DNA from: a virus
Reading direction: 5' to 3' (one strand)
Length of the DNA: 64,000 nucleotides
Virus record (IMG/VR): IMGVR_UViG_3300031997_000620
Span: 1-64,000 of that record
Positions within the stretch are counted from its first letter, which is position 1. The number at the start of each line of letters is the position of its first letter. This document shows, in pieces, positions 1-64,000 of the stretch. A program made the translations under genes and the position numbers. The notes beneath the pieces were generated by a model. It was not told the origin of the DNA, did no database searches, and saw only the letters and a list, made by a program, of their open reading frames with translations.

Positions 1-16
1 GTAAGGGAGATAAACA

Positions 17-265
17 ATGTCAAGTAAAAGCATTCATCCTAATCTAGTTAAGCGTCCGCAGCGTGCGCGAAGTACAATGGTTACTCGAACAGCTTACTAT
101 ATTCCTAGGAGCATTGCTGTTAATGCAGCTATCCCTAATGGTAGTAAGGTTACTATCATAGAGTTTGAGCATAAGGGGGGCAAGGATCTGAGCTTAGTTA
201 AGGTGCAAACAGCCGATGGCACACGAACTACGGCACTCTTCTCCGATCTTGCCTTTATCCGATAA
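17..265 (+). CDS. Hypothetical small basic protein
   Basis: I do not recognise this 82-residue protein. The first 24 residues are rich in Lys and Arg. The second half (about residues 38-82) alternates hydrophobic and polar residues with turns such as PNGSK and TADGT, which suggests a small all-beta domain, possibly SH3-like; that is inference only. A GGGAGA ribosome site (5-10) lies 6 bases before the ATG. The stop codon overlaps the next start as TAATG, so the two genes are probably co-translated. Confidence 0.7.
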   Translation: MSSKSIHPNLVKRPQRARSTMVTRTAYYIPRSIAVNAAIPNGSKVTIIEFEHKGGKDLSLVKVQTADGTRTTALFSDLAFIR

Positions 266-498
266 TGTGGAATGTAAATATTAGAAGGGATGGACATGTT
301 GCTGGAATGCACAAGTGCCCTAATGAAAGAGCATGGTTAACTGAACCTGATGGTTGGGCGGTGTGCAGCTTTATGTTTGAAGATTACTATGATGATGGGT
401 ATAATGCGTGCAGCGTTTGCCACAATCACGTACCTAAAGAAACTATGGACTTCTATAAGCTTTGTAAAGCACTTAGCTCCGATAGTTCAATTGGATAG
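265..498 (+). CDS. Small CxxC protein, member of a repeated family
   Basis: This 77-residue protein has an HKC in its first half and a CSVCHNHVP segment near residue 50, followed by a short hydrophobic helix. The same plan (an early H/C pair, then CxxC, then [VI]P and a C-terminal helix) recurs in the genes at 1395, 9737 and 9980, and without cysteines at 572. A small zinc-binding fold is likely; its function is unknown. The last 23 bases overlap the first tRNA gene, and its TAG stop lies in the D-loop of that tRNA. Confidence 0.65.
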   Translation: MWNVNIRRDGHVAGMHKCPNERAWLTEPDGWAVCSFMFEDYYDDGYNACSVCHNHVPKETMDFYKLCKALSSDSSIG

Positions 499-552
499 AA
501 CAACAAATTTCTAATCTGTAGGTTGCAGGTTCGACCCCTGCTCGGAGTGCCA
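476..552 (+). tRNA. tRNA-Arg (anticodon UCU), partly degenerate
   Basis: A cloverleaf can be drawn by hand. The acceptor stem is GCTCCGA (476-482) against TCGGAGT (542-548). The D stem is GTTC/GAAC, the anticodon loop TTTCTAA has TCT at 510-512, the T arm is GCAGG-TTCGACC-CCTGC, and CCA is encoded at 550-552. The anticodon stem (503-507 with 515-519) has one A-C mismatch, unlike the second tRNA-Arg(UCU) at 871. It may be a decaying or diverging duplicate that decodes AGA. Confidence 0.85.
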
Positions 553-571
553 CTATACAGGAGATAAACAG

Positions 572-769
572 ATGCACCTTCATAGATACTCCAGTGCTTT
601 CTTATATCAAGAAAACGACCACAAAGCCCTATGGTACTGGATTAAGGATAGTGGAGATATACTAGAAGTGAAAAACAATCAACTAACTGTAAAAGTTTCT
701 AAAGAAAAAATCCCCGATATGATATGGCTTGCCATTAAGCTAGGTGCATACATAACAATCGCAAAATGA
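572..769 (+). CDS. Small hypothetical protein between tRNA genes
   Basis: 65 residues with a clear CAGGAGA ribosome site about 7 bases upstream. The C-terminal segment (SKEKIPDMIWLAIKLG) matches the end of the protein at 1395 (TKEIPGLIALAFKLGG) but lacks its CxxC pair. It therefore looks like a cysteine-less member of the same mini-protein family. The function is unknown. Confidence 0.65.
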   Translation: MHLHRYSSAFLYQENDHKALWYWIKDSGDILEVKNNQLTVKVSKEKIPDMIWLAIKLGAYITIAK

Positions 770-778
770 TAAAAGAGT

Positions 779-866
779 GCGAGGGTGCATGGAATTGGTA
801 TACAGGACTGACTCAAAATCAGTTGTCCGAAAGGGCGTGCGGGTTCGAGTCCCGTCCCTCGCACCA
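779..866 (+). tRNA. tRNA-Leu (anticodon CAA)
   Basis: The acceptor stem GCGAGGG (779-785) pairs with CCCTCGC (856-862). The anticodon stem ACTGA/TCAGT carries the loop CTCAAAA with anticodon CAA at 814-816. There is a long variable arm (about 824-838, with a GAAA loop), as expected for a class II tRNA, a T arm at 839-855, and an encoded CCA at 864-866. It would read UUG leucine codons. Confidence 0.95.
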
Positions 867-870
867 TTAT

Positions 871-947
871 GCTCCGGTAGCTCAACTGGATAGAGCACAT
901 GGCTTCTAACCATGAGGTTGTAGGTTCGACCCCTACTCGGAGTACCA
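871..947 (+). tRNA. tRNA-Arg (anticodon UCU)
   Basis: The acceptor stem GCTCCGG (871-877) pairs with TCGGAGT (937-943). A perfect anticodon stem CATGG/CCATG carries loop CTTCTAA with TCT at 905-907. The T arm is GTAGG-TTCGACC-CCTAC and CCA is encoded at 945-947. It is closely related to the tRNA at 476, so the phage carries two tRNAs for AGA/AGG codons, which are common in its genes. Confidence 0.96.
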
Positions 948-1008
948 CATTTGAACTAAATGCTAAAGTTCCCGCGGGGAATACCGATAAGTATGATAGG
1001 AGGAAACG

Positions 1009-1395
1009 ATGAAGGTTCGATTCCTGGGGCTGGCTAGAAAGATCGCTTGCACTAGCGACTCTAAGTTTAGGGTGGGTGCTGTACTGACGAAGGGTAATTC
1101 GATTATGGGACTAGGCTGCAATGACATGAGTAAGTCTCACCCTTTGATGACGGAGTATAGTAGAGGCACCAGAAAGCCATTGATTAGGGTTCATGCCGAA
1201 TTGGCCGCTTGTAGAGGATGGAAGCCGGACGAGGTTGACAAACGATTCTCGCTGTATATCTTTCGTGTTCGCAAGGATGGCACACAAGGGCTAGCTAAGC
1301 CTTGTGACACTTGCTTCCGAATCATTCAAGAAGCGGGGGTACACCGTATCTACTTTAGCCTAGACGATGCAGGCTTCGGGGAGCTACGGTGGTGA
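1009..1395 (+). CDS. Cytidine/deoxycytidylate deaminase-fold protein
   Basis: This protein has the zinc-deaminase signature. HAELAAC at residues 62-68 supplies His62 and the proton-shuttling Glu64, and PCDTC at 98-102 supplies Cys99 and Cys102. At 128 residues it matches the core length of the cytidine deaminase superfamily. The likely role is deamination of a cytosine nucleotide such as dCMP, feeding dUMP to the ThyX encoded at 32.1 kb. The substrate is not decidable from sequence, because full-length phage dCMP deaminases are usually longer. AGGAGG at about 999-1004 sets the start. Confidence 0.8.
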   Translation: MKVRFLGLARKIACTSDSKFRVGAVLTKGNSIMGLGCNDMSKSHPLMTEYSRGTRKPLIRVHAELAACRGWKPDEVDKRFSLYIFRVRKDGTQGLAKPCDTCFRIIQEAGVHRIYFSLDDAGFGELRW

Positions 1396-1622
1396 TGGTA
1401 GGACTGAATACAATGGTAACTAAAGGACAAAGCTTTGAGCTAATCTGGGTAGAAGAAGACGAACGAGGGGGACAATTTGTAGAATGGGCATATCACCAGA
1501 GACACTACTACCACCTACATGTAGGACAGCGACCTTCTATGCTGGGGATAGATAATAAGTGTGCTAGATGTACTAAAGAGATCCCTGGACTAATCGCATT
1601 AGCATTCAAACTTGGAGGATAA
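1395..1622 (+). CDS. Small CxxC protein, member of a repeated family
   Basis: The C-terminal segment CARCTKEIPGLIALAFKLGG is the clearest form of the repeated CxxC-KE[IV]P motif. The first half has a YYHLHVG strand that could supply further metal ligands. I chose ATG 1395, which overlaps the previous TGA. GTG 1389 and ATG 1413 (after a TAGGA) are alternatives. The role is unknown; relatives lie at 265, 9737 and 9980. Confidence 0.65.
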   Translation: MVGLNTMVTKGQSFELIWVEEDERGGQFVEWAYHQRHYYHLHVGQRPSMLGIDNKCARCTKEIPGLIALAFKLGG

Positions 1623-1623
1623 C

Positions 1624-1905
1624 ATGGACGACTTTGAAACTCTAGTAAAGCAGGCCCTAGTCGATCAGGTGTTTGCGAACAATTCCAGATACTTTGAGAA
1701 GTTTTATAGCCCCGAAGTTAGGAACGCCCGGAACCTTTGGCACGCTGCCGCAGTTGAGGTAGACTATTCTCGCCGACTAGCGGGAGACAATAGCCAGCGT
1801 TACTTCCGAGCGATCGAGGCAGAGGCGAGCGCGCATTGGAACTACTGCCAAGCTAAGGACTTGGCAGGCATCCTTGAAAGGGCTCACGGTGGACATGACA
1901 ATTAA
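1624..1905 (+). CDS. Hypothetical helical protein
   Basis: 93 residues, predicted mostly alpha-helical and charged (ERAHGGHDN at the C-terminus). I do not recognise it. The start at ATG 1624 is fixed by GGAGG (1614-1618); the longer TTG-initiated frame would begin inside that ribosome site. Confidence 0.6.
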   Translation: MDDFETLVKQALVDQVFANNSRYFEKFYSPEVRNARNLWHAAAVEVDYSRRLAGDNSQRYFRAIEAEASAHWNYCQAKDLAGILERAHGGHDN

Positions 1906-1966
1906 AGTTTGGCAAATCGCTAAACTAATTCTCGAACAAGAAGAACTTGGAGGTACTTTTGAATGA
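1895..1966 (+). CDS. Possible 23-residue ORF bridging two genes
   Basis: ATG 1895 starts 11 bases before the end of the previous gene. The frame runs for 23 codons (MTIKVWQIAKLILEQEELGG...) and stops at a TGA overlapping the next ATG (1963). This stop/start chaining is the rule in this region, so it may be a real amphipathic mini-protein or a coupling ORF. The evidence is positional only. Confidence 0.35.
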   Translation: MTIKVWQIAKLILEQEELGGTFE

Positions 1967-3081
1967 CGACTCGAAGTCTTTGTGACTTTATCCATAGCTT
2001 TGCAGCAGTAGGGCGAACAGAGGAAGGGTACGGTAATTACTACACCATTTCCGGTCCTACTACGGATGTTCTACTCTATTTTGATGAGACAGAGGCGCGG
2101 GCAAAGGTATCATCCGAAACCGTGAATGTTGTTCTTCTTCGAACGAAGACTCCTGATGGACAGGTAGTCATTTTCCATAGCCACAATGCAGTACAGAGCA
2201 AGCGACGATCAGATTGTAATGCTCCGCGAGATGCGGCGCAAAAGTTTGCGGACGTATCGTTTGAACTGCCGGGGAAGCTTCTTGATGTTGATGAAGATCT
2301 TAGCAATCTTCGCATTACTAACCAAAATGGTAAGAACTTGCTCATTGAGTTGCCTAGTGGGAAGTATCTTATTACTTGTCTACCTAACGATACAGTAAAC
2401 AAATCAAATCTTCTGACCTTTATCCCGACAGATTCCCCGCAGGGACATACTACTACGATAGCTAAGAACTACTATACTGTAATGGTGCCCGTATCTTCGA
2501 CAACTACACTGGCAAGTACGGCAGCTATAACTCCGGAATGGATCAAAGAAAATGACGTGTTTGTGGGTGGAGCATGGCTAATTAATCAGGGTGAAGCTGA
2601 GATTGGGGAGTTTAACCCTACTCCCGAAGAGATAGAAGATTTTTGTAATAAACCTGTACTTGCGATGGAGGCTCCGTATTATGATGCGCTACTTAGCGCG
2701 GCAGCAGACCATAGGGCAAACTTTGACCTAAAGTATGAGTATGGGGTGCCTTATAACGGAGAGGGGCCGTGTGCGGTTACTGAAACAGTAGATCAGGTAG
2801 CAACACATAGATCTAAACTATTGGCATGGAAGAGCAGAGCCGATAAGTTTGTTCACAAGTACCTTGCCTTTGATAAGAAGCTCTTTTTTGGAGAGGGCCG
2901 TGTTCTTTCGTCCAGTCCGGGATGTGTGGCACAATACTACAACGATGGAGTACACAACTACATTAAGGGGGTTGTATCATATAAGGCACACTATGATCGA
3001 TCCATTCCTGAAGGGGCAACGGTGCTAACGAATTGGCACCAGGTGTTTTCTATTGTTGGCAACAAAAGCCAGTTACTATAG
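1963..3081 (+). CDS. Hypothetical protein, 372 aa
   Basis: I recognise no family motif. The protein is of mixed character. A strand-rich N-terminal half contains HSHNAVQSKRR near residue 73, and the acidic helical middle (about residues 205-230) contains TPEWIKENDVF. The C-terminal half is rich in Tyr and Lys. GGAGG at 1951-1955 precedes the start. It lies directly before the sigma factor gene (8-base gap) and is probably in its transcript. Confidence 0.75.
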   Translation: MTTRSLCDFIHSFAAVGRTEEGYGNYYTISGPTTDVLLYFDETEARAKVSSETVNVVLLRTKTPDGQVVIFHSHNAVQSKRRSDCNAPRDAAQKFADVSFELPGKLLDVDEDLSNLRITNQNGKNLLIELPSGKYLITCLPNDTVNKSNLLTFIPTDSPQGHTTTIAKNYYTVMVPVSSTTTLASTAAITPEWIKENDVFVGGAWLINQGEAEIGEFNPTPEEIEDFCNKPVLAMEAPYYDALLSAAADHRANFDLKYEYGVPYNGEGPCAVTETVDQVATHRSKLLAWKSRADKFVHKYLAFDKKLFFGEGRVLSSSPGCVAQYYNDGVHNYIKGVVSYKAHYDRSIPEGATVLTNWHQVFSIVGNKSQLL

Positions 3082-3089
3082 GGGGATAA

Positions 3090-4091
3090 ATGGGATCATT
3101 CAAAGAGTATTACGAAGACGTTGGGAACTATCAGGAGAATATCGAAAGAGAAGAAGAACGTGAGTTAGTGAACTCATTATCTAACATTCGTTTTTCACTA
3201 CGAGAAGAAATCTTTTCAGTAGATGGAATGCCGGGGCTTATTGTAGACGAGGTAAAGAGGCTTACGTCGGTTGCCTCGGTGACTAACGACTTCAATAGTA
3301 ATAAGCAAGGCAATAACTCGGATGTAGAACAAAGGGTCACAGAGATTCTTGTAGAGCCTACAAAGGCGAACCTTCACCTTTGTAACTTCAGAATGGAGTG
3401 GCTTTTCAAGCTGCTAAGTTGGCTACGGGTAGATACCCATTCGGCTTTTGCTATTGAAATTTTCAAAGCACAAGCAGATAAGATCGAGCAGAAGCTTGTG
3501 CTATCGTGTCTTAAGATGGCGGTTCGTTTGGCTATGGAATACCGGGGCCGACTGGCGCACGAAGATGCGGTACAAGTTGCGAACCTTGCGCTAGTTGAGG
3601 CAGCTAAGAAGTTTGACCCGGTAATGGGCGTTCGATTCTGTACTTATGCGCATCATAAGATTCACTTCAAGATGAAACAGAAGCTAATGGAAGACCCTTT
3701 TGGAATGGTTCACATTCCCCACTCGGCTGAGGTAGAGGATGGGACGGGTAGTTGGTTCTCACTAGAGGAAAACGTAGACGTAGGAAGGCAGCGAAGCCTA
3801 GCAGACATGATCCCTGATGATGGGCCGACCCTAGAAGAGAATGTAGACAGGAGTTTGATTAGAGAGTCACTGAAGGAGGCTCTTGGTAGATACTTGACAG
3901 AGCAGGAGGGAGAGGTTATCTTTATTAGATACCTATCCTTCGGCAAGATTCTCACCTATCAAGAAGTAAGTGAGTACATGAACTTTGCACTGACGAGGGA
4001 GCGCCTTCGACAGATTGAAGACGTGGCTTTGAAAAAGCTAAGTGAACGGTTTGAACTAAAGGAACTCCTAGCATTCTTTGAGGAGGCATAG
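3090..4091 (+). CDS. Phage sigma-70 family factor
   Basis: The region-2-like segment (about residues 155-212: EDAVQVANLALVEAAKKFDP, then RFCTYAHHKIHFKMKQ) matches the core-binding and -10-melting helices of sigma-70 proteins. The region-4-like segment (about 268-325: LTEQEGEVIFIRYL... LTRERLRQIEDVALKKL) is a helix-turn-helix for -35 contacts. The first 110 residues are unlike typical region 1. At 333 residues it has the size of RpoS/RpoH-type alternative factors. By analogy with other phages it would redirect host RNA polymerase, probably to the conserved motif seen before the virion genes. It has a GGGGG ribosome site at 3081-3085. Confidence 0.88.
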   Translation: MGSFKEYYEDVGNYQENIEREEERELVNSLSNIRFSLREEIFSVDGMPGLIVDEVKRLTSVASVTNDFNSNKQGNNSDVEQRVTEILVEPTKANLHLCNFRMEWLFKLLSWLRVDTHSAFAIEIFKAQADKIEQKLVLSCLKMAVRLAMEYRGRLAHEDAVQVANLALVEAAKKFDPVMGVRFCTYAHHKIHFKMKQKLMEDPFGMVHIPHSAEVEDGTGSWFSLEENVDVGRQRSLADMIPDDGPTLEENVDRSLIRESLKEALGRYLTEQEGEVIFIRYLSFGKILTYQEVSEYMNFALTRERLRQIEDVALKKLSERFELKELLAFFEEA

Positions 4092-4093
4092 CC

Positions 4094-4393
4094 ATGCGAA
4101 AGACTATAAGAAAGATTAAGATGGTTCATAGCTGCACGACTCACCCCGGACCAGAAGGAACTAAATACACAAGAGAATTAACTAATACTCCAAAAAGAGG
4201 GGAAAGATTAATCTTTAGATCCTGCCCAGATTGGGATCAAGAAATTACAAGAGAGCAAACATTCTTTGAAGCAGAGAAAGAAAACGACTGGTGGCCTTCT
4301 CAACTAAAAGATTTTGAATGCAAACATTGTAAGTGGAAAATATCCAAAGAAGAAATATCGTCTGAGTATTTACTTAGAAAATTGGAGGTATAA
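4094..4393 (+). CDS. CxxC protein, paralogue of the one at 8202
   Basis: 99 residues. The C-terminus FECKHCKWKISKEEISSEYLL matches YTCKSCKFSVTKAEIMNTYLF of the gene at 8202. Upstream blocks also correspond: HSCTTHPG versus HTCTKPDS, and a Trp/acidic stretch before the CxxC. Four cysteines (two early, two in CKHC) suggest a zinc ribbon. The function is unknown. A strong GAGGAGG (4080-4086) lies just inside the end of the sigma gene. Confidence 0.75.
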   Translation: MRKTIRKIKMVHSCTTHPGPEGTKYTRELTNTPKRGERLIFRSCPDWDQEITREQTFFEAEKENDWWPSQLKDFECKHCKWKISKEEISSEYLLRKLEV

Positions 4394-4713
4394 TGGACAA
4401 CACGAGCCTATTGGACAAGCTATTGACACAGGCGACTAAGAGTTGTCGGATTGCGATTCGTAAGGAATATCGAGAAGAGTTAGCAGCCTTTGAAGCTGCC
4501 AACAAGAAGTTAGAAGCACGACTACAAAATCAAGAGAGTTATATCGAAAAGCTGGAAGATCACAATTCCAGTTTCATAGAATCGGCAGATGAAGTACGAG
4601 GAATGCTAGAAGAAATAAGTTGTCTAGGAAGAACAGCCGACCAACAACTGAAAGAACTCCGACAGCTTACGGCTAAGAAGAAGGCCACAGCAAAGAAGAA
4701 GGGGGTAAAATGA
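4393..4713 (+). CDS. Coiled-coil protein with Lys-rich tail
   Basis: 106 residues. Heptad-like repeats run through about residues 25-65 (EELAAFEAANKKLEARLQNQ), followed by a second helix and a C-terminal KKKATAKKKGVK tail. The tail could bind nucleic acid or RNA polymerase, but that is inference. The start overlaps the previous stop (TAATG), and the gene overlaps the next one by 4 bases. Confidence 0.7.
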   Translation: MDNTSLLDKLLTQATKSCRIAIRKEYREELAAFEAANKKLEARLQNQESYIEKLEDHNSSFIESADEVRGMLEEISCLGRTADQQLKELRQLTAKKKATAKKKGVK

Positions 4714-5000
4714 ATATCAGTGAAGGGCTATTCGCATTCCTATTGTTCCTAGCAGTCATCCCTGCATATGTGTTTGCTATCTATGGCTTGTACATTTCTC
4801 GAATGACGAGCAGCATGGTAGGCAAGCTACTGGAGCAGGACATGAATGCGATGGGAGCAGTAGGTGGACACATGGGTTCTCCAGCTTATCCCGCCACTTC
4901 CATGAGCCTACAGGACTTTGCTAAGATGGTAAACAGCAAAGCTAAGAAGGGTGACGAAGAAGGAGACGCACCTAAGCCGGTAGGAGGGCACTATCTATGA
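4710..5000 (+). CDS. Single-pass membrane protein
   Basis: 96 residues. A strong hydrophobic segment (residues 6-29, LFAFLLFLAVIPAYVFAIYG) is followed by a Met/Gly-rich linker and a charged cytoplasm-like tail (KAKKGDEEGD). It is probably an inner-membrane protein with its C-terminus in the cytoplasm. It sits directly before an exported protein, which hints at a joint envelope role. It is not recognisable as a holin from sequence alone. Confidence 0.7.
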   Translation: MNISEGLFAFLLFLAVIPAYVFAIYGLYISRMTSSMVGKLLEQDMNAMGAVGGHMGSPAYPATSMSLQDFAKMVNSKAKKGDEEGDAPKPVGGHYL

Positions 5001-5308
5001 CCCTAATAAAGTTTCTTGTAATAATTTCTCTTGTTTATGAATCACTTGGGCTAAATTCCGTAGCAAATGCGGGTACTTGGATGTGTTTTACCCCCGAATG
5101 TAACATCGGAAATGTTACAACTAAAGAACAGCCTAGGGATAATGACAAGTGGAATCGGACCAGTCGCCCGCACAAGATTACGACTATTCGTCGCGGAAGT
5201 GCAGGCACTACGATTATTGATGAAGACTACACAAGTGGGACAACTACAATCAGAGAGTCAGATGGGGAACGAACTCGCACCACGATCATCGATACAGACG
5301 AGGAGTAA
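4997..5308 (+). CDS. Exported repeat protein with signal peptide
   Basis: 103 residues. A signal peptide of about 25 residues, with a hydrophobic core FLVIISLVY and a likely cut after ANA, is followed by a short mature protein. The mature part carries a repeated beta pattern: TTIRRGSAGTTIIDEDYTSG, then TTTIRESDGERTRTTIID. Two cysteines (CFTPEC) may form a disulphide. It is probably periplasmic. The start overlaps the previous stop by 4 bases. The function is unknown. Confidence 0.7.
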   Translation: MTLIKFLVIISLVYESLGLNSVANAGTWMCFTPECNIGNVTTKEQPRDNDKWNRTSRPHKITTIRRGSAGTTIIDEDYTSGTTTIRESDGERTRTTIIDTDEE

Positions 5309-5312
5309 CACA

Positions 5313-5579
5313 ATGCCCTATGTCAAGAAAGACAGACGATGGGAATATGTTGATGGGTTAAACGAGTTGCTTGTCGTATTAGAAGGGTACTCGTTTCCCC
5401 CTGGAGATCTAAACTACATTATCACGAAACTACTCCATGCAGCATGGGACTGTAACCCTAGGTATGATACAGGGAATGAACTCGTTGGGGTACTAGAGTG
5501 TGCCAAGCAAGAATTCTATCGTCGTAAGCTAGCACCCTATGAGGATAAGAAGATTCAAGAGAATGGAGACTTAGAATGA
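5313..5579 (+). CDS. Small conserved phage protein (DUF6899-like)
   Basis: 88 residues. The pattern MPYVKKDRR..., an internal YIITKLLHAAW, and the end YRRKLAPYEDKKIQENGD recalls a small family common in phage genomes that I remember as DUF6899; its function is unknown. The start at ATG 5313 follows GAGGAG (5299-5304). The longer frame upstream overlaps the exported protein and is not believable. Confidence 0.75.
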   Translation: MPYVKKDRRWEYVDGLNELLVVLEGYSFPPGDLNYIITKLLHAAWDCNPRYDTGNELVGVLECAKQEFYRRKLAPYEDKKIQENGDLE

Positions 5580-5806
5580 AGACAGACTTCGAAACCCTAG
5601 TGTGTAAGTTAGGTGTGTGCCCTGGAGAGCATTGTCCTTTTTGTTCCTCTTGTCTAAAGGGAGATCCGATCCCAGAGGAGTCTCGTGCAAAAGGATACTA
5701 CGGGAATAAGACTCACTTCAGTAGAAAGATTAGTATCTTCGACAGAGAGCTGGAGAGCATGATTAGGTTTCAGTGTCCTGATTGCAATACAAGCTGGAGA
5801 GCATGA
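5576..5806 (+). CDS. Small zinc-ribbon protein
   Basis: 76 residues with three cysteine clusters (CPGEHC, CSSC and CPDC), enough for two zinc sites. It ends in FQCPDCNTSWRA, which closely matches the end of the protein at 8879 (HTCPECNNSFHA). It overlaps its neighbours by 4 bases on both sides. The role is unknown; phage zinc ribbons of this size often bind host proteins or nucleic acid. Confidence 0.72.
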   Translation: MKTDFETLVCKLGVCPGEHCPFCSSCLKGDPIPEESRAKGYYGNKTHFSRKISIFDRELESMIRFQCPDCNTSWRA

Positions 5807-6153
5807 TGCCGGGAGTCTTTCTAAATCCGGTTTATGGTAAAGGTGGCTTCCCTAAAAGTATGCAAGAATATATCAAGTCGCCTAACAACAAGCTAGAAAT
5901 GATTGAAGAGGGGGAAGGTTACTTCGTTTACTATAAGCCATACAGCAGGATAGTGGAGAAACTCACAAAGCGAGCGGGCAATGTGTATGTTTGTATTAAC
6001 CGCCCCGGCGCGCACGTCCACGGAAGAGAGTATTGGATTGAATACAGCGACAAGGAATGGCCGAAGATGAAGACTATCCCGCCGCACATTAAAGAGAAAG
6101 CTCTGGCGTTTCGAACTTTCTACACATTGAAGGAAAAGATTACCCCCAGATAA
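5803..6153 (+). CDS. Hypothetical protein, 116 aa
   Basis: I do not recognise it. It is basic and aromatic-rich (VYYKPYSR, HGREYWIEYSDKEW). The start at ATG 5803 overlaps the previous TGA and follows GGAG (5797-5800). It is the last gene before a sigma-70-type promoter and a homing endonuclease, so it may end a transcript, though no terminator hairpin is visible. Confidence 0.65.
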   Translation: MMPGVFLNPVYGKGGFPKSMQEYIKSPNNKLEMIEEGEGYFVYYKPYSRIVEKLTKRAGNVYVCINRPGAHVHGREYWIEYSDKEWPKMKTIPPHIKEKALAFRTFYTLKEKITPR

Positions 6154-6154
6154 C

Positions 6155-6183
6155 TTGACAAGGCCAGCGAAAATTGTGATAAT
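6155..6183 (+). promoter_or_regulatory. Sigma-70 promoter of the HNH/AP2 endonuclease gene
   Basis: A perfect -35 box TTGACA (6155-6160), a 17-base spacer, and a -10 box GATAAT (6178-6183) preceded by the extended -10 TG (6175-6176). This is the best host-type promoter I see in the window. It lies 17 bases before the endonuclease ATG. Confidence 0.8.
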
Positions 6184-6199
6184 TGTCTAGGAGGTATCC

Positions 6200-6703
6200 A
6201 TGAGCCACATTGATCTTAAACTTGGAAACAATCTATACGCAAAAATCTCGGAAGAAGACGCAGACGTTATGACCCTAGGTAGCTGGACTGCCCACGGCAG
6301 TAAGAGCGGCAACTATGCTTGTATGCGCACCACCATTGGAGGAATGCGGCAGCGAGTCTGGTTGCATACTTTGATTATGGAAGAACTGATCGGCCGATCC
6401 TTAAAGAAGGATGAACTCGTTGACCATATCAATCAGGACAAGCTAGACTGCCGGCGAAGTAACCTGCGCATGGCTAACCGAACGCAGAACAATGCGAACA
6501 AGGGCAAGCGTAAGGGAACTAGCTCCAAGTATAAGGGGGTATCTTGGTCTAAGAAGCATGAGAAGTGGAGATGCTACATTGTCATTGACCGAAAGCTCAA
6601 GCACCTAGGACTGTTTGATGACGAGAAGGAAGCAGGACTCATGTATAACAAGGCGGCAGCCGAAGTATTCAAAGAATTCGCAACATTGAATAAAATCAAA
6701 TGA
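6200..6703 (+). CDS. HNH homing endonuclease with AP2 DNA-binding domain
   Basis: 167 residues. An HNH-like core has VDHINQDKLDCRRSNLR (about 76-92). It is followed by an AP2/ERF-type domain (about 110-160: KYKGVSWSKKHEKWRCYI... LGLFDDEKEAGLMYNKAA). This is the standard phage arrangement of free-standing homing endonucleases, which cut related genomes lacking the gene. It has its own promoter just upstream, as expected of a selfish insert, and a GGAGG ribosome site (6190s). Confidence 0.9.
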   Translation: MSHIDLKLGNNLYAKISEEDADVMTLGSWTAHGSKSGNYACMRTTIGGMRQRVWLHTLIMEELIGRSLKKDELVDHINQDKLDCRRSNLRMANRTQNNANKGKRKGTSSKYKGVSWSKKHEKWRCYIVIDRKLKHLGLFDDEKEAGLMYNKAAAEVFKEFATLNKIK

Positions 6704-7671
6704 AGTGTGACCTAGTATGTGAAGGTGGGGGCACTAAGATTAGTGGTCTAGTAGGGGGCATTAAAGCCCTTGAAGATCAAGGGTTTGAATTTGTCAATAT
6801 GGCAGGAGCATCGGCTGGGGCAATTGCCATGAGCCTGAAAGCAGCAGGGTACAACTCTACAGAACTAGAAAACTTAATCCTTAACTTAGACTTTAAGGAA
6901 TTCCAAGACGGGAGTAAATTCCTAACTATCTACAATTGGTTTGTCAATCAAGGCATCTATAAGGGAGATGCCTTCTATCAATTCATGAAAGACAGGCTTA
7001 AAGAAAAAAACGTCTCCACCTTTGGGGACTTAATTTGTTATAAGGAAAATGGGTATGCTGAAACGAATTATAAATGGAGATGGAAGCTAAAGGTTATTGC
7101 AACTGATGTATCTAGGAACGAGATGGTAGTCCTACCGGATGATGCAGAAGCGTATGGGCAGAATCCAGATGAAGTTGAAGTGGCCCAAGCTATTCGTATG
7201 AGTATGAGTATTCCTTATTTCTTCCGGCCAGTAAGAAAGTGGGATGCGTGGTTTATTGATGGTGGAGCAACTTCTAATTTTCCTATCTGGTTGTTCGATG
7301 CTAATACAGTAGAAGAAATAACTCACCCTACCTTCGGGCTCTTGCTAGATGGTGGGGAGTTTGAAAGACATAATGAGATTACGGGGTGGTGGACATACCT
7401 AAAAGCTATTCTGAATACAATGCTAGAAGCACATGACAGAAAGTTTATCCATCCAGAAGACTTTGACAATAGAATTATTAAGATCCCTACTGGAGATGTA
7501 GGGTCAACTGATTTTAATTTGCCGAGAGCAAAGAAAGAATGGCTGGTGCATTCAGGATATATTGCAGGAAAAGAATTTCTAAGTGATTGGACATGGGAGG
7601 ATTATCTCGAATGGACAAAGAAAAAGATGGAGGAGAGGAGAGGCTCTCCGTCTATGAGTTTCAATCGCTAA
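6700..7671 (+). CDS. Patatin-like phospholipase
   Basis: 323 residues with all three patatin marks: the oxyanion-hole glycine run EGGGTKISG (8-16), the nucleophile elbow GASAG with Ser38, and the catalytic Asp in DGG near residue 188. Family members are lipid acyl hydrolases acting on membrane phospholipids. In a phage it could damage or remodel the host membrane, aid lysis, or be a captured gene; none of these can be chosen from sequence. It has no signal peptide, so action from the cytoplasm is likely. Its ATG overlaps the stop of the endonuclease gene. Confidence 0.88.
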   Translation: MKCDLVCEGGGTKISGLVGGIKALEDQGFEFVNMAGASAGAIAMSLKAAGYNSTELENLILNLDFKEFQDGSKFLTIYNWFVNQGIYKGDAFYQFMKDRLKEKNVSTFGDLICYKENGYAETNYKWRWKLKVIATDVSRNEMVVLPDDAEAYGQNPDEVEVAQAIRMSMSIPYFFRPVRKWDAWFIDGGATSNFPIWLFDANTVEEITHPTFGLLLDGGEFERHNEITGWWTYLKAILNTMLEAHDRKFIHPEDFDNRIIKIPTGDVGSTDFNLPRAKKEWLVHSGYIAGKEFLSDWTWEDYLEWTKKKMEERRGSPSMSFNR

Positions 7672-8021
7672 GCCCTGAGAATGGATTCTTTTTTGTTAGC
7701 GAGCTATCGCGAAGGAGACTAAAAAATACTCTTAGACCCGAGCAAATCTTTAAGATTCACGAAGCAAAGTTCTTGATCTGGGAAAGATTTGGAATGGTAA
7801 ATGTTTTTCTTGGACAAGCATTCGCATACGAAGACATTGCTTTGATTGCACATTCCGTTGCTCCTGGCAAAGATGATTACTCTTTCGACATTCCTAGTTT
7901 TCTTTACATGACGTTTGAAAGTGGGAAAGAAACAATGTTTGCCAACAGATGGGGGAAAGATTATGGACATACTGATCCCGAAGGGTTATACGGTAGTGAT
8001 TTGCAAGAACGAAAGACATAG
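7611..8021 (+). CDS. Hypothetical protein, 136 aa
   Basis: I do not recognise it. It is a mixed alpha/beta protein with an aromatic middle (WERFGMVNVFLGQAFAYED). I took ATG 7611, which follows GGAGG (7596-7600), giving an unusually long 61-base overlap with the lipase gene; ATG 7629 would shorten it. The overlap suggests that the lipase end or this start was altered recently, or that the two are translationally coupled. Confidence 0.6.
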   Translation: MDKEKDGGEERLSVYEFQSLSPENGFFFVSELSRRRLKNTLRPEQIFKIHEAKFLIWERFGMVNVFLGQAFAYEDIALIAHSVAPGKDDYSFDIPSFLYMTFESGKETMFANRWGKDYGHTDPEGLYGSDLQERKT

Positions 8022-8205
8022 GAGTGTAGTGGGGGGAGAAGTAACCATAACGGCGCTACGAAACCCTGAGACTAAGAAGATTGTCATGGTCATCGAAGAC
8101 CATGTAGAAGATACTAAGAAAATAGCTGGCCCTCTGAGCATCCGAGAGCTGGATGTGATGAAGGACATTATCAACGATATTCTATGGAAGGGGCAGGTAA
8201 AGTGA
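7963..8205 (+). CDS. Hypothetical protein, 80 aa
   Basis: I do not recognise it. The start at ATG 7963 follows a GGGGGA run (7951-7956) and lies inside the previous gene (59-base overlap). Strands around VTITALRNPETKKIVMVIED are followed by a C-terminal helix (SIRELDVMKDIINDILW). Confidence 0.6.
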   Translation: MDILIPKGYTVVICKNERHRSVVGGEVTITALRNPETKKIVMVIEDHVEDTKKIAGPLSIRELDVMKDIINDILWKGQVK

Positions 8206-8693
8206 GCAAGCCTACATTCGTAATGAAATACAAAGGTTGGAACATTCTCCAAAATGATATACGCTATAATGTTGTACGGAGAAGTAGTGAAGGACAAATT
8301 TGTGGCGTAAAGTATGGGTTTCTTAGTATACCTGCTGCTAAGAGATGGATTGGTAGAAACGTCGCTCTGGCTAGTGGTAAAGGAAAACGACAGCCGAAGC
8401 CGAAAACTCCGACAACAAAGGGCATTCGAATTAAACATACTTGCACTAAACCTGACAGCAAGACTTTTGCGAGGTTTCGTTTTAGTAAGGTTCGAGACTC
8501 GATCACTTACATTAACCGAACCTATGACAACTACGCAAAGAATGCGATTAATGACATTATCCTAGATTGTTCAGACAAAGCTGAAGACTGGTTTGATGGA
8601 CTACCGGAGACATATACATGTAAGTCATGCAAATTCTCTGTTACAAAAGCTGAGATCATGAATACATACTTATTCAAAAAGATGGGGGGATAA
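8202..8693 (+). CDS. CxxC protein, paralogue of the one at 4094
   Basis: 163 residues. The C-terminal half mirrors the protein at 4094, including HTCTKP and YTCKSCKFSVTKAEI. The N-terminal half is extra and basic (GKGKRQPKPKTPTTKG at about 58-73). The GTG 8202 start overlaps the previous stop and follows GGGGCAGG; ATG 8184 and ATG 8223 are alternatives. It is a probable zinc-binding protein of unknown role. Confidence 0.68.
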   Translation: MSKPTFVMKYKGWNILQNDIRYNVVRRSSEGQICGVKYGFLSIPAAKRWIGRNVALASGKGKRQPKPKTPTTKGIRIKHTCTKPDSKTFARFRFSKVRDSITYINRTYDNYAKNAINDIILDCSDKAEDWFDGLPETYTCKSCKFSVTKAEIMNTYLFKKMGG

Positions 8694-8882
8694 ATGAGCA
8701 AAATAATTATTAGTCTAATACTTATAGTAGGGGCCTCATGCACAACTCCATCACAACAAATTGTTCCTAGAGCAACTTGTACGTCACAACCTTTTTTGCG
8801 TCGTGGAGAAGTACATGGGTGTACAGGATGGACTAAATCTATAGATGGAACAGAAGAATGGGGTAGAGGAGAAATCAAATGA
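8694..8882 (+). CDS. Small exported, possibly lipid-anchored protein
   Basis: 62 residues. A hydrophobic leader (IIISLILIVGAS) ends at Cys16 in the context VGASC, close to but not a perfect lipobox (Gly rather than Leu/Ala at -3). The mature part has two more cysteines. It could be a small outer-membrane lipoprotein or a periplasmic peptide. No companion inner-membrane spanin is visible next to it. Confidence 0.6.
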   Translation: MSKIIISLILIVGASCTTPSQQIVPRATCTSQPFLRRGEVHGCTGWTKSIDGTEEWGRGEIK

Positions 8883-9112
8883 AGATAGCATTCCCTTGTA
8901 GAGTTTGTGGATTAGGAAAGTTTGAGGCAGACTGGATTGACTCTGGCACGGTTATCATTTGTGATGTGTGCCAGACAGAAACAGTCATCGACCTATGGGC
9001 ACCTGATGAAAGAGACGTGTTCTTTAGGAAGGCTGCGAGAGGGGGTTTTGTAGAGAACGGAAGAGAAATCCTACACACTTGCCCGGAGTGCAATAATAGT
9101 TTCCATGCCTAA
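8879..9112 (+). CDS. Small zinc-ribbon protein
   Basis: 77 residues with CRVC, CDVC and CPEC pairs, so up to six zinc ligands. The terminal HTCPECNNSFHA matches the end of the protein at 5576. It overlaps both neighbours. It is probably a zinc ribbon; the target is unknown. Confidence 0.72.
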   Translation: MKIAFPCRVCGLGKFEADWIDSGTVIICDVCQTETVIDLWAPDERDVFFRKAARGGFVENGREILHTCPECNNSFHA

Positions 9113-9740
9113 AGCTGGCCTCGTAAAGTTCAGGAAGCCTCTCATTGAGATCAATGAAGAGATCCGCAGATTCGAGAAGAAGAGACATTGGAGAGCATTA
9201 AAGCTACCTAGGTTTATTCTAGATGACCTGTTCAATGTTTACACTGAGTACAAAGGAGCTTGTGCTTTTTGTGGCATCCTAACTACGGCAAAGTTTAACT
9301 ACAGGTATACCGGAGCACACTTCAGGTTCGAAATGCCTTTGACAAAAGGCGGAGCCATAAACACTGACAACCTCGTACTGGTGTGTGCTACTCACCATAA
9401 GGAATACGGGCCGCACAAGCGAGCGAGGGAAAGAATCCCCGATGTAGACTCTTTCGCTGACTTAACGGAGGCTTTGATTCGGGCGGTGAAGAACGAGGAT
9501 GGGTGGGAAAAGCTCAGACGAATCAAGCATGAAATGAATACAATTCTTGAGGAGATTGCTATCCACAGCCGCTACATGGTTTTCAATGAAGATAGACCAA
9601 CTAAGATTCGCACGCCAAAGAGAGATAATTCAGTAGCGGACGCAATCGAGAAGCTCGCTGCGGGTGAGGACACCAAACAGGACATTGTTGACGGACTTAA
9701 AACGATTCATGTAACTCAAAAGTACGAGGTACAAAAATGA
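9105..9740 (+). CDS. HNH endonuclease
   Basis: 211 residues. CAFC at about 53-56 begins a metal-bound HNH fold that continues through FRFEMPLTKGGAINTDNLVL to CATHH near residue 103. This is the CxxC...CxxH variety of HNH nucleases. The C-terminal hundred residues are helical and may recognise DNA. It could be a homing nuclease or a packaging/recombination nuclease. Its place among small accessory genes favours the former. Confidence 0.78.
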   Translation: MPKAGLVKFRKPLIEINEEIRRFEKKRHWRALKLPRFILDDLFNVYTEYKGACAFCGILTTAKFNYRYTGAHFRFEMPLTKGGAINTDNLVLVCATHHKEYGPHKRARERIPDVDSFADLTEALIRAVKNEDGWEKLRRIKHEMNTILEEIAIHSRYMVFNEDRPTKIRTPKRDNSVADAIEKLAAGEDTKQDIVDGLKTIHVTQKYEVQK

Positions 9741-9970
9741 AACCCATATTCCTTGATATAGTTATAGGCGATTGGATTATTAGTCCCCCATTTGTAGTCT
9801 TAGAAGAAGGGAATAGAATTTTTCATAACTGCTCACCAATGATGACAGGGTATAAAGGAAATAGGGCTTACCTTCCTGGAGGGGACAGGGCATATCGTTC
9901 TGACGGTAAGTGTTGTGCATGTAAGACTGAAGTGCCGGCACTGGTTCAACTAGCTGCGAAGCTTACATGA
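9737..9970 (+). CDS. Small CxxC protein, member of a repeated family
   Basis: 77 residues. It has HNC in the middle and KCCACKTEVPALVQLAAKLT at the end, nearly the same C-terminus as the next gene and the protein at 1395. The start is ATG 9737, overlapping the previous TGA. It is probably a minimal zinc-binding fold with a short C-terminal helix. The function is unknown. Confidence 0.7.
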   Translation: MKPIFLDIVIGDWIISPPFVVLEEGNRIFHNCSPMMTGYKGNRAYLPGGDRAYRSDGKCCACKTEVPALVQLAAKLT

Positions 9971-9979
9971 GGTACAGAA

Positions 9980-10228
9980 ATGATGGTGGACGATGACGAA
10001 TTCAACCGACTAATAGGTGAATCCATAAGGGGATCAAGGATAGGAACTTTGAAGATCGACGAAGAATGGAGCACCTATAATGGAAACGTCTATCATAGAT
10101 GCCAAGCGAATACACCGTATGGCGAGAAAAGGAAATATACATATGGAGTTAGAAACAATAAGTGCTGCAATCGTGGTTGTAATAAAGAGGTTCCTGCAAT
10201 GATTCAACTAGCTGCGGAGATTTTGTGA
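9980..10228 (+). CDS. Small CxxC protein, tandem copy of its neighbour
   Basis: 82 residues. YHRC in the middle and CCNRGCNKEVPAMIQLAAEIL at the end make it a tandem paralogue of the gene at 9737, with one extra residue between the CxxC cysteines. The two differ widely outside these motifs, so the duplication is old or selection acts mainly on the motif. Confidence 0.7.
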   Translation: MMVDDDEFNRLIGESIRGSRIGTLKIDEEWSTYNGNVYHRCQANTPYGEKRKYTYGVRNNKCCNRGCNKEVPAMIQLAAEIL

Positions 10229-11661
10229 AAATAGCCTTTGATAATATCTCTGCTGCCTTCGCTCCTGACAATGCACAGGATGCTAAGGCTTTAGAGAAGC
10301 TTAAGAAAGAGTTCGACATCTTCCTAGAGACAGCTATTCATATGCCCCAGTATAAGTTATTCAAGCGAACGGGAGGAAAGGCAGGATGGAATGGCAGGGT
10401 AACTATGATGCAGCACGGCAAGATCCCAACGGGACTGGTTCCTTACGCATGTGAAAGGCTGAAGTTACTTAACTGTCAAACTGAACTGATTGATAAGCGA
10501 AACCTTAAGTTCCTAAGCCTGGGTAAGATGCCAGACATGCTAAGAGATTATCAGAAGGAAGCCGTCAAAGCTGCCTTCGGAAACATGCTAGGTACAGTCT
10601 GGTGGCCGAGAGGCGTCATCGAAATCGCCACAGGCGGAGGAAAGACTCTAACCGCTGGTGCGATGATTACTATGGCAGATGTTCCCACAGCCTTCGTTGT
10701 ACACCGTGAGCATCTATTAGATCAAACAATTGCAGAATTCAAGAAGCTAGGCATTGATGCGGGAAGAGTAAGTGCAGGAGTATGTGAGCCTAAGAGGGTT
10801 ACTGTTGCATCGGTTCAGACTCTTCACTCCGCTAAAAAAGCACAAGACTGGGACCGTCTAGGATGGGTCAATGATGTGGAGCAGCTATTCTACGATGAAG
10901 CACATACTTTAGCCAGCAAGATTGACTCTGTAAATACTTTCGCTGGTGTGTGTAATCTATTCAGTAGTGCATATATGCGATGGGCACTTACTGGCACAGC
11001 GTTCCGTAAGGATAAGTTTTCAAACTGGATTTTGGAGGGAGTGGCCGGGCCGGTCATATATGCCATACGAAGCGAGAAATTAATTGAGGAAGGGCACCTA
11101 TCTCCCCCCAACATTAAGATGATCGAGGTGAGAGCAGATTGGCAAACACCCAATAGGTGGCCGACATGCTACGAGCACGGTATCATGCTAAACAAAGAAA
11201 GAAATATGCACATTGTCAACGAGGCAGCAACATTACCTACTCCCTGCATTATCATGGTAGACCAAATAGGGCATGGAGATCTTATCCAAGGATTAATGCT
11301 GAAACATTTGATGCGTGAGGTACCTTTCGTTAGAGGGGACACTTCCAAAGAGGAAAGGCTCCAATGGATTCAAGCATGTAAGGATGGCAAGGTTCCTTTC
11401 ATGATCACTTCAACAATCTTTGACGAAGGGCTGGACATTCCCAACCTAAGAAGCATTATCCTAGCTGGAGGAAAGAAGAGCGAGATCAGATCTATCCAAA
11501 GGTTAGGGAGAGGATTACGACGTGCAGTTGGTAAGGTCGCAGTTGAGGTAGTAGACTTTTATGATTTAAACCCCAAGATATTAGAGAAGCACTCCAAACT
11601 ACGCCTAGCTACATGGACAGACGAAGGCTTCAACGTAAACATTATAAAAGTAGGGGTATAA
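10225..11661 (+). CDS. SF2 DNA helicase (UvsW-like)
   Basis: 478 residues. Motif I is ATGGGKT (about 137-143), motif II DEAH (about 223-226), motif III LTGTAFR, and motif VI QRLGRGLRR (about 425-433). The N-terminal 110 residues precede the RecA-like lobes, as in T4 UvsW, which unwinds branched DNA and drives R-loop/fork remodelling. It begins with GTG overlapping the previous TGA. It heads the replication cluster. Confidence 0.88.
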   Translation: MKIAFDNISAAFAPDNAQDAKALEKLKKEFDIFLETAIHMPQYKLFKRTGGKAGWNGRVTMMQHGKIPTGLVPYACERLKLLNCQTELIDKRNLKFLSLGKMPDMLRDYQKEAVKAAFGNMLGTVWWPRGVIEIATGGGKTLTAGAMITMADVPTAFVVHREHLLDQTIAEFKKLGIDAGRVSAGVCEPKRVTVASVQTLHSAKKAQDWDRLGWVNDVEQLFYDEAHTLASKIDSVNTFAGVCNLFSSAYMRWALTGTAFRKDKFSNWILEGVAGPVIYAIRSEKLIEEGHLSPPNIKMIEVRADWQTPNRWPTCYEHGIMLNKERNMHIVNEAATLPTPCIIMVDQIGHGDLIQGLMLKHLMREVPFVRGDTSKEERLQWIQACKDGKVPFMITSTIFDEGLDIPNLRSIILAGGKKSEIRSIQRLGRGLRRAVGKVAVEVVDFYDLNPKILEKHSKLRLATWTDEGFNVNIIKVGV

Positions 11662-13127
11662 TGGAATCAAAGTTTGACGAAATTGTATTCCTCTACTCTC
11701 TACTATTGAGAGAGGAGGATTGCAAGAAGTTTTGTGCATCGTACCATGAAGACTGGTTCGATCGCGCCGAGTGTGGTTATGTCTTTCAGGAAATGAGGCA
11801 CTTCCTCAAGAAGCACTTACTCCCTCCCAGCGTCAAGATATTGAGGGTGATCTTTAAACAAAAGGACGCAATGATCTATGAGGCCAGAGTCAAGGAAGTC
11901 TTAGACGAGATCGAGAATTATGATAAAAACGTAGACAAGGCCGAGATCGCCTGGACTTTGGACAAGGCACAGGACGTGGCAACGGTAAGGGCTTTTAAAC
12001 AAATGACAGAGGATGTTGGCGTACAACGGGCGATCGAAGAGGCAGACGGGGCAGAGATCCTGAAGCAGATTAACACGCTACAGAGGCGCTTCGAGAGCAC
12101 CACAGACCGCAAAACGATGAACCTCCGAGAAGCAGTAGAGTCTCTTGTGAAGTCTGATGGGTTTACTCCTATGCTTCAGAGAGTGCCTACAGGAATTGAT
12201 ATTATTGATATCTGGTGTGGTGGAGGGTTAAGGCCGAAACAACTAGGGATTATCGTCGGAGTCACAGGCCACGGTAAGAGTGCAACATTGATAAACATTG
12301 CAGATAGAATGAGTCGCAATGAGGATAGAAAGGTTTGGCTAGTAACAAATGAGTTAAGCTTGTACGAAACGACAGAGCGAATGCTGTCTAGGTTAAGTGG
12401 AGTTGGCCTGACTGATATTATTGATGCCCCGGCTATGGGCCTGGGCAAATTGAGTCGCCAGTGGAAGATGAATCGGCTCGATAACAAGTTCTTCATCACT
12501 GAATACGTCCGACCGCCCATTTCAGCAGCCGACATCGAAGATGAAATGATTAGGAATCGAAATCTTTATGGCTTCATGCCCGAAGTGATTGTGCTCGACT
12601 TCATGGAACGCATGAAGCCTGACATGAGCAGGGGAAGACCAAAGATTGATAATGAGTGGTCGAACATGCAATTCATTGCCCAAGACCTAGTAAGTTTGGC
12701 GAAGCGTCACAACATTATCATCTGGACTGCGGTACAGACTAATCGTGGAGGAGCGTCAGCAGAAGAGCTTGACCTAACCCACGTTCAATCTTCTATTCGA
12801 CATATTCAGGAAGCTACAGCATGTATCGCCTTGAAGCAAAGGAAGATCGTAGATGGGGATAAGACAGGTAAAGTAGGAATCCAGTTTTTCAATCTCAAGC
12901 AACGACAGAGCAAGCTTAGCTTCGACTCTGTAATCCTTGAGGCAGATTTGAGCAGAATGAACATAACAAATGATGTTGCACAAGTTCTTGCAACAGATCA
13001 GGTGGACAATTCAGGATCGGCAACGCCCTCGGGCACGCCTACAGTCCAGCATGCGGCTACCACATCTTCAGGCATGACAGCGCAGCAGCGTAAAAACAGT
13101 AAGGGGAAGTACCAAGGGAGAAAGTAA
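11661..13127 (+). CDS. DnaB-like replicative helicase
   Basis: 488 residues. An N-terminal helical domain (1-150) precedes a RecA-type ATPase. The ATPase has Walker A GVTGHGKSA (about 200-208), a Walker B-like VIVLDFME, and a sensor segment WTAVQTNRGG typical of DnaB/T4 gp41-family helicases. It would form the hexameric helicase at the fork with the primase encoded at 15.4 kb. The start at ATG 11661 overlaps the UvsW-like stop (TAATG). The last 35 residues are low-complexity Ser/Thr/Gly. Confidence 0.9.
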   Translation: MESKFDEIVFLYSLLLREEDCKKFCASYHEDWFDRAECGYVFQEMRHFLKKHLLPPSVKILRVIFKQKDAMIYEARVKEVLDEIENYDKNVDKAEIAWTLDKAQDVATVRAFKQMTEDVGVQRAIEEADGAEILKQINTLQRRFESTTDRKTMNLREAVESLVKSDGFTPMLQRVPTGIDIIDIWCGGGLRPKQLGIIVGVTGHGKSATLINIADRMSRNEDRKVWLVTNELSLYETTERMLSRLSGVGLTDIIDAPAMGLGKLSRQWKMNRLDNKFFITEYVRPPISAADIEDEMIRNRNLYGFMPEVIVLDFMERMKPDMSRGRPKIDNEWSNMQFIAQDLVSLAKRHNIIIWTAVQTNRGGASAEELDLTHVQSSIRHIQEATACIALKQRKIVDGDKTGKVGIQFFNLKQRQSKLSFDSVILEADLSRMNITNDVAQVLATDQVDNSGSATPSGTPTVQHAATTSSGMTAQQRKNSKGKYQGRK

Positions 13128-13384
13128 TGTCTGAGTTATGGAAGATTGATGTTGGCTACTTCTGTGCTGGCTTACTAAGCGAGGATGGAATTGTCATTAA
13201 GGCTGCCCCTATTCTAAAGTGGACTTTGGGCAAGAATATCGAAGATGTTCAAAAATGGGTTAAGTCCAAGCGGGGACTCATGATTTTGGTTCCACTTGTA
13301 AAAGTTCAAGGAAATGGCGATAATAAGGCATCGCGAAGCAAGGCGGCAGACCAGTCTGACCGACCCCAAAATAGCGACAAATAA
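13127..13384 (+). CDS. Small conserved phage protein
   Basis: 85 residues. The core (FCAGLLSEDGIVIKAAPILKW, then WVKSKRG) resembles a small protein widely found in phages, with the pattern of a beta hairpin, AAPI.W and WV..KGG. Its function is unknown. The polar tail (KASRSKAADQSDRP) is probably disordered. The next gene is 221 bases away, so it may end a transcript. Confidence 0.72.
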   Translation: MSELWKIDVGYFCAGLLSEDGIVIKAAPILKWTLGKNIEDVQKWVKSKRGLMILVPLVKVQGNGDNKASRSKAADQSDRPQNSDK

Positions 13385-13482
13385 GAAAGATAAACTAACA
13401 CAACAAACCACACACTACTAACACAGAAACACAGAAAACAAAAAAATCGATAAAGAAAGAAAACGAAAATTCGAGTTTACGA
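13385..13482 (+). other. A/C-rich, T-poor non-coding leader
   Basis: About 98 bases dominated by A with C and few T on this strand, including runs of A. There is no ORF of note. On the + transcript it should be largely unstructured, and it leads straight into the stem-loop element at 13483. It could be a 5' leader, a loading site for a protein, or an unwinding region; nothing in the sequence decides among these. Confidence 0.6.
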
Positions 13483-13582
13483 GAAGAGTCTGGAGGGGTC
13501 TATGTACTATGTACATTATACTACTGAGCAAGTTTTCTAACAGTGAGTAGAGCCGACTCCTTGGTAGCCCTCCAGACTCTTC
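13483..13582 (+). ncRNA. Predicted cloverleaf RNA element with 15-bp closing stem
   Basis: Arms GAAGAGTCTGGAGGG (13483-13497) and CCCTCCAGACTCTTC (13568-13582) are perfect complements. Inside are a 6-bp hairpin (13502-13507 with 13511-13516, loop TAT), a hairpin around CTACTG (13521-13526) with CAGT/GTAG (13541-13550), and a short hairpin (13552-13556 with 13561-13565). Together they form a four-way junction of about 100 nt. It ends 23 bases before the ATG at 13606. The 5' arm holds a GGAGGG ribosome site for a 12-codon reading frame, so the stem may gate translation. I do not recognise a known RNA family. Confidence 0.6.
13502..13540 (+). CDS. Possible 12-codon leader peptide
   Basis: GGAGG (13492-13496) is 5 bases before an ATG that opens MYYVHYTTEQVF and then TAA. 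The spacing is ideal and the frame is rich in Tyr (three of twelve). The ribosome site lies in the 5' arm of the 15-bp stem, so translation and folding exclude each other. It could be an attenuator-style leader or a chance frame. Confidence 0.35.
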   Translation: MYYVHYTTEQVF

Positions 13583-13605
13583 ACCCTAATCAAAAGGAGA
13601 ACAAT

Positions 13606-13689
13606 ATGGGCTTTTTCATTGGATTTGTAATTGGGTCAATACTTGTTCTATTAGGAATGTTGGTGGGTCTTCATATGGGGAGGGATTAA
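13606..13689 (+). CDS. 27-residue single-pass membrane peptide
   Basis: MGFFIGFVIGSILVLLGMLV followed by GLHMGRD is almost entirely one transmembrane helix with a short charged tail. A strong AAAGGAG ribosome site (13592-13598) sits 8 bases upstream, and the stop is one base before the next ATG. This is a well-supported mini-gene. Its role is unknown, though small hydrophobic phage peptides often act on the membrane or on membrane proteins. Confidence 0.72.
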   Translation: MGFFIGFVIGSILVLLGMLVGLHMGRD

Positions 13690-13690
13690 C

Positions 13691-13894
13691 ATGGCAGCTA
13701 GTATCGTATCAGATCAATCATGCGTTCGGTTTAGAAAGACACAGAATCTCGCAGGAACTCCGTCTGTAGTAATTGACCTTTATGGAGATGCTGTAGCAGT
13801 CATTACTTCAAAGACTGAAGCAGCACGTCTGGTAGAAGCCCTCACACGGGCAGCCTATACCATCCATAAGCTTTGGTCAAAGGATCTAGAGTAA
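13691..13894 (+). CDS. Hypothetical protein, 67 aa
   Basis: Strands (VRFRKTQ, SVVIDLYGDAVAVITS) are followed by a helix (EAARLVEALTRAAYTIHKLW). I do not recognise it. GGGGAGG upstream lies within the end of the membrane peptide gene. It overlaps the next ATG as TAATG. Confidence 0.7.
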   Translation: MAASIVSDQSCVRFRKTQNLAGTPSVVIDLYGDAVAVITSKTEAARLVEALTRAAYTIHKLWSKDLE

Positions 13895-14052
13895 TGGACT
13901 CTAAAACACTCGAACAGCTTGCGGAGATTCAGGATAAGCTTGTTGGGCTAATCGAAAAGCAACTCAAAACTATCAAGGACGAAAAACTTATTGATCTAGA
14001 GGCACAGCGAGTAGACTACCTCGTTGAACAGGGGAGGGATGATGAAGTCTAA
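13894..14052 (+). CDS. 52-residue helical protein
   Basis: The frame from ATG 13894 encodes a charged, almost fully helical peptide (MDSKTLEQLAEIQDKLVGLI...), probably a coiled coil. Its start overlaps the previous stop and its end overlaps the next gene by 11 bases, so it fits the tight gene chain here. The function is unknown. Confidence 0.65.
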   Translation: MDSKTLEQLAEIQDKLVGLIEKQLKTIKDEKLIDLEAQRVDYLVEQGRDDEV

Positions 14053-14548
14053 GAAGAAGAAGAAGGTTGAGCCGGTTGTAGTTGAATACCCCAAGGTATA
14101 TGTCAAGTGTGACCTTGCCTGGATAGAGGGCGGGGGAGATACTAGCCCTGGCGAAAAATGGTCTGATCGTGAGACAGAGTATCGTCATTACGAAGTAGAG
14201 GATTACTTTCTTCTGTCTGATGGCGGGTTTGGATTCGATTCAGTAGAGGTTCCGGACTGGAAAGAAGGCACGGATACAATCTATGCCGTTATGGTTCACT
14301 ACTCTACAGGGGATACCTTTGGCCGTTGCGAAGGGTGTATTGCTATTCCCATTGCTTTTGTTGACTTAAATGAAGCTAACGCGGTAGCTAAGAAGATCGA
14401 TCAAGAAAGCAAGAATAGCGACGACAGATTTTCAGATCCTACATATGGGTTTTATAAGTCTTGGACAGGATACTTTGAACATACAGATGGGGTCGAAGTA
14501 AAGAAGTTGACGTTAGAAGGAACAGGACTTTATAGGAGTAAGAAGTAA
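14042..14548 (+). CDS. Hypothetical protein, 168 aa
   Basis: I chose ATG 14042 over earlier candidates (14039, TTG 14024) because AGGGGAGG ends at 14037. A basic start (KSKKKKK) is followed by a beta-rich acidic body with many aromatics and a segment GDTFGRCEGCIAIPIAFVDL containing a Cys pair. I do not recognise a family. It overlaps the next gene by one base. Confidence 0.68.
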   Translation: MKSKKKKKVEPVVVEYPKVYVKCDLAWIEGGGDTSPGEKWSDRETEYRHYEVEDYFLLSDGGFGFDSVEVPDWKEGTDTIYAVMVHYSTGDTFGRCEGCIAIPIAFVDLNEANAVAKKIDQESKNSDDRFSDPTYGFYKSWTGYFEHTDGVEVKKLTLEGTGLYRSKK

Positions 14549-15438
14549 TGGAAGATGCAATCCCGAGTATCGGGCTAATTGGTCTAGGCTTCGTTGGTGG
14601 AGCTATGTACAAAGGGTTCGCTGGTCACACAGACATCTATTGTTATGATAAGGACCGTAACGTCGGCAGCTATGATGAAGTGGCTAATGCGGATATTATC
14701 TTTGTAGCAGTCCCTACTCCTATGCACCCGGACGGGTCTTGTGATACCCGTATTATTGAATCTGTTCTAGAGAATTTAGAATTTGAGTTCAAGAATCGAA
14801 CTGTTCGCAAGCCAGTCGTCATTCGTAGTACGGTTCCTCCTTACTTTTGTGCCCGCATGGCGGAGCTTTATGGTGGATGGATGGAGATCATCTTCATGCC
14901 CGAGTTCCTTACAGAACGCACAGCAACATTAGACTTCATCCAGTCTTCTCGATTCATTATTGGGACAGATCCAGAATGCTTTGTAAATGATAGGTTCGAT
15001 AGTCAGATGAATCCTGATGTAATGATGGTAGCTGAGTTGTTTCGTTCTAGGTTCCCCAAGACTCGTATTCCCATTATGACGTGGCAAGAGGCAGGACTCG
15101 TGAAGTATGCTACAAATACTTTCTTTACAGTTAAACTTTCATTCTTCAACGAGTTGTTCGGCGTATGTGGAGCGACTGGGGCTAATCCTGACAATGTAAT
15201 TGGAGAGGTGCTCGAAGATGGTAGGATTGGCCGTAGTCACTTTGCAGTCCCCGGGCATGATGGGGACTTTGGGTGGGGAGGGCATTGCTTCCCTAAAGAT
15301 AACCGGGCCTATTCTACTTTTGTAAAAGCTCTAGGGCTCAAGTCTATCATGGCGGAAGCTGCCTGGGACGTGAATGAAGTTGTTAGATCAAATCGAGATT
15401 GGGAAACACAGATTGGGCGAGCAGTTTCAGAGGATTAA
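14548..15438 (+). CDS. UDP-glucose/GDP-mannose dehydrogenase family protein
   Basis: 296 residues. The NAD-binding Rossmann start IGLIGLGFVGGAMYKGF (8-24), the substrate-domain pattern MPEFLTERTA, and the catalytic GGHCFPKD (about 244-251, with the Cys nucleophile) are diagnostic. Bacterial enzymes have about 400-450 residues, so the C-terminal UDP-binding domain is missing. It may oxidise a nucleotide sugar to a uronic acid for the phage glycosyltransferases at 33-39 kb, or use another sugar nucleotide. It is set among replication genes, away from the other sugar genes. Confidence 0.85.
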   Translation: MEDAIPSIGLIGLGFVGGAMYKGFAGHTDIYCYDKDRNVGSYDEVANADIIFVAVPTPMHPDGSCDTRIIESVLENLEFEFKNRTVRKPVVIRSTVPPYFCARMAELYGGWMEIIFMPEFLTERTATLDFIQSSRFIIGTDPECFVNDRFDSQMNPDVMMVAELFRSRFPKTRIPIMTWQEAGLVKYATNTFFTVKLSFFNELFGVCGATGANPDNVIGEVLEDGRIGRSHFAVPGHDGDFGWGGHCFPKDNRAYSTFVKALGLKSIMAEAAWDVNEVVRSNRDWETQIGRAVSED

Positions 15439-16352
15439 TGAACAATTCGAACGTACTCGCTTGGCTTCGGAAACAAGGAATGGTTACCTTGGTTATTGGT
15501 TCCGAAGTACATATGAAATGCCCTAAGTGCGACCACGTTCAATTCTACTTCAACATGAGTAAGGGGGTGGGATTCTGCCACCGGGCTAGTTGCCATTGGA
15601 AGCCTTCTCTCAAAGCTTTAGCAGAGCATTGGGGGTCCGAACCTTCTGATGTAGGATGGACGCCCGTCCCGCAGGTTGTTGTGGAGCACAAGCCTCTCGT
15701 GGCCCTTCCTAAGAATGTCCATCCAGTGATTGAGTTAAACCAAACAAACTATACTACTAGAATTTTTGATGCTTACACTTGGCTCACTAAGAGAAAGCTT
15801 ACTCCAGAACAGATCTATCACTGGGGCATCCTGGCGAACTACAAGAGGATCTATGTCCCGATCTATTCTAAGGGCAATCTTGTACAGTACATTGCCAGAC
15901 TATATGACGTTAACGACCACGGGATGAAATACAAGTATGCTAAAGGGGTGCCAGTAACGAACTTCCTATTCGGGTGGGACGAGCAAGACTGGACATGGAT
16001 GACCTTAGTAGAGAACACGTTTGTATCTATGTGGCTACGGAACGAAGTAAACTGTACGACCAACTTTGGTTCCCACCTATCAGATGCACAGGTAGGGCTG
16101 ATTGCTCGATCAAAAGTGAAAGAAGTCATTTTCCTTTGGGATGGCGATGCTGTCTACAAGGCTGAAGTAGGAATTCAAAAACTTCGTAGGCACGGAATCA
16201 ATGCCAAGTTTATAGACATCATAGGACAACCTGATGATTATCCGGTTGAGTTTATCAGGGAAATAGTCGCAATAGCAAGACTAGGATCTTCTCGCAACCT
16301 AAATGTGAGGGACGTATGCCGACAACTGAAAGGCTTATCCTCGACGGGTTAG
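15438..16352 (+). CDS. DNA primase (zinc ribbon plus TOPRIM)
   Basis: 304 residues. The N-terminal zinc ribbon has Cys28/Cys31 and Cys47/Cys52 in CPKC...CHRASC. A TOPRIM-like half follows, with the Glu in LVENTFVSMWL (about 190) and the DxD-type LWDGDAV (about 233). The size and layout resemble the primase half of T7 gp4 and other small phage primases. It would lay primers for the DnaB-like helicase and polymerase encoded beside it. The start at ATG 15438 overlaps the previous TAA. Confidence 0.85.
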   Translation: MNNSNVLAWLRKQGMVTLVIGSEVHMKCPKCDHVQFYFNMSKGVGFCHRASCHWKPSLKALAEHWGSEPSDVGWTPVPQVVVEHKPLVALPKNVHPVIELNQTNYTTRIFDAYTWLTKRKLTPEQIYHWGILANYKRIYVPIYSKGNLVQYIARLYDVNDHGMKYKYAKGVPVTNFLFGWDEQDWTWMTLVENTFVSMWLRNEVNCTTNFGSHLSDAQVGLIARSKVKEVIFLWDGDAVYKAEVGIQKLRRHGINAKFIDIIGQPDDYPVEFIREIVAIARLGSSRNLNVRDVCRQLKGLSSTG

Positions 16353-16564
16353 GTCATCTATTTTACTTGCTTATTTTCCTCGGAATGGTGATGATTAGCA
16401 AGAAACGCGAAGTAGGCTGGTTGCTACGTCTCGCAGGTGAAACTGGATGGGCCGTGGTGGGACTCTATATGGGGATGACTTCTATCTGGGTTTGGGCAAT
16501 ACCCTTCATCTATATCGACACAAAAGGATACCTACTTTGGCGAAGACTAAAGACAAAGTTGTAG
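16316..16564 (+). CDS. Small multi-pass membrane protein
   Basis: 82 residues with two or three hydrophobic segments (LGHLFYLLIFLGMVMI, AVVGLYMGMTSIWVWAIPFIY). It ends in GYLLWRRLKTKL. The Trp-rich layout recalls small phage membrane proteins sometimes compared with PnuC nicotinamide riboside transporters, but it is too short to be a full transporter. It overlaps the primase by 37 bases and the polymerase start by 28. Confidence 0.65.
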   Translation: MPTTERLILDGLGHLFYLLIFLGMVMISKKREVGWLLRLAGETGWAVVGLYMGMTSIWVWAIPFIYIDTKGYLLWRRLKTKL

Positions 16565-19215
16565 AACCTTACTCCTCCTGCAAGGGAGTGGGCTGTAAAC
16601 CGAAATGCGCTCTTGGGTGCTTAATCGAGAATAAGCAAGTCGAACTCAAAGGAATTCCCTTTGACATCTTCTACAACTACCAGACTACCAAACGTGGGTG
16701 GGCTCCTGCGAACAGAGGAAGTGCTGTTGGTAGAACCTATGATGTAGTTATTCTATTGGAAGGTATCACAGATGAAGAAGACATGCGGAACCTTCCCATT
16801 GCAGGTTCCCTGGCAAATCGCCTAACAAACTGTATTATACAGGCAGGATTCGCATCTTCCCAAGTGTACATAACCAATATGGTTAAGTGTGCCCCTCCTA
16901 AGGGCCGCAAAGCCTCCTTAACGGAGAGTAAGGCTTGCTTAGCTCACTTTAGGCATGAGCTAGAAAAGGCACAACCCAAAGTGGTCATGCTTGTCGGCTC
17001 TACTACGATGCGAGCTTTCAACTTGCACAATGAGGGGGGTATCTTCAAGAATCGTGGCAAGGTGTTCAATGTGAAGCTCCCTGATTGGGAAGACGGCCCG
17101 ACATTCAAAGTGATTCCTACGTTCCATCCTAGCATGTTCTTCTATAAGAACGACCCCGTAGCAGAACAAAGGATGTTTGATGACTATATCCTGGCCGCAG
17201 ACATGGTTCGTGGAGATGCTGTGAAGGTTGCAAAGCCTAAGAACAAGTTCCGTCTTATCAAGACTACGAAGCAGTTTAACGAGATGATCGCGGAAATGAA
17301 AGAGGCACCGTTAGTTGCCTTTGATACAGAGTCACGGTCCCTTCCTGCTCACCGAGAGCCTATGCTTATGATGAGCTTTTGTTGGGGATATGATCGGCCT
17401 GGAGAGCAAACCGCTGTCCTTCCCATCTACCACCATTCTCCTACTCCTAATGCCCTAGGATGGCATGTGGAGCCTTTCTGGGGAACTAGCAAACATCGGG
17501 CTCCTTTGGATTACCTCTTCAGTGAGCTAAAGACGCACATCTTTGAAAATGAGAAGATAGTCAAGGCTGCTCACAATCTGAAGTATGACTGGCATGTCAT
17601 CCGCAAGTGGGTAGGGTCGGATCTTAAAGGCACATTATACGACACTATGCTTCTTCATCACTTAATTAGGGAGCAAAAACCTCATGATCTCAAGTACTTA
17701 GCGGACCTTGAGTTTGCCATTGGTTCATATAACTCGAAAGTAGAAGATATAGGTCATGCTAAGGGGTACGACTGCATACCCCACCATATCTTCTGTCCGT
17801 ATGCAGCTATCGATGCAGAGAACGTGTTTAGGCTAGCCTGCGTCTACAACTTCAAGATCCTTGAAAGGGTAATGGATAAGAACCCTCAACTTTACTCCCT
17901 CTATATTGATAGGGTTCAACCGGCCCTTGAAGCTCTTGTAGATGTTGAAGATGATGGTATCCAGATGGATAAAGACTTGACGATTCAATACAAGGCTGAC
18001 TATGAAAAAGAACAGGCCCGACTCCTATCTTCTCTTAAGGCCAAAACATGCAACCCCGAATTCAACCCCCTAAGCACAGTAGATGTACGGAATGCTGCCA
18101 TTAAAGACGGTCATTCGGACGCCATATCAGACCTTAGTAAGTCGTCTGGATGGTCTACAGGCAAGGAAGTGCTGCTTGATCTTTCTCAAAAGTGGCCGAT
18201 AGCTGCGAACATCTTACAATACCGCACCAACAGGAAGATGATTTCAACCTATCTCGAAAGCGCCCTAACAGAGTTAGATCCTGACGGTCGAATTCGTAAA
18301 AGTTTCATGCTTCACGGAACTGAGTCTGGGCGTCTCTCTTGCTCGTTCTTGCACCAAGTCCCCAAGGCTACTAAGAGTGGCATTCACAACCTTAGAGATT
18401 TGTTTGTGGCTGGAAAAGACTGCCTCTTTGGATACATGGACTATAAACAAATTGAACTAAAGGTCTATGCGGTTCTCATTTATCTACTGACCGGAGATCA
18501 TCGGCTCGTAGACATCTTCTTCGATCCCAAGTCTGATGCTCATAGAACTATGGCTGCAATCTTGCTTGAGATCCCCGAGGACTTGGTTAGCCCTCTAAAT
18601 AGAGATGTAGGGAAAACATTCAACTTCGGTGCTATCTTCGGGTCATCTGGGTATGACCTAGTTGGTAAAGAGTATGAAGGACTGAAGGGGCAGAAGTATT
18701 CCATGACCTGGGATACCGTCAACATGGGGATCAATCGTTTCCACAACATGTATCCTTCAGTTAGAGAGTATATGGCTTTGATCCCAGACCTGACTAGGAA
18801 GCAAGACAACACCTTCATTAGTGTGATGGGACGAGAAAGACATATGGGGGATGCTCTGAACAGTAGAGATCCTAAGAAGCGAGGCAAGGCAGAACGGGAG
18901 CTAGTCAACTTCACCGTCCAGTCGCCTGCTGCGCAAATTACGATTGATACAATGAGCATTATACATCGACAGATAAAGAAGTTTCGGGAACAGGGCCAAC
19001 TCAAGAAATCCCATGTGCGCATTGTCAATACAGTGCATGACTCGTTGATGACAGAGTTTCACGCGAAGCTTCAAGCTTGGACTCTGTCCCTTATGAAGAC
19101 AACGGCAGAGCGACCCATACCCGAACTTGGAGGCAGGATCTTTACCGTTGATCTGGGTATTGGGAAAACATGGGCCGAAGCCGAATCAAAAACTAACAAA
19201 GTAACGGAGGTATGA
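16537..19215 (+). CDS. Family A DNA polymerase with N-terminal uracil-glycosylase-like domain
   Basis: I chose TTG 16537, 8 bases after AAGGA; the only upstream in-frame ATG (16447) would overlap the membrane protein for 118 bases. Four cysteines near the start (CKGVGCKPKCALGC) precede a family 4/5 UDG-like domain (about 16.7-17.2 kb: VYITNMVKCAPPKGR, PTFHPS). The 3'-5' exonuclease follows with FDTES, HNLKYDW and YAAIDAE. The polymerase has motif A DYKQIELK, motif B KTFNFGAIFG, and motif C VHDS, where E. coli Pol I has HDE. Motif B has Phe at the Pol I 762 position. A UDG-like/polymerase fusion is also known in phage SPO1. The GEAPG motif of UDGs is altered to LLEGIT, so glycosylase activity is uncertain. 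Confidence 0.9.
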   Translation: MAKTKDKVVEPYSSCKGVGCKPKCALGCLIENKQVELKGIPFDIFYNYQTTKRGWAPANRGSAVGRTYDVVILLEGITDEEDMRNLPIAGSLANRLTNCIIQAGFASSQVYITNMVKCAPPKGRKASLTESKACLAHFRHELEKAQPKVVMLVGSTTMRAFNLHNEGGIFKNRGKVFNVKLPDWEDGPTFKVIPTFHPSMFFYKNDPVAEQRMFDDYILAADMVRGDAVKVAKPKNKFRLIKTTKQFNEMIAEMKEAPLVAFDTESRSLPAHREPMLMMSFCWGYDRPGEQTAVLPIYHHSPTPNALGWHVEPFWGTSKHRAPLDYLFSELKTHIFENEKIVKAAHNLKYDWHVIRKWVGSDLKGTLYDTMLLHHLIREQKPHDLKYLADLEFAIGSYNSKVEDIGHAKGYDCIPHHIFCPYAAIDAENVFRLACVYNFKILERVMDKNPQLYSLYIDRVQPALEALVDVEDDGIQMDKDLTIQYKADYEKEQARLLSSLKAKTCNPEFNPLSTVDVRNAAIKDGHSDAISDLSKSSGWSTGKEVLLDLSQKWPIAANILQYRTNRKMISTYLESALTELDPDGRIRKSFMLHGTESGRLSCSFLHQVPKATKSGIHNLRDLFVAGKDCLFGYMDYKQIELKVYAVLIYLLTGDHRLVDIFFDPKSDAHRTMAAILLEIPEDLVSPLNRDVGKTFNFGAIFGSSGYDLVGKEYEGLKGQKYSMTWDTVNMGINRFHNMYPSVREYMALIPDLTRKQDNTFISVMGRERHMGDALNSRDPKKRGKAERELVNFTVQSPAAQITIDTMSIIHRQIKKFREQGQLKKSHVRIVNTVHDSLMTEFHAKLQAWTLSLMKTTAERPIPELGGRIFTVDLGIGKTWAEAESKTNKVTEV

Positions 19216-19592
19216 TGACTAATTTCGAAAAGGTGAAAGAGTTTCATGATAAGTACAATGTTGGTAAGGTGTGGCAGTATCCAACTTTTCTTCCCGAGGG
19301 TCAAGCCCTGAATAGGGTACGCTTAATGAATGAAGAGCTGGCTGAAACGGTGAAGGCAATGGCAACTAAGAACATGGTCAACTTAGCCAAAGAACTAGCT
19401 GACCTTTTGTATGTGGTGTACGGAACTGCGGATGCATACGGCATTCCGATTGACGACGTGTTTAATGCGGTTCACATTTCAAACATGACAAAATCTAACG
19501 AAAAAGATGAAAGTGGAAAGGTCCAAAAAGGCGATAATTATACTGAGCCCAATATAGAGGAGGTGCTAAATGTTTATCGAAATCAACGGTAA
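19215..19592 (+). CDS. MazG-like nucleotide pyrophosphohydrolase
   Basis: 125 residues. The EExxE (40-44, EELAE) and ExxD (60-63, ELAD) motifs that bind Mg and the triphosphate define the all-alpha MazG/phosphoribosyl-ATP pyrophosphohydrolase superfamily. Phage members are thought to hydrolyse dNTPs or alarmones. The substrate is not predictable, but the position after the polymerase suggests nucleotide-pool control. ATG 19215 fits GGAGG (19206-19210) better than ATG 19212. Confidence 0.82.
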   Translation: MTNFEKVKEFHDKYNVGKVWQYPTFLPEGQALNRVRLMNEELAETVKAMATKNMVNLAKELADLLYVVYGTADAYGIPIDDVFNAVHISNMTKSNEKDESGKVQKGDNYTEPNIEEVLNVYRNQR

Positions 19593-19998
19593 AGAAATTG
19601 AACTAAAGATCCAAGAGGATGTAGCAATTCCGGACGACGCTGTATCTCTTCAAAGAGAGGCTTGTAGAACCCCTGGCCTACTCGCCACCTACGGAGAGAT
19701 GCTTGCCGAGCTAAAGGCGAATAATGAAAGAGCTAAGTTTGCTATGGAAGAAATTTCTTCCTATGTGGCGGATGGTATCCGAAGCACGTCTACAGAGAAA
19801 CTGACAGTTGACAGGCTGAAGGAACTGGTTACTCTTGATAACCGCGTCAAGGATGCAAAGCTACTTTTTATTGCATCCTTGCGAAACATGCACGCAGTAG
19901 ACAATACGCTTCGTGCCCTTCACAAGAAGGTGGACATCATTACGACACTATTGTATCAGCACCGACAGGAAATGAAGAGTTATGGAAATACGATCTAA
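19570..19998 (+). CDS. Hypothetical protein, helical, 142 aa
   Basis: A short beta start (FIEINGKEIELKI) is followed by long helices (LLATYGEMLAELKANNERAK; MHAVDNTLRALHKKVDIITT). I do not recognise a family. It is located between a nucleotide hydrolase and the ssDNA-binding region, with GGAGGT upstream. Confidence 0.72.
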   Translation: MFIEINGKEIELKIQEDVAIPDDAVSLQREACRTPGLLATYGEMLAELKANNERAKFAMEEISSYVADGIRSTSTEKLTVDRLKELVTLDNRVKDAKLLFIASLRNMHAVDNTLRALHKKVDIITTLLYQHRQEMKSYGNTI

Positions 19999-20012
19999 CG
20001 AAAGGAGATCAA

Positions 20013-20339
20013 ATGACAACTAAACCTAAGACACTTGAACAACTTGACGAGGAAGTTGCCACTCTAGAGAACAATATAGACCGAGAGATTGACACCCTTC
20101 ATCGGATCATTGACGAAGCTAATGATCTAGTATCCGATGTTTTTAATATGGAAGACGAGCTTTTCAACATTCGGGACGAGTTGGAAGAACTACAAGCTAT
20201 AAAGGCTAAAGTAACCCAACGACTTGCTAAAAAGCCCTCAAAAGGTGATAATATGAAAGCCCCCAAGAAAAAGGTGGCTCCGAAAAAGAAGAAGGCAATT
20301 CCGAAGAAGAAGACACCCAAGAAAAGGAGCAAGAAATAA
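20013..20339 (+). CDS. Coiled-coil protein with histone-like Lys tail
   Basis: 108 residues. The first 75 form a likely coiled coil (LDEEVATLENNIDREIDTLH; DELFNIRDELEELQ). The tail from about residue 82 is KAPKKKVAPKKKKAIPKKK-type, resembling histone H1 or bacterial AlgP-like tails that bind nucleic acid without sequence preference. It overlaps the ssDNA-binding gene start (TAATG), which suggests a role with that protein. A weaker parallel is the gene at 4393. Confidence 0.75.
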   Translation: MTTKPKTLEQLDEEVATLENNIDREIDTLHRIIDEANDLVSDVFNMEDELFNIRDELEELQAIKAKVTQRLAKKPSKGDNMKAPKKKVAPKKKKAIPKKKTPKKRSKK

Positions 20340-21151
20340 TGGCATTCGAACATGGTAAGGTAAATCGAGACAGAGTAGCAGCAGAGAATCCGACTGAAGG
20401 TTCGGTAGAGTTCCGGCCTAAGGTGGGTACGTCACAGGTTCGTATCCTACCCCCGCACCCTACTTCCAATGTGTGGTTCCACAAGAGCAACGAGCATTGG
20501 GTAGACGGACATGGGTATGTCCCTTGTGGCCGTGGGTTTGGGCGTCCGTGCCCTATCTGTGAAGAAGGGGAGGCTCTCTATAGTAGCCAGATCGAAGAGA
20601 ATGTTAAGATGGCAATCAGCCTACGTCCTCGTGAACAGTATTACTACAACGTCATTGTATTCACTAGCGCAGACGGCAAGGTATCTCCCAAGGATGGGGT
20701 GCGCATCATGCGCACTGGAGTTAAGATCTTCAAGAACCTACGAAACTTGGACAATGACGAGGCAGGGGGTTGGGGCGACATGACCAACCCGGATACGGGA
20801 TTTAACGTATCCATCGCCCGTGCTGGTAATGCCCGCGAGAATACGGAGTATTCAGTTACTCCTGTTCCGAATCGCCAGAATAAGAGCCTTGAAGTTCAAC
20901 TTGCTGCACACGGAGTAGACCTGAATACGCTGGAGCTACTAAATCTTTCAGACTACGCTCAAATGCTGGCTCTAGAGTATGATGACCTGAAGACTAGGTT
21001 TGAGAATAAGCAGGTTGCCCCTGGATTCCCCGGTGGTCCCCGCCTCTCTCACCCGCATGTAGTAGGCACGTTGCCGGACATGCCGAAAGGGCTTTTTGAC
21101 CATCTAAAGAATGCCGGAGAGGTTGTACCTCCGCCGTTTATCGAGGAGTAA
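20339..21151 (+). CDS. Single-stranded DNA-binding protein (gp32-like)
   Basis: 270 residues. VRILPPHPTSNVWFHKSNEH (about 34-53), then VPCGRGFGRPCPICEEG with the cysteine cluster, and a DNA-binding core containing IFKNLRNLDND match phage gp32-type single-stranded DNA-binding proteins with a bound zinc. The C-terminus ends FIEE and is mildly acidic, as in proteins that recruit partners by their tails. It sits between the polymerase and RecA-like genes. Confidence 0.85.
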   Translation: MAFEHGKVNRDRVAAENPTEGSVEFRPKVGTSQVRILPPHPTSNVWFHKSNEHWVDGHGYVPCGRGFGRPCPICEEGEALYSSQIEENVKMAISLRPREQYYYNVIVFTSADGKVSPKDGVRIMRTGVKIFKNLRNLDNDEAGGWGDMTNPDTGFNVSIARAGNARENTEYSVTPVPNRQNKSLEVQLAAHGVDLNTLELLNLSDYAQMLALEYDDLKTRFENKQVAPGFPGGPRLSHPHVVGTLPDMPKGLFDHLKNAGEVVPPPFIEE

Positions 21152-21154
21152 ATA

Positions 21155-21496
21155 ATGAAATATACAATCATTATATTGTTTGCATTGCTAACTAATGGGG
21201 CACACGCGGCGTGCCCTCCGCAGCCAGCCGAAATCGTAGCCACCAACAACGAAATTTCCGTCTGCTCGGAAGAGCCTCTTACGGGAATAGACCTCAAAGT
21301 GGGGACGACGGCACTTCCCCGGATCGCACTTGCTGTACCCTCTGGTACACCCGTGCGCGTAATCGGACTCAACTCGTGTTCGGGAATGCTATCAGTTGCG
21401 GGAGTTAACGAAGCCGGAGTGGGACAGTGGGGTCTGCCGGTGAAGACGACCTTTCTTCCCTGCACAAATACCCGGGTCGGCGGACCCTTGCCCTAG
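21155..21496 (+). CDS. Exported protein with fibronectin-III/Ig-like domain
   Basis: 113 residues. A signal peptide (MKYTIIILFALLTNGAHA, cut before ACPP) precedes one small beta domain. That domain shows the FnIII-like ending VIGLNSCSGMLSVAGVNEAG and four cysteines. It is probably periplasmic or released. An exported domain between ssDNA-binding and RecA-like genes is odd and suggests a separately acquired accessory gene. Confidence 0.75.
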   Translation: MKYTIIILFALLTNGAHAACPPQPAEIVATNNEISVCSEEPLTGIDLKVGTTALPRIALAVPSGTPVRVIGLNSCSGMLSVAGVNEAGVGQWGLPVKTTFLPCTNTRVGGPLP

Positions 21497-21564
21497 TCCA
21501 TCGAGTTTTTTAAGTGGATTAGTTTCATTAACAACATTATTCGAATTAAAAAGGAGAACTAACA

Positions 21565-21891
21565 ATGGCACGAAGAACGCTTGCACTTACCGATCAGGAC
21601 AAGGCTGAAATGTTGAGACTATATGTCTCGGATAGGAAGGGTATCGTAGAAATTGGTAAGAAGTATGATATTAGCCCTTCTACAGTATCACGTTTCCTCA
21701 AGGTGCAGGGAGGAACTTTGCGTCCCCGAGGTACACGAAGTATCTCTAAAACGGAAGTTCTAGTTAATCCTCTAGAGTCACACGAGCCTGAAGCACATCG
21801 GACGGAGTGCTTCCCGAAGGTTAGTGAGGAAGAAGTTGTGACTTTTAATACAGAGGAAGACTCGACTCCCTATAATTACCCGCGTCTCTAG
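21565..21891 (+). CDS. Helix-turn-helix DNA-binding protein
   Basis: 108 residues. Residues 10-46 (TDQDKAEMLRLYVSDRKGI, EIGKKYDISPSTVSRFLKVQ) form a resolvase/transposase-type helix-turn-helix, followed by an AT-hook-like RPRGTR. The C-terminal half is acidic and disordered. It is probably a small transcriptional regulator. It lies before the pseudoknot leader of the recA-like gene and has AAAAAGGAGA as ribosome site. Confidence 0.75.
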   Translation: MARRTLALTDQDKAEMLRLYVSDRKGIVEIGKKYDISPSTVSRFLKVQGGTLRPRGTRSISKTEVLVNPLESHEPEAHRTECFPKVSEEEVVTFNTEEDSTPYNYPRL

Positions 21892-21899
21892 AAGTTACG

Positions 21900-21944
21900 C
21901 TCAAGTGTTCTCCCGTGCTTGAGGGCAGAGACAGTTAACGGGAG
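21900..21944 (+). promoter_or_regulatory. Predicted H-type pseudoknot in the recA-like 5' leader
   Basis: Stem 1 is CTCAAG (21900-21905) with CTTGAG (21918-21923). Stem 2 is CTCCCGT (21910-21916, within loop 1) with ACGGGAG (21938-21944). The connecting loops are 4, 1 and 14 nt, a standard H-type geometry. It ends 10 bases before the AGGAG (21955-21959) of the recA-like gene. Pseudoknots at this position can be protein-binding translational operators (as in T4 gene 32) or compact riboswitches. Confidence 0.5.
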
Positions 21945-21963
21945 CCTTTACCTTAGGAGTATC

Positions 21964-23043
21964 ATGGGATTTTTCAATGAATTAGGTACGAAGATCAAAG
22001 ACGACGGCATGCTGACCTTTATCGACTCCTCTCAGACATTCGCAGGCTCCACAATCCCTTACGGAGTAAGAACAGGGGTGCCTATGCTAGATCTAGCCTT
22101 GGGCCGTCCTGGCTGGGCCGCAGGCAGAGTAGTAGAGCTATATGGGTTTGAGGGTTGTGGCAAGACTACGTTGGGGCTACATGCTATCGCCCAAGTACAG
22201 CGCATGGGAGGCATGGGCATATTCATTGACTCCGAGCTAACCTTCGATCCTTACAGAGCCAACCAAATTGGTGTCTCACAAAAATACGGTGAAGACTTTG
22301 CACGCATTGAAGCGCGCAGCGTGGAGGCAGGGTTTAGAGCAATCCAAGGAATTACGAATGCAATCAAGGAGTCAGGTGAAACTCGGCCTATGGTTGTCCT
22401 TTACGATTCAGTTACGGGGTCTAACCTAGAGTACAACATTACCCGACTTGCTGATAAGAAGAGCGGCTACGCATTTGGGGCAGCCGAACGCATTGGGCAG
22501 GAGGCTAAGTCAATTCGAACTGGCATGCGCACCATAGCCGCAGACATTTCGGCTACCAAGATTGTCCTGATCTTCATTAACCATGCAGTCGCTACAATCG
22601 CGGGAACTTACGCTAAAGCTTCGCAAGCGGCAGGCGGTCACGCTATCAAACTGTTTGCCAGCACCCGTTGCGAACTCAAAAAGTCTACTAAGATCAAGGA
22701 CTCCGATAAAAATCTTCTTGGTGCGGAGACGAACATCTTCATCGAGAAGAGCAAGGTAGGAGGAGTATCAATCGAAAACGTCAAGGTAGAGCTAATGAAT
22801 ACCTATGGCTTCGATACGGTTGGCAACCTCCTAGAAGCGGCCAAGGAATCCGGTATGGTGGAATGGCCCGCTAAGGCAAAGACAGGAACGCTTAAGTTCA
22901 TAGATCCGGGCCGTGTAGTCAGTAAAGCTGATTGGGGCCAATTTGTCGAAGAGTCTGGGGGGGTTGACGAAGTGTACAGTCAATTCTACAGGTGGTGCTT
23001 TCAAAATGGCTTAATGCGACCTTATGGAGAAGTTAGTGGGTAA
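21964..23043 (+). CDS. RecA/UvsX-like recombinase
   Basis: 359 residues. Walker A GFEGCGKTT (61-69), the Walker B-like VVLYDSVTGS, and the following IVLIFINHAVATIAG segment fit RecA/UvsX strand-exchange proteins. It would load on ssDNA coated by the protein encoded at 20.3 kb and act with the Mre11/Rad50 pair downstream. ATG 21964 is fixed by AGGAG (21955-21959); the longer frame would run through the predicted pseudoknot. Confidence 0.9.
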   Translation: MGFFNELGTKIKDDGMLTFIDSSQTFAGSTIPYGVRTGVPMLDLALGRPGWAAGRVVELYGFEGCGKTTLGLHAIAQVQRMGGMGIFIDSELTFDPYRANQIGVSQKYGEDFARIEARSVEAGFRAIQGITNAIKESGETRPMVVLYDSVTGSNLEYNITRLADKKSGYAFGAAERIGQEAKSIRTGMRTIAADISATKIVLIFINHAVATIAGTYAKASQAAGGHAIKLFASTRCELKKSTKIKDSDKNLLGAETNIFIEKSKVGGVSIENVKVELMNTYGFDTVGNLLEAAKESGMVEWPAKAKTGTLKFIDPGRVVSKADWGQFVEESGGVDEVYSQFYRWCFQNGLMRPYGEVSG

Positions 23044-24136
23044 GTTTGCTGTCTATAGTGATCTGCATATTCACCCTTGGGAATACGGTGCGACAGAAGA
23101 TACCTATGGGAGCAATACCAGACTACGAGAACAGTATTTCTTTCTGTACCAATTAGGTAAATACTGCAAAGAAAACAACATCATGGAGCTTTTCTTTTGT
23201 GGAGATTTTTTTCATACCCACGGGAGAGTTGCTACAAACGCACTGTTTCTAGGCACACAAGGTCTTCGTTATATCGCCGCCCAAGGAGTAAGTCAGTGGC
23301 TTATAGTAGGGAATCATGATATTTCGAAAAACTTTAAGGACACGTTTCCATTAGAGCCTAATTCACTAGAGCAGTTTTCTGTCTTTAGTAAGGTTGTATC
23401 TTCTCCTGTCATCGGCAAACACTTAACCCACCCTAATATCCTTGTTTCGATGATCCCTTTTACCGAAAGTGCTTCATTGCTCGCAACTAACTTGGAGAGG
23501 GTTAGAAGGGTGTCTGATAAACATCCTCATTATTTGTTCCTTCATCAAGGCGTAGCAAAGGCCCCTATGGGGTCGGGGTACTTGATTGACGAAATCCTAA
23601 CGCCTGCAATGATTCCTGATAACGTAACTAGGGCGTTCACCGGGCATTATCACACCCACCAAGACCTGGGAAAGCTTGTGATCGTTGGCCCCCCCATGCA
23701 GCATACTTGGGCGGATACCAAAGAAGAAGGTGGCATCTTGGTTGTAGATACGGAGACAGGCGAATTTACTCGGCAACAAATCCATGACAATCCTAAGTTT
23801 GTAAACGTAGAGGCGGGGTTCCTAAGGGCTCTTTCTAATCTAGCAGAATCCGATGATCTTCGCGATATCGTGTATGAAAACTTCATTCGAGTCAATAACG
23901 TGTTCGATATGTCAGTGGAAAAAGCCGAAGCCCTTAAAGGGAGTCTGCTCGATCTCGGCGCTCATTCTGTTGAACTGAAGTTCATGGAGAAGAACAGTAA
24001 TCCCCTTGACAAAGAAAGCTCCAAATTTCTTAGTATGGAAGAGCTACTAGGAGAATTCGAAAAAGGTTTAACAGATCGGCAGCGACAAATTGGAGAAGAG
24101 TTGAGGAAGGGGTCATATGAAGTTCCTAAGTCTTAG
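23024..24136 (+). CDS. SbcD/Mre11-like nuclease (T4 gp47-like)
   Basis: 370 residues. The phosphoesterase motifs are DLHIH (13-17), GDFFH (about 60-64), GNHD (about 96-99) and the C-terminal GHYHTH. Together with the ATPase encoded next it should form the Mre11/Rad50 complex that resects double-strand ends for recombination-dependent replication. The start overlaps recA by 20 bases and the end overlaps the partner gene by 20. Confidence 0.9.
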   Translation: MEKLVGKFAVYSDLHIHPWEYGATEDTYGSNTRLREQYFFLYQLGKYCKENNIMELFFCGDFFHTHGRVATNALFLGTQGLRYIAAQGVSQWLIVGNHDISKNFKDTFPLEPNSLEQFSVFSKVVSSPVIGKHLTHPNILVSMIPFTESASLLATNLERVRRVSDKHPHYLFLHQGVAKAPMGSGYLIDEILTPAMIPDNVTRAFTGHYHTHQDLGKLVIVGPPMQHTWADTKEEGGILVVDTETGEFTRQQIHDNPKFVNVEAGFLRALSNLAESDDLRDIVYENFIRVNNVFDMSVEKAEALKGSLLDLGAHSVELKFMEKNSNPLDKESSKFLSMEELLGEFEKGLTDRQRQIGEELRKGSYEVPKS

Positions 24137-25946
24137 CGGAATTGGGCTATTCTCGTTTGCCTCATTCGCTGTCGATCTAAACAATAAGGGCCTTGTCCTA
24201 GTTACAGGACGATCCCTCGATGAAGGGTCTAGTAATGGTTCAGGTAAGAGTAGTCTCATTAACAAAAGTTTACTCTGGGCGCTATTCGGCCAAACTGCGG
24301 AGGGGCTGAAGTCAGATGAAGTTCTTAACCGCCACCTAGGGGATACAGATGGCAGGGCTACCCTGGTATTTAGGATTGGCAAAGCCACATATAGGATTGA
24401 AAGAACTCGTACTAGAAAAGGAGTAACTAAACTAGACTTTTTTCAAAATGGGAAAAGCATATCCACCCGTGACGTGCGCTCGACCCAAGAGATGATTAAC
24501 CGCACCATCGGTAGAGATATCAATTCATTTATCCAGACAGATTTCTTTGGACAAGGGAACAGTTTTCCTTTTATGAAGCTGTCACCGTCAGGGCAAAAGG
24601 AGGTGTTGGAACGAATTCTTCCTTTTGAACATTTGAACGAATGGTTAGCGAATACTAAGCTCGCGAAGCGAGAAGTCGCCACGGTGAAGTTGGCTGCGGA
24701 GATAGAAGTAAATAAGGCCCTGGCGGCTCAGGACGCGCTTCAGGCGCAGCGTTCTAGCATCGAAAGGCAGCACACTGCATGGGAGTTTCAGAAGGCCAAC
24801 ACGACAAAGAAGCTAACTAACGAAGTGAACATTTTAAGGCTAGCTCCGGAAAAAGCCGAAATTGAAACCATCAAAAAGCAGCTTACTAGGGTAACTGCTG
24901 GATGGGACATAAGTTCTTTTGACATGCGGATTATGAATACGATCCAAGAGAACGCTAAGTTAACTACAAAGATTGCATCTTACAAGGCAGAATCTCATAT
25001 TGCTAATACGGAGCTTTATACTCTTCGGACCATGCTCGACGATTCAACCTGCCCCACTTGCAAGCAGGCAGTCATTATTCCAGAAGCAGAGAAGTCACAC
25101 AATCAAGCTAGAATGGCGAGGTTGCTTTTTGAGAAAGAGTCATTGACAAATAGCATTGACGTTTGCATCACCATAATGGGCATCAACACTGCAAACATCA
25201 ATGAATGGAAAACAGTCAAAGCCACCTATGATAAAATGGTTTCACGACTTGTAGAATTGGGGGAGGAAGAGAGTACAAGCAAGATTAAACAAATTGAAGA
25301 ACAATTATGTGGAGTTGTAGCCTCAACAAATCCCTATGTTCAAACCCTTGTAGATATTGATAGTACGATTGCAGCACACAAGTTCGCAGTCTTAGCGTTT
25401 CAAGCAAAAGTGGCGATAATTATAGAGGAGGAGGAATCCGTTCTTCTGTGGGAGAAAGCATACTCCAAAGACCTAAGACTGCTCCTTTACGATAGGGTGT
25501 GTCCTTTCCTGGCTGAAAGGGCTAACCATCACCTACAAGCCTTGAACAATGCACAGATTACGGTAAACTTTTCAACTACGGCGCAGCTAAAAGACTCCTC
25601 GACCAAAGAAGAGTTTTCTGCGACAGCCTTATCTTCTACGGGTGGAGGATCTTATTCTCTACTCTCGGGAGGAGAGCAGCAGATGGTAGACTTTTCTGTA
25701 GGGCTCGCCCTAGCGGATCTAGCTGCTACCCAAGTAAAGTCTCGAAGCAACTTGCTAATCTTGGACGAACCCTTCGTGGGGCTTGATGATAGAAATAGTG
25801 AATCAGTTATCTCATACTTGAAAGAAGAACTAGCAAAGATTAAGAGTACGATTTTTTTAGTGAGCAATGAAGAAACCTTAAAAGGACTTATTCCAAATAG
25901 AGTCTACGTGGAGAAAACAAATGGCATCTCGCAAGTTGTCGCCTAG
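24117..25946 (+). CDS. SbcC/Rad50-like ATPase (T4 gp46-like)
   Basis: 609 residues. Walker A is GSSNGSGKSS (37-46), the central zinc-hook CPTC is near residue 312, the ABC signature is LSGGEQQ (about 516) and Walker B is LLILDEP with the D-loop GLDD. Coiled-coil arms flank the hook but are short, as in phage gp46 proteins. It is the partner of the preceding gene. Confidence 0.92.
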   Translation: MKFLSLSGIGLFSFASFAVDLNNKGLVLVTGRSLDEGSSNGSGKSSLINKSLLWALFGQTAEGLKSDEVLNRHLGDTDGRATLVFRIGKATYRIERTRTRKGVTKLDFFQNGKSISTRDVRSTQEMINRTIGRDINSFIQTDFFGQGNSFPFMKLSPSGQKEVLERILPFEHLNEWLANTKLAKREVATVKLAAEIEVNKALAAQDALQAQRSSIERQHTAWEFQKANTTKKLTNEVNILRLAPEKAEIETIKKQLTRVTAGWDISSFDMRIMNTIQENAKLTTKIASYKAESHIANTELYTLRTMLDDSTCPTCKQAVIIPEAEKSHNQARMARLLFEKESLTNSIDVCITIMGINTANINEWKTVKATYDKMVSRLVELGEEESTSKIKQIEEQLCGVVASTNPYVQTLVDIDSTIAAHKFAVLAFQAKVAIIIEEEESVLLWEKAYSKDLRLLLYDRVCPFLAERANHHLQALNNAQITVNFSTTAQLKDSSTKEEFSATALSSTGGGSYSLLSGGEQQMVDFSVGLALADLAATQVKSRSNLLILDEPFVGLDDRNSESVISYLKEELAKIKSTIFLVSNEETLKGLIPNRVYVEKTNGISQVVA

Positions 25947-26571
25947 AAAGACTGGACTTACAGAGGATGAACAAAGATTATGTGCTCTCCACGACTATTC
26001 AGTCGATGTGAACACGAGAAGGATCTATCTGACTGATGAAATTGAGGGGTATGCTTGTAGTGAGTTCGTCAAGGATCTTCACTATCTTGAATCTAAGGAT
26101 TCGAAGAAGCCTGTTACGATCTTCGTCAATAGCCCTGGAGGCAGCGTTGACCAGATGTTTTTCGTCTACGATGCGATGAAATCGTGTCGATGCCCGGTAG
26201 TTACTGTTGGCACCGGGGGTATCTACTCAGCCGCAGGGCTAATCCTTGTCTCTGGGGATCTTCGCATCGCTACTCCCAACTCATTCTTCATGGCGCACCA
26301 AATGCAAAACCTTATTGTTGGTGCCGATAATGAAATTGAGGCACAAGTGGCTATTGGAAAAAAGTTTAGAAATAAGTTTTGGGAGATCATGAGCAAGCAT
26401 ACTAAGATCACCGCGGCTGTATGGGCAAAGCAAGCAGTTAACAAAGGCGAGATTTGGTATGATGCCGAGGAAATGAAAGAGCATGGGATTGTAGATCACA
26501 TCCTACAAGTATCTGAAACTGTTGAGCAAGCTATCGAACAGTTTGAGTTTTCTGAAAAACGGATTAGTTAG
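25921..26571 (+). CDS. ClpP-like serine protease
   Basis: 216 residues. NSPGGSV (70-76), the nucleophile Ser103 in GGIYSAAGL, and His126 in FMAHQ follow the ClpP fold. Where E. coli ClpP has the catalytic Asp, the alignment places Glu177 (GEIWYDAEE, usually RDFWMSAEE). This is tentative. ClpP-like proteases in phages can be prohead proteases, but this one is far from the capsid genes and no ClpX/A is seen, so it may work with host unfoldases. It overlaps its neighbours by 26 bases and 1 base. Confidence 0.85.
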   Translation: MASRKLSPRKTGLTEDEQRLCALHDYSVDVNTRRIYLTDEIEGYACSEFVKDLHYLESKDSKKPVTIFVNSPGGSVDQMFFVYDAMKSCRCPVVTVGTGGIYSAAGLILVSGDLRIATPNSFFMAHQMQNLIVGADNEIEAQVAIGKKFRNKFWEIMSKHTKITAAVWAKQAVNKGEIWYDAEEMKEHGIVDHILQVSETVEQAIEQFEFSEKRIS

Positions 26572-26939
26572 TGCCTATCAAACCCCAGTCCGCTAAGAGT
26601 AAGGGTCGCATCCTGCAACAGCGAATTGCTGCCATGCTCACCGAAATCTTTGATCTAGAAGAAGGAGATCTTGTTAGCAGACCGATGGGCTCAGGGGGTG
26701 CCGATCTTATGGCGAGTCCCGCAGCTCGAAAGAAGTTTCCCGCTACTGTGGAATGCAAAAATACCAAGAAGGTTCCTGCGATGGACGAGATTAGACAGGC
26801 GAGCTACAATGCCTTTAAGGACACTCTACCTCTCGTTGCATGGAAGCCTCCGCGTGTACTCTATGATGATACCCTAGTAGTAATGAGGCTCAAAGACTTT
26901 GCCGAATGGTGGAAGAAGAACGGGCATAACAATGGCTAA
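26571..26939 (+). CDS. PD-(D/E)XK nuclease, possibly a Holliday junction resolvase
   Basis: 122 residues, GTG start overlapping the clpP-like stop. An early helix with a Glu/Gln (GRILQQRIAAML), then SRPMGSGGADLM, and then VECKN give the GxD...ExK core of small Hjc/VRR-type nucleases. At the end of the recombination block, a junction-resolving endonuclease role is likely but not proven. Confidence 0.68.
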   Translation: MPIKPQSAKSKGRILQQRIAAMLTEIFDLEEGDLVSRPMGSGGADLMASPAARKKFPATVECKNTKKVPAMDEIRQASYNAFKDTLPLVAWKPPRVLYDDTLVVMRLKDFAEWWKKNGHNNG

Positions 26940-27783
26940 GAAAGTAACAGTACAAGCACCTACTGGCAAGGCAGCCTTATGGCTCATTCTTCCCGACATT
27001 CACTTCCCCGACCATGAGCAGCAAGCTCTAGAGATTGTAAAGAAGGTAGCTAGCACTCTTAAGCCTACGAACACTCTACTACTAGGGGATGTACTAGATT
27101 GTGGAATCTTCTCCAAGCACGATATGAAGGCAGTTAGAGAGCTAGCAGACTATGACTATCAAAAGCTAGAGGTTGATCCTTGTAATCAATTCCTAGACTT
27201 CATCCAAGACCATACAACTGGGATGACTCACTTCTTGGAAGGGAACCATGAACAGCGAATTGAGAGGTGGGCCGTAGACGCCGGGAGAGTGGGGCAAGAG
27301 ATTTACAAGCTTATCGCCCCTAAAGAAACAGTGGGGAAAAGAAATGGTGTTTATCGCAAAAAGTTTAACATGGTTCCATACGACGTTGCGACTGGAAATC
27401 GAATGGGTTTCGTACAGATCGTTCAAGATCACCCTAAAATGGATACGGGAGGTTTGGTAGCAGTTCACGGTTGGTCATGGGCTAAGAACGCTGCCCGTGT
27501 TCACCTTGAGAAGAGCAGAAGCCAATCCATTGTATACGGGCACACGCATCGGGCGCAAATGGAAGCAAGTAGAGATCCCTGGACAGGAAAGACTATCATA
27601 GCCTTCAATCCTGGCACCCTCTCGAAACTTCAACCTCTATACCAAACTGGAGGAAACCCGAGCGAATGGTCACATGGCTTCGCTTTGATCTATGTGGGCG
27701 CTACGAGCTGGACGCAGTATATTATCCCGATCAACAAGAAAGGATCTTGTGTGCTGCCGGATGGCAGGGAGGTAAGAGCATAA
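26932..27783 (+). CDS. Calcineurin-like metallophosphoesterase
   Basis: 283 residues. The motifs PDIHFPDH (about 20-27), GDVLD, GNHEQR and YGHTHR contain the metal-binding Asp/His/Asn set of the family. The substrate is unknown; phage members include DNA/RNA end-processing and nucleotide phosphatases. It differs from the Mre11-like protein in its GDxxD context. ATG 26932 is preferred because the longer frame lies inside the nuclease gene. Confidence 0.83.
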   Translation: MAKKVTVQAPTGKAALWLILPDIHFPDHEQQALEIVKKVASTLKPTNTLLLGDVLDCGIFSKHDMKAVRELADYDYQKLEVDPCNQFLDFIQDHTTGMTHFLEGNHEQRIERWAVDAGRVGQEIYKLIAPKETVGKRNGVYRKKFNMVPYDVATGNRMGFVQIVQDHPKMDTGGLVAVHGWSWAKNAARVHLEKSRSQSIVYGHTHRAQMEASRDPWTGKTIIAFNPGTLSKLQPLYQTGGNPSEWSHGFALIYVGATSWTQYIIPINKKGSCVLPDGREVRA

Positions 27784-28073
27784 TGTCCTTAACAAGATCA
27801 GAAGCCATCTCCTTTCTTCGAAAATATCGTAAAGCAGTTCGGATCAACATTGACCACAACAGTAGTTTGAGTGACCTTTTTTCTAAGATTTTAGTTCATC
27901 CTGACATGTATGACGAGCTAACTTTTGGTCTAGAAATACCGCGAAGGCATGTTGTTCTATTTGAAGGAACACCTTTACAGTCGTGTGCGGATCTACCCTA
28001 TGGCTCTATCTTCTATGTCCCAAAGTTTATGACGGTAGAGATTTCCGTTGTAGCCCCCGAAAAGATAAACTAA
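27783..28073 (+). CDS. Hypothetical protein, 96 aa
   Basis: ATG 27783 overlaps the previous TAA. A helical start (RSEAISFLRKYRKAVR) is followed by a strand-rich end. I do not recognise it. The longer frame upstream is inside the phosphoesterase gene. Confidence 0.6.
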   Translation: MSLTRSEAISFLRKYRKAVRINIDHNSSLSDLFSKILVHPDMYDELTFGLEIPRRHVVLFEGTPLQSCADLPYGSIFYVPKFMTVEISVVAPEKIN

Positions 28074-28357
28074 TGCCGGACTCTGATTGGTGGGATTTAG
28101 AATATGATACGATGAATCCTTTCACATTTCCTGATTTACATGATGAAATGAGGTACGATCCAAAACTACACGAAATAAAGCCAGTAATAGTTTATTGCTG
28201 TGCTTGTTGGAAGGTAATCGATAAATTAGAAACTCACGTCCTTAAGACGCTCTATTTTGGGTGGCACATGACCAAAGAATGTTTAATAGATCTAGAGAAT
28301 TGGGTTGCAGATGAACGTCAAAGGAGAGAAGACAAGATATGGAACGTGAAGAAGTAA
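28073..28357 (+). CDS. Hypothetical Cys-containing protein, 94 aa
   Basis: ATG 28073 overlaps the previous TAA. An acidic aromatic N-terminus (DSDWWDLEYDTMNPF) precedes YCCACWKVIDK and a later HMTKECL, which could bind one zinc ion. The C-terminal helix is highly charged. It lies just before, and overlaps by 19 bases, the ribonucleotide reductase gene. Confidence 0.6.
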   Translation: MPDSDWWDLEYDTMNPFTFPDLHDEMRYDPKLHEIKPVIVYCCACWKVIDKLETHVLKTLYFGWHMTKECLIDLENWVADERQRREDKIWNVKK

Positions 28358-30309
28358 GCTTTAACCTCACCGAGAACTTTCTCTCAAAATTTAAAGGCAA
28401 ACAACCTAAATTTGGACCTCTTGGGTACTTCACCTATAAACGCACATATGCTCGCCTCTTAGATAAGGGTAAGACCGAGGAATACTGGCAGACATTACAG
28501 AGAGTAGTAGAGGCAACCTTTCTAGTGCAAAAGAGGCACTGTGCTTGGTGGAAGCTTCCGTGGAGTGAACACAGATCACAGCGATCAGCACAAGAGATGT
28601 TCCGTCTCATGTGGGACTTTAAGTTTCTGCCGCCGGGCAGGGGGCTTGCAAATATGGGAACCCTTGCCATGTGGGAGCGCGGCGGGGCTTGTCTTAACAA
28701 CTGTGGGTTCGTTAGCACTACAGACATTCATGAAGACTTCAGCAATCCTTTTTGTTGGCTCATGGATATGTCCATGCACGGGGTTGGAATTGGTTTCGAT
28801 ACCGAAGGGGCGTTTGGTAAAGCACTCTATGTGAAGAAGCCCCGCTCAAATTCGAAAGAGATTTTCGAAATTGCTGATACCCGAGAAGGGTGGGTTGAAG
28901 CTTTCCGTCGTGTCCTTGACTCCTACGTCGGCAGAGACAGTATGCCCAAGGAATTCAACTTTGAAAAAATCAGACCTGCTGGTTCCCCCATTCTGACGTT
29001 TGGAGGGATTGCCCCTGGCCCTGGTCCTCTTAAGAAGCTATTGGAAAAAACTATTCACACACTAGATGTCTACGCGGGGGAGAATGCCCCAGTAGACTCA
29101 GAGCTTATCGTAGATTTGATGAACTTTGCTGGAGAAGCCGTAGTCGCTGGAGGAGTTCGACGAACGGCAGAGATCGCGTTTGGTAGACTGGATGATGAAT
29201 CGTTTCGCACGCTGAAGTCACAAGAGAACATTGAGAATCCTGATCTAGCTAGGTGGGCTTCGAACAACTCTATCCTAGCCAAGACGGGGATGGACTACTC
29301 GGAGTTAGCGAAGGGGTCAGCTACTAATGGAGAGCCCGGGTTCTTTTGGCTAGAGAACGCACAGGCATATGGTCGCATGCACGATGGCAAGACGTTCAAA
29401 GATCATAGAGTCCGAGGTTGCAACCCTTGTGGTGAGCAGTCTCTAGAGCCTTTTGAACTTTGCAACCTTGTGGAGACGTTTCCTTCAAAGCACTTGACTT
29501 GCGCTGACTACATCAACACGTTAAAGTACGCATACCTATACGCCAAGACGGTAACTCTTATTGCGACTCACGATCCGAGAACCAATGCAGTCATGTTTCG
29601 AAATAGACGAATCGGTCTAAGTCAGACCGGGATCATTGAAAATATCAACAGAGTGGGGTTCAGATCACATGTACAATGGTGTGAAGAGGGATATCAAAAG
29701 ATTAGTGCGTGGGATCAAATTTACTCTGATTGGCTTTGTGTTCCTAAGTCTATCAAGCGCACAACTGTTAAGCCTTCAGGTACAGTCAGTCTACTGCCGG
29801 GTTGTACGCCGGGCATCCACTTCCCCCATAGTGAGTATTATACTCGGCGTGTGGAAGTAAACGAATCCTCAGATCTGTGGAAGATCATGCAGAAGGCAGG
29901 CTACAACATTGAGAAAAGCGTATACAAGGACAACACGATGGTTGTAGAATTCCCTGTACATGAGCCTCACTTTGACCGTAGCAAAGACGAAGTGTCTATT
30001 TGGGAACAATTTGAATTGGCCGCTGCAATGCAAGCTAAGTGGTCGGACAACCAAGTATCGATTACGATCACTGTGCCCCCTGCTGAAGCTCGGGATCTTC
30101 CTCGTGCGCTCTCCATGTATGAAAAACGCCTGAAGGCAGTCAGCTTCCTGCCGCTGCGGGGGGACAAGGTTTACAAGCAGGCCCCTTACGAGTCTATCAC
30201 CAAAGAGCAGTATGAGGAAAGTACCAAGAAGTTGAAGAAGTATGTTCTAGACAAGGTTGAAGACACTGTTATCGAGAAATTTTGCGATAATGACTCATGC
30301 CTAATATAA
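28339..30309 (+). CDS. Adenosylcobalamin-dependent (class II) ribonucleotide reductase
   Basis: 656 residues, close to the monomeric Lactobacillus-type enzyme. LNNCGF supplies a substrate-site Cys (122). NPCGEQSLEPFELCNL supplies the thiyl-radical Cys364, the Glu366 and the second substrate-site Cys375. The C-terminal CDNDSC (649-654) matches the redox shuttle pair. KPSGTVSLLPG is also typical. It converts ribonucleotides to deoxyribonucleotides using B12, so the host must make or import cobalamin. No separate small subunit is needed. Confidence 0.93.
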   Translation: MEREEVSFNLTENFLSKFKGKQPKFGPLGYFTYKRTYARLLDKGKTEEYWQTLQRVVEATFLVQKRHCAWWKLPWSEHRSQRSAQEMFRLMWDFKFLPPGRGLANMGTLAMWERGGACLNNCGFVSTTDIHEDFSNPFCWLMDMSMHGVGIGFDTEGAFGKALYVKKPRSNSKEIFEIADTREGWVEAFRRVLDSYVGRDSMPKEFNFEKIRPAGSPILTFGGIAPGPGPLKKLLEKTIHTLDVYAGENAPVDSELIVDLMNFAGEAVVAGGVRRTAEIAFGRLDDESFRTLKSQENIENPDLARWASNNSILAKTGMDYSELAKGSATNGEPGFFWLENAQAYGRMHDGKTFKDHRVRGCNPCGEQSLEPFELCNLVETFPSKHLTCADYINTLKYAYLYAKTVTLIATHDPRTNAVMFRNRRIGLSQTGIIENINRVGFRSHVQWCEEGYQKISAWDQIYSDWLCVPKSIKRTTVKPSGTVSLLPGCTPGIHFPHSEYYTRRVEVNESSDLWKIMQKAGYNIEKSVYKDNTMVVEFPVHEPHFDRSKDEVSIWEQFELAAAMQAKWSDNQVSITITVPPAEARDLPRALSMYEKRLKAVSFLPLRGDKVYKQAPYESITKEQYEESTKKLKKYVLDKVEDTVIEKFCDNDSCLI

Positions 30310-30410
30310 CTTTAACTAAAGGTTTTGCTGTTAAAGGGAAGGGCATTGGATACATAAAAACATATGAAACATTAGAAGAAGCAATAGCAAAAAGAGATTC
30401 CCTTTTCTAA
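30297..30410 (+). CDS. 37-residue hypothetical protein
   Basis: ATG 30297 begins 13 bases before the reductase stop. The frame (GKGIGYIKTYETLEEAIAKR near its end) has a coding look, with a strand then a helix. It fills the gap up to the AGGAG of the next mini-gene. Confidence 0.55.
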   Translation: MPNITLTKGFAVKGKGIGYIKTYETLEEAIAKRDSLF

Positions 30411-30422
30411 AGGAGATAGCAC

Positions 30423-30575
30423 ATGTTTGGCCTAGAAGACTTTATTAGCAACATGAACAAGCGACTAGACGTTATGGAGAAGTCAGTAAAAAGAATTGTT
30501 GAACTACTAGAAAAGATAGATAAGAATCTGACTCCAGAAAAGGCTCGTGATTTTCGAAAAACAGGGCAGCCCTAG
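30423..30575 (+). CDS. 50-residue helical protein
   Basis: A strong AAAGGAG (30410-30415) precedes ATG 30423. The product is an amphipathic helix (MNKRLDVMEKSVKRIVELLE), probably a small coiled coil, ending in KTGQP. The function is unknown. Confidence 0.68.
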   Translation: MFGLEDFISNMNKRLDVMEKSVKRIVELLEKIDKNLTPEKARDFRKTGQP

Positions 30576-30596
30576 AGAGAAGTAATCGGGGGGAGA

Positions 30597-30962
30597 ATGT
30601 TAGCTAAAGAAAACAATACAAAGCTTAAGAGGGCACAGCAAGATGTTATTAAAGCCGAAATCGCACTTAAAAATGCTGAACAAGCTTTACAAGCACAGTT
30701 AAAGCTAACTCGTGTTTCCTGTGTTAAAAATGTACACGGACTCGGATGCGGAAAATCAATTCCGATTAATGAAATTGAGTTTCTTCAAACCCACTGGTAT
30801 GTCCGCCCTTCTGGTTGCACAGAAGGCGACTATTGGAAAGAAGGTGAAGGGCAGTATATTTGTCCTCATTGTAAGCACCTAAATCGCCTTTATAATCGCC
30901 CGGAAATTATGAAGTTAAAGCATCTCTTTAAAAGTATCAAGAACATCCACGACGCCGACTAA
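30597..30962 (+). CDS. Coiled coil plus zinc-ribbon protein
   Basis: 121 residues. The first 40 are a coiled coil (LKRAQQDVIKAEIALKNAEQ). They are followed by a metal site with CVKNVHGLGC and CPHC, the arrangement of a small zinc ribbon. It ends a run of AT-richer genes; composition changes sharply just after it. A CGGGGGGAGA ribosome site precedes ATG 30597. Confidence 0.7.
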   Translation: MLAKENNTKLKRAQQDVIKAEIALKNAEQALQAQLKLTRVSCVKNVHGLGCGKSIPINEIEFLQTHWYVRPSGCTEGDYWKEGEGQYICPHCKHLNRLYNRPEIMKLKHLFKSIKNIHDAD

Positions 30963-30967
30963 GCTAC

Positions 30968-30996
30968 TTGTAATTTTCCTCGGGAAAGGTGATAAT
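30968..30996 (+). promoter_or_regulatory. Probable promoter of the GC-rich insert
   Basis: TTGTAA (30968-30973), a 17-base spacer and GATAAT (30991-30996) resemble a sigma-70 promoter (-35 matches 4 of 6, -10 matches 5 of 6). The spacer contains the inverted pair TTTCC/GGAAA, a possible operator. It lies 16 bases before the first gene of the GC-rich block. Confidence 0.5.
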
Positions 30997-31011
30997 CTGC
31001 AAGAGGGGGAA

Positions 31012-31449
31012 ATGATGCCGAACACGCTCCAATCTCGTATCAAGCAGCTTGAAACCGGGTACGACACGCTGCGCACCACGACAAATAGACTCATGAGCGA
31101 GAACGCGACCCTCAGGCACGACGCAAAGCTGTGCGCAGATATTGTTGCAGTCTTGCAAACCGTCGTTGGTGACAGCGGCGTTAGTGAGGGCGCTGTCGAA
31201 GTTGCGGAGCGCCTGATTCGAGAGCGACCGGAGTTGCTTCGAGAGCGGGCGGAGTTGATGCGGCGCGTCGTGGAGCTGGAGGCAGACCGCGAGCGGCTGG
31301 AGTTCTACTTGGATTCAGATAGGTGGACGATCTGGTCAGACAAGGGAGTCTGGTACGTCAAGGACGAGAACGACGACGATTATCCGGTTCACAATTACAC
31401 TACTAAGCGTGAGGCTATTGACGCCGCTCGCACGAGGGAGACGACTTGA
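31012..31449 (+). CDS. Coiled-coil protein of the GC-rich insert
   Basis: 145 residues. Long helices (SRIKQLETGYDTLRTTTNRL; RRVVELEADRERLEFYL) are followed by a small beta part (WTIWSDKGVWYVKDENDDD) and the ending AIDAARTRETT. A 60-base sample in the gene (31201-31260) is 65% GC, against roughly mid-40s % in most of the window. The next protein shares ELEADR.RL and IDAAR. The role is unknown. AGAGGGGG precedes the start. Confidence 0.7.
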   Translation: MMPNTLQSRIKQLETGYDTLRTTTNRLMSENATLRHDAKLCADIVAVLQTVVGDSGVSEGAVEVAERLIRERPELLRERAELMRRVVELEADRERLEFYLDSDRWTIWSDKGVWYVKDENDDDYPVHNYTTKREAIDAARTRETT

Positions 31450-31646
31450 CCTACGAACAGCAGTATCACGCAGCACTCGCTCGCATCGCGGAGCTGGAGG
31501 CAGACCGCGATCGGCTGGACTGGCTCCTCGGGGGCGAGCACGGCTGCGACGAGGTGGACATTGTCCTCAAAGGTGACGACCACATCTGGCACCCCGTGAC
31601 GACGCGGGAGCAGATCGACGCCGCCCGCGCGAAGGAGACGCCGTGA
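31446..31646 (+). CDS. Small paralogue of its neighbour (GC-rich insert)
   Basis: 66 residues, TTG start overlapping the previous TGA, with GAGGGAG at 31435-31441. It keeps only the end of the previous protein's plan: a helix RIAELEADRDRLDWLLGG, a short beta segment, and EQIDAARAKETP. It looks like a shortened duplicate. Confidence 0.65.
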   Translation: MTYEQQYHAALARIAELEADRDRLDWLLGGEHGCDEVDIVLKGDDHIWHPVTTREQIDAARAKETP

Positions 31647-31912
31647 CCCCGGAACGGATGCAGCTCCTACTAGACCGGCAGCGCACTCACGGACTTGAGT
31701 TTTCGCTGATTGATGAGATGACTCCGGATTTCACCGAAGCCCTCGCCAATCTTGCGCTAGCAGCTCGCGCCGATGAGATCGCGGAAAACGAGTTCATGTG
31801 CGGAAGCGGTGACTGCGAATCTACCAATCAGCGCGCTTACGATAAGTGGCAGCTTGCGAAAGCAGAGCGCCGTTCTGCTCTCGCAGCCGTGTTCACGGAG
31901 ATGCAGCCGTGA
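31643..31912 (+). CDS. Hypothetical helical protein (GC-rich insert)
   Basis: 89 residues, GTG start overlapping the previous TGA. It is helical (ALANLALAARADEIAENEF), with CGSGDCES and a Trp/Lys-rich C-terminal helix. I do not recognise it. The codon usage is clearly richer in GC than in the flanking phage genes. Confidence 0.62.
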   Translation: MTPERMQLLLDRQRTHGLEFSLIDEMTPDFTEALANLALAARADEIAENEFMCGSGDCESTNQRAYDKWQLAKAERRSALAAVFTEMQP

Positions 31913-31940
31913 CCGCCACCGAGGAGCTGGGAGGGGACGA

Positions 31941-32090
31941 ATGCTGAGTGACACCGAACTCGCCGCGCTAGCGCGAGCGATCACCGAACTTGCCGCGCAC
32001 CCGCCCGACGAGTGGCGCGACCTGGAGAGCGACGTGGTGAAACTGATTCGCGGTGCCCTCGCCGCAGCCCGCGCGAAGGAAGGGTCATGA
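31941..32090 (+). CDS. 49-residue helical protein (GC-rich insert)
   Basis: ATG 31941 follows GGGAGGGGA (31929-31937). The product (TELAALARAITELAAHPPDE..., ending AAARAKEGS) is a short helical protein. Its last residues repeat the ARAKE ending of the gene at 31446. The stop overlaps the ThyX start (ATGA). Confidence 0.62.
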   Translation: MLSDTELAALARAITELAAHPPDEWRDLESDVVKLIRGALAAARAKEGS

Positions 32091-32881
32091 AATTCGTAGA
32101 ACCTAAGGTTTTTCTAATTGGAGAAACTTCATTAGTTCCCGGAGGGCTTGAAGCTTACCTTAAACATGTAGGTACAAAATGGGTATATCCTGATGATGCT
32201 AACTCTGCTGCGGAAATTATTCCTGAAGTGATGGGCCGAATTTGCTATCGCTCTTGGGAGGCCGGGATGAACCCTAATGTGACGAAGGTTCGTCAAGGCA
32301 ATGAGCAGTACCTTAGCAACATCAAGGCTCAAAAGCACGGCAGCGTCCTAGAGCATGTAAACTTTAGCTTCATCTTTGCAGATGTCAGTAGAGTTTTTAC
32401 CCATGAGCTGATTACCCATCGAGTCGGGACTGCCAAGTCCCAGGAATCCCTGAGGTATGTACGCCTGGACAAGTTAAGCGCATACTTTCCTATGGTCTTT
32501 GAAGGAGATGATGGGGCTAGTGCCCTCTTTGAGAAAACCATAGAAGATCTTGAAACCATGCAAAAGTTTCTCGGGCAATATTTTAAGCTGGATGAAGAGA
32601 AAGACTTTGGAAGAAAGAAGCGAATAACTTCGGCGATGCGCCGACTCGCTCCTGAAGGCGTGGCTACTACAGTAGGATGGACAGCGAATGGGAGAACTCT
32701 TTACAATGTTATTCATCGCAGGACTTCTCCTCATGCTGAAGAGGAGATTAGGGTTGTATTTAACAAGGTGGCTGAAATTGTCATAGCTCGATATCCAAAT
32801 TTATTTTCAGACCTAATTCCAGACTCTATTGGGGCTGAAAAAGGGGTATTTTGGTATAGGAGTGTAAATGGGGAAGTATAA
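32087..32881 (+). CDS. thyX: Flavin-dependent thymidylate synthase ThyX
   Basis: 264 residues. HELITHRVGTAKSQESLRYV (about 102-121) is the ThyX motif region, although the first Arg of the RHRxxS signature is Thr here. RRLAPEGVATTVGWTANGRT and FHRRTSPHAEEEIR-like segments near the C-terminus complete the fold. It makes dTMP from dUMP with FAD, NADPH and methylene-tetrahydrofolate. It fits the deaminase-fold gene at 1.0 kb and the reductase at 28.3 kb in one deoxynucleotide pathway. ATG 32087 is preferred over the longer frame, which crosses the GC-rich gene. Confidence 0.9.
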   Translation: MKFVEPKVFLIGETSLVPGGLEAYLKHVGTKWVYPDDANSAAEIIPEVMGRICYRSWEAGMNPNVTKVRQGNEQYLSNIKAQKHGSVLEHVNFSFIFADVSRVFTHELITHRVGTAKSQESLRYVRLDKLSAYFPMVFEGDDGASALFEKTIEDLETMQKFLGQYFKLDEEKDFGRKKRITSAMRRLAPEGVATTVGWTANGRTLYNVIHRRTSPHAEEEIRVVFNKVAEIVIARYPNLFSDLIPDSIGAEKGVFWYRSVNGEV

Positions 32882-32969
32882 GAACTTGTCTAATAAAAAA
32901 TTTGGAAGACTATTAGCTGTCCAAATTTCTAAAAGGATAAAAAAGGGAGGAAATAGGCGTGGAGTTTGA
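32868..32969 (+). pseudogene. Remnant of an HNH-type endonuclease N-terminus
   Basis: A 33-codon frame reads MGKYKNLSNKKFGRLLAVQI and then stops soon after. The pattern NLSNKKFGRL is that of the opening of many phage HNH/AP2 endonucleases (D.TGKKFGRLTV), which normally continue into a W.C.C.CG domain. Here nothing follows, so it is probably a deletion scar. It overlaps the ends of thyX and the start of the next gene. Confidence 0.5.
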
Positions 32970-33390
32970 AGACAGGGAAGGGTATGACGAACTGCTGGCG
33001 GTGCTCAAAGAAGCCTATGAGCAGGCTTCGATTGGTAAGGGCCGCGAGCGCCATGCTCATGGCAATAAGCCTTTTACAGATCAGCAAATCCTAACAGGGC
33101 AACGAAAGTATGGCATGGGGTTTGCTTTAGGGCAAGCCGATAAGAAGATGGAAGAAGCCTTTCATATGCCGAATTGGACTTCAGCAAGGAGAGATCTTCT
33201 TGGGGCTCTGGTCTATGTCTCTGCCGCCATCCTATATGGGGACGAAGCTAATCAAAAGGATGCCGATCTATTTGAAGATGCGGTAAGTAGTCTGTGTGAA
33301 GAAGAAGAAAATTTAGTAGATGATGACTATGATGATCCTTTCGAAGATGACTTCGAAAACGTTAAACCCCCTATTACCGAGGAGAAGTAA
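32959..33390 (+). CDS. Conserved phage protein of unknown function
   Basis: 143 residues, GTG start 11 bases after GGGAGG. The core RERHAHGNKPFTDQQI..., GFALGQADKKMEEA and RRDLLGALVYVSAAIL recalls a family found in many phages next to replication or nucleotide genes; the function is not known to me. The last 45 residues are very acidic (DDDYDDPFEDDFEN). Confidence 0.75.
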   Translation: MEFEDREGYDELLAVLKEAYEQASIGKGRERHAHGNKPFTDQQILTGQRKYGMGFALGQADKKMEEAFHMPNWTSARRDLLGALVYVSAAILYGDEANQKDADLFEDAVSSLCEEEENLVDDDYDDPFEDDFENVKPPITEEK

Positions 33391-33393
33391 GGA

Positions 33394-36300
33394 ATGTTTC
33401 GAACAGAGCCCGACGGTAGCGTCCTTTGGCTACCTACGACAGTAGAAGAAGCAGTTCAATTTAAGATTGACCTTCTTGAAGAAGGTACCGAACATACTTC
33501 TTCTTCTTCTTTGTCCGAACAGGTTACAACTCAATTGAACTCTTTTGCAAATAAAATTCTTGAGGGTAACTCCAATCTTACACGAACAAATGATTTATAC
33601 CTATCTACTATTAAGAAAATGTTTGGTGGAGCACTATATCCGGTAGACATTGTACTTCCTGTTTATGGTGGACTACATATCCTAAAGCCCTCCCTCCAGG
33701 CTATTAAAGACCGTACCGATTATCCCTACCGATTAATCATCGTTGATGACTGCTCTCCGGATCACAAAACCAAAAAATTCTTAACAGAGTGGCAAGCAAA
33801 CAATCCTGCGCACACTGTAATCTTTCAACCGAAAAATAAGGGTTTTGCTGCGTCTGTAAACAAAGGCATTAGAACGGGGCAGGGCGGGTATATCTGTGTC
33901 TTGAATTCAGATGTTCTTGTAACTCCTAACTGGTTAACTAAACTAGTATTTGCACTTGAAGCCTCTCCTACCCATGCAATCGTTAACCCTGTCACTAACA
34001 ATACAGCTATTATTGATATTGCAATGCACCCCGGACTCAGTTATTTGGATATGAATCGAGGTCTAGAAGCAGTTTCTTCTCATAGATATCCCGAAATCAT
34101 GCCTACGGGATTCTGTTTTATGTTCAAAAGAGAACTGATAACTAAAATTGGGTACTTTGACGAGGCATATGGTAGCTACGGTGAGGAAAGCGATTTCTGG
34201 ATGCGTACTCTCTCCTATGCAGATCCTAACGGAGTATTTCCTAGATACAAGGCTGTACTCGCAGACGATACATATCTCTACCATGAACGAGGTTCCTCTT
34301 TTAGCGCCTTGGGTACAGAGCAGCATATGGGTATTAGAAGGGGTGGCAGCGAACGGTTTAACCGAATCTGGCCTCAATTTAAGTCTTGGAGAAAACACAA
34401 TAAAGTTGAAAACGATATTCAGTATTTAAAGGATGAACTACCGAAAAGGGTAACTACAAAGGAATCTCCTTATAACATTGCGTTCCTTGTGTTTAGCACG
34501 GCCTACTGTGGCGGGATGGCTTTTATTGCTGACATTGTAAACCAACTTCAGGAAGAGGGCGTAAACGCTAAAGTTGTGCAAATTAATCGAGATCCCGCTC
34601 ATGTAGCCCCTCCTACAATGGGAGAACTTCGCTCTGGAGTTATTTCGTTTGAATCACCTAAAGATGCAGTAGATCATTTTAGTTCTAGTGTTTTTGATAG
34701 TGGTGTTATTGTTGCTGCCACCAATGAGATGCAGCAACTCGCAGAGCAGATTGGGGTAAACAACCCTAAACTTCTAAATGTTCTATTCAGTCAAAGTTTC
34801 GACCCTGCATTAGTTCCCAACGACCAGTTGAGTACGACTATGAAAGAGCAGTACCACAAGGCCCCTTATATCATCTCGAATGCCAAATGGCTTGATGAAA
34901 CAATCAAATCTATAACCAATAGATCAACTTTTGGGTATGTTAATCCTGGCGTCAATTCTGAGTTATTCTATCCTCGTGGTAGGGACCGAGGTGACGATCG
35001 TCCTACGGTAGCGTTTTTCTTAAACTCTCGCGAAGAATACAGAGGGTTTAATAGGGGGCTTGAAGCGGCCTTCGCTTTGCATAATATCAGTTTACAATGT
35101 AATATTGATATCCGCATTGTAGGAATTGGAGTAGATGCTGTACAAGGAGCCCCTTTCATTACCTGTGTTGGTGGAATGTCTCAAGCTAGGATAGCTACCT
35201 TCCTGTCAACTGAAGTAGACGTAATATGTGATCCTCAGACTATTCATACCTACGGCATGCCCTCTCTTGAAGGGATGGCTAGTGGAGCAGTTCCGGTATG
35301 CTGGGACAACGTAGGAATTCACGAGTTTGCTACAAACGGTATCGACAGTATAATTCTTCCGAAAGAGGCAACTCCGGGCATGGTCGCTCAAGAGATTTTT
35401 AACTTGCTGACCAATACGTCCACTCTCGATACGATGAAGGCCGAGGCAGTCCTAGTTTCGAAGAAGCATAATAGAAAGGTTGCCGTAACTCAGTTCATTC
35501 AAAATTTGGAAGAAAATTTCCGGCTTCGTCACGCCAAGAGAAAGATATTTGTTGTTACGCCTCACCTACGAAAGCATGGGGGGCCGACAACTATTCTTCA
35601 TACTGCCGAGGCCCTAGCATCGCTTGGGCATGATGTAACTCTCGGGTGCATCTACGCAGACATTAACCCGGAAATCATCAAAGAAACCAATATCCCTATC
35701 TCCATAAAATGGCAAGATCCTGGGAAGTATGACGTTATCATAACTAACTCCGACAACCCCCACAATGAACACTTCTCATTCGCAAAGTGGGCGGACAAGA
35801 AGGTACTACTAAAGTTGTCCCATAATCCCCGATTTCAAAAGTTGGAAGACGACGCGTTAAAACTTGAGTGGGATGATATCTGCACCAGCACAAACTGGCT
35901 TGTTAACGCTTGCGCTAAGCCTCAGGTCGAGTCAGGATGGACACATCCTCCGAGGGAGGCACACCGAGTAGGGTGGTATCACTACGGCCATAAGGACTTT
36001 GTATGTAAGTATACAGATAGAAAGTATTTCATAAATGGACAGATGAATATACTCACCCTGATTCATCATCACCCGACAAAGGGAACTCCGGAAGCACTGA
36101 CAGCCCTAGCAGCTATCAAGGAAAAGTATGGAGATAAGGTCAATATCTTTGGAGTTGGCGAATGGCCCGAATTTACGAAGCAGTGCCCTCCGTGGATGCA
36201 GTATTTCCTTAACATAGACCGGAAATCTCTTGCTCAAATCTATAGACAGATGGATTTCTTTTTATCTGCTTCACACTCTGAAGGGTTGGGTAGAATGTCT

Positions 36301-36558
36301 CTAGAGGCAATGTCTGCAAGTTGTCTAGTAATCAAGACTCCTACAGGAGCAGAGTTTGAGAAGGATATGGTCAACTGTGTAGTCGCTGACGGATTTACGG
36401 CTACTGATTTGGCTAACGCTCTAGATAAGCTAGGATCTGATGAAGAAACTTTCAAGAGGATTGTCAAAGAAGGATTCATTACCGCAGAAACCCTTTCCGA
36501 CCCCGGCCCCTATCGTGAGACTTGGGCGAGAGTAATTGAGGATATTTATGGAAACTAG
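33394..36558 (+). CDS. Three-domain glycosyltransferase (GT2-GT4-GT4)
   Basis: 1054 residues, unusually large for a phage enzyme. Residues about 85-330 are a GT-A (GT2) domain: VDIVLPVYGG, VDDCSPD, LNSDVLV, ending FDEAYGSYGEESDFW. Residues about 365-705 are a GT-B unit with PSLEGMASGAVPVCWDN (GT4 E-x7-E region). Residues about 710-1050 are a second GT-B unit with VVTPHLRKHGGPTTILHTA and SEGLGRMSLEAMSASC. Three linked transferases suggest assembly of a short glycan by one polypeptide. Targets could be virion proteins, DNA or host surface glycan. Confidence 0.87.
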   Translation: MFRTEPDGSVLWLPTTVEEAVQFKIDLLEEGTEHTSSSSLSEQVTTQLNSFANKILEGNSNLTRTNDLYLSTIKKMFGGALYPVDIVLPVYGGLHILKPSLQAIKDRTDYPYRLIIVDDCSPDHKTKKFLTEWQANNPAHTVIFQPKNKGFAASVNKGIRTGQGGYICVLNSDVLVTPNWLTKLVFALEASPTHAIVNPVTNNTAIIDIAMHPGLSYLDMNRGLEAVSSHRYPEIMPTGFCFMFKRELITKIGYFDEAYGSYGEESDFWMRTLSYADPNGVFPRYKAVLADDTYLYHERGSSFSALGTEQHMGIRRGGSERFNRIWPQFKSWRKHNKVENDIQYLKDELPKRVTTKESPYNIAFLVFSTAYCGGMAFIADIVNQLQEEGVNAKVVQINRDPAHVAPPTMGELRSGVISFESPKDAVDHFSSSVFDSGVIVAATNEMQQLAEQIGVNNPKLLNVLFSQSFDPALVPNDQLSTTMKEQYHKAPYIISNAKWLDETIKSITNRSTFGYVNPGVNSELFYPRGRDRGDDRPTVAFFLNSREEYRGFNRGLEAAFALHNISLQCNIDIRIVGIGVDAVQGAPFITCVGGMSQARIATFLSTEVDVICDPQTIHTYGMPSLEGMASGAVPVCWDNVGIHEFATNGIDSIILPKEATPGMVAQEIFNLLTNTSTLDTMKAEAVLVSKKHNRKVAVTQFIQNLEENFRLRHAKRKIFVVTPHLRKHGGPTTILHTAEALASLGHDVTLGCIYADINPEIIKETNIPISIKWQDPGKYDVIITNSDNPHNEHFSFAKWADKKVLLKLSHNPRFQKLEDDALKLEWDDICTSTNWLVNACAKPQVESGWTHPPREAHRVGWYHYGHKDFVCKYTDRKYFINGQMNILTLIHHHPTKGTPEALTALAAIKEKYGDKVNIFGVGEWPEFTKQCPPWMQYFLNIDRKSLAQIYRQMDFFLSASHSEGLGRMSLEAMSASCLVIKTPTGAEFEKDMVNCVVADGFTATDLANALDKLGSDEETFKRIVKEGFITAETLSDPGPYRETWARVIEDIYGN

Positions 36559-37324
36559 CAAACGAGGAGTTGCAATCTGCCACTATAATAGGGTCTTAAC
36601 TCTAGAAAAGCTGATTACTAGGGTTATCGATACAGTCCCTCAGGACTGTAGGGTTGTGGTTTGTGATGACGGATCTGATGCTGTTTTTAGCCCTCAAGAA
36701 GTTCATGACATTAGCGCATCAGACATCTGTAGAAAGATTGGGGTTCCCCTAATTCAAGGACGCAATCTTGGGGTATCCGCAAACAAGAACCGTGCCCTCT
36801 GGGCTCTTCAGGACTGTCACTTCATGTGTATTCTAGAGGATGATCTATTCCCGAATGCCCCGGGATGGATGGAAGACTACGAAAGGGCCTCGTCCCTTTC
36901 AGGGGTTCATCATTTCTGCCGAGTGCAGGATAAGGAAGTTGAAGAAACGATTTCCAGTTTCTCCAACTTTATGATCTCTGAAGGTCTTACTCCGATTTTT
37001 GGCCCTTCTCCCCGTGGGGATCTGACGTTCCTTACGAGTCGAGTCCTTAAGGAAGTAGGAGGATTCAACCCTGCCTTTATCGGGGCAGGATATGCCCACG
37101 GGGAATGGACTGCTAGAGTCGTAGCGGCGGGGCTAATCCCTCACCCTCTTAAGTATGTGGATATTCAAGAGGCACGGAACAAGTTTGAACAAATCGGAGA
37201 TACTGAGGGGGGCCGCTGGCTACAACCCAACAGCTTAATTCAGACTCAGATCAAGAATAACCGCAAGCTTCTAAAACAGCTCCAACGGACAGGGTATATC
37301 TATCATCCTCTGGTGCTCTCATGA
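36548..37324 (+). CDS. GT2-like glycosyltransferase
   Basis: 258 residues. The motifs VVVCDDGSD (about 37-45), ILEDDLFP (the DxD-type metal site, about 96) and GGFNPAFIGAGYAHGEWTAR (acceptor/catalytic region) place it in the GT-A fold. ATG 36548 follows TTGAGGAT; it overlaps the previous gene by 11 bases. It is part of the phage glycosylation cluster. Confidence 0.82.
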   Translation: METSKRGVAICHYNRVLTLEKLITRVIDTVPQDCRVVVCDDGSDAVFSPQEVHDISASDICRKIGVPLIQGRNLGVSANKNRALWALQDCHFMCILEDDLFPNAPGWMEDYERASSLSGVHHFCRVQDKEVEETISSFSNFMISEGLTPIFGPSPRGDLTFLTSRVLKEVGGFNPAFIGAGYAHGEWTARVVAAGLIPHPLKYVDIQEARNKFEQIGDTEGGRWLQPNSLIQTQIKNNRKLLKQLQRTGYIYHPLVLS

Positions 37325-37866
37325 TGAGAGAAATAGTGACATACCCGAATGCAGATATCCGTGAACTCTCGGCTACCGTTAGAAGGATCAATGGCCCTGA
37401 GACGATGCAGCTTATTGAGGATATGAAAGAGACTATGCTGGCATACAAGGGAGTAGGGCTCGCTGCACCTCAAGTGGGGGTTCGCAAGAGAATTATCATA
37501 GCCGAGTTTGATGGGATCTTAGCCTTAATCAATCCAAAGTATAAGGTCTTAGGGGAGGAGACTTTCAAGTCCTTGGAAGGGTGCTTATCAGTTCCCGGCC
37601 CGACAGCAGTAATCACCCGATTTAACTCCATTGAAGTTACCGGAAAGGAGCCTCATTTTTGGAACAACGAAGTTGTCACCAGTGATTTTAAGTGGATCTT
37701 TACAGGAGAAGAAGCAGCTATCATTCAGCATGAAATAGACCACCTAGAAGGGTGCCTATTCTTTGACCACCTGAAGCCGATGGCAAAGAATATGTACATT
37801 AGAAAGATGAACAAACAGATCAAAAGGGGGCAGGCATGGCGGTATCAAGTCGCAACATCGTTGTAA
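37321..37866 (+). CDS. def: Peptide deformylase
   Basis: 181 residues. All three signatures are intact: GVGLAAPQ (44-51), EGCLS (86-90, metal Cys88) and QHEIDHLEG (136-144, His137, Glu138, His141). It removes the N-formyl group from new proteins. Several phages carry short deformylases; this one has near-bacterial length. It is wedged between glycosyltransferase genes, overlapping by 4 bases before and 31 bases after. Confidence 0.93.
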   Translation: MMREIVTYPNADIRELSATVRRINGPETMQLIEDMKETMLAYKGVGLAAPQVGVRKRIIIAEFDGILALINPKYKVLGEETFKSLEGCLSVPGPTAVITRFNSIEVTGKEPHFWNNEVVTSDFKWIFTGEEAAIIQHEIDHLEGCLFFDHLKPMAKNMYIRKMNKQIKRGQAWRYQVATSL

Positions 37867-38756
37867 ACCTACTCAAGTTTAACTATAAGGATCAAGTAGT
37901 TCAAAGCTATGCCCAGTCTGTAGTGCGGGAAATCAAAGCTCTCGGGCACGACGTTACTGAGATTGGCCCCGGAACAGAGTGGCAGCATGACTTTGACTTT
38001 ACTAGCTTCGATTTAGTAGTAGATCTTGATTGCGGGCGGAACCCCAACACAGGAGATCTAAATTTTCGATTCCACAATAACCCTAGCCCGATTCCTTCTG
38101 TAGTTTGGTTCATTGATTCACATGGAAACCCCACACTACACCACAGACTGGCTAGGAATTATGACCATGTGTTCTTTGCCGTTTGGGCCAAGAGAGACTT
38201 GTTTGCCTCTCACAAATCGGCTCATTGGTGTCCTAACGCTACGGACTCCGAGTGGTTTAACAGCTCATTCCAGTCCACCCATCCTTCTTATGACTTTGGG
38301 TTCTTTGGATCTAAAATGGGTCTAATTCGGGCAGATCCTATGAAGGACATCTGTGCCCGCCATGAGTGGCCTTGTGATGTTCGCCAAATTTCTACAGTCA
38401 ACAAGCATCGATGGCCCTATACGGCCCAGGCTATGGGCAATTGCAAGGCGCTGTTCAACCACGGCCAGAAACATGATGGCCCTAATCTTAGGGTTGTTGA
38501 GTCGATGGCAATGGGCCTACCGTTGATTAGCGATCAAGATCCGCGTTCAGGGATGGACGAGTTGTTTACTCCTTGGGAGCACTACTACCCTTATGACTTT
38601 AGCACCTACGAAGGTTTAGAGCATATCATGAAACTGGTTAAGATAGACTATCAAAAAGCTCTTAATGTTGGGGAGACAGCAATGCAGGAAGTTCATGCAA
38701 AGCACCTGATTAAACATCGGGTGCAACAGATGTTGGAGGTGGCTTTTGCAAAGTAA
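37836..38756 (+). CDS. CgeB-like glycosyltransferase (GT-B)
   Basis: 306 residues. The pattern VVDLDCGRN..., DFGFFGSKMG and the C-terminal GPNLRVVESMAMGLPLISDQ, with the Glu of GT4-type enzymes, matches the CgeB/Glyco_trans_1_2 group. The sugar and acceptor are unknown. The start overlaps the deformylase gene by 31 bases. Confidence 0.78.
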   Translation: MAVSSRNIVVNLLKFNYKDQVVQSYAQSVVREIKALGHDVTEIGPGTEWQHDFDFTSFDLVVDLDCGRNPNTGDLNFRFHNNPSPIPSVVWFIDSHGNPTLHHRLARNYDHVFFAVWAKRDLFASHKSAHWCPNATDSEWFNSSFQSTHPSYDFGFFGSKMGLIRADPMKDICARHEWPCDVRQISTVNKHRWPYTAQAMGNCKALFNHGQKHDGPNLRVVESMAMGLPLISDQDPRSGMDELFTPWEHYYPYDFSTYEGLEHIMKLVKIDYQKALNVGETAMQEVHAKHLIKHRVQQMLEVAFAK

Positions 38757-39498
38757 CAATCTTACAGCCGTTGTTCTAGTAAAGAACGACCAGTTCTTTC
38801 TACGGTATGCTTTGGAGTCTACCCGAAAGCTCTTCAAGAACTATGTCTTTTATGATATAAGTAGCGAAGACAGAACTCGGGATGTCATTGCCTCGTTTAT
38901 CAAAACTCTACCGGATGATGCAAACGTGTCAATTCGTTATCTGCCGATGTGCCCCCCGTCAGTGCAAGGGTGCTTCAGAAACTCTATGATTGTAGAAGCC
39001 CGCACAAATTGGTATTTCATCCTTGATGGGGACGAGGTGTATAATGAAAAAGGAGTTCAAGCCATCGCAGATGGGTTTGAAGTAATGAAAAAAGAGCACA
39101 CTAAAGATGAAAGAAAAATCTATGGAGTGTTATCGAGACTAGAAGTCGGGCAACACCTAATATCAAAATATAACACCATTCGCTCCCATCACAGGGTTTA
39201 CCATCAAACTGCCTCTTGGGTAGGCAATCATCCGGGTGAGATTCCGTTTTATGAACAGTGCCCTAAACGCGAATACGAGTTTTCCGAAGACGCTCTATGC
39301 TACCACTTTCACAATGCAGATCGATCTCCTCATGATTCTGCTGCTTTGAAAAGAGTTGACCGTAGAGCCAGAGGCACCTACCGCCCGGGTGAGTTAGTTC
39401 CTTTTGATCTTTTTGAGGCTCTTCCCATCTTAAAGACAAAGTTCGATGACATACCTGTAAATCCTATTCTGGAAAGGCTACAAAATGGCCTCAGCTAG
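38746..39498 (+). CDS. GT2-like glycosyltransferase
   Basis: 250 residues. The start is TTG 38746, supported by GGAGGT (38735-38740) at 5 bases. TAVVLVKNDQFFLRYALEST and YFILDGDEVYN (the DxD motif, about 95) mark a GT-A fold of the kind that transfers sugars in LPS or capsule biosynthesis. It overlaps the CgeB-like gene by 11 bases. It is the last enzyme of the glycosyltransferase cluster. Confidence 0.78.
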   Translation: MQSNNLTAVVLVKNDQFFLRYALESTRKLFKNYVFYDISSEDRTRDVIASFIKTLPDDANVSIRYLPMCPPSVQGCFRNSMIVEARTNWYFILDGDEVYNEKGVQAIADGFEVMKKEHTKDERKIYGVLSRLEVGQHLISKYNTIRSHHRVYHQTASWVGNHPGEIPFYEQCPKREYEFSEDALCYHFHNADRSPHDSAALKRVDRRARGTYRPGELVPFDLFEALPILKTKFDDIPVNPILERLQNGLS

Positions 39499-39546
39499 AC
39501 ACGGACCGGCTGCTATCAGCAATGCGACTCGAAAGGACAGGTCAAC

Positions 39547-39747
39547 ATGACTTCAATCAGATGCAAGTGTGGACGGTATTCGAATTATGGTCTTACATGT
39601 AGCAATTGCCGTGGCTCATACTTCACTAAGAAGAGCGAAGAAGTAGAACCTGATTTTGAAATGGTTGAAAAGCCTGAAGGGGAAAAAGAGGATATCTCTT
39701 TTGAAGAAGTAGAAGATTTCTTTCAGAGAGATGATGAAGATGACTAA
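39547..39747 (+). CDS. Small zinc-ribbon protein with acidic tail
   Basis: 66 residues. CKCGRYSNYGLTCSNCRGSY is a compact four-cysteine zinc ribbon. Residues 30-66 are very acidic (EGEKEDISFEEVEDFF). The basic/acidic layout suggests a protein-binding or nucleic-acid mimic role, but this is inference. It is the last rightward gene, ending 9 bases from the end of the convergent gene. Confidence 0.7.
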   Translation: MTSIRCKCGRYSNYGLTCSNCRGSYFTKKSEEVEPDFEMVEKPEGEKEDISFEEVEDFFQRDDEDD

Positions 39748-39756
39748 GGCATTTTT

Positions 39757-42700
39757 CTACTTGTATAGGTGCTTTGTTTTCTTTTCATTCGCAGCGCGAA
39801 TGCGACGTTCTTTGTCGATTGCAGACATGATGTCACGGCGCGACCCAGATCTCATCTCTGTTGCATGCTTTGATGCTAGGTTGAATCGGGCCTGTAATTC
39901 TTCCGCACTCATGCCTCTAAGCCCAGGGTGGTTCCCGAAGCTTTTCAAGTATCTTCCCATCCATTCGGAAAACTTTGCTTGAGCAACGCCAGGATCAGCA
40001 GCGTACTGCCGTGTGAAGGTTGAGAAAGCTTTCTCGGTTAGTTGAGTTACGGTATCCCAATCATTGTTTTGAGCAAAATAGCTGATCTGCTTGCCGTAGT
40101 AACCTCTAACTTTGCTGAGAGCTTCTTCTTGGCGACCCTCGTTCATGAGTCTAGTTTCAGGGCGAACTGCATAGCTCTGCCACAAACCATTGGTATTGTT
40201 CATTAGGAAGTCAAAGTTCATGTTGCCCGGCTCGCCTGTCTGGGTGTCTACCGCCATGCCAGTATCACTTAGGAACCGTGAAGCATTGGTAACGTCCCCC
40301 GGAATACCTTGTCCACCGACTAGCATTTGAGTAATCGGCTGATCCGGAGTCGTTACCTTAAAGCCATACTTTTGCATAAACGGTGGCATAAACATCCCAA
40401 TTGTTCCAGCAAACATCTTGCCCAGAAGGTCTCCAGTGCCTTCGTTTGGAATCTCCTGACCGAAAGCCGTCCTGCCGCCCATAATTTCGATTGCGGGTCG
40501 CAAGATTGCTAGAGGCTCAACTGGGAGTTGTGCCATCGTCCCAGGAAGATCCCAAACATACTCCGGAGAGTTGCTTGCCGGGGTCATGGCTGACCAAGGT
40601 AGCCATCGCATAATGGCCCCTCTAACCTGATCTCCACTTTCTCGATCTTCCTTTAGAGCGTCACCCATGAATCCAACAGCTCCACCCACAATACCGCCTA
40701 GCAAAGCGCCAGGAGAGCCCCCTGCAATGGCTCCGACCCCAGCCCCCACCCCAGCCCCTACCGAGGCAGGAACGGGCAAGGCAGCGCCAGCAGCGGCTCC
40801 GAGGAGCCCTCCTCCGACGCCTCCAAGGGCTGTTCCAACGGCTCCACCAGCAGCCGCCATACCAGCACGAGCACCCATCTCACTACCTTGTGCATTAGTC
40901 GTAACGGTTGTTGCAGTCTGTGCCCAAGTCGGAAGCGCCCGAGCCTGCTCTTTTGCTTCATCATATGTTGAGGGGCCAAGGCCGGTAGCCGCAAACCCTG
41001 CCTGTATGATCCCCGGAGCATGGAGCCAGGGCAGGACAGCCAAGGGGTGGTCATTAATGTTGTTTTTCATAATCCGAGTAGCTTCTGCCGGGAAGGTGGC
41101 CCAGGGGAAGTAGACCTTTCGGCCAGCCTGGATGGATGATCCGACGGTAGAGTATACCGGAAGTCTACGTCCAACTTCAAGAACTGCCCATTCTTTGCTC
41201 ATACCCTGTGCCCGCAGGTCGAGATAGTAGGCAAGCTTGGGAACTACGTCTTCTCCCAGGTAGGCTTTCGTCATGTAATCGAAAGTTTTCTGGGTGAACT
41301 TGTTCATGTTTTTCATCTTTAGCATGCCTTCGGCCACGGCCGCCGCCGCGGAGCCCTTTTTTGCTCTATCAAGGAAGGACTGGACAACGGCTAGACCTTC
41401 GGCATGTAGGAATGCGGATTCTTCTCCGATTACGTCCTTAACCATCGGGTCAAGGAACTCATCGTTTAGATCAAACGTCTTTCCTCTTACCTTGATTCGC
41501 CCTAGGTCTACCCCCTTGAGTCTCCGAGTAACCGGATCGAAAAGAGTCTCCGCTTTCTTGCCTGCGGCAACAAGCCCGTCATGTGCGTTAGCCCATTTAA
41601 TGAATGCCCCGGTAACCCCGTGCATGGTTTCCAAGTTCCTCGGGGCCATCGGATTGTATCCGGCCATCCCAAGGAAAGCGAAGTTACCAAACAGGTTATT
41701 CAAATGGGTAGGGATGTTGAATACTGTCTTTGCAGTCTTGTGAATAACCGTAAGCAACTGCACTAGGCTGCCAACATTCTGGGTCTGCTCGAAAAGCCCA
41801 CCCTGACCGAACATGGCCTCGTAATGTGCCTTATGAATGAACGGGAGCTGTTCACCATCACCGATAGTGTGCCCTGCGGTTTTTAGCATTCTTCGCATCG
41901 TTGATTCTACTTCAGGCACCCCATTGCGAAGTTTGCTAAGGCTAACCCAGCCTTTCTCTTCAGCTTTTGCGGCACTACCGAAAGCAGTAACTACGTCCGC
42001 TTCAGACTTGCCAAACTTCATAGCATGATCGCGGATGAATTTGAAGTTGTTCAACAGCAGTCGGTCGGTTACATACCCGCCAAACGTAAGCTTTTCCGGC
42101 GCAGTCAGAAGCTCGCCTTTGAACAGGCGATCTGCTACATCACCGATTTCTGAAGCACGATGCCGAATTTGGGGGGCGTCTAGCCTAGGGAAGTTAAATG
42201 CTTTGAAAACACGCTGAGCAGGCTCGCCAGCAACCCTCTTAACCGCGCCCCCTGTAATCGGGATAGCAATTGATCTAGTGGAAGCCAGGTCTACAGGAGT
42301 TTTCGTACCAAAAGCCGGAAGGTGGATTTCCCCAATACGATCACGCATCTCCTGAGTTACGAACCCTTCTCTAAGAGCCTCATCTTGGTGGGTCTTCATG
42401 GCATCATACATACCATCTGCCCAAGTCTGTTCTGCGGGGGTAAGCTTAAGCGCATTCTTTGCAGAAACCAACTCATGAGCGGCCATGCCAGGATTAGCAC
42501 GCATAATCACTGCATCCAGATCAATTGCTTTACTGGATTTCATCATCAAATTAGCATAGATTGCAGTCCCGCGAGCGTCCTCCGGAATGTCTACGAAGAA
42601 ACGACCTAGCTTTTCATTCTTCCACAGTTTGTCTAGGTTATCGACAAACTCCTTCTTCACTGCCCCGTTTTTAGAGATACTGTCGATTTGCTCGAAGTAA

Positions 42701-43611
42701 CTATTGGTAAACCGCTTATCAAACTGCCACTTCAGTTTGTCAACGTGCCCCATTATTGCACCGCTCGGAAGGGGCATGCCTACTTCAAGGTTGCCTTCCA
42801 TCTCAGCGATTTTTTTAGCTTCGAAATCAAGGTGCTTCGAGCGAGCATAGTCATTTGTTCTAACCATGCGAAGGAAAGTGTCTGAAACCTCTGCTTCAGG
42901 GGTTGCAGCATCAATGGCCCCAAGCTTCTTCCATTTCATAATTTCTTCAGCACGGGGACCAAACTTACCTAGCATAGAGCCTGCCCTACCAAACTTGACG
43001 CTAGTTTGGACAGCCTTCATAGCCGGGAAAGCAATCGTCCCAACGAGGGAGGCCGTTGCTAGGAGATTTACCCATACAGGCTCTTCTGCCCACTGCTTTC
43101 TAGCAATCTCCCAATCCCAAGCAAGCCCGTTATTGTCAAGCTTTGCGCCAACAATTGCCATCTCATCCCCAACTAGGAAATTGACAATATCGGTGATTCC
43201 CGTCTCGTTACGCAACTTCGGAGCTTCCAAAAGCTTGAAAGCGGGGTCCATAAGAGCTTCGCGATCGGCTGATAGAGAGCCAGGGCTGGGGTCTGTGCGC
43301 AGCAAAGAGTGAGCCGCTTTCAGGTCTTCTACCGGAGCACCCGCTGCTTCCATCATACGAATGACACTAGCTTCTTCCTCCGGAGTTCCTGTTTCTTCCG
43401 GGGTTAGAAGACTCGGCTTCTTCTGCGCGTCTTTAATTGATTGAACTCTCCCAAGCTTTCTTTCAAGCCCGGCGACGCCCCTCTGAACGGCTCCAGGGGT
43501 TTCTTGTGAGGCAGCTTCTTCTTCCGCAGGCTGACTTAGCAGTCCGCTAGGAGAAGTCTGAGTGTCCTCTTCTTCGGCAAAGTTAGCAATCGGGTCAGAT
43601 AGTTTTGACAT
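39757..43611 (-). CDS. Large internal virion (ejection) protein, gp16-like by position
   Basis: 1284 residues, close to T7 gp16 (1318), and last in the gp14-gp15-gp16 order. The N-terminal 90 residues are disordered and acidic. The middle is helical, with a segment FPWATFPAEATRIMKNNI. A long glycine-zipper hydrophobic stretch near residue 900-985 (GGVGGGLLGAAAGAALPVPA... GIVGGAVGFMGDAL) could insert in or span the host membrane during DNA ejection. I see no clear transglycosylase domain. The assignment rests on position and architecture, not on a direct family match. Confidence 0.7.
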   Translation of the reverse strand: MSKLSDPIANFAEEEDTQTSPSGLLSQPAEEEAASQETPGAVQRGVAGLERKLGRVQSIKDAQKKPSLLTPEETGTPEEEASVIRMMEAAGAPVEDLKAAHSLLRTDPSPGSLSADREALMDPAFKLLEAPKLRNETGITDIVNFLVGDEMAIVGAKLDNNGLAWDWEIARKQWAEEPVWVNLLATASLVGTIAFPAMKAVQTSVKFGRAGSMLGKFGPRAEEIMKWKKLGAIDAATPEAEVSDTFLRMVRTNDYARSKHLDFEAKKIAEMEGNLEVGMPLPSGAIMGHVDKLKWQFDKRFTNSYFEQIDSISKNGAVKKEFVDNLDKLWKNEKLGRFFVDIPEDARGTAIYANLMMKSSKAIDLDAVIMRANPGMAAHELVSAKNALKLTPAEQTWADGMYDAMKTHQDEALREGFVTQEMRDRIGEIHLPAFGTKTPVDLASTRSIAIPITGGAVKRVAGEPAQRVFKAFNFPRLDAPQIRHRASEIGDVADRLFKGELLTAPEKLTFGGYVTDRLLLNNFKFIRDHAMKFGKSEADVVTAFGSAAKAEEKGWVSLSKLRNGVPEVESTMRRMLKTAGHTIGDGEQLPFIHKAHYEAMFGQGGLFEQTQNVGSLVQLLTVIHKTAKTVFNIPTHLNNLFGNFAFLGMAGYNPMAPRNLETMHGVTGAFIKWANAHDGLVAAGKKAETLFDPVTRRLKGVDLGRIKVRGKTFDLNDEFLDPMVKDVIGEESAFLHAEGLAVVQSFLDRAKKGSAAAAVAEGMLKMKNMNKFTQKTFDYMTKAYLGEDVVPKLAYYLDLRAQGMSKEWAVLEVGRRLPVYSTVGSSIQAGRKVYFPWATFPAEATRIMKNNINDHPLAVLPWLHAPGIIQAGFAATGLGPSTYDEAKEQARALPTWAQTATTVTTNAQGSEMGARAGMAAAGGAVGTALGGVGGGLLGAAAGAALPVPASVGAGVGAGVGAIAGGSPGALLGGIVGGAVGFMGDALKEDRESGDQVRGAIMRWLPWSAMTPASNSPEYVWDLPGTMAQLPVEPLAILRPAIEIMGGRTAFGQEIPNEGTGDLLGKMFAGTIGMFMPPFMQKYGFKVTTPDQPITQMLVGGQGIPGDVTNASRFLSDTGMAVDTQTGEPGNMNFDFLMNNTNGLWQSYAVRPETRLMNEGRQEEALSKVRGYYGKQISYFAQNNDWDTVTQLTEKAFSTFTRQYAADPGVAQAKFSEWMGRYLKSFGNHPGLRGMSAEELQARFNLASKHATEMRSGSRRDIMSAIDKERRIRAANEKKTKHLYK

Positions 43612-43614
43612 TAC

Positions 43615-45048
43615 TTATTTTCCTAGGAGTGATTTAACCGTATCGTACCCAATGTCTTGAACTGACATATTCGCCCGCTTTACTCTTCCAAGGATGCCCG
43701 TGCCCCCACCATACTCATCAGCCAAGTAATCACTACGGCCCCAGTTATCATTAAAGTAATCCATCATCTCTTTTGAAAGACGACTCTTGGTTTCCGCATT
43801 ACCCTTGAAGTCAGCAACCATATCATTGACTTCCCCATCAATTTCCTCTTTGATCTTTGCCTTTAGTTCGCGGATCGTCTTAAAGGTGCCCGTCCGTGCA
43901 AGTTCTTCGGCTTTCCGAATGATAAGCCCCTCACCTAGTCCGGTCACATTGTTTTCTTTATCACCTTCAACGAGAGTCTTAAGTTCGGTTTTGGAATACT
44001 GCTTCGCAATAGACTGTGAAGTTGTAGGAGTTTCTTCTCCAAGTAGGCCGGAAGAAACTCTGGTATTGTGCGTCAGGACCGCAGCATACGCATCAGCAGG
44101 AAGGATATCCTGCAAGGCTGCTGCCACTGCTTCTTTGCGAATCGTCGGAGCGGCCATTCTGACCTTATTATCAATAGCCTCTGTGTCCCCCTTTAGGGAA
44201 GGATCTTGCTGGACAAGTCTTTCCCTCAATCGTGCTTCCGCAGATTGTGCGTAGGGCAGGAGCATCTTCTGGCCTTCGGGGTCTACAAGAAGCCAGTTAT
44301 TCAACTTACCAGCAGGGACATTTGCCAGGTTGTTTCCTATTTCGCCTTCTTGTTCTTTTCCAGCTCTCGCTTTTAGAAGACTAGCATTAGCTTGAGATTC
44401 ACCAATCTGGGCCTGCTTAGCCTGAATGTTAACTTGTTTTTCCTGCTTACCAAGTTCTAGCATATCAGGGCTAGACTCATACTGTGCCTTCTGGAGAGTT
44501 AGATGCGATTGAGCATCTCCGAGCACGTCTTTGTAACTGCCAAGCATGCTAGACATCCATTGGGCTCTTTGCTGCATGAGCTTGTTTGACATGTCCCCGA
44601 TTAGGGGGTTATTGCCAAACTTCGCAGCGTTTTGCATAAACTGAACGTCAAGCTGCTGAACCTTAGACATAAGATCTTGAATCCCCTGATTGCGGGCTTG
44701 CATGCCTGTCTCACTAAAGTCCGAACCAAGGGTGGCTTCCCCTTCTTGGTGTTGTGCCATAAGTTGCTGTGCGGCGGTTTGGTATTGTTGTCCGTAGGTC
44801 TGTTGGAAATTTTCATACTCCGACTTCCAAAATCGCTGGTGCATAAGATCTGTGGTAGCCGCAGTCATGTCCACAATTGCCTGACCCATAGCAGGGCTAT
44901 CAAAGTTTTCTGCTACGAATTCACCAAGGATGCTTGCCCCTGACTTCATCATCGCACTGCCGAAGTCTCGCCGCGCGTTGCCAAATCCGGGGGTTCCCCC
45001 TTCTACCTGAGGGGGGTTGTTAATCGGAGTAGGAGCTTCTTGTGCCAT
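43615..45048 (-). CDS. Internal virion protein, gp15-like by position
   Basis: 477 residues, Gln- and Ala-rich and mostly helical (YENFQQTYGQQYQTAAQQLM; KQEKQVNIQAKQAQIGESQA). It has no transmembrane segment. Its position between a short membrane-segment protein and a very large one mirrors T7 gp14-gp15-gp16, whose products form the ejection channel. The family is not directly recognisable. Confidence 0.65.
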   Translation of the reverse strand: MAQEAPTPINNPPQVEGGTPGFGNARRDFGSAMMKSGASILGEFVAENFDSPAMGQAIVDMTAATTDLMHQRFWKSEYENFQQTYGQQYQTAAQQLMAQHQEGEATLGSDFSETGMQARNQGIQDLMSKVQQLDVQFMQNAAKFGNNPLIGDMSNKLMQQRAQWMSSMLGSYKDVLGDAQSHLTLQKAQYESSPDMLELGKQEKQVNIQAKQAQIGESQANASLLKARAGKEQEGEIGNNLANVPAGKLNNWLLVDPEGQKMLLPYAQSAEARLRERLVQQDPSLKGDTEAIDNKVRMAAPTIRKEAVAAALQDILPADAYAAVLTHNTRVSSGLLGEETPTTSQSIAKQYSKTELKTLVEGDKENNVTGLGEGLIIRKAEELARTGTFKTIRELKAKIKEEIDGEVNDMVADFKGNAETKSRLSKEMMDYFNDNWGRSDYLADEYGGGTGILGRVKRANMSVQDIGYDTVKSLLGK

Positions 45049-46230
45049 TTATGCACCACCCGCGTTAAACTTCAGACCGCCACTAGAGTTAAAGTAGTTT
45101 GAACCTACAGAGGGGTTGCCCGGAGTACCCGGAACATCACTATAGTTAACGGGGGCTGAACCACCTCCAGCGGGGTTTTGGGATAGAAGACTGTTAGCTC
45201 CTTGAGATTCTTGTGAGGGGCCACCATATCCCATCATATTTTTACCTGCATCCATCAAACCCCCCCCTGCTCCACCCGTGTATGCTGAGAGCGCACCACC
45301 AGCAACCATCATGACGCCCCCGACAATCATTTCCCAAAGGGCTTTCTTCTTGTTATCCATTGTGATCTTGTATGACTGCATTTGATAGTTAACTGCATGG
45401 GGAATAGTAGTTTCCACCATAAATTGACTTGCGGAATTCATTGCAGACGTATATTGCGCAACTCCTAGCCCATTTGTAAAAGCCTGTGCAGCATTAACGG
45501 TAGTTCTCTGGTAGTCACGAATCCACGATTCGAATTGTAGATTTGCCTGCCACATTTGCTGGCCGACTTGGCGGTTCGTCATTTCGATTGCTGTCATATT
45601 CTGGGCATCAGCCATTGCTGCCCTCCGAGCGGTGCCACCTTTTGCCATTCCGTTTTTAATCATTCTTTGTGATTCCCGAAGAGTCTCCGCACCTGACTCA
45701 ATAATGGGGTTCTTAATGGACTGCTCCATCGATTGACGGAAGGGGCTCGTGGGGTCTGTAAGCCCTTGCGCCTCTGCTACTTGCCGAGAAATGATCTGAG
45801 CTACGGGCATCTGGGAAACTACTTGAGCAAACTTTTCCGGATTTAGGAAGGATGAGGTAGACTGCTGTCCCTCTCCCATAACATTTGCGCCTTTGGGGCC
45901 TGCGGACTGGTCCGAATATGCTCCGGTTTTAGTATCAAACATGCTCCCAGCTTTGTAGTTTAAGCCCCCTCCCAACAGGCCGCTAGCACCAGCAGAAGTG
46001 CCTCCTGCCCCATAAGCTGATGTTACTCCACCATACCCAGGCTGTGCAGCCCCACCTACCGGAGAAGAGTATGTTCCCGGTTGACCGAGCATCCCCAGAA
46101 CTGCCGTGTTGGATTCGAAGGCATTTTGATTCCGGGTGAACATGTCTTGAGTTGATTCAAAGGACTTTTGCTTTGCATACTCCATCATCCCCTTGGCTTG
46201 GGATATCGCTTTCTTAGAAGATTTACCCAT
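45049..46230 (-). CDS. Internal virion protein with membrane segment, gp14-like by position
   Basis: 393 residues. The Gly/Ser-rich N-terminal third is followed by helices (ISRQVAEAQG... AMADAQNMTAIEMTNRQ) and one glycine-zipper hydrophobic segment near residue 300-325 (MIVGGVMMVAGGALSAYTGG). T7 gp14 forms the outer-membrane pore of the ejection machine, and this protein fits that role by order and membrane segment. A late-type promoter motif lies 30 bases before its start. Confidence 0.65.
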   Translation of the reverse strand: MGKSSKKAISQAKGMMEYAKQKSFESTQDMFTRNQNAFESNTAVLGMLGQPGTYSSPVGGAAQPGYGGVTSAYGAGGTSAGASGLLGGGLNYKAGSMFDTKTGAYSDQSAGPKGANVMGEGQQSTSSFLNPEKFAQVVSQMPVAQIISRQVAEAQGLTDPTSPFRQSMEQSIKNPIIESGAETLRESQRMIKNGMAKGGTARRAAMADAQNMTAIEMTNRQVGQQMWQANLQFESWIRDYQRTTVNAAQAFTNGLGVAQYTSAMNSASQFMVETTIPHAVNYQMQSYKITMDNKKKALWEMIVGGVMMVAGGALSAYTGGAGGGLMDAGKNMMGYGGPSQESQGANSLLSQNPAGGGSAPVNYSDVPGTPGNPSVGSNYFNSSGGLKFNAGGA

Positions 46231-46260
46231 ATTTCGAATACTCCATGAAGATAGGCTAGT

Positions 46261-46274
46261 CCTATTAAATTATC
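46261..46274 (-). promoter_or_regulatory. Late-type promoter motif, copy 1
   Basis: On the - strand this reads GATAATTTAATAGG. It is one of five near-identical copies, each before a virion transcription unit. The bases just after it, ATAGG-ACTAG-CCTAT, can fold as a hairpin at the presumed transcript 5' end. It lies in the gap before the gp14-like gene. Confidence 0.65.
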
Positions 46275-46299
46275 ACCTTTTTGAGACTAATAAACATTC

Positions 46300-48426
46300 C
46301 TAGAACGGCGTGCTATCTGATCCTGCCCCTGCACTGGTCCCAGCAGGGTCCGTAGGACGATCATCTTTCAGCGATAGTGTTAATTGCGCCAAAGTTTTTG
46401 ATGAATTTTCAGTTAAACTAATAGGATACCCTCCTCCCAGGTCAGTACAAATATCTCCTTTATCAATAGGAGAAGGGTTTTGTCCAAAGACCCACCAATG
46501 AGCTAAACTCGCACCTTCAGTATAATCCCCACTAGATGTTCTTAAATCTTGCCCAGGAGTTTGGGATAAGTGTAGAATAGCTGCATCACTTAAAACTCCA
46601 TCCCACATGGCCGTCCAATACATTCTCATATTTTTAATAACTGAGTGTCCTAATCCATCACTATAGTCTGTTACATATCCAGTTGCAGCGGATATTGTTG
46701 TTGCTAAAGAATCAACAATCATATTGTCACTTGTGAACCCCGTCCCATACCCCGAAGGGACAACATTTCCATCTAAATATCCTAAATACTTACCTTTAGC
46801 CGCAGCCGGAACTGATGCACTCGGACCCATTTGCCTTGGAGTTAGGCGTTGTCCATTCCAAAAACCAGAACATTTATTCACTAACCCCTGAGCGAGTGGA
46901 GTAGTAGAAAACCAAGTCCATTGAGGCTGATCTTCAAGGTCAGAGTCATAAGTTGCCACAATAAAAATCCACTTTCCACTAGCTTTTACATACAAGTCAT
47001 CCTCAACTTCATTAGGCTGTCTATCTTGGAGCCAGCCATCTTTAAATGCACAGCTAAAAAGTTTTCTTGCAGAATCAGGTTTTCCACCTCCGGATGGAGA
47101 TATAGATCCTCCAACCATTGATATTTCTAGATTTTGTATACACCTACCATATGCAGGAATCCAAGTCGGATAAACTCCTTCTCCATATGTAAACCCTCCT
47201 CCTAAGGTATTTAGAGATATTAGAAAAGAACCTCTAGTTGCCTCTCCTAAAACTTTTGGCCCTCCAATGGGGTCACTAATAATTCCATAATATCCTAATC
47301 CTGACATTAAAAATGAAAAATTCCACGTTCCAGATTGATTAACAGGTATCCCAGCATAGATATTGCTAGTAGGTATTTTGATCCATGTCCCTATTGTAAA
47401 AGAACTTCCTGTACCAAGATCTATGCCTCGATTTGGAGCTGACCCTCCCGGCCCACTGTTAACATTTAAACCTGAGGTTGTTCCTAAATCAATTGAGTTT
47501 CCAGAAATAAAAGCTTCCTCACGGACAGTCGTAAGCGCAGCAGGAATCGACAATAGTGATAGATTAGTTTCCCCTGTGTCATCTTGAGAGTTTGTTATTG
47601 CCATGTAGAATTTCGGAACTGTCCCCGCGATTCCAGGCAAAGCTTCCACATAGAAAGGTTTAAACATCCAAGACAGAGGAGTCATTAACATTCCGCTTCT
47701 GGTGCCACCCGTGGGGGTTCGGTCTTCTCCAATAATTCCCGCATCATCTAGGTTTGAAAATAATGCTGTTTCTCGAAAACCAATAATTCTGCTCCACAGA
47801 GGGTACCACCCATTAATACGAAGATCCATGACAGGAACAGAATTTTGAAACGCATCAGTGAAGTTTCCTAAGTTTATCGAGCCCCATGCAAAGACCTTAT
47901 AGTGTGCGGGAGTAGCAATATCCTCAATGACAAGGTTTGATTTTTGGGTGGGGCCAACACCCGTGCCTTCCAGAAACATGACATCATCTAGAAGGGTGAA
48001 ATCAAGAACCGTCGAACTATAAGGAGAGGCGTAACCTTGTCGAGATACAGACCGGATTTTAACTCTAAATCTACCTGTCCCTCCGATATAGATTCTGTTT
48101 GTGAAACAGAATTTAACATCAGTCAAGTTTGTATCCTTATTCTTTACCTCTGCTTCATACATTTGCAAAACAGGGCTGTCTACCGGGTGCCATTCTATCT
48201 TTGCACTCTTGGGGCCGACCTTCACTGTTAGCCCTGTAGGCGGGGGCAGGATGGGAGAACGAATTAGAATTCTTCTACCAAGCACGCCAGGATTTGTAGG
48301 GGCTCTATTGTTAATAGCTCCGTCGGACAATTCTCCAATACGGCGGAGAAGATCTTTCTCAATGGGCATAAGCCCACGCATTTTACTAATGCGCTCAGTA
48401 AATCTGCTTTTCCTAGGGATGCCCAC
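46300..48426 (-). CDS. Tail fibre/receptor-binding protein with FnIII and lectin-like domains
   Basis: 708 residues, GTG start after GAGGAAG. The N-terminus (about 55-155) holds a fibronectin-III domain (PPPTGLTVKVGPKSAKIEW to FRVKIRSVSRQGYASPYSST). The C-terminal half contains a concanavalin/LamG-like lectin domain (GSSFTIGTWIKIPT; SGKWIFIVATYDSD; MRMYWTAMWDGVLSD). The combination suits a carbohydrate-binding appendage. It is the third of three adjacent FnIII proteins and the only one with the lectin end, so it is the best candidate for host recognition. Confidence 0.75.
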   Translation of the reverse strand: MGIPRKSRFTERISKMRGLMPIEKDLLRRIGELSDGAINNRAPTNPGVLGRRILIRSPILPPPTGLTVKVGPKSAKIEWHPVDSPVLQMYEAEVKNKDTNLTDVKFCFTNRIYIGGTGRFRVKIRSVSRQGYASPYSSTVLDFTLLDDVMFLEGTGVGPTQKSNLVIEDIATPAHYKVFAWGSINLGNFTDAFQNSVPVMDLRINGWYPLWSRIIGFRETALFSNLDDAGIIGEDRTPTGGTRSGMLMTPLSWMFKPFYVEALPGIAGTVPKFYMAITNSQDDTGETNLSLLSIPAALTTVREEAFISGNSIDLGTTSGLNVNSGPGGSAPNRGIDLGTGSSFTIGTWIKIPTSNIYAGIPVNQSGTWNFSFLMSGLGYYGIISDPIGGPKVLGEATRGSFLISLNTLGGGFTYGEGVYPTWIPAYGRCIQNLEISMVGGSISPSGGGKPDSARKLFSCAFKDGWLQDRQPNEVEDDLYVKASGKWIFIVATYDSDLEDQPQWTWFSTTPLAQGLVNKCSGFWNGQRLTPRQMGPSASVPAAAKGKYLGYLDGNVVPSGYGTGFTSDNMIVDSLATTISAATGYVTDYSDGLGHSVIKNMRMYWTAMWDGVLSDAAILHLSQTPGQDLRTSSGDYTEGASLAHWWVFGQNPSPIDKGDICTDLGGGYPISLTENSSKTLAQLTLSLKDDRPTDPAGTSAGAGSDSTPF

Positions 48427-49321
48427 TGGGATCTTCCTCTGTTAGCGTTGCTCCGCCGGTAGCAGCTTGTGCAGTCTGCGTACCTAATTCTAGGGCATTA
48501 AGATGTCCATATAAAATTACTGATGGATAAAATTTGTTAATCATAGAAGTATCATGTGCTTCAATGCTAATTTGCAAATTCTCATTTGCTGCCGGGTGTG
48601 GGATACAAACAGGTCCAATCTGATATGTTCCAAGATACCCGGAAGGGTTAACTCCTGCATGTACCGTTGTCGCAGAGGGAGTTACGCTTTTCAAGCTAAT
48701 GGTAAAAGTAGGAGTCCCAATAACTTCAAGGGCAGGGTTTCCATAAACCGATAAGTTTGCCCAAGCCATCGTGAATCCTGCCTCGTTAATGGGGATATAG
48801 TCAAACTCTGTTCCCGGTCCTCCCATGACTGTAAAAACAGTATTGTTATTTATGTCGAAGTAGAAAGTCTCTTGAACCCTACCTTTAATGGAAAATACAT
48901 AAGGGTCAATGATTACCGTCTCAGAAAATGGGCCTTGAGTTCCGTCTGATCTTAAACCACGAACTCTAACAAATGTTATAGTTGAAAGACCTTCAATGAT
49001 AGCAGATTGTCCAAAGGTTGAAGATGTAGTGAAAGATGAAAAATTGGGATGAGTAGAAATGTGAATTTCATAAATTGCTATTCTCTGGTCAGGAAGGGCC
49101 TCCCACTCTAGGAGTGCGCCTCGCACTACAGGGGTAGCTGTTACCACTGGAATTGACAAGTGCTGATTCGGCTTGCGTCTAAGGAACTCTAGAGAGGTGT
49201 TTAGATTTGTGATTTCATTTTGATCGTCCATCTCGGCCAAAGATCGTTCCATTTCACGTTGCTGGCCTGGGGTAAGGCCCGTAAATAGACGAGCAAATTG
49301 CCGGATAGTTTGTTTGCCCAT
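48413..49321 (-). CDS. FnIII-containing tail appendage protein
   Basis: 302 residues. A helical N-terminus (1-50) may anchor it to the tail. An FnIII domain at about 58-140 ends FVRVRGLRSDGTQGPFSET, followed by a beta-rich C-terminal domain of unknown fold. It overlaps the following fibre gene by 14 bases. It is probably a fibre subunit or adaptor. Confidence 0.7.
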   Translation of the reverse strand: MGKQTIRQFARLFTGLTPGQQREMERSLAEMDDQNEITNLNTSLEFLRRKPNQHLSIPVVTATPVVRGALLEWEALPDQRIAIYEIHISTHPNFSSFTTSSTFGQSAIIEGLSTITFVRVRGLRSDGTQGPFSETVIIDPYVFSIKGRVQETFYFDINNNTVFTVMGGPGTEFDYIPINEAGFTMAWANLSVYGNPALEVIGTPTFTISLKSVTPSATTVHAGVNPSGYLGTYQIGPVCIPHPAANENLQISIEAHDTSMINKFYPSVILYGHLNALELGTQTAQAATGGATLTEEDPSGHP

Positions 49322-50340
49322 TACGAATCAAGCACGTATTCAAATGACGAGAAATTTCGAATAGTAATGAATGCCCCTACAGCGTTGGGAGCAAGAACAG
49401 TAACAAGAGGATCTAGTGTGCTTAACCATCCTGACTGCCTAGGCTTCTGAGAGCTTAAACGAGCTTGCAGTTTTATTGCAATATCTCCACTCTGAACTTG
49501 ATGTAACCGTTGACAAAAAGTCCCAGTTCGACCTGTGCGGAGCGGCCCAGGCAGAAGAAACGGCCCACGATCAATTGTTCCCTGAATATCATCTCCCAAT
49601 TGAGTCCCTGTGTGGGCACGCATTCCTTGAACGTTGTAGTTAGTTACTTGATATGTGTTTCCAATTTGTTTTCCATTTTCTGTCCATCTAAATTCTATAT
49701 CAGACCAGATAAGGTTATACAGGGGGCTAGTTTGAAGTTGAGGGCGGATATAAAAGTTGCACATGTAGAAGATAGACCCCCCAACTGCGGGGTGGGTTAT
49801 GCTCAAAACATCAAGCCAATTATTCCTAGTAGCTATTCTGGAGACAAATGATCCGTGAGTTCTATTGTCAAATACAGAGGAAGCTCTTGCTCGCAACGCG
49901 GCCTGTTCGATTGTTTCAGACCAAGGCCCAACTTCTCCATCAGTGCTAACTACTCGCAGCCTAAAAAAATAAACAAACCCAGGCTCAAGTTCCGTGAAAG
50001 TAAAAACAGGTTCACACGATTGGTATCTGTCGAAATTGCTAAAATTTCTATAGCGAGAAACGTCTTGCTCATAGAACAGGAATTTTCTCAATCCACGAGG
50101 AGGCTTATAGATAAACCGAATTTCATGATAATTTACTTCAATAATAAGGTCATGAGTTGTAATCTTAGGTAGGAACTCTGTGAATTTCCTGCTGAACGTC
50201 TGTTGAACTTGAGCAGCAAGGGAATTGTCCATTGCTGTGCGTAAGTGAGAAAGAAATAGCTTTAGCTGATTTACTCTACCTGCGGGCCATTGCCGTAGCT
50301 TGGTTTCCTGATTCGGAATTGTCCTACGAAATATAGCCAT
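49321..50340 (-). CDS. FnIII-containing tail appendage protein
   Basis: 339 residues. A helical N-terminus (about 15-55) leads into an FnIII domain ending FFRLRVVSTDGEVGPWSET, and then a beta-rich C-terminal domain. It is first in the series of three FnIII proteins behind the tail nozzle. A structural anchor or fibre role is likely; the paralogy within the trio is limited to the FnIII part. Confidence 0.7.
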   Translation of the reverse strand: MAIFRRTIPNQETKLRQWPAGRVNQLKLFLSHLRTAMDNSLAAQVQQTFSRKFTEFLPKITTHDLIIEVNYHEIRFIYKPPRGLRKFLFYEQDVSRYRNFSNFDRYQSCEPVFTFTELEPGFVYFFRLRVVSTDGEVGPWSETIEQAALRARASSVFDNRTHGSFVSRIATRNNWLDVLSITHPAVGGSIFYMCNFYIRPQLQTSPLYNLIWSDIEFRWTENGKQIGNTYQVTNYNVQGMRAHTGTQLGDDIQGTIDRGPFLLPGPLRTGRTGTFCQRLHQVQSGDIAIKLQARLSSQKPRQSGWLSTLDPLVTVLAPNAVGAFITIRNFSSFEYVLDS

Positions 50341-52949
50341 TAATTGGGGCCTCCTCCTCCACCCGAAACATTTTCAAGGTCAGTTACCGGGAACTGCCCC
50401 TCTCTTACGTGGAAGTACAGTCTAAGTGCAGTAATCGAACTATCCACACTTAGGTCCGAGTTGGTTAAAGTTATTCTCACATATTCAGATCTCACAGCAG
50501 TTCCAAACTTCACCGGCAATCGGAGCAGAGAGTTGTTGCTTCCAAAGTTAAAAGTTAGGGTTGCTGTATCTGTAGGCTGTGCTTGATCGGGGCCTTTAGC
50601 CATATCGATTGTAGCCGTCCAAGTACAAGCGTCTCCTTTTTGTCGAATTTCTAGATATGTAGGCTCAACCTTCCCCGTTACCCCTTCGGACTCTGCCCCA
50701 AGCGGGCCTAAGCGCAAATAGGGAGACTGGAAGGTAGTAGTGACAGCACTTTCAACGCCTGCGGTACTTGTCCAGTTCTGGGAGGTTGTTGTGATTATTT
50801 CCATAATCATTCCATCATCTGTACCAGCATAGATATGAAAGTCGCCATTAGAGTCTTCAATCTCTTCGGCACAAATTAGGTTTAATTCGGCAGGAGGAGT
50901 TATATTAGACCACCACCCGGTTCGAATATCATCTACCGCGTACTGGTAATGTAAGATGGAGTCATATACCGGAGGCGTATCAGGAGCAACATCTGCCGCA
51001 CTAGGATTAAACTGAATTAGGCTATTTCTGGCCTTGCTATGAGCAGTATGGACATACTCAATATTCGTTCTATCTAGAGCCGCATACTTGTCTCTAATTG
51101 GCTCACTAACCTTAGATGTATCATTCAAATCGTAAAGTCTCAGGCCGTCACGGTCTACGGCATACCCTACAAGTTTTGCGGTTCCACATGCTCGCCGACC
51201 TACGCATCCCATATTCTCTATCATTTTGTCTACTGCAAAATCTGGGTTATCCCCGATTACTTGCCATTTTCCTGTTTCAGTTTCTACAACGATACCGCTG
51301 TAAGTCTCATAGATGCCAGTGATTTTATCGTCCAACTCAAATGTATTAATGAGAGGCCATGCTTCGAGGCTGTCATCTTCCGAGAAGTAAAGGGTGTTCG
51401 GGCTCTGTGCATCTCCAGCCATAAACCCGGTGCGCTTCCAAATCTTGAAGATACCCCCATGAGGCGGCTCGGAGTTATCAGACGAGAAGTCTCCAGCCTG
51501 AGGAGCCGTAACTTCCGAGAGTGAGCCATCAGGTACCTCGTCTTGGAATGAAGTTTCTACGTTATTCGGCAACTCGGTAAGCTTGAGGAAAATAGTTCCA
51601 CCAGCCACAGTTCTGTACAGTCTTCGCGCTGTAACTTGCTTATCTACAGCCACCGGGATAAAATTGAGATAGAAAGTTCCATGAAGTTGAGCTGTTAACT
51701 CTGTAGACTTTGGGCCAGTATTAGATTCAAATCCATACTTGTTGACGAACGATGTTCTCCATTGGTAGGTGCCAGTGAAAAGACCATTTCCTAGAGCTAA
51801 AACGGTAGGAGCACCCTGATCGAATACCACAAACTTGTCCAAACGGATGCCCTCAAATATGGTTCCGGTGGCGCTCTGAAACTCAAACTTGAGAAATGTT
51901 ACGTTACTGTTTGTACCAGCAGGATCGGGATTGAACGTTCCTAGCTTTCTACCAAATGGGCCGTCTTCATAGCTATTGAAACCTGATTGACCATAGTGTA
52001 TAGGCCCACCGTTAGCAATAGCGGACGCAATGTCAATCTTGATAAAGTTCCAGCCTTCGTTTAGATCACCTTTCTGGTAATCGAATCTCCAATAGTTAGA
52101 TGCGTTTGTTCCCAGGTAAACTGAAAAACAACGAGCTAAACCTGAAGATGTATCAGGTGTAGCTGTAAATGCGTTGTCTAATTGCCCTCTGGGGATGTAC
52201 AACCAGAAGGCCACGCGCTCCTGTGAGGCCCCTCCAATGAGGCCAACAGTTCTTGTATCACGAATCACATCAAATGCAGTTACGGTTTTTTGAATCGAAC
52301 AAAGGGTGGTTGCTGCGGTTTGATTGATCTGGACTGCTGCACCATCATAGGATACGGTAGTGTCATCCGTAACCGTGCAGTTTGAAATTCCCGTTGTCCA
52401 AGTACCTGCACTAGAGAAGTCTTCTTTAATCTCTTCTTGAGATCCGGGAGGCTTGAGCCCCCAATTGCTGATACGAGCCCCGTCATACTTAAGCATTTGG
52501 TCGCCCCGACCGATGATGTCGGGGTCATAGTTAGTCATATAGAGAAATCTATCTAGCTGATCGTAAGTATGAAAAAGTCCGCTTACCCTTCCGCTAGTGG
52601 AAGCGGTTCCGGCAGAGGTATTGGGAATATCATCTAAAGCTGTTCCGTTAAGCTTCTTTATGTAGGTGCCTGAAGCGATCATGACGTGACGAAGGATAGC
52701 TCCTGCAAGGTCTGATGCTTTGTAGAATCCAATCCAAGAAATCGGTTTAGCAACCGCGGCTTCTGTATAGGGTGCAGATAGGACTCGACTTGAGCCCTTT
52801 AGTTTGGAAGTGGCTCCATAGATATTGAAGAAGTCAACATTGCTTGCAACCTTTAGTTGCTCGGGAGCTAGGACATCAGTAGAAGATTTGGTATAAAGCC
52901 CTGCCCAGTTCTTAAGGTCAACGTAAGGCAGCCTCGGCCGATCCGGCAT
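50340..52949 (-). CDS. Tail nozzle (T7 gp12-like) protein
   Basis: 869 residues. The N-terminus LKNWAGLYTKSSTDVLAPEQLKVASN, the middle YQWRTSFVNKYGFESNTGP, RRLYRTVAGGTIFLK and NTLYFSEDDSLEAW are the recurring pattern of tail tubular protein B/nozzle proteins with beta-propeller-like repeats. It forms the tip of a short tail. It is preceded by AGGAGA and sits next to the gp11-like adaptor, as in T7. Confidence 0.75.
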   Translation of the reverse strand: MPDRPRLPYVDLKNWAGLYTKSSTDVLAPEQLKVASNVDFFNIYGATSKLKGSSRVLSAPYTEAAVAKPISWIGFYKASDLAGAILRHVMIASGTYIKKLNGTALDDIPNTSAGTASTSGRVSGLFHTYDQLDRFLYMTNYDPDIIGRGDQMLKYDGARISNWGLKPPGSQEEIKEDFSSAGTWTTGISNCTVTDDTTVSYDGAAVQINQTAATTLCSIQKTVTAFDVIRDTRTVGLIGGASQERVAFWLYIPRGQLDNAFTATPDTSSGLARCFSVYLGTNASNYWRFDYQKGDLNEGWNFIKIDIASAIANGGPIHYGQSGFNSYEDGPFGRKLGTFNPDPAGTNSNVTFLKFEFQSATGTIFEGIRLDKFVVFDQGAPTVLALGNGLFTGTYQWRTSFVNKYGFESNTGPKSTELTAQLHGTFYLNFIPVAVDKQVTARRLYRTVAGGTIFLKLTELPNNVETSFQDEVPDGSLSEVTAPQAGDFSSDNSEPPHGGIFKIWKRTGFMAGDAQSPNTLYFSEDDSLEAWPLINTFELDDKITGIYETYSGIVVETETGKWQVIGDNPDFAVDKMIENMGCVGRRACGTAKLVGYAVDRDGLRLYDLNDTSKVSEPIRDKYAALDRTNIEYVHTAHSKARNSLIQFNPSAADVAPDTPPVYDSILHYQYAVDDIRTGWWSNITPPAELNLICAEEIEDSNGDFHIYAGTDDGMIMEIITTTSQNWTSTAGVESAVTTTFQSPYLRLGPLGAESEGVTGKVEPTYLEIRQKGDACTWTATIDMAKGPDQAQPTDTATLTFNFGSNNSLLRLPVKFGTAVRSEYVRITLTNSDLSVDSSITALRLYFHVREGQFPVTDLENVSGGGGGPN

Positions 52950-53019
52950 AGCACATTCTCCTAGTTATCAACAACCCTTAACAACAGCAACATGTCCAGC
53001 TACAATGTCAGTATCAACT

Positions 53020-53718
53020 CTAACTGTCCCTGTAATGTGGAACAAACGGCACAATCCCTTGCTGTGACGTAATCCGATCATCAATATACCTAAGCCACTT
53101 AATCTCCCACTCACTTCTCCAAGTCATGAACGTTCTCTGGAGCCCTGCCTCCTGAAGCTCCTCTGCGTGCATCAGTCCAACAACGGTATCTAGTACTAAC
53201 AGCTCGTCAAAGATTTCAGGGAAGTCCGGATGTAGGACATCTCCATCATCAACAATCTCTGTGGGAATACCATTGTACTCCATCCTGAGTCCCTGTGATA
53301 CTGTGATCTGGGGGGCGGGCTCTAGCACAAACCCACCGCTAATCGGGCGGAAGTGGCAGTAGTAAGAGTCCTGTCCGTAGGCACCCGAAACCGGGTTGCT
53401 CTCGTATCGCCGCTCATATCGTTGAATCGGTGACACCCTGCCATCAGCCCGGACAAGTTCCAGCTTTAGCAAGCGGGTGAACCCCGGAGGCCACTCGTAT
53501 CTAGCTTTGAGGGCTTCAATATCTCGGAAGGACACATTCTGAAAGTGTCCCTCATGAGCTAGGTGCAGTTCCGTACAGCGCAGCCGATATTGCGAATTTA
53601 GAACCTGTCGAATGAAGGCGTTATCCCAATGTGAGACAGCTTCGTCGGGCTGTTTGATGTATCTGCGAGTACGGATAATTAGCTGACCTACTGTACGCGC
53701 AAGCTGGGCTGTAGCCAT
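53020..53718 (-). CDS. Head-tail adaptor / tail tubular protein A (gp11-like)
   Basis: 232 residues. A helical N-terminus, the central YEWPPGFTRLLKLELVR, and the C-terminal PDFPEIFDELLVLDTVVGLM resemble gp11/gp4-type adaptors that sit below the portal of podoviruses. Its position directly before the nozzle gene supports this. Confidence 0.68.
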   Translation of the reverse strand: MATAQLARTVGQLIIRTRRYIKQPDEAVSHWDNAFIRQVLNSQYRLRCTELHLAHEGHFQNVSFRDIEALKARYEWPPGFTRLLKLELVRADGRVSPIQRYERRYESNPVSGAYGQDSYYCHFRPISGGFVLEPAPQITVSQGLRMEYNGIPTEIVDDGDVLHPDFPEIFDELLVLDTVVGLMHAEELQEAGLQRTFMTWRSEWEIKWLRYIDDRITSQQGIVPFVPHYRDS

Positions 53719-53720
53719 TC

Positions 53721-54236
53721 TTACTCCTCTAGCGCCTTAATGCGCGCAGTCCATCCCCGTCCAAATCGTACAGCTCCTCTAATTCTCTTTACTCTTACTT
53801 CCCGGTTTGCATTATACCTTTTAGCTAAACTGTCCTCTCCATGCTCGGCTGTATAATCAAGCACCGATTGAATAGTCTTGGCCCCCATGTTTCCATCCGG
53901 TTTGTTTCCTAAGATTCTCTGAAGAGACTTAACAGCCGTAGATTGTCCCGACAAGACAGCACTGTCCATAACCGTCTTACCAACTGCACGCGGAAGCTGC
54001 TCGCCTTGGATCTTGTTCCAGTATTCTCTTTCGTAGATCTTTGTAGCGTCTTCTTGAGCTAGGTTTTTGACATCTACGTCAGGGAAGGTGTTTTTGGAAA
54101 TGCCAAACTTCGTTTCCCCTCCATACTTTTTCGGGTAATCAACAAGCTGGTCCGTCTCGTGTTTGTAGACGTGCTGAAGCGCCTCTACAAACTTAGGCTT
54201 CTCGAACGGGTTTCGCTTTTTCTTCTCTTCAGCCAC
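53721..54236 (-). CDS. GH108-type lysozyme (endolysin or virion lysin)
   Basis: 171 residues. An N-terminal catalytic segment (YKHETDQLVDYPKKYGGETKF, with a candidate catalytic Glu near residue 27), the IYEREYWNK block and a peptidoglycan-binding end (LQRILGNKPDGNMGAKTI) fit glycoside hydrolase family 108 muramidases. There is no signal peptide. Found between tail genes and away from lysis genes, it could be the endolysin or part of the tail. Confidence 0.8.
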   Translation of the reverse strand: MAEEKKKRNPFEKPKFVEALQHVYKHETDQLVDYPKKYGGETKFGISKNTFPDVDVKNLAQEDATKIYEREYWNKIQGEQLPRAVGKTVMDSAVLSGQSTAVKSLQRILGNKPDGNMGAKTIQSVLDYTAEHGEDSLAKRYNANREVRVKRIRGAVRFGRGWTARIKALEE

Positions 54237-54240
54237 TACT

Positions 54241-54933
54241 TTACTCTTTTCTCCACTGCTCGGGCAAAATGAGCCCGCCTTCAGTGTCCGTCAGAGGGCG
54301 AACAATCCGACTCTTATTGCCTTGCCCACTAAAGCTAGTGATGATGTCCTTCGTGGGATTGGTGGCGTTGATCCTTCCGCTCGACATATTGTCCATAGCG
54401 CGTGTGAGGAGCCACCTGTTCTCTTCCATGACCGCATTGTTCAATTCTTGGACATCCGCCTTCTCAGACTCCTTGATCGTGTCTACGCCCTGACGAAGCA
54501 TCTCGAAATACTTTTTCATTCCGTATTTCGTAATGATGCTAGTCTGAAGATGTAGGCGACGAGCAAGGTGAGAAAGGTAGGCGGGTGAGGAGGATAGAAC
54601 CGGGGCAACGTGACTCCACCCATGCTGATGCAGCTCCCAGATGTGCCAGAGATTTTCAACGATGGGAGCATTATCCGGTCGCCGGAGTACCCAGCCCCAA
54701 ACCTCTCTGCTGTGTTCTTCATGAATGTGGAAGCGAGGGTCTTCAGCCGCGCCCATATACTCATTCATAACGGGATCTGTCTCAGTACGGTAGTCGTGCC
54801 AGACAAGATGCAGCCGGTTATCAATGCTTCTTAGGTCATCAAAGAACCCACCACATAGGTCTACACCCGGCCTAAATTGCCGGAAGTACACGTTCGAACG
54901 CGGACGAAAAGTCCTCGGGAGCTTATAGCTCAT
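54241..54933 (-). CDS. Hypothetical protein in the virion gene block
   Basis: 230 residues, rich in His, Trp and Arg in the first half (WHDYRTETD; HIHEEHSREVWGWVLRRPD) and helical in the middle. I do not recognise a family. It lies between a small beta protein and the lysozyme with AGGAGG upstream, so a head-completion or tail role is possible. Confidence 0.65.
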   Translation of the reverse strand: MSYKLPRTFRPRSNVYFRQFRPGVDLCGGFFDDLRSIDNRLHLVWHDYRTETDPVMNEYMGAAEDPRFHIHEEHSREVWGWVLRRPDNAPIVENLWHIWELHQHGWSHVAPVLSSSPAYLSHLARRLHLQTSIITKYGMKKYFEMLRQGVDTIKESEKADVQELNNAVMEENRWLLTRAMDNMSSGRINATNPTKDIITSFSGQGNKSRIVRPLTDTEGGLILPEQWRKE

Positions 54934-54960
54934 TTTCTATCCTCCTCCCCTTAAGTTAGA

Positions 54961-55239
54961 CTATGACCAGACGCTATCGCCAAACACTAGAACTACGTGG
55001 GCAATTGCACCAGCAGGGTCACGTAGCGTGACGGTCTTGCCGCTTACAGTAGCCGAACAATTCTGGGTCGTGGAGCCTGCATCTGCCGCCGGGAACATAC
55101 ATGCAAACGACGGTGAAGCGAGCTTACTTACAACAGTATCATCATTGGATGCTGTTGCGAGATAGATTACTTCCATCTTGAACGGGCCTAGAGCAACGAT
55201 AAAACTCTTATCGCCTTTAACCGGGGTTAGTGCTGACAT
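54961..55239 (-). CDS. Small beta protein, possible decoration protein
   Basis: 92 residues, strand-rich (FIVALGPFKMEVIYLATAS; SATVSGKTVTLRDPAGAIAH), with no charged clusters. It resembles small head-decoration or trimeric cement proteins in size and character but has no diagnostic motif. It overlaps the small zinc-finger gene upstream by 23 bases. AAGGAGA lies just inside that gene. Confidence 0.6.
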   Translation of the reverse strand: MSALTPVKGDKSFIVALGPFKMEVIYLATASNDDTVVSKLASPSFACMFPAADAGSTTQNCSATVSGKTVTLRDPAGAIAHVVLVFGDSVWS

Positions 55240-55378
55240 CTAATTTCTCCTTGTATTTCTTTTGCTTTTCTTCTCTGCACCTGTCACAAAACTTGGGTCT
55301 CTTGCCCTGTAGCCGTTTAAGGTAGAGCTGAGTTCCGCAAGTGTCACATCGGGTCCAGAGGACTCTGTTATCTCTCAT
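55217..55378 (-). CDS. 53-residue zinc-finger protein
   Basis: ATG at 55376-55378 (read leftward) opens MRDNRVLWTRCDTCGTQLYL, followed by KRLQGKRPKFCDRCREEKQK. The two CxxC pairs spaced 16 residues apart make a small zinc finger with a basic tail. The stop overlaps the next gene by 23 bases. The role is unknown; similar small phage fingers sit in structural operons. Confidence 0.62.
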   Translation of the reverse strand: MRDNRVLWTRCDTCGTQLYLKRLQGKRPKFCDRCREEKQKKYKEKLDVSTNPG

Positions 55379-55390
55379 ATACCTGAAATA

Positions 55391-55420
55391 GTTCGGGGGA
55401 TTCCGGAGAATCCCCCGAAC
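55391..55420 (-). terminator. Perfect 12-bp hairpin, likely terminator
   Basis: GTTCGGGGGATT (55391-55402) and AATCCCCCGAAC (55409-55420) pair perfectly around a 6-base loop. Read leftward it follows the gene ending at 55445. The tail is TATTT rather than a long U-run, so it may terminate only partly and protect mRNA 3' ends. Confidence 0.65.
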
Positions 55421-55444
55421 ACCTTATTAAGTTGTAACTCTAGC

Positions 55445-55813
55445 TTATGCTAGTGATTCAACGTCGCGGGCGCCATCCCCTACTGCGAAGAAGGTTAGCA
55501 CGGGGTTATCTCCAGCAGCAGCCTGGGTGGCAGCAGTTTTAAAGACGACAACTTCATTTGCAGTTGACTGCCAAATAACCGAAGCTTCTACGGCGGTGAC
55601 TTCCGCACCAGTGAGTTGCTTAATTGTAAAGCTAACATGGTCGATCGTAGTTAGACCCAGATCGTTCGGAGACACGGGCTCTCCACCAACCGTATACGGA
55701 GCCATTGTGATAATGCCCCATGTCTGCGTCTTGCCCTGCTTCGGACTGCCTGAAGTATTGAAGCCCGGACCCGGAAGATACGAGCGCCCTAGAATCTGTA
55801 CTGTTTTTGCCAT
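55445..55813 (-). CDS. Small beta-rich virion protein candidate
   Basis: 122 residues, strand-rich, Thr/Val/Ala-heavy (ASVIWQSTANEVVVFKTAAT), starting MAKTVQILGRSYLPGPG. Its transcription unit is isolated by its own late-type promoter (55899-55912), a terminator upstream (55926-55961) and a hairpin downstream. That arrangement suits a highly expressed protein such as a decoration or major tail component; the sequence alone does not tell. Confidence 0.65.
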   Translation of the reverse strand: MAKTVQILGRSYLPGPGFNTSGSPKQGKTQTWGIITMAPYTVGGEPVSPNDLGLTTIDHVSFTIKQLTGAEVTAVEASVIWQSTANEVVVFKTAATQAAAGDNPVLTFFAVGDGARDVESLA

Positions 55814-55898
55814 TATGTTTTCCTTTTCTTTAGGAGCCGCGTTCCAAGTAGATTGCGGTCTTTCCTATTGTTTATTTTATGATGCAGGCATTCTCCGC

Positions 55899-55912
55899 CC
55901 TATTAAATTATC
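55899..55912 (-). promoter_or_regulatory. Late-type promoter motif, copy 2
   Basis: On the - strand this reads GATAATTTAATAGG, preceded by TTGA. It is directly downstream of a terminator and upstream of the gene at 55445-55813, just where a new transcript must start. Confidence 0.7.
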
Positions 55913-55925
55913 TCAATTTATTCAA

Positions 55926-55961
55926 CAAAAAAGAACCCCAAGACGATGCCCTGGGGTTCTT
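55926..55961 (-). terminator. Intrinsic terminator
   Basis: AAGAACCCCA (55931-55940) pairs with TGGGGTTCTT (55952-55961). Read leftward the stem is followed by a run of T at 55926-55930 and beyond. It terminates the transcript coming from the gene at 56120. Confidence 0.85.
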
Positions 55962-56005
55962 TAGATGCCTATCTGACGATAGGACTTGGAGAGCCGATGG
56001 TTATT

Positions 56006-56098
56006 CCGATTGGTTACGGAGCACTTTGAGGAGTGACTTACTGGATTTAAAATCATAATACCGACTGGTTACGGAGCACTTCCTCAAGTGACTAACTG
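56006..56098 (-). repeat. Two tandem 38-base repeats forming hairpins
   Basis: Copies at 56006-56043 and 56061-56098 share CCGA.TGGTTACGGAGCACT and an AGTGACT.ACTG end, with a 55-base period. Each contains a short hairpin (CACT.../...AGTG) whose loop differs. A third partial copy (CCGATGGTTA) lies at 55994-56003. They fall in the 3' untranslated part of the transcript from 56120. Confidence 0.75.
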
Positions 56099-56119
56099 AT
56101 TATAATGTGACTCTCTCTA

Positions 56120-56410
56120 CTATTCTGCGCCGTAGTTAATCATTCCGCCATGATACGAGACAACAATAATATCTTGTCCAACCGTACCATTATCAATGTT
56201 AAGCACATTTGCTTTTGCGCCACCACCGAGATAGAAACCTAGGGCCTTTCTCGTTGCCTGCGTACCACCCATCGGTACCGCATCTCGGGCCGGAGCCGGT
56301 AGAACAAGATGATCGCTAGTAGCTGTTGCAATGCGAACACGAGTAATACCAATCTGCTCGCCAGTCTTAAGGTCAACGAAAGTTTGACCTAGGGGTAGAA
56401 TCTTAGCCAT
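56120..56410 (-). CDS. Small beta-rich virion protein candidate
   Basis: 96 residues, beta-rich (TGEQIGITRVRIATATSDHLV; GQDIIVVSYHGGMINYG). Like the gene at 55445 it is a one-gene unit with its own late-type promoter (56468-56481) and terminator. A head decoration or minor structural role is plausible. A GAAAGGAGAAT ribosome site precedes the ATG. Confidence 0.65.
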   Translation of the reverse strand: MAKILPLGQTFVDLKTGEQIGITRVRIATATSDHLVLPAPARDAVPMGGTQATRKALGFYLGGGAKANVLNIDNGTVGQDIIVVSYHGGMINYGAE

Positions 56411-56467
56411 ATTAGGGATTCTCCTTTCTTAGAGATTTAGAGGGCGAGCATGAAGCTAGCTTCTCTT

Positions 56468-56481
56468 CCTATTTAATTATC
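56468..56481 (-). promoter_or_regulatory. Late-type promoter motif, copy 3
   Basis: On the - strand this reads GATAATTAAATAGG, preceded by GAGA. It sits between the helix-turn-helix gene and the small virion gene at 56120. The following GAAG-CTAG-CTTC can form a hairpin near the presumed 5' end. Confidence 0.7.
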
Positions 56482-56490
56482 TCTCTTCTC

Positions 56491-56769
56491 TTATTTATGT
56501 GCAAGTACCGACGCACGGAAATGCGGTCTTTCTGCCTCTTCTAAGGTTTTAAACTTTTTTGAATCCCTGAATCCTTTATGGTACCCATCTTCAAACCCTT
56601 GGGCATACTCTTCAGAGGGAACAAAGATGTGCTTGTGAAGTATAGACGTTTTGATTCGGCTGATGGTGCTAGCATCTACTTGAAAATGCTGAGCTATTCG
56701 CTTGTTGGGGGTTCCTACTTTTAGGAGTTTCTTTATTGTGAAAACATCTTCGTCATTGAGTTTTTTCAT
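56491..56769 (-). CDS. Helix-turn-helix protein
   Basis: 92 residues from ATG 56769. Residues about 6-45 (DEDVFTIKKLLKVGTPNKRI, AQHFQVDASTISRIKTSI) form a resolvase-type helix-turn-helix. It is followed by YAQGFEDGYHKGFRDSKKF, an aromatic helical region. It is a possible regulator of late genes, located amid the virion operon. It overlaps the previous gene by 17 bases. Confidence 0.7.
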   Translation of the reverse strand: MKKLNDEDVFTIKKLLKVGTPNKRIAQHFQVDASTISRIKTSILHKHIFVPSEEYAQGFEDGYHKGFRDSKKFKTLEEAERPHFRASVLAHK

Positions 56770-57088
56770 AAAGCTCAAAAAAAGGCACTCTCTTAACGAT
56801 TGCCTTGGTAAAGTTTTTGGGGTTATCTTTTACATCTTGAAGTACCCATTCTACGTTATTTTTATAATCATAAATGCTAACTTTTGAGGTGCGGGTTATA
56901 ACCACGGTAAATCTACTTGTTCTATAAATAACATTATCTTGTCTTGAATTAAATAGGTCTGACAAGATTGATTTCTTTAAGGAATCTCGCATGACTTTTG
57001 CCCAATGTTGCAAACGGGCATCACTAAAGTTTCCCGCTGGCATCTGAACACTCATGCTATACTTCTTTATGTTTATCTTACTTGACAT
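56753..57088 (-). CDS. Hypothetical basic protein, 111 aa
   Basis: I chose ATG 57088, which overlaps the upstream stop by 11 bases. A helical N-terminal half (ARLQHWAKVMRDSLKKSILS) is followed by strands RFTVVITRTSKVSIYD and a basic end. I do not recognise it. Confidence 0.6.
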   Translation of the reverse strand: MSSKINIKKYSMSVQMPAGNFSDARLQHWAKVMRDSLKKSILSDLFNSRQDNVIYRTSRFTVVITRTSKVSIYDYKNNVEWVLQDVKDNPKNFTKAIVKRVPFFELYEKTQ

Positions 57089-57455
57089 TGGTGTCTGATA
57101 TCTTTGCTGCAAAGAGGTGAAAGTCCATGTTCATCTTAAGGACAAACTCTTCGACCTTATCGATACAGGCCATTGCATCTTTATGGCACTCAATCAAAAA
57201 CTCGTCTGTGGATTGAGGGACTGCTCCTGTTCTGGGATTTCCAGATGATATGAACCGATTTACCATATAATCCGTGGGGTACTTTTCTCGGGCGATTTCG
57301 AGTTCCGCACATACCCCCAAGTGCTTCCAAGGCTGATGATCGGGAAATTCAAAATAGACATCAATCGCCAAATCGTATAGCTCGTCGTCTAGCTGGAAGT
57401 AATACTTACAGCCTTTGTATTCAAACTTTTTACTCGTCAGCGGGGGTTTCGGCAA
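57078..57455 (-). CDS. Hypothetical protein, 125 aa
   Basis: The start is TTG 57455, supported by GAGGAGG 6 bases upstream. It has an aromatic beta start (FEYKGCKYYFQLDDELYD) and a helical C-terminus (ACIDKVEEFVLKMNMD). I do not recognise it. It follows the major capsid terminator, so it needs its own or read-through transcription; no late-type motif is visible right before it. Confidence 0.62.
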   Translation of the reverse strand: MPKPPLTSKKFEYKGCKYYFQLDDELYDLAIDVYFEFPDHQPWKHLGVCAELEIAREKYPTDYMVNRFISSGNPRTGAVPQSTDEFLIECHKDAMACIDKVEEFVLKMNMDFHLFAAKISDTNVK

Positions 57456-57504
57456 GGATATCCTCCTCTAGTATTATCGCCTTTCCTCGTAAAAATAGCA
57501 AGTG

Positions 57505-57534
57505 AAAACCCCCGGAAAGTTGCCTTTCCGGGGG
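57505..57534 (-). terminator. Strong intrinsic terminator after the capsid gene
   Basis: CCCCCGGAAAG (57509-57519) pairs with CTTTCCGGGGG (57524-57534) around a 4-base loop. Read leftward it is followed by TTTT. It follows the capsid stop by 28 bases. Confidence 0.92.
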
Positions 57535-57562
57535 CTTACGTTCGCTAACCTATGCTGTCCGC

Positions 57563-58774
57563 CTAGAAGGTGGGCTGGCTTAGGCCGGTGATCTTCGCAG
57601 TCTGGTTGATGTACCGGGCTACGTTTTCGCCGTAATACTTGAGCAGGGTCGTGAATGCGTCCTGGCCCGGGAGCCATGCCATATTCACGCGCTCGTCAAT
57701 CGAGAGCGGGCGAACAACGCCGCGCTCGATAGCGCCGAGGTTTAGGAAGTAAACCACGGCCGGATCGGCTGCCCAGCTTAGGAGCCACGGGCGACCTTCG
57801 AAGGTCGTCAGCTCTTGCTGAGCCCCTAGGTCTAGACGCATGTCATTGAAGCGCCGGAAGCCTAGGGAGATCTCGGTGTAACGATCGAACTGTTCGTAGT
57901 TGCTTAGCATTACGAACTGATCGACGTTACCGACTGCCGTCTGAACCAAGAGGCGGCGTCTGATGCGGCGGAGTAGAGACTCATCGAGAGCCGTACTGCC
58001 CGCTGCAATTACCGAGGACTGAAGAACCGGGAAACTGGTTCGGCTTAGGTTATAGATCGTTCCAGTGCTACTCACAATAGCCGGAAGACCTAGTGCAGTT
58101 ACGTCCGCGGGTGCAGAGACTTCACTCTGCTCCCCTGCCTTGTAAATGCCGTGTGAGGCGTTTACCGTGATGGCGCTAGAGACCGTAATCGTCGCCCCTG
58201 CGATGTCGCGGGCCAGGATTGTCACCGGACCTGCGGCACGAAGGCCAGTCGTGTTATCTAGGAAAACCACAACTTGCTGTTCACGGAAGGGACGGGCGTC
58301 AGTTACCGTAATTACAGTATCCGCAGTTTCCGTCGCGTTTACGTCCGCGAGCTTACCAGTACCATCGCTGCGAAGGAAAGTAACTTCCATATCGGCACCC
58401 GCACGGGTTACCGCCATAGAAATTGCATCCGTTACAGCGGACGCGAAGGCATCTTCGCCACCGCGCCGAGAAACGGCCTCCGCTAGACCCGAGAACGTTA
58501 CTACTCTGTAGTATTTCTTGGGCCGAACGCGGGCCTGCTTGATGCGCTCATTACCAGACGCCGGAAGAGTATTATCATCCGGAGCCCGCCAGCCACCACC
58601 CGACTCATTACCGTCGATACGAACGGGGAAGAACGCGCCATCGCCCGAGGGGACGAAGCGGTTATTCTCACGAAGCCGGGAGTAGATGGGAGCAGATAGT
58701 TGCTGCATCTGTGCGATAAAATCTACGATATATCGCCGGAGCAGCATGTCGCCGAGAGTTGCAAATGTATTCAT
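57563..58774 (-). CDS. Major capsid protein
   Basis: 403 residues. It lies after the scaffold and before a strong terminator, the expected site for the most abundant structural protein. Features fit an HK97-fold coat. A helical N-terminal arm (1-40) is followed by an E-loop-like Gly-rich stretch (GNESGGGWRAPDDN) and a long beta-rich middle with an inserted domain (about 135-230). It ends with NMAWLPGQDAFTTLLKYYGE. The match is by architecture and position rather than a named family. Confidence 0.82.
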   Translation of the reverse strand: MNTFATLGDMLLRRYIVDFIAQMQQLSAPIYSRLRENNRFVPSGDGAFFPVRIDGNESGGGWRAPDDNTLPASGNERIKQARVRPKKYYRVVTFSGLAEAVSRRGGEDAFASAVTDAISMAVTRAGADMEVTFLRSDGTGKLADVNATETADTVITVTDARPFREQQVVVFLDNTTGLRAAGPVTILARDIAGATITVSSAITVNASHGIYKAGEQSEVSAPADVTALGLPAIVSSTGTIYNLSRTSFPVLQSSVIAAGSTALDESLLRRIRRRLLVQTAVGNVDQFVMLSNYEQFDRYTEISLGFRRFNDMRLDLGAQQELTTFEGRPWLLSWAADPAVVYFLNLGAIERGVVRPLSIDERVNMAWLPGQDAFTTLLKYYGENVARYINQTAKITGLSQPTF

Positions 58775-58821
58775 GCTCCATTACTCCATTAGTTAGTTGT
58801 TAAACTCCCGGCCCTTATCCC

Positions 58822-59781
58822 TTAAGCTTTGACTCGTCTTGCAGCTTCGTTTCCGGCGCGTAAAGCATCCGCCATCGCCCGCGCAAAATCATCATCTGAT
58901 GTTTCCGGCTTGAATGACTTTACCTTACCTGTTTCGGTCTTTTCAACCGCGTACTTGCCCCAGTCCGTGTTCTGCAATTTTTCCAGTCTCTCTTCGGGAG
59001 TAGGTTCCGGGTTTCTTACTTGACCCTTAGCCTGTAGCTCCTCTTGGAGCCGCTGAGCAACCATTCCTTCGGGCTCGCCATAGATGTCATTTAGAACATA
59101 TTCAAATGCTTTCGGCAGTTCGACTTCCAGAGTCTTCTGCCAGTCACCTGATTGTTCAATTGCTTCCCAGTCTACTGCTTCCGCTAGATAGTGCGCAATT
59201 CTGCGTCTATCATTATCGGAATACTCGTCAGGAAGCTGACCTAGTAGCGTCGCTGCGTATGAGTCTGCTTTTGCGACAATCATATCAGCTCTCTGATCCA
59301 TGATTGCATCCTCAAGCTTTGCCGTTGTGGCCTTGAGGATCTGTCGCGTTTCGTCCGCGCCTTCTTTCTCAGTCTTCTCGCCTGTTTCCAGATCTTCTTC
59401 GATCCCCGCCAGACGCCTATCTAGTTTTTCTAGAAGGGGTGCCCATTGCGGATCTCCGGAGCGATGAAGTTCGCGGATCTTCTCAATATACCCAGCCGCT
59501 TCTTCTTTAGCTTGGATAACTGAAGTAAGATTAGCAAGTGCTGATGCTCGGTTTTCAAGTTCTAGATTCTTCGCGTCTAGCGCCTCTTCCAGAACGTGGA
59601 GCCGATCATTTTGCTCCTTGAATCTTTGGTAAGGAATCGGACCCGGAGCCTTGTGGGCACCCTTGTCGCCTGTACCTGTCTCAGTTGCCTTCGAGGATTG
59701 CTCAGTTTCGCCGTGGGACGTAGTGTCCGGCTCTGCGTTTAGGGCATCCTCTAGTCCTTCACGCGCAGTATTTTCGTCCAT
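58822..59781 (-). CDS. Scaffolding protein
   Basis: 319 residues, acidic and helical. The first 50 are disordered and polar. The middle is a coiled coil (RFKEQNDRLHVLEEALDAKN; LEKLDRRLAGIEEDLETGEK). The C-terminus ends with the basic helix ALRAGNEAARRVKA, which resembles the coat-binding tail of scaffolds. It lies right upstream of the capsid gene. Confidence 0.8.
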   Translation of the reverse strand: MDENTAREGLEDALNAEPDTTSHGETEQSSKATETGTGDKGAHKAPGPIPYQRFKEQNDRLHVLEEALDAKNLELENRASALANLTSVIQAKEEAAGYIEKIRELHRSGDPQWAPLLEKLDRRLAGIEEDLETGEKTEKEGADETRQILKATTAKLEDAIMDQRADMIVAKADSYAATLLGQLPDEYSDNDRRRIAHYLAEAVDWEAIEQSGDWQKTLEVELPKAFEYVLNDIYGEPEGMVAQRLQEELQAKGQVRNPEPTPEERLEKLQNTDWGKYAVEKTETGKVKSFKPETSDDDFARAMADALRAGNEAARRVKA

Positions 59782-59852
59782 ATCGAACCTCCTAATTTTA
59801 CACCCTTGGAGTTAAACGGGTGAGTTTGTGTGGCCGGATAATACTTTCTAGG

Positions 59853-59904
59853 TAGGAACGTTTTACCCAACTGGCTAACCAGGGAGATTATCCTATCGTT
59901 CCTA
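59853..59904 (-). promoter_or_regulatory. Structured 5' leader of the scaffold-capsid mRNA
   Basis: TAGGAACG (59853-59860) and CGTTCCTA (59897-59904) are complementary and enclose an inner hairpin CTGG-CTAA-CCAG. The outer stem begins in the last bases of the promoter motif, so it would sit at the very 5' end of the capsid transcript. There it could protect the mRNA. Confidence 0.55.
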
Positions 59905-59914
59905 TTTAATTATC
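59901..59914 (-). promoter_or_regulatory. Late-type promoter motif, copy 4 (scaffold-capsid unit)
   Basis: On the - strand this reads GATAATTAAATAGG, preceded by GTGA. It is immediately downstream of two terminators and upstream of the scaffold and capsid genes. Confidence 0.72.
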
Positions 59915-59963
59915 TCACTTAGAATGAAACAAAACAAATTCAAGTAAATGTTTATGACAAAAG

Positions 59964-59991
59964 AAAACCCCCCAGATCGTAACCTGGGGGG
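59964..59991 (-). terminator. Intrinsic terminator (second of a tandem pair)
   Basis: CCCCCCAG (59968-59975) pairs with CTGGGGGG (59984-59991). Read leftward it is followed by TTTT and CTTTT. It stops transcription coming from the small genes on the right. Confidence 0.88.
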
Positions 59992-60023
59992 GACCGATGA
60001 GCTTTCGCCCATCGGCGATGAAG

Positions 60024-60071
60024 AAAACCCCCGGGGAGCGTAGGGGGAGGAACTACACTTCTACCCGGGGG
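60024..60071 (-). terminator. Intrinsic terminator-like hairpin (first of a tandem pair)
   Basis: CCCCCGG (60028-60034) pairs with CCGGGGG (60065-60071) across a 30-base loop. Read leftward it is followed by TTTTCTT. A compact GC hairpin (60074-60091) precedes it. The long loop makes it weaker than its neighbour. Confidence 0.6.
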
Positions 60072-60099
60072 TACCCCGCCGCGGCGCGGGGATCAACTG

Positions 60100-60300
60100 C
60101 TACGAATGTAGCGTGGCGCGCTGCGCGGCGAGGAATGCAGCCAAAGCTGCTTCATCTTCCGGCGTGGGGTCTCGTCTTTCAGCTACTACAGCACGGAGCC
60201 TTTCAAGAAGGTCTTGAAAAACCGGGTCACTGTCATTCTTTAGCTTAGCGATGATAATCGCCATAATAGCGTCTAGAGCATATGTAATTAGAATTTCCAT
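60100..60300 (-). CDS. Small protein with hydrophobic N-terminus
   Basis: 66 residues. The first 20 (LITYALDAIMAIIIAKLKND) could be a single membrane segment or an amphipathic helix. The rest is a charged helical stretch ending AAFLAAQRATLHS. It follows a lipoprotein gene and precedes terminators, a position where lysis accessory proteins can occur, but I find no diagnostic feature. Confidence 0.6.
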   Translation of the reverse strand: MEILITYALDAIMAIIIAKLKNDSDPVFQDLLERLRAVVAERRDPTPEDEAALAAFLAAQRATLHS

Positions 60301-60669
60301 TTAATTACCCCCTACCTTAATAAGCCCACGAGAGATCAACTGGGCACGAAGCTCATTAACAAAAAGGACAAAAAGATCCATCTTTGTTGATGCCTCTGAA
60401 ACATTTCCAGCTACCAATAGGTCGGTAACATCCTTTTCTACAGCTTGAACTTTTAGATCTGTATCCTGAAAGATCTTCACTACCTTCGGGTCAGCAGTCG
60501 GACTGGCCTTATACTGATTAGCAACTACCAAAAGGTTTGAATATTCTACACGAGCCTGAAAATACTTGCCCTTAACAGTGGGGGCTACCCCAATGCTACT
60601 TGTAGCACAGGCAATTGCAAACATTGCAATAAGTGCAGCTACACTTGTTCTAGTCTTTTTGTTTAACAT
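60301..60669 (-). CDS. Lipoprotein
   Basis: 122 residues. A basic start, a hydrophobic core (VAALIAMFAIA) and a lipobox-like AIAC (Cys21) predict lipid anchoring in the envelope. The mature part is helical (YFQARVEYSNLLVVANQYKA; DLKVQAVEKDVTDLLVA). It could be an outer-membrane component such as a spanin partner, but no partner gene is recognised. GGAGG precedes the ATG within a palindrome just after a late-type promoter copy. Confidence 0.7.
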   Translation of the reverse strand: MLNKKTRTSVAALIAMFAIACATSSIGVAPTVKGKYFQARVEYSNLLVVANQYKASPTADPKVVKIFQDTDLKVQAVEKDVTDLLVAGNVSEASTKMDLFVLFVNELRAQLISRGLIKVGGN

Positions 60670-60688
60670 TAGTTCCTCCTTTAAAGGT

Positions 60689-60702
60689 TCTATTAAATTA
60701 TC
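60689..60702 (-). promoter_or_regulatory. Late-type promoter motif, copy 5
   Basis: On the - strand this reads GATAATTTAATAGA, differing from the others at the last base. It lies inside the last codons of the GSCFA gene and 20 bases before the lipoprotein ATG. The palindrome CCTTTAAAGG directly follows and includes part of the ribosome site. Confidence 0.6.
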
Positions 60703-61655
60703 TTACTTTCTATGTAAGACTGTGAAAATTTGTCTAAAACTACTTGAACCACTTCTTGACGAATATGCCGATTGTCTTCTTCATATGGAGAGCCGTTCTG
60801 CCATTCTTTGATTATTTCATAAGCAGGCCAATAATAAACATCTGAATAGTTTATTCGCATAAGTTCATCGACTGCCACTCGCAAGATTGCTTTTGATACT
60901 GTATTTGCCGTTACACATGATACAGGTCTAAACGTTGCAACTAAAGGTACTGGGGAAAGGGTAAAAATAATCTTTGCAGTAGTGTTATTCGCTTTAATAG
61001 TTTGTACGACATGTTGTAAATTTTCTAAGTTCTCACTAACCGTAGAGACTCGAAACTCGTGAATCTCGGGATTAAACTGCTCCTTGGGGATACCCCTCCA
61101 AAATACTTCCTTAGTTACCTTATTAGACCAAACCTCAGAAAGTCCGAGAGTGAGAATAAAAACATCTGTCTTATCAAAAATTGCTCTAGTTTCTATTCGG
61201 TTGTCTTCTGTAGGTTCAACCCTTTCTGTTTTAGAATACCACAAAGATTCCTCAAAATTGCAATTGTTCCACGCCCAATCAAATTGCTGCCTAATCGCAA
61301 ATGTAGTATTGATTCCTTCTCCAAAATGAATAATGGGTAATGCTTTTGACTTTACAACAAATCGTTGTGTCTTATCCCTCAAATACTTACGGATATGCTG
61401 AGCAAAACAACTTCCAAAAGCCGTAACATAAGACGAGGCTGCAATTATCGGTGAAACCGGAGTCCACCCTTTAAGGATATATTTATTTATTGCATCCTCT
61501 TCTTTTAAGTTTACGAGGCTAGGAATAAAATTACAACTATCACCTCTAAACCAATCCATTCCAAGAATTCTAGACTTGTCCTCTCCTAGTTTATAACTAT
61601 AAGCAGCGTTGTTATCTAACATGTCTAATTCTTTTTTACTAAAAGACTTATCCAT
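60693..61655 (-). CDS. GSCFA-domain protein
   Basis: 320 residues from ATG 61655, which overlaps the upstream stop and follows GGGAGGC. TAFGSCFAQHI (about 85-95) is the signature for which the GSCFA family is named. Later VFILTLGLSEVWSN and KIIFTLSPVPL fit a SGNH/GDSL-like hydrolase core. Members are found with surface-polysaccharide genes. It may act as an esterase or acyltransferase on a sugar made by the neighbouring enzymes. Confidence 0.78.
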   Translation of the reverse strand: MDKSFSKKELDMLDNNAAYSYKLGEDKSRILGMDWFRGDSCNFIPSLVNLKEEDAINKYILKGWTPVSPIIAASSYVTAFGSCFAQHIRKYLRDKTQRFVVKSKALPIIHFGEGINTTFAIRQQFDWAWNNCNFEESLWYSKTERVEPTEDNRIETRAIFDKTDVFILTLGLSEVWSNKVTKEVFWRGIPKEQFNPEIHEFRVSTVSENLENLQHVVQTIKANNTTAKIIFTLSPVPLVATFRPVSCVTANTVSKAILRVAVDELMRINYSDVYYWPAYEIIKEWQNGSPYEEDNRHIRQEVVQVVLDKFSQSYIESKII

Positions 61656-61657
61656 TA

Positions 61658-62245
61658 TTATGCCTCCCAAAGATCTTTTCTATTTTTAACTGCCTCTACA
61701 ACGCTCCCATATTCAAGAACAGTTGCTATTCTCAATAATTTTAAACCTCTTTGCCACCAGTGATCCATGACGGTTCGGTCCATAGGCAATGTCTTATATC
61801 TTCGTGCTTCTGCTAACCACTGACCCGGAGGGATGGTTTGTCCGACTCCTTCTACAGTTAGACCAAAACTATATGCTACTTTAGTGAGTTTTTCGCTTTC
61901 GGCCCCCCACGGAGTCGCCCAAACTTTAGGAGCATAGCCAAGTGTTTTTTCAAACCAGTCTACGGACTTAAAAAGATGTTGAGCAATTTCAGTTTCATTT
62001 AGTTTGCCATAATCTATATGAGTCCATCCGTGAAGTTCAGGAAACATCTTACCTTCTTTAGTTTTTTCAATTATAAGATCTACGGAGGCAGGATAGTCCT
62101 GAATATCTTTTACAAGTATAGTTGGAACATGATGAATCAAAGGACTTTGTTCGAGCCATCTTACTACTTGGGCAAATTTTTCATCTGGATTATGTCCTTT
62201 TGAATGAACAAGAACATCATCAATTCTAATTCTAAGTTGATTCAT
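61658..62245 (-). CDS. NodB-like polysaccharide deacetylase fold protein
   Basis: 195 residues. RIRIDDVLVHS (DD metal motif, about 5-15), ELHGWTHID (HxxxH, about 69-77) and VWATPWGAES correspond to motifs of carbohydrate esterase family 4. It could remove acyl groups from a sugar or polysaccharide. It overlaps the methyltransferase gene by 4 bases, within a surface-sugar block. Confidence 0.72.
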   Translation of the reverse strand: MNQLRIRIDDVLVHSKGHNPDEKFAQVVRWLEQSPLIHHVPTILVKDIQDYPASVDLIIEKTKEGKMFPELHGWTHIDYGKLNETEIAQHLFKSVDWFEKTLGYAPKVWATPWGAESEKLTKVAYSFGLTVEGVGQTIPPGQWLAEARRYKTLPMDRTVMDHWWQRGLKLLRIATVLEYGSVVEAVKNRKDLWEA

Positions 62246-62832
62246 GCCTCGCCCTTTTTAGCTAAAACTTTAATTGTACCGTTTCCTAATTCTATTTTTA
62301 TAGCTGTATAATTTGTTCTAGTTAGATAAAATCTCATAATTTTAGGAGTAAAGCAAATTAATCTCTTTTTATTTTTTAGTGGACCCAATTCAGTATCTTG
62401 ATAAAATTCATCATCAGCATTTCTACAAATTATAGCTAATGTTCCTTTAGGTTTTAATATCCTATTCCATTCTCGAAGAGCAATTATCGGAGAAGGAAGA
62501 CCATCTAGATAGTTAGATACAATATAATCACACGTATTATTATCTAAATGAGGTAAGTTTATGGCACTCTCACATACTAAACCTTCAAATGTTCCTAAAA
62601 CAAATGCTGCATCAACACCATAAGCTCCTCCGATCGGAAAGTCTCCACAACAAATATTAAGACCATTACCTTCTCTAGTAAATTGTTCCATCCAATTCCA
62701 ATCATCAAAAGAAGGGCTTGTAGGAAGATTTTCAAATTCCTCTTTTAATCTTCGTGCTCTTTTTAAGAATTTATATGTTATTGTATCTATAACAGAGATA
62801 TAACTAAATTCTTTTTCTAATTTGTCATTCAT
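62242..62832 (-). CDS. SAM-dependent methyltransferase
   Basis: 196 residues. A Rossmann-like core (GLNICCGDFPIGGAYGVD, about 56-73), CDYIVSNYLDGLP (motif of the DxxxxxxL type) and WNRILKPKGTLAIIC (post-I region) place it among class I methyltransferases. Glycan methylation is a reasonable guess from the context. Confidence 0.75.
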   Translation of the reverse strand: MNDKLEKEFSYISVIDTITYKFLKRARRLKEEFENLPTSPSFDDWNWMEQFTREGNGLNICCGDFPIGGAYGVDAAFVLGTFEGLVCESAINLPHLDNNTCDYIVSNYLDGLPSPIIALREWNRILKPKGTLAIICRNADDEFYQDTELGPLKNKKRLICFTPKIMRFYLTRTNYTAIKIELGNGTIKVLAKKGEA

Positions 62833-63490
62833 ATGTTTTCTCCCTTTTCCTTATAATAACCAGCCCAGGATGAAATAAGATTGAAAAAATCTCTTTTTGT
62901 CTTTGGCTAGCATCCGTTCTACTGTTTACGTTACACCACCACATGCCCTTTCTATTGTTAGGGTTTGGATCATGTCTACCGTAAAAGTTTAAATCATCAA
63001 TAATGTCTTTAGCATATACGATAAAATTATCAGTAATTTTTGTTCCCGCCCATTTTTCATGATAACTACAATTTACATCTTCAACAATATAATACCCATT
63101 TGGCTTAACATGCGGCCATAATGTCTCAAACGTAAGAATTTGATGAGGCCCTTCATGGGAGCCGTCATCAATTACTAGATCAAAAGGGCCATCTAACTTA
63201 GCGCCATCTTTCAACTGCTGCTTATTACTTTGGTCTACTTGTCGAGGAAACACTCTTTCTATATTTCTAATAGTATTTAAATATTTATTCCTAATATCCC
63301 ACCCATAAATGTTTGCCTTAGGAAAGTATTCTCGCCAAACTCGTATAGACGGGCCTTCACACACCCCAACTTCTAATAAATTAATTTCATTTAATCTAAA
63401 AGGTTCAAAAAGTACAGAATAAATTTCAACATAATTGTGTTCTATTGAACTTTTATCACACTTATATTTTATAGCAAGTTCATCTAACAT
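62825..63490 (-). CDS. SAM-dependent methyltransferase (TylF/cephalosporin-hydroxylase-like)
   Basis: 221 residues. INLLEVGVCEGPSIRVWREY (motif I), IYGWDI, FDLVIDDGSHEGPHQ (acidic metal-binding loop) and LWPHVKPNGYYIVEDV match the metal-dependent macrolide/sugar O-methyltransferase group. It overlaps its neighbour by 8 bases. It probably methylates a sugar hydroxyl. Confidence 0.78.
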   Translation of the reverse strand: MLDELAIKYKCDKSSIEHNYVEIYSVLFEPFRLNEINLLEVGVCEGPSIRVWREYFPKANIYGWDIRNKYLNTIRNIERVFPRQVDQSNKQQLKDGAKLDGPFDLVIDDGSHEGPHQILTFETLWPHVKPNGYYIVEDVNCSYHEKWAGTKITDNFIVYAKDIIDDLNFYGRHDPNPNNRKGMWWCNVNSRTDASQRQKEIFSILFHPGLVIIRKREKTYE

Positions 63491-64000
63491 TTAAAATACC
63501 TCCTCATTATCTGCAACCCAATTTTTAACAATACTAAGCCCCTCGTAGATACTAACTTTAGGAGCCCAACCTAAAGCCTTAAGCGGTCTCGTATCGGAGG
63601 TGTATGCCTTCTGGTCACATGGCCTCCAATCATGATAGCTAACTTCCGGCTTTCTCCCATACATATCAGATAAGATATCAAGGCTTTGGTTAATGGACAG
63701 AGTATTCTCAGGCCCTCCTCCGAGATTGAAGACACCATGTTCAACATTAGAATTAAGGTATGTCTCATATGCTCTTACCGCGTCTCCTACATAGAGCATG
63801 TCTCGGACCTGCTTGCCATCTCCAAAAACCTTAAGAGGAAGATTTTTCTGCATTGCAATAACAAACCATGTCGCCCAGCCTTGCTCTTCAAACCCGAACT
63901 GGTTAGGCCCATAGATACAGCTCATACGGAATACCCCACTCTTTACACCGTAGGTGTGGAAATATTCCTGGCAAAGAAGATCTGCGGAATACTTGCTCCA
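63491..64000 (-). CDS. NAD-dependent sugar epimerase/dehydratase (partial)
   Basis: The frame is open to the right edge of the window (170 codons including the stop), so the start and NAD-binding domain lie outside. The visible C-terminal half has YSADLLCQEYFHTYGVKSGV, FRMSCIYGPNQFG, VFGDGKQVRDMLYVGDAVRA and FNLGGGPENTLS, typical of extended SDR enzymes such as CDP-paratose epimerase or dTDP-glucose dehydratase. It is part of the sugar-modification block. Confidence 0.85.
   Translation of the reverse strand, partial: WSKYSADLLCQEYFHTYGVKSGVFRMSCIYGPNQFGFEEQGWATWFVIAMQKNLPLKVFGDGKQVRDMLYVGDAVRAYETYLNSNVEHGVFNLGGGPENTLSINQSLDILSDMYGRKPEVSYHDWRPCDQKAYTSDTRPLKALGWAPKVSIYEGLSIVKNWVADNEEVF

Follow-up and report, generated by a model that had tools for sequence, protein, structure and literature searches.

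A stable intergenic RNA fold behind a DnaB-like helicase gene as a possible mRNA processing or stability element in a phage lineage without close cultured relatives

Stem-loops that serve as RNase III processing sites are known between genes in the early mRNA of phage T7 and in Bacillus phage SP82, and 5' stabiliser stem-loops are known in phage and bacterial mRNAs, for example in the T4 gene 32 and Bacillus aprE leaders. The element considered here, a predicted RNA fold at positions 13483-13582, resembles the T7 and SP82 sites in its intergenic location, in its long, near-continuous helix and in its placement just upstream of the next ribosome site; it differs in that it forms a three-way junction, exists in a single copy and has a cleavage that is proposed, whereas the T7 and SP82 sites are single imperfect hairpins. 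Like the T4 gene 32 and aprE stabilisers, it places a strong stem within a few bases of the ribosome site that follows, but those stabilisers lie at or near mapped mRNA 5' ends, whereas our element is predicted from sequence. In Salmonella, the intergenic short ORF mgtQ is accompanied by alternative stem-loops before mgtB and is reported to promote translation of the downstream gene (PMC8092293). The likeness to mgtQ lies in an intergenic short ORF that overlaps stem-loops; in our element, however, the ribosome-binding site (RBS) of this ORF is locked and the fold exerts no visible control over the downstream RBS. An RNA of related phages, modelled here as R1, occupies the same locus, is structured and carries a Shine-Dalgarno (SD) motif followed by ATG, but it is unrelated in sequence (E 5.5 in the window) and has a promoter of its own.

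The window, that is, the 64,000-nt stretch of DNA analysed, covers positions 1 to 64,000 of the virus record IMGVR_UViG_3300031997_000620, which comprises 83,233 bases. The element sits in a 221-nt gap. On its 5' side is an 85-aa gene, which itself comes after a DnaB-like helicase gene; on its 3' side, a run of small genes precedes genes for a sugar-dehydrogenase-like protein, a primase and a DNA polymerase. All these genes are on the + strand. Situated after the small genes and ahead of the primase, the gene at 14548-15438 is UDP-glucose-dehydrogenase-like (PHROG 9148). Elsewhere in the window, positions 6700-7671 encode a protein starting MKCDLVCEGGGTKISGLVGGIKALEDQGFEFVNMAGASAGAIA that looks patatin-like by its motifs. 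The 85-aa gene is followed by an A/C-rich intergenic stretch of 98 nt that is predicted to be unstructured (13385-13482, + strand); its portion 13392-13469 has the highest A+C content of any 78-nt stretch in the window (67 of 78 positions; the runner-up has 58) and ties for the weakest folding in the window (0.0 kcal/mol). At a distance of 11 nt beyond the element lies AAGGAG (13594-13599, + strand), the ribosome site for the gene that follows, a 27-aa ORF for a predicted hydrophobic peptide, MGFFIGFVIGSILVLLGMLVGLHMGRD (13606-13689, + strand), which has no PHROG match. Neither a sigma-70-like promoter nor a terminator signal stands above chance at the element, GC skew does not change sign near it, and no repeats were found.

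As the + strand RNA, the 100 nt of the element fold at -43.3 kcal/mol (z -5.68), a stability that was equalled by none of 200 shuffles (mean -25.4 kcal/mol, sd 3.2). The fold is closed by P1, a perfect 15-bp stem whose 5' arm GAAGAGTCTGGAGGG (13483-13497) and 3' arm CCCTCCAGACTCTTC (13568-13582) stand 70 nt apart, exactly as the initial annotation had described them; the 5' arm holds GGAGG at 13492-13496. Perfect 15-bp inverted repeats with a spacer of up to 300 nt occur once in the window against 0.02 expected from shuffled windows, 2% of which contain one. A coarse z-score scan finds similar values in other regions of the window, so that it is the long-range perfect stem, not stability alone, that sets the element apart. 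Within P1, the same annotation had seen a cloverleaf-like arrangement of three hairpins; the minimum-energy fold instead has two inner branches and thus forms a three-way junction. P2 (13502-13516), present in both the minimum-energy and the centroid fold, is a 6-bp hairpin with a 3-nt loop that includes the ATG of a putative leader ORF, and P3 (13521-13567), recovered in the folds of the window and its homologue alike, comprises 8 bp (13521-13528/13560-13567) and a further 9 bp in two segments (13531-13539/13548-13558). Because the 3' arm of P3 continues gaplessly into that of P1, the predicted fold holds a near-continuous helix of about 23 bp (15 bp of P1 and 8 bp of P3), in which the two stems may stack coaxially. 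The + strand folds more deeply than the - strand (-43.3 vs -38.9 kcal/mol), and the element also folds as DNA (z -6.1).

A single homologue was found, on IMG/VR contig 3300035701_000193, which runs collinear with the window between about 620 and 30516, in blocks that are 83-98% identical. In the local alignment, the two elements are separated by five transitions and two insertions. Two of the transitions fall in loops (13510 U to C, 13544 U to C). Of the others, one turns the G-C pair 13493/13572 into G-U and one turns the G-U pair 13526/13562 into G-C; an inserted C pairs with G13498. The outermost base pair is lost, and every other change outside the loops keeps or improves pairing. The sole double change, A-U to G-C at 13484/13581, deserves little weight, since the 13484 change can alternatively be aligned as an inserted G. 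The homologue adopts the same shape at -46.3 kcal/mol, compared with -44.8 kcal/mol for the window (both with flanks). When five transitions and two insertions are drawn at random, 3.8% of the sets attain that stability, and 8.3% do so in the reverse direction; a simulated probability of 4-8% for such pair-keeping changes is not negligible. The proposed check against relatives thus yielded pair-preserving changes in one homologue, while covariation in the strict sense comes down to one indel-linked double change in a close relative. The 27-aa gene is missing from the homologue, where the same AAAAGGAGAACAA, with its AAGGAG, runs directly into a 67-aa gene. The ORF that had been noted just downstream of the element is therefore present, but a functional link to its peptide fails: since the element is retained although the next gene differs, it is not dedicated to the 27-aa peptide and belongs rather to the transcript. 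The two relatives also carry different small hydrophobic peptide ORFs, the homologous contig having MEHILSLIAEGLLILVIVLVAFNFWEDRH one gene later, behind the 67-aa gene.

Does the element belong to a described class? No Rfam covariance model matches it at gathering score, the matches in the window being tRNAs only, and at E <=10 there is one unrelated weak match on the minus strand and nothing else. By ARAGORN and the tRNA model it is neither a tRNA nor tRNA-like; the tRNAs of the window are confined to 476-947. Together with the pair-preserving changes of the homologue, these negatives support the earlier view that the RNA is structured and falls in no known class. An intrinsic terminator was rejected, as ACCCTAATC comes after the stem and the element is absent from the terminator list. 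The predicted fold does present the double helix of about two turns (15 bp plus the gapless 8 bp) by which an RNase III site is recognised. No second copy exists in the 83-kb record, and searches of phages and plasmids gave no DNA match beyond weak ones attributable to chance. Pattern matches in two loci were likewise discarded as chance, the one in L014 because it falls in a coding gene and the one in L030 because it has no more than a 20-mer in common with the element and lacks the arms. The 85-aa, 67-aa and polymerase proteins, used as queries, returned solely the contig that bears the homologue. At 22948-22962, GAAGAGTCTGGGGGG matches the 5' arm of P1 with one mismatch; it lies in a coding frame (EESGG) and is probably a coincidence. 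Antisense pairing of the P1 3' arm with the mRNA at 22948 was dropped as a candidate, the complementarity being weaker in the homologue.

From a broader perspective, the spot behind dnaB tends to hold structured RNA. We collected 26 dnaB-type loci, most of which carry, directly behind dnaB, a sigma-70-like promoter, a conserved RNA region of about 150 nt and then a linker rich in A. Many also have a terminator-like stem ahead of the next ribosome site. The ~150-nt RNA was seen in at least 17 related-phage contigs, usually right behind dnaB (L032:3205-3360, L034:4933-5085, L046:4337-4495, L052:4934-5080 and L051:1863-2005, among others). In most, its promoter reads TTGCAA-N-TATAAT; GGGAGG stands ahead of an ATG with a non-conserved frame; the hairpin is GUGC-UAGAG-GCAC, elsewhere GCGUC-GG-GACGC or GCCC-CGGU-GGGC. 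In the scanned loci this RNA has no Rfam match at gathering score, and it may represent a new RNA family. The model R1 is in effect a sequence model, the automatic RNAalifold structure being poor (3 pairs), and recovers the held-out locus L051 at E 3.8e-19. Our element was rejected as a member of that family, the best match in the window lying away from it, and by any test made none of the RNAs at the relatives' loci is homologous to it. Long hairpins immediately behind dnaB were also observed at L055:950-1040 (L008:940-1040) and L049:3000-3085; they lie immediately ahead of the next ribosome site and have a pyrimidine-rich apical loop, UUUCCUCCUUU, that is like the anti-SD of 16S rRNA. The fold at L049 does not surpass that of shuffles.

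How might a leader ORF buried in such a fold be used? The GGAGG of the P1 5' arm is followed, after a spacer of 5 nt, by the ATG at 13502 of a putative 12-codon frame, MYYVHYTTEQVF (13502-13540, + strand; TAA at 13538-13540), all of which had been correctly read from the sequence at the outset, and its RBS is buried in P1/P2. Conceivably, a ribosome loads before the 3' arm is made, translates the 12 codons and keeps P1 open, a course of events that we consider unlikely; equally unlikely is its continuation, whereby the freed pyrimidine-rich 3' side would pair with AAGGAG and lower translation of the next gene (or coupling would raise it). Opening the leader RBS costs 27.6 kcal/mol in the finished RNA (25.5 in the homologue), against 7.5-11 kcal/mol in the nascent RNA before the 3' arm. 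In the homologue, the SD, the spacing, the ATG and the peptide are all kept, the sole change being synonymous (TAT to TAC at 13510), and the aligned RNA of the relatives likewise has an SD-ATG start at the same locus. A lone synonymous change within 39 nt tells little about coding, however, and the SD-ATG pair is weak evidence because such pairs are common by chance: an ATG lies 4-9 nt downstream of 16 of the 70 GGAGG motifs on the + strand. Anti-SD pairing by a freed 3' arm did not hold for the downstream SD of the window, which that arm hides no better than in shuffles (z +0.7 and +1.2) and whose pairing is the same in the full RNA and in RNA without the 5' half of the element. An alternative fold of the attenuator type, hiding or freeing the downstream RBS, was seen in the homologue only, where removal of the 5' half gains a 5-bp pairing to the downstream SD. 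With the downstream RBS outside the element and cheap to open (8.3 kcal/mol; 4.6 in the homologue), and the leader RBS locked in the finished RNA, the translation-coupled switch originally suggested is not supported; a switch would be possible only co-transcriptionally, and support for it is weak. That the element is a new phage cis-regulatory RNA, with a leader translatable only briefly before the 3' arm is transcribed, seems to us quite improbable.

A small RNA acting in trans, whether free-standing or cut out of the mRNA, would fit the compact, highly stable fold with its defined ends, and in the relatives the RNA region at this locus comes with a sigma-70-like promoter of its own. Our element lies outside that RNA family and has no recognisable promoter or terminator, which tells against the free-standing option of the initial annotation, and the near-copy of its arm at 22948-22962 is coding and less complementary in the homologue; we therefore regard action in trans as rather unlikely. 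Still further down the scale, and very improbable in our judgement, is a DNA-level site such as a cruciform, a replication or primase-loading site by the replication genes, or a recombination site. The neighbouring dnaB-like helicase, primase and DNA polymerase genes and an A-rich stretch next to an inverted repeat that folds as DNA would suit it, but there are neither repeats nor a second copy, and a replication origin was discarded because GC skew, which keeps its sign there, gives no support. Moreover, the change from G-C to G-U in the homologue leaves a pair in the + strand RNA only, as DNA and the - strand would have a mismatch there, which favours a + strand RNA over a DNA cruciform. It is also doubtful, about as much as the leader switch, that the inverted repeat is functionless, a product of chance or a relic in an intergenic gap. 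Chance yields such a 15-bp perfect repeat in about 2% of windows, and the pair-keeping changes, which come from one relative only, have a 4-8% chance; yet both low probabilities would have to coincide, and an insertion that contributes a further pair to the stem leaves the fold in place.

We tentatively favour, at not quite an even chance, an intergenic hairpin that acts in cis on the processing or stability of its mRNA. This reading is preferred over a switch, a free RNA and a DNA site because of the strong + strand stem, the unstructured stretch upstream and the ribosome site after it, and because the element is retained despite the change of the next gene and lacks a promoter or terminator. 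Consistently, most other relatives of the dnaB lineage that we examined have a structured RNA or stem-loop, unrelated in sequence, between dnaB and the next ribosome site. We envision that a long phage mRNA would be transcribed through the element and that its + strand RNA would fold into the 15-bp stem stacked on the 8-bp branch, with the small side hairpin, flanked upstream by the unstructured A/C-rich stretch and downstream by the next gene's ribosome site. A double-strand-specific nuclease, for example host RNase III, might then cut or trim at the fold, or the fold might instead block exonucleases; either way, the downstream part of the operon would gain a protected end just before its ribosome site. 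The processing step draws on what is generally known of phage intergenic stem-loops. A counterpoint is that the element is present once in the 83-kb record and has one homologue in a close relative, whereas T7 and other phages with RNase III sites have several of them. Our confidence is restrained because the processing or stability reading is drawn from two sequences.

The element is a clean, previously unlisted structured RNA from a phage lineage without close cultured relatives. If the leader is indeed translatable only briefly, its translation would report how ribosome and RNA polymerase race each other and would set the fate of the downstream mRNA. More generally, unrelated RNA folds that share the spot behind dnaB would point to control of the replication operon at the level of its mRNA.
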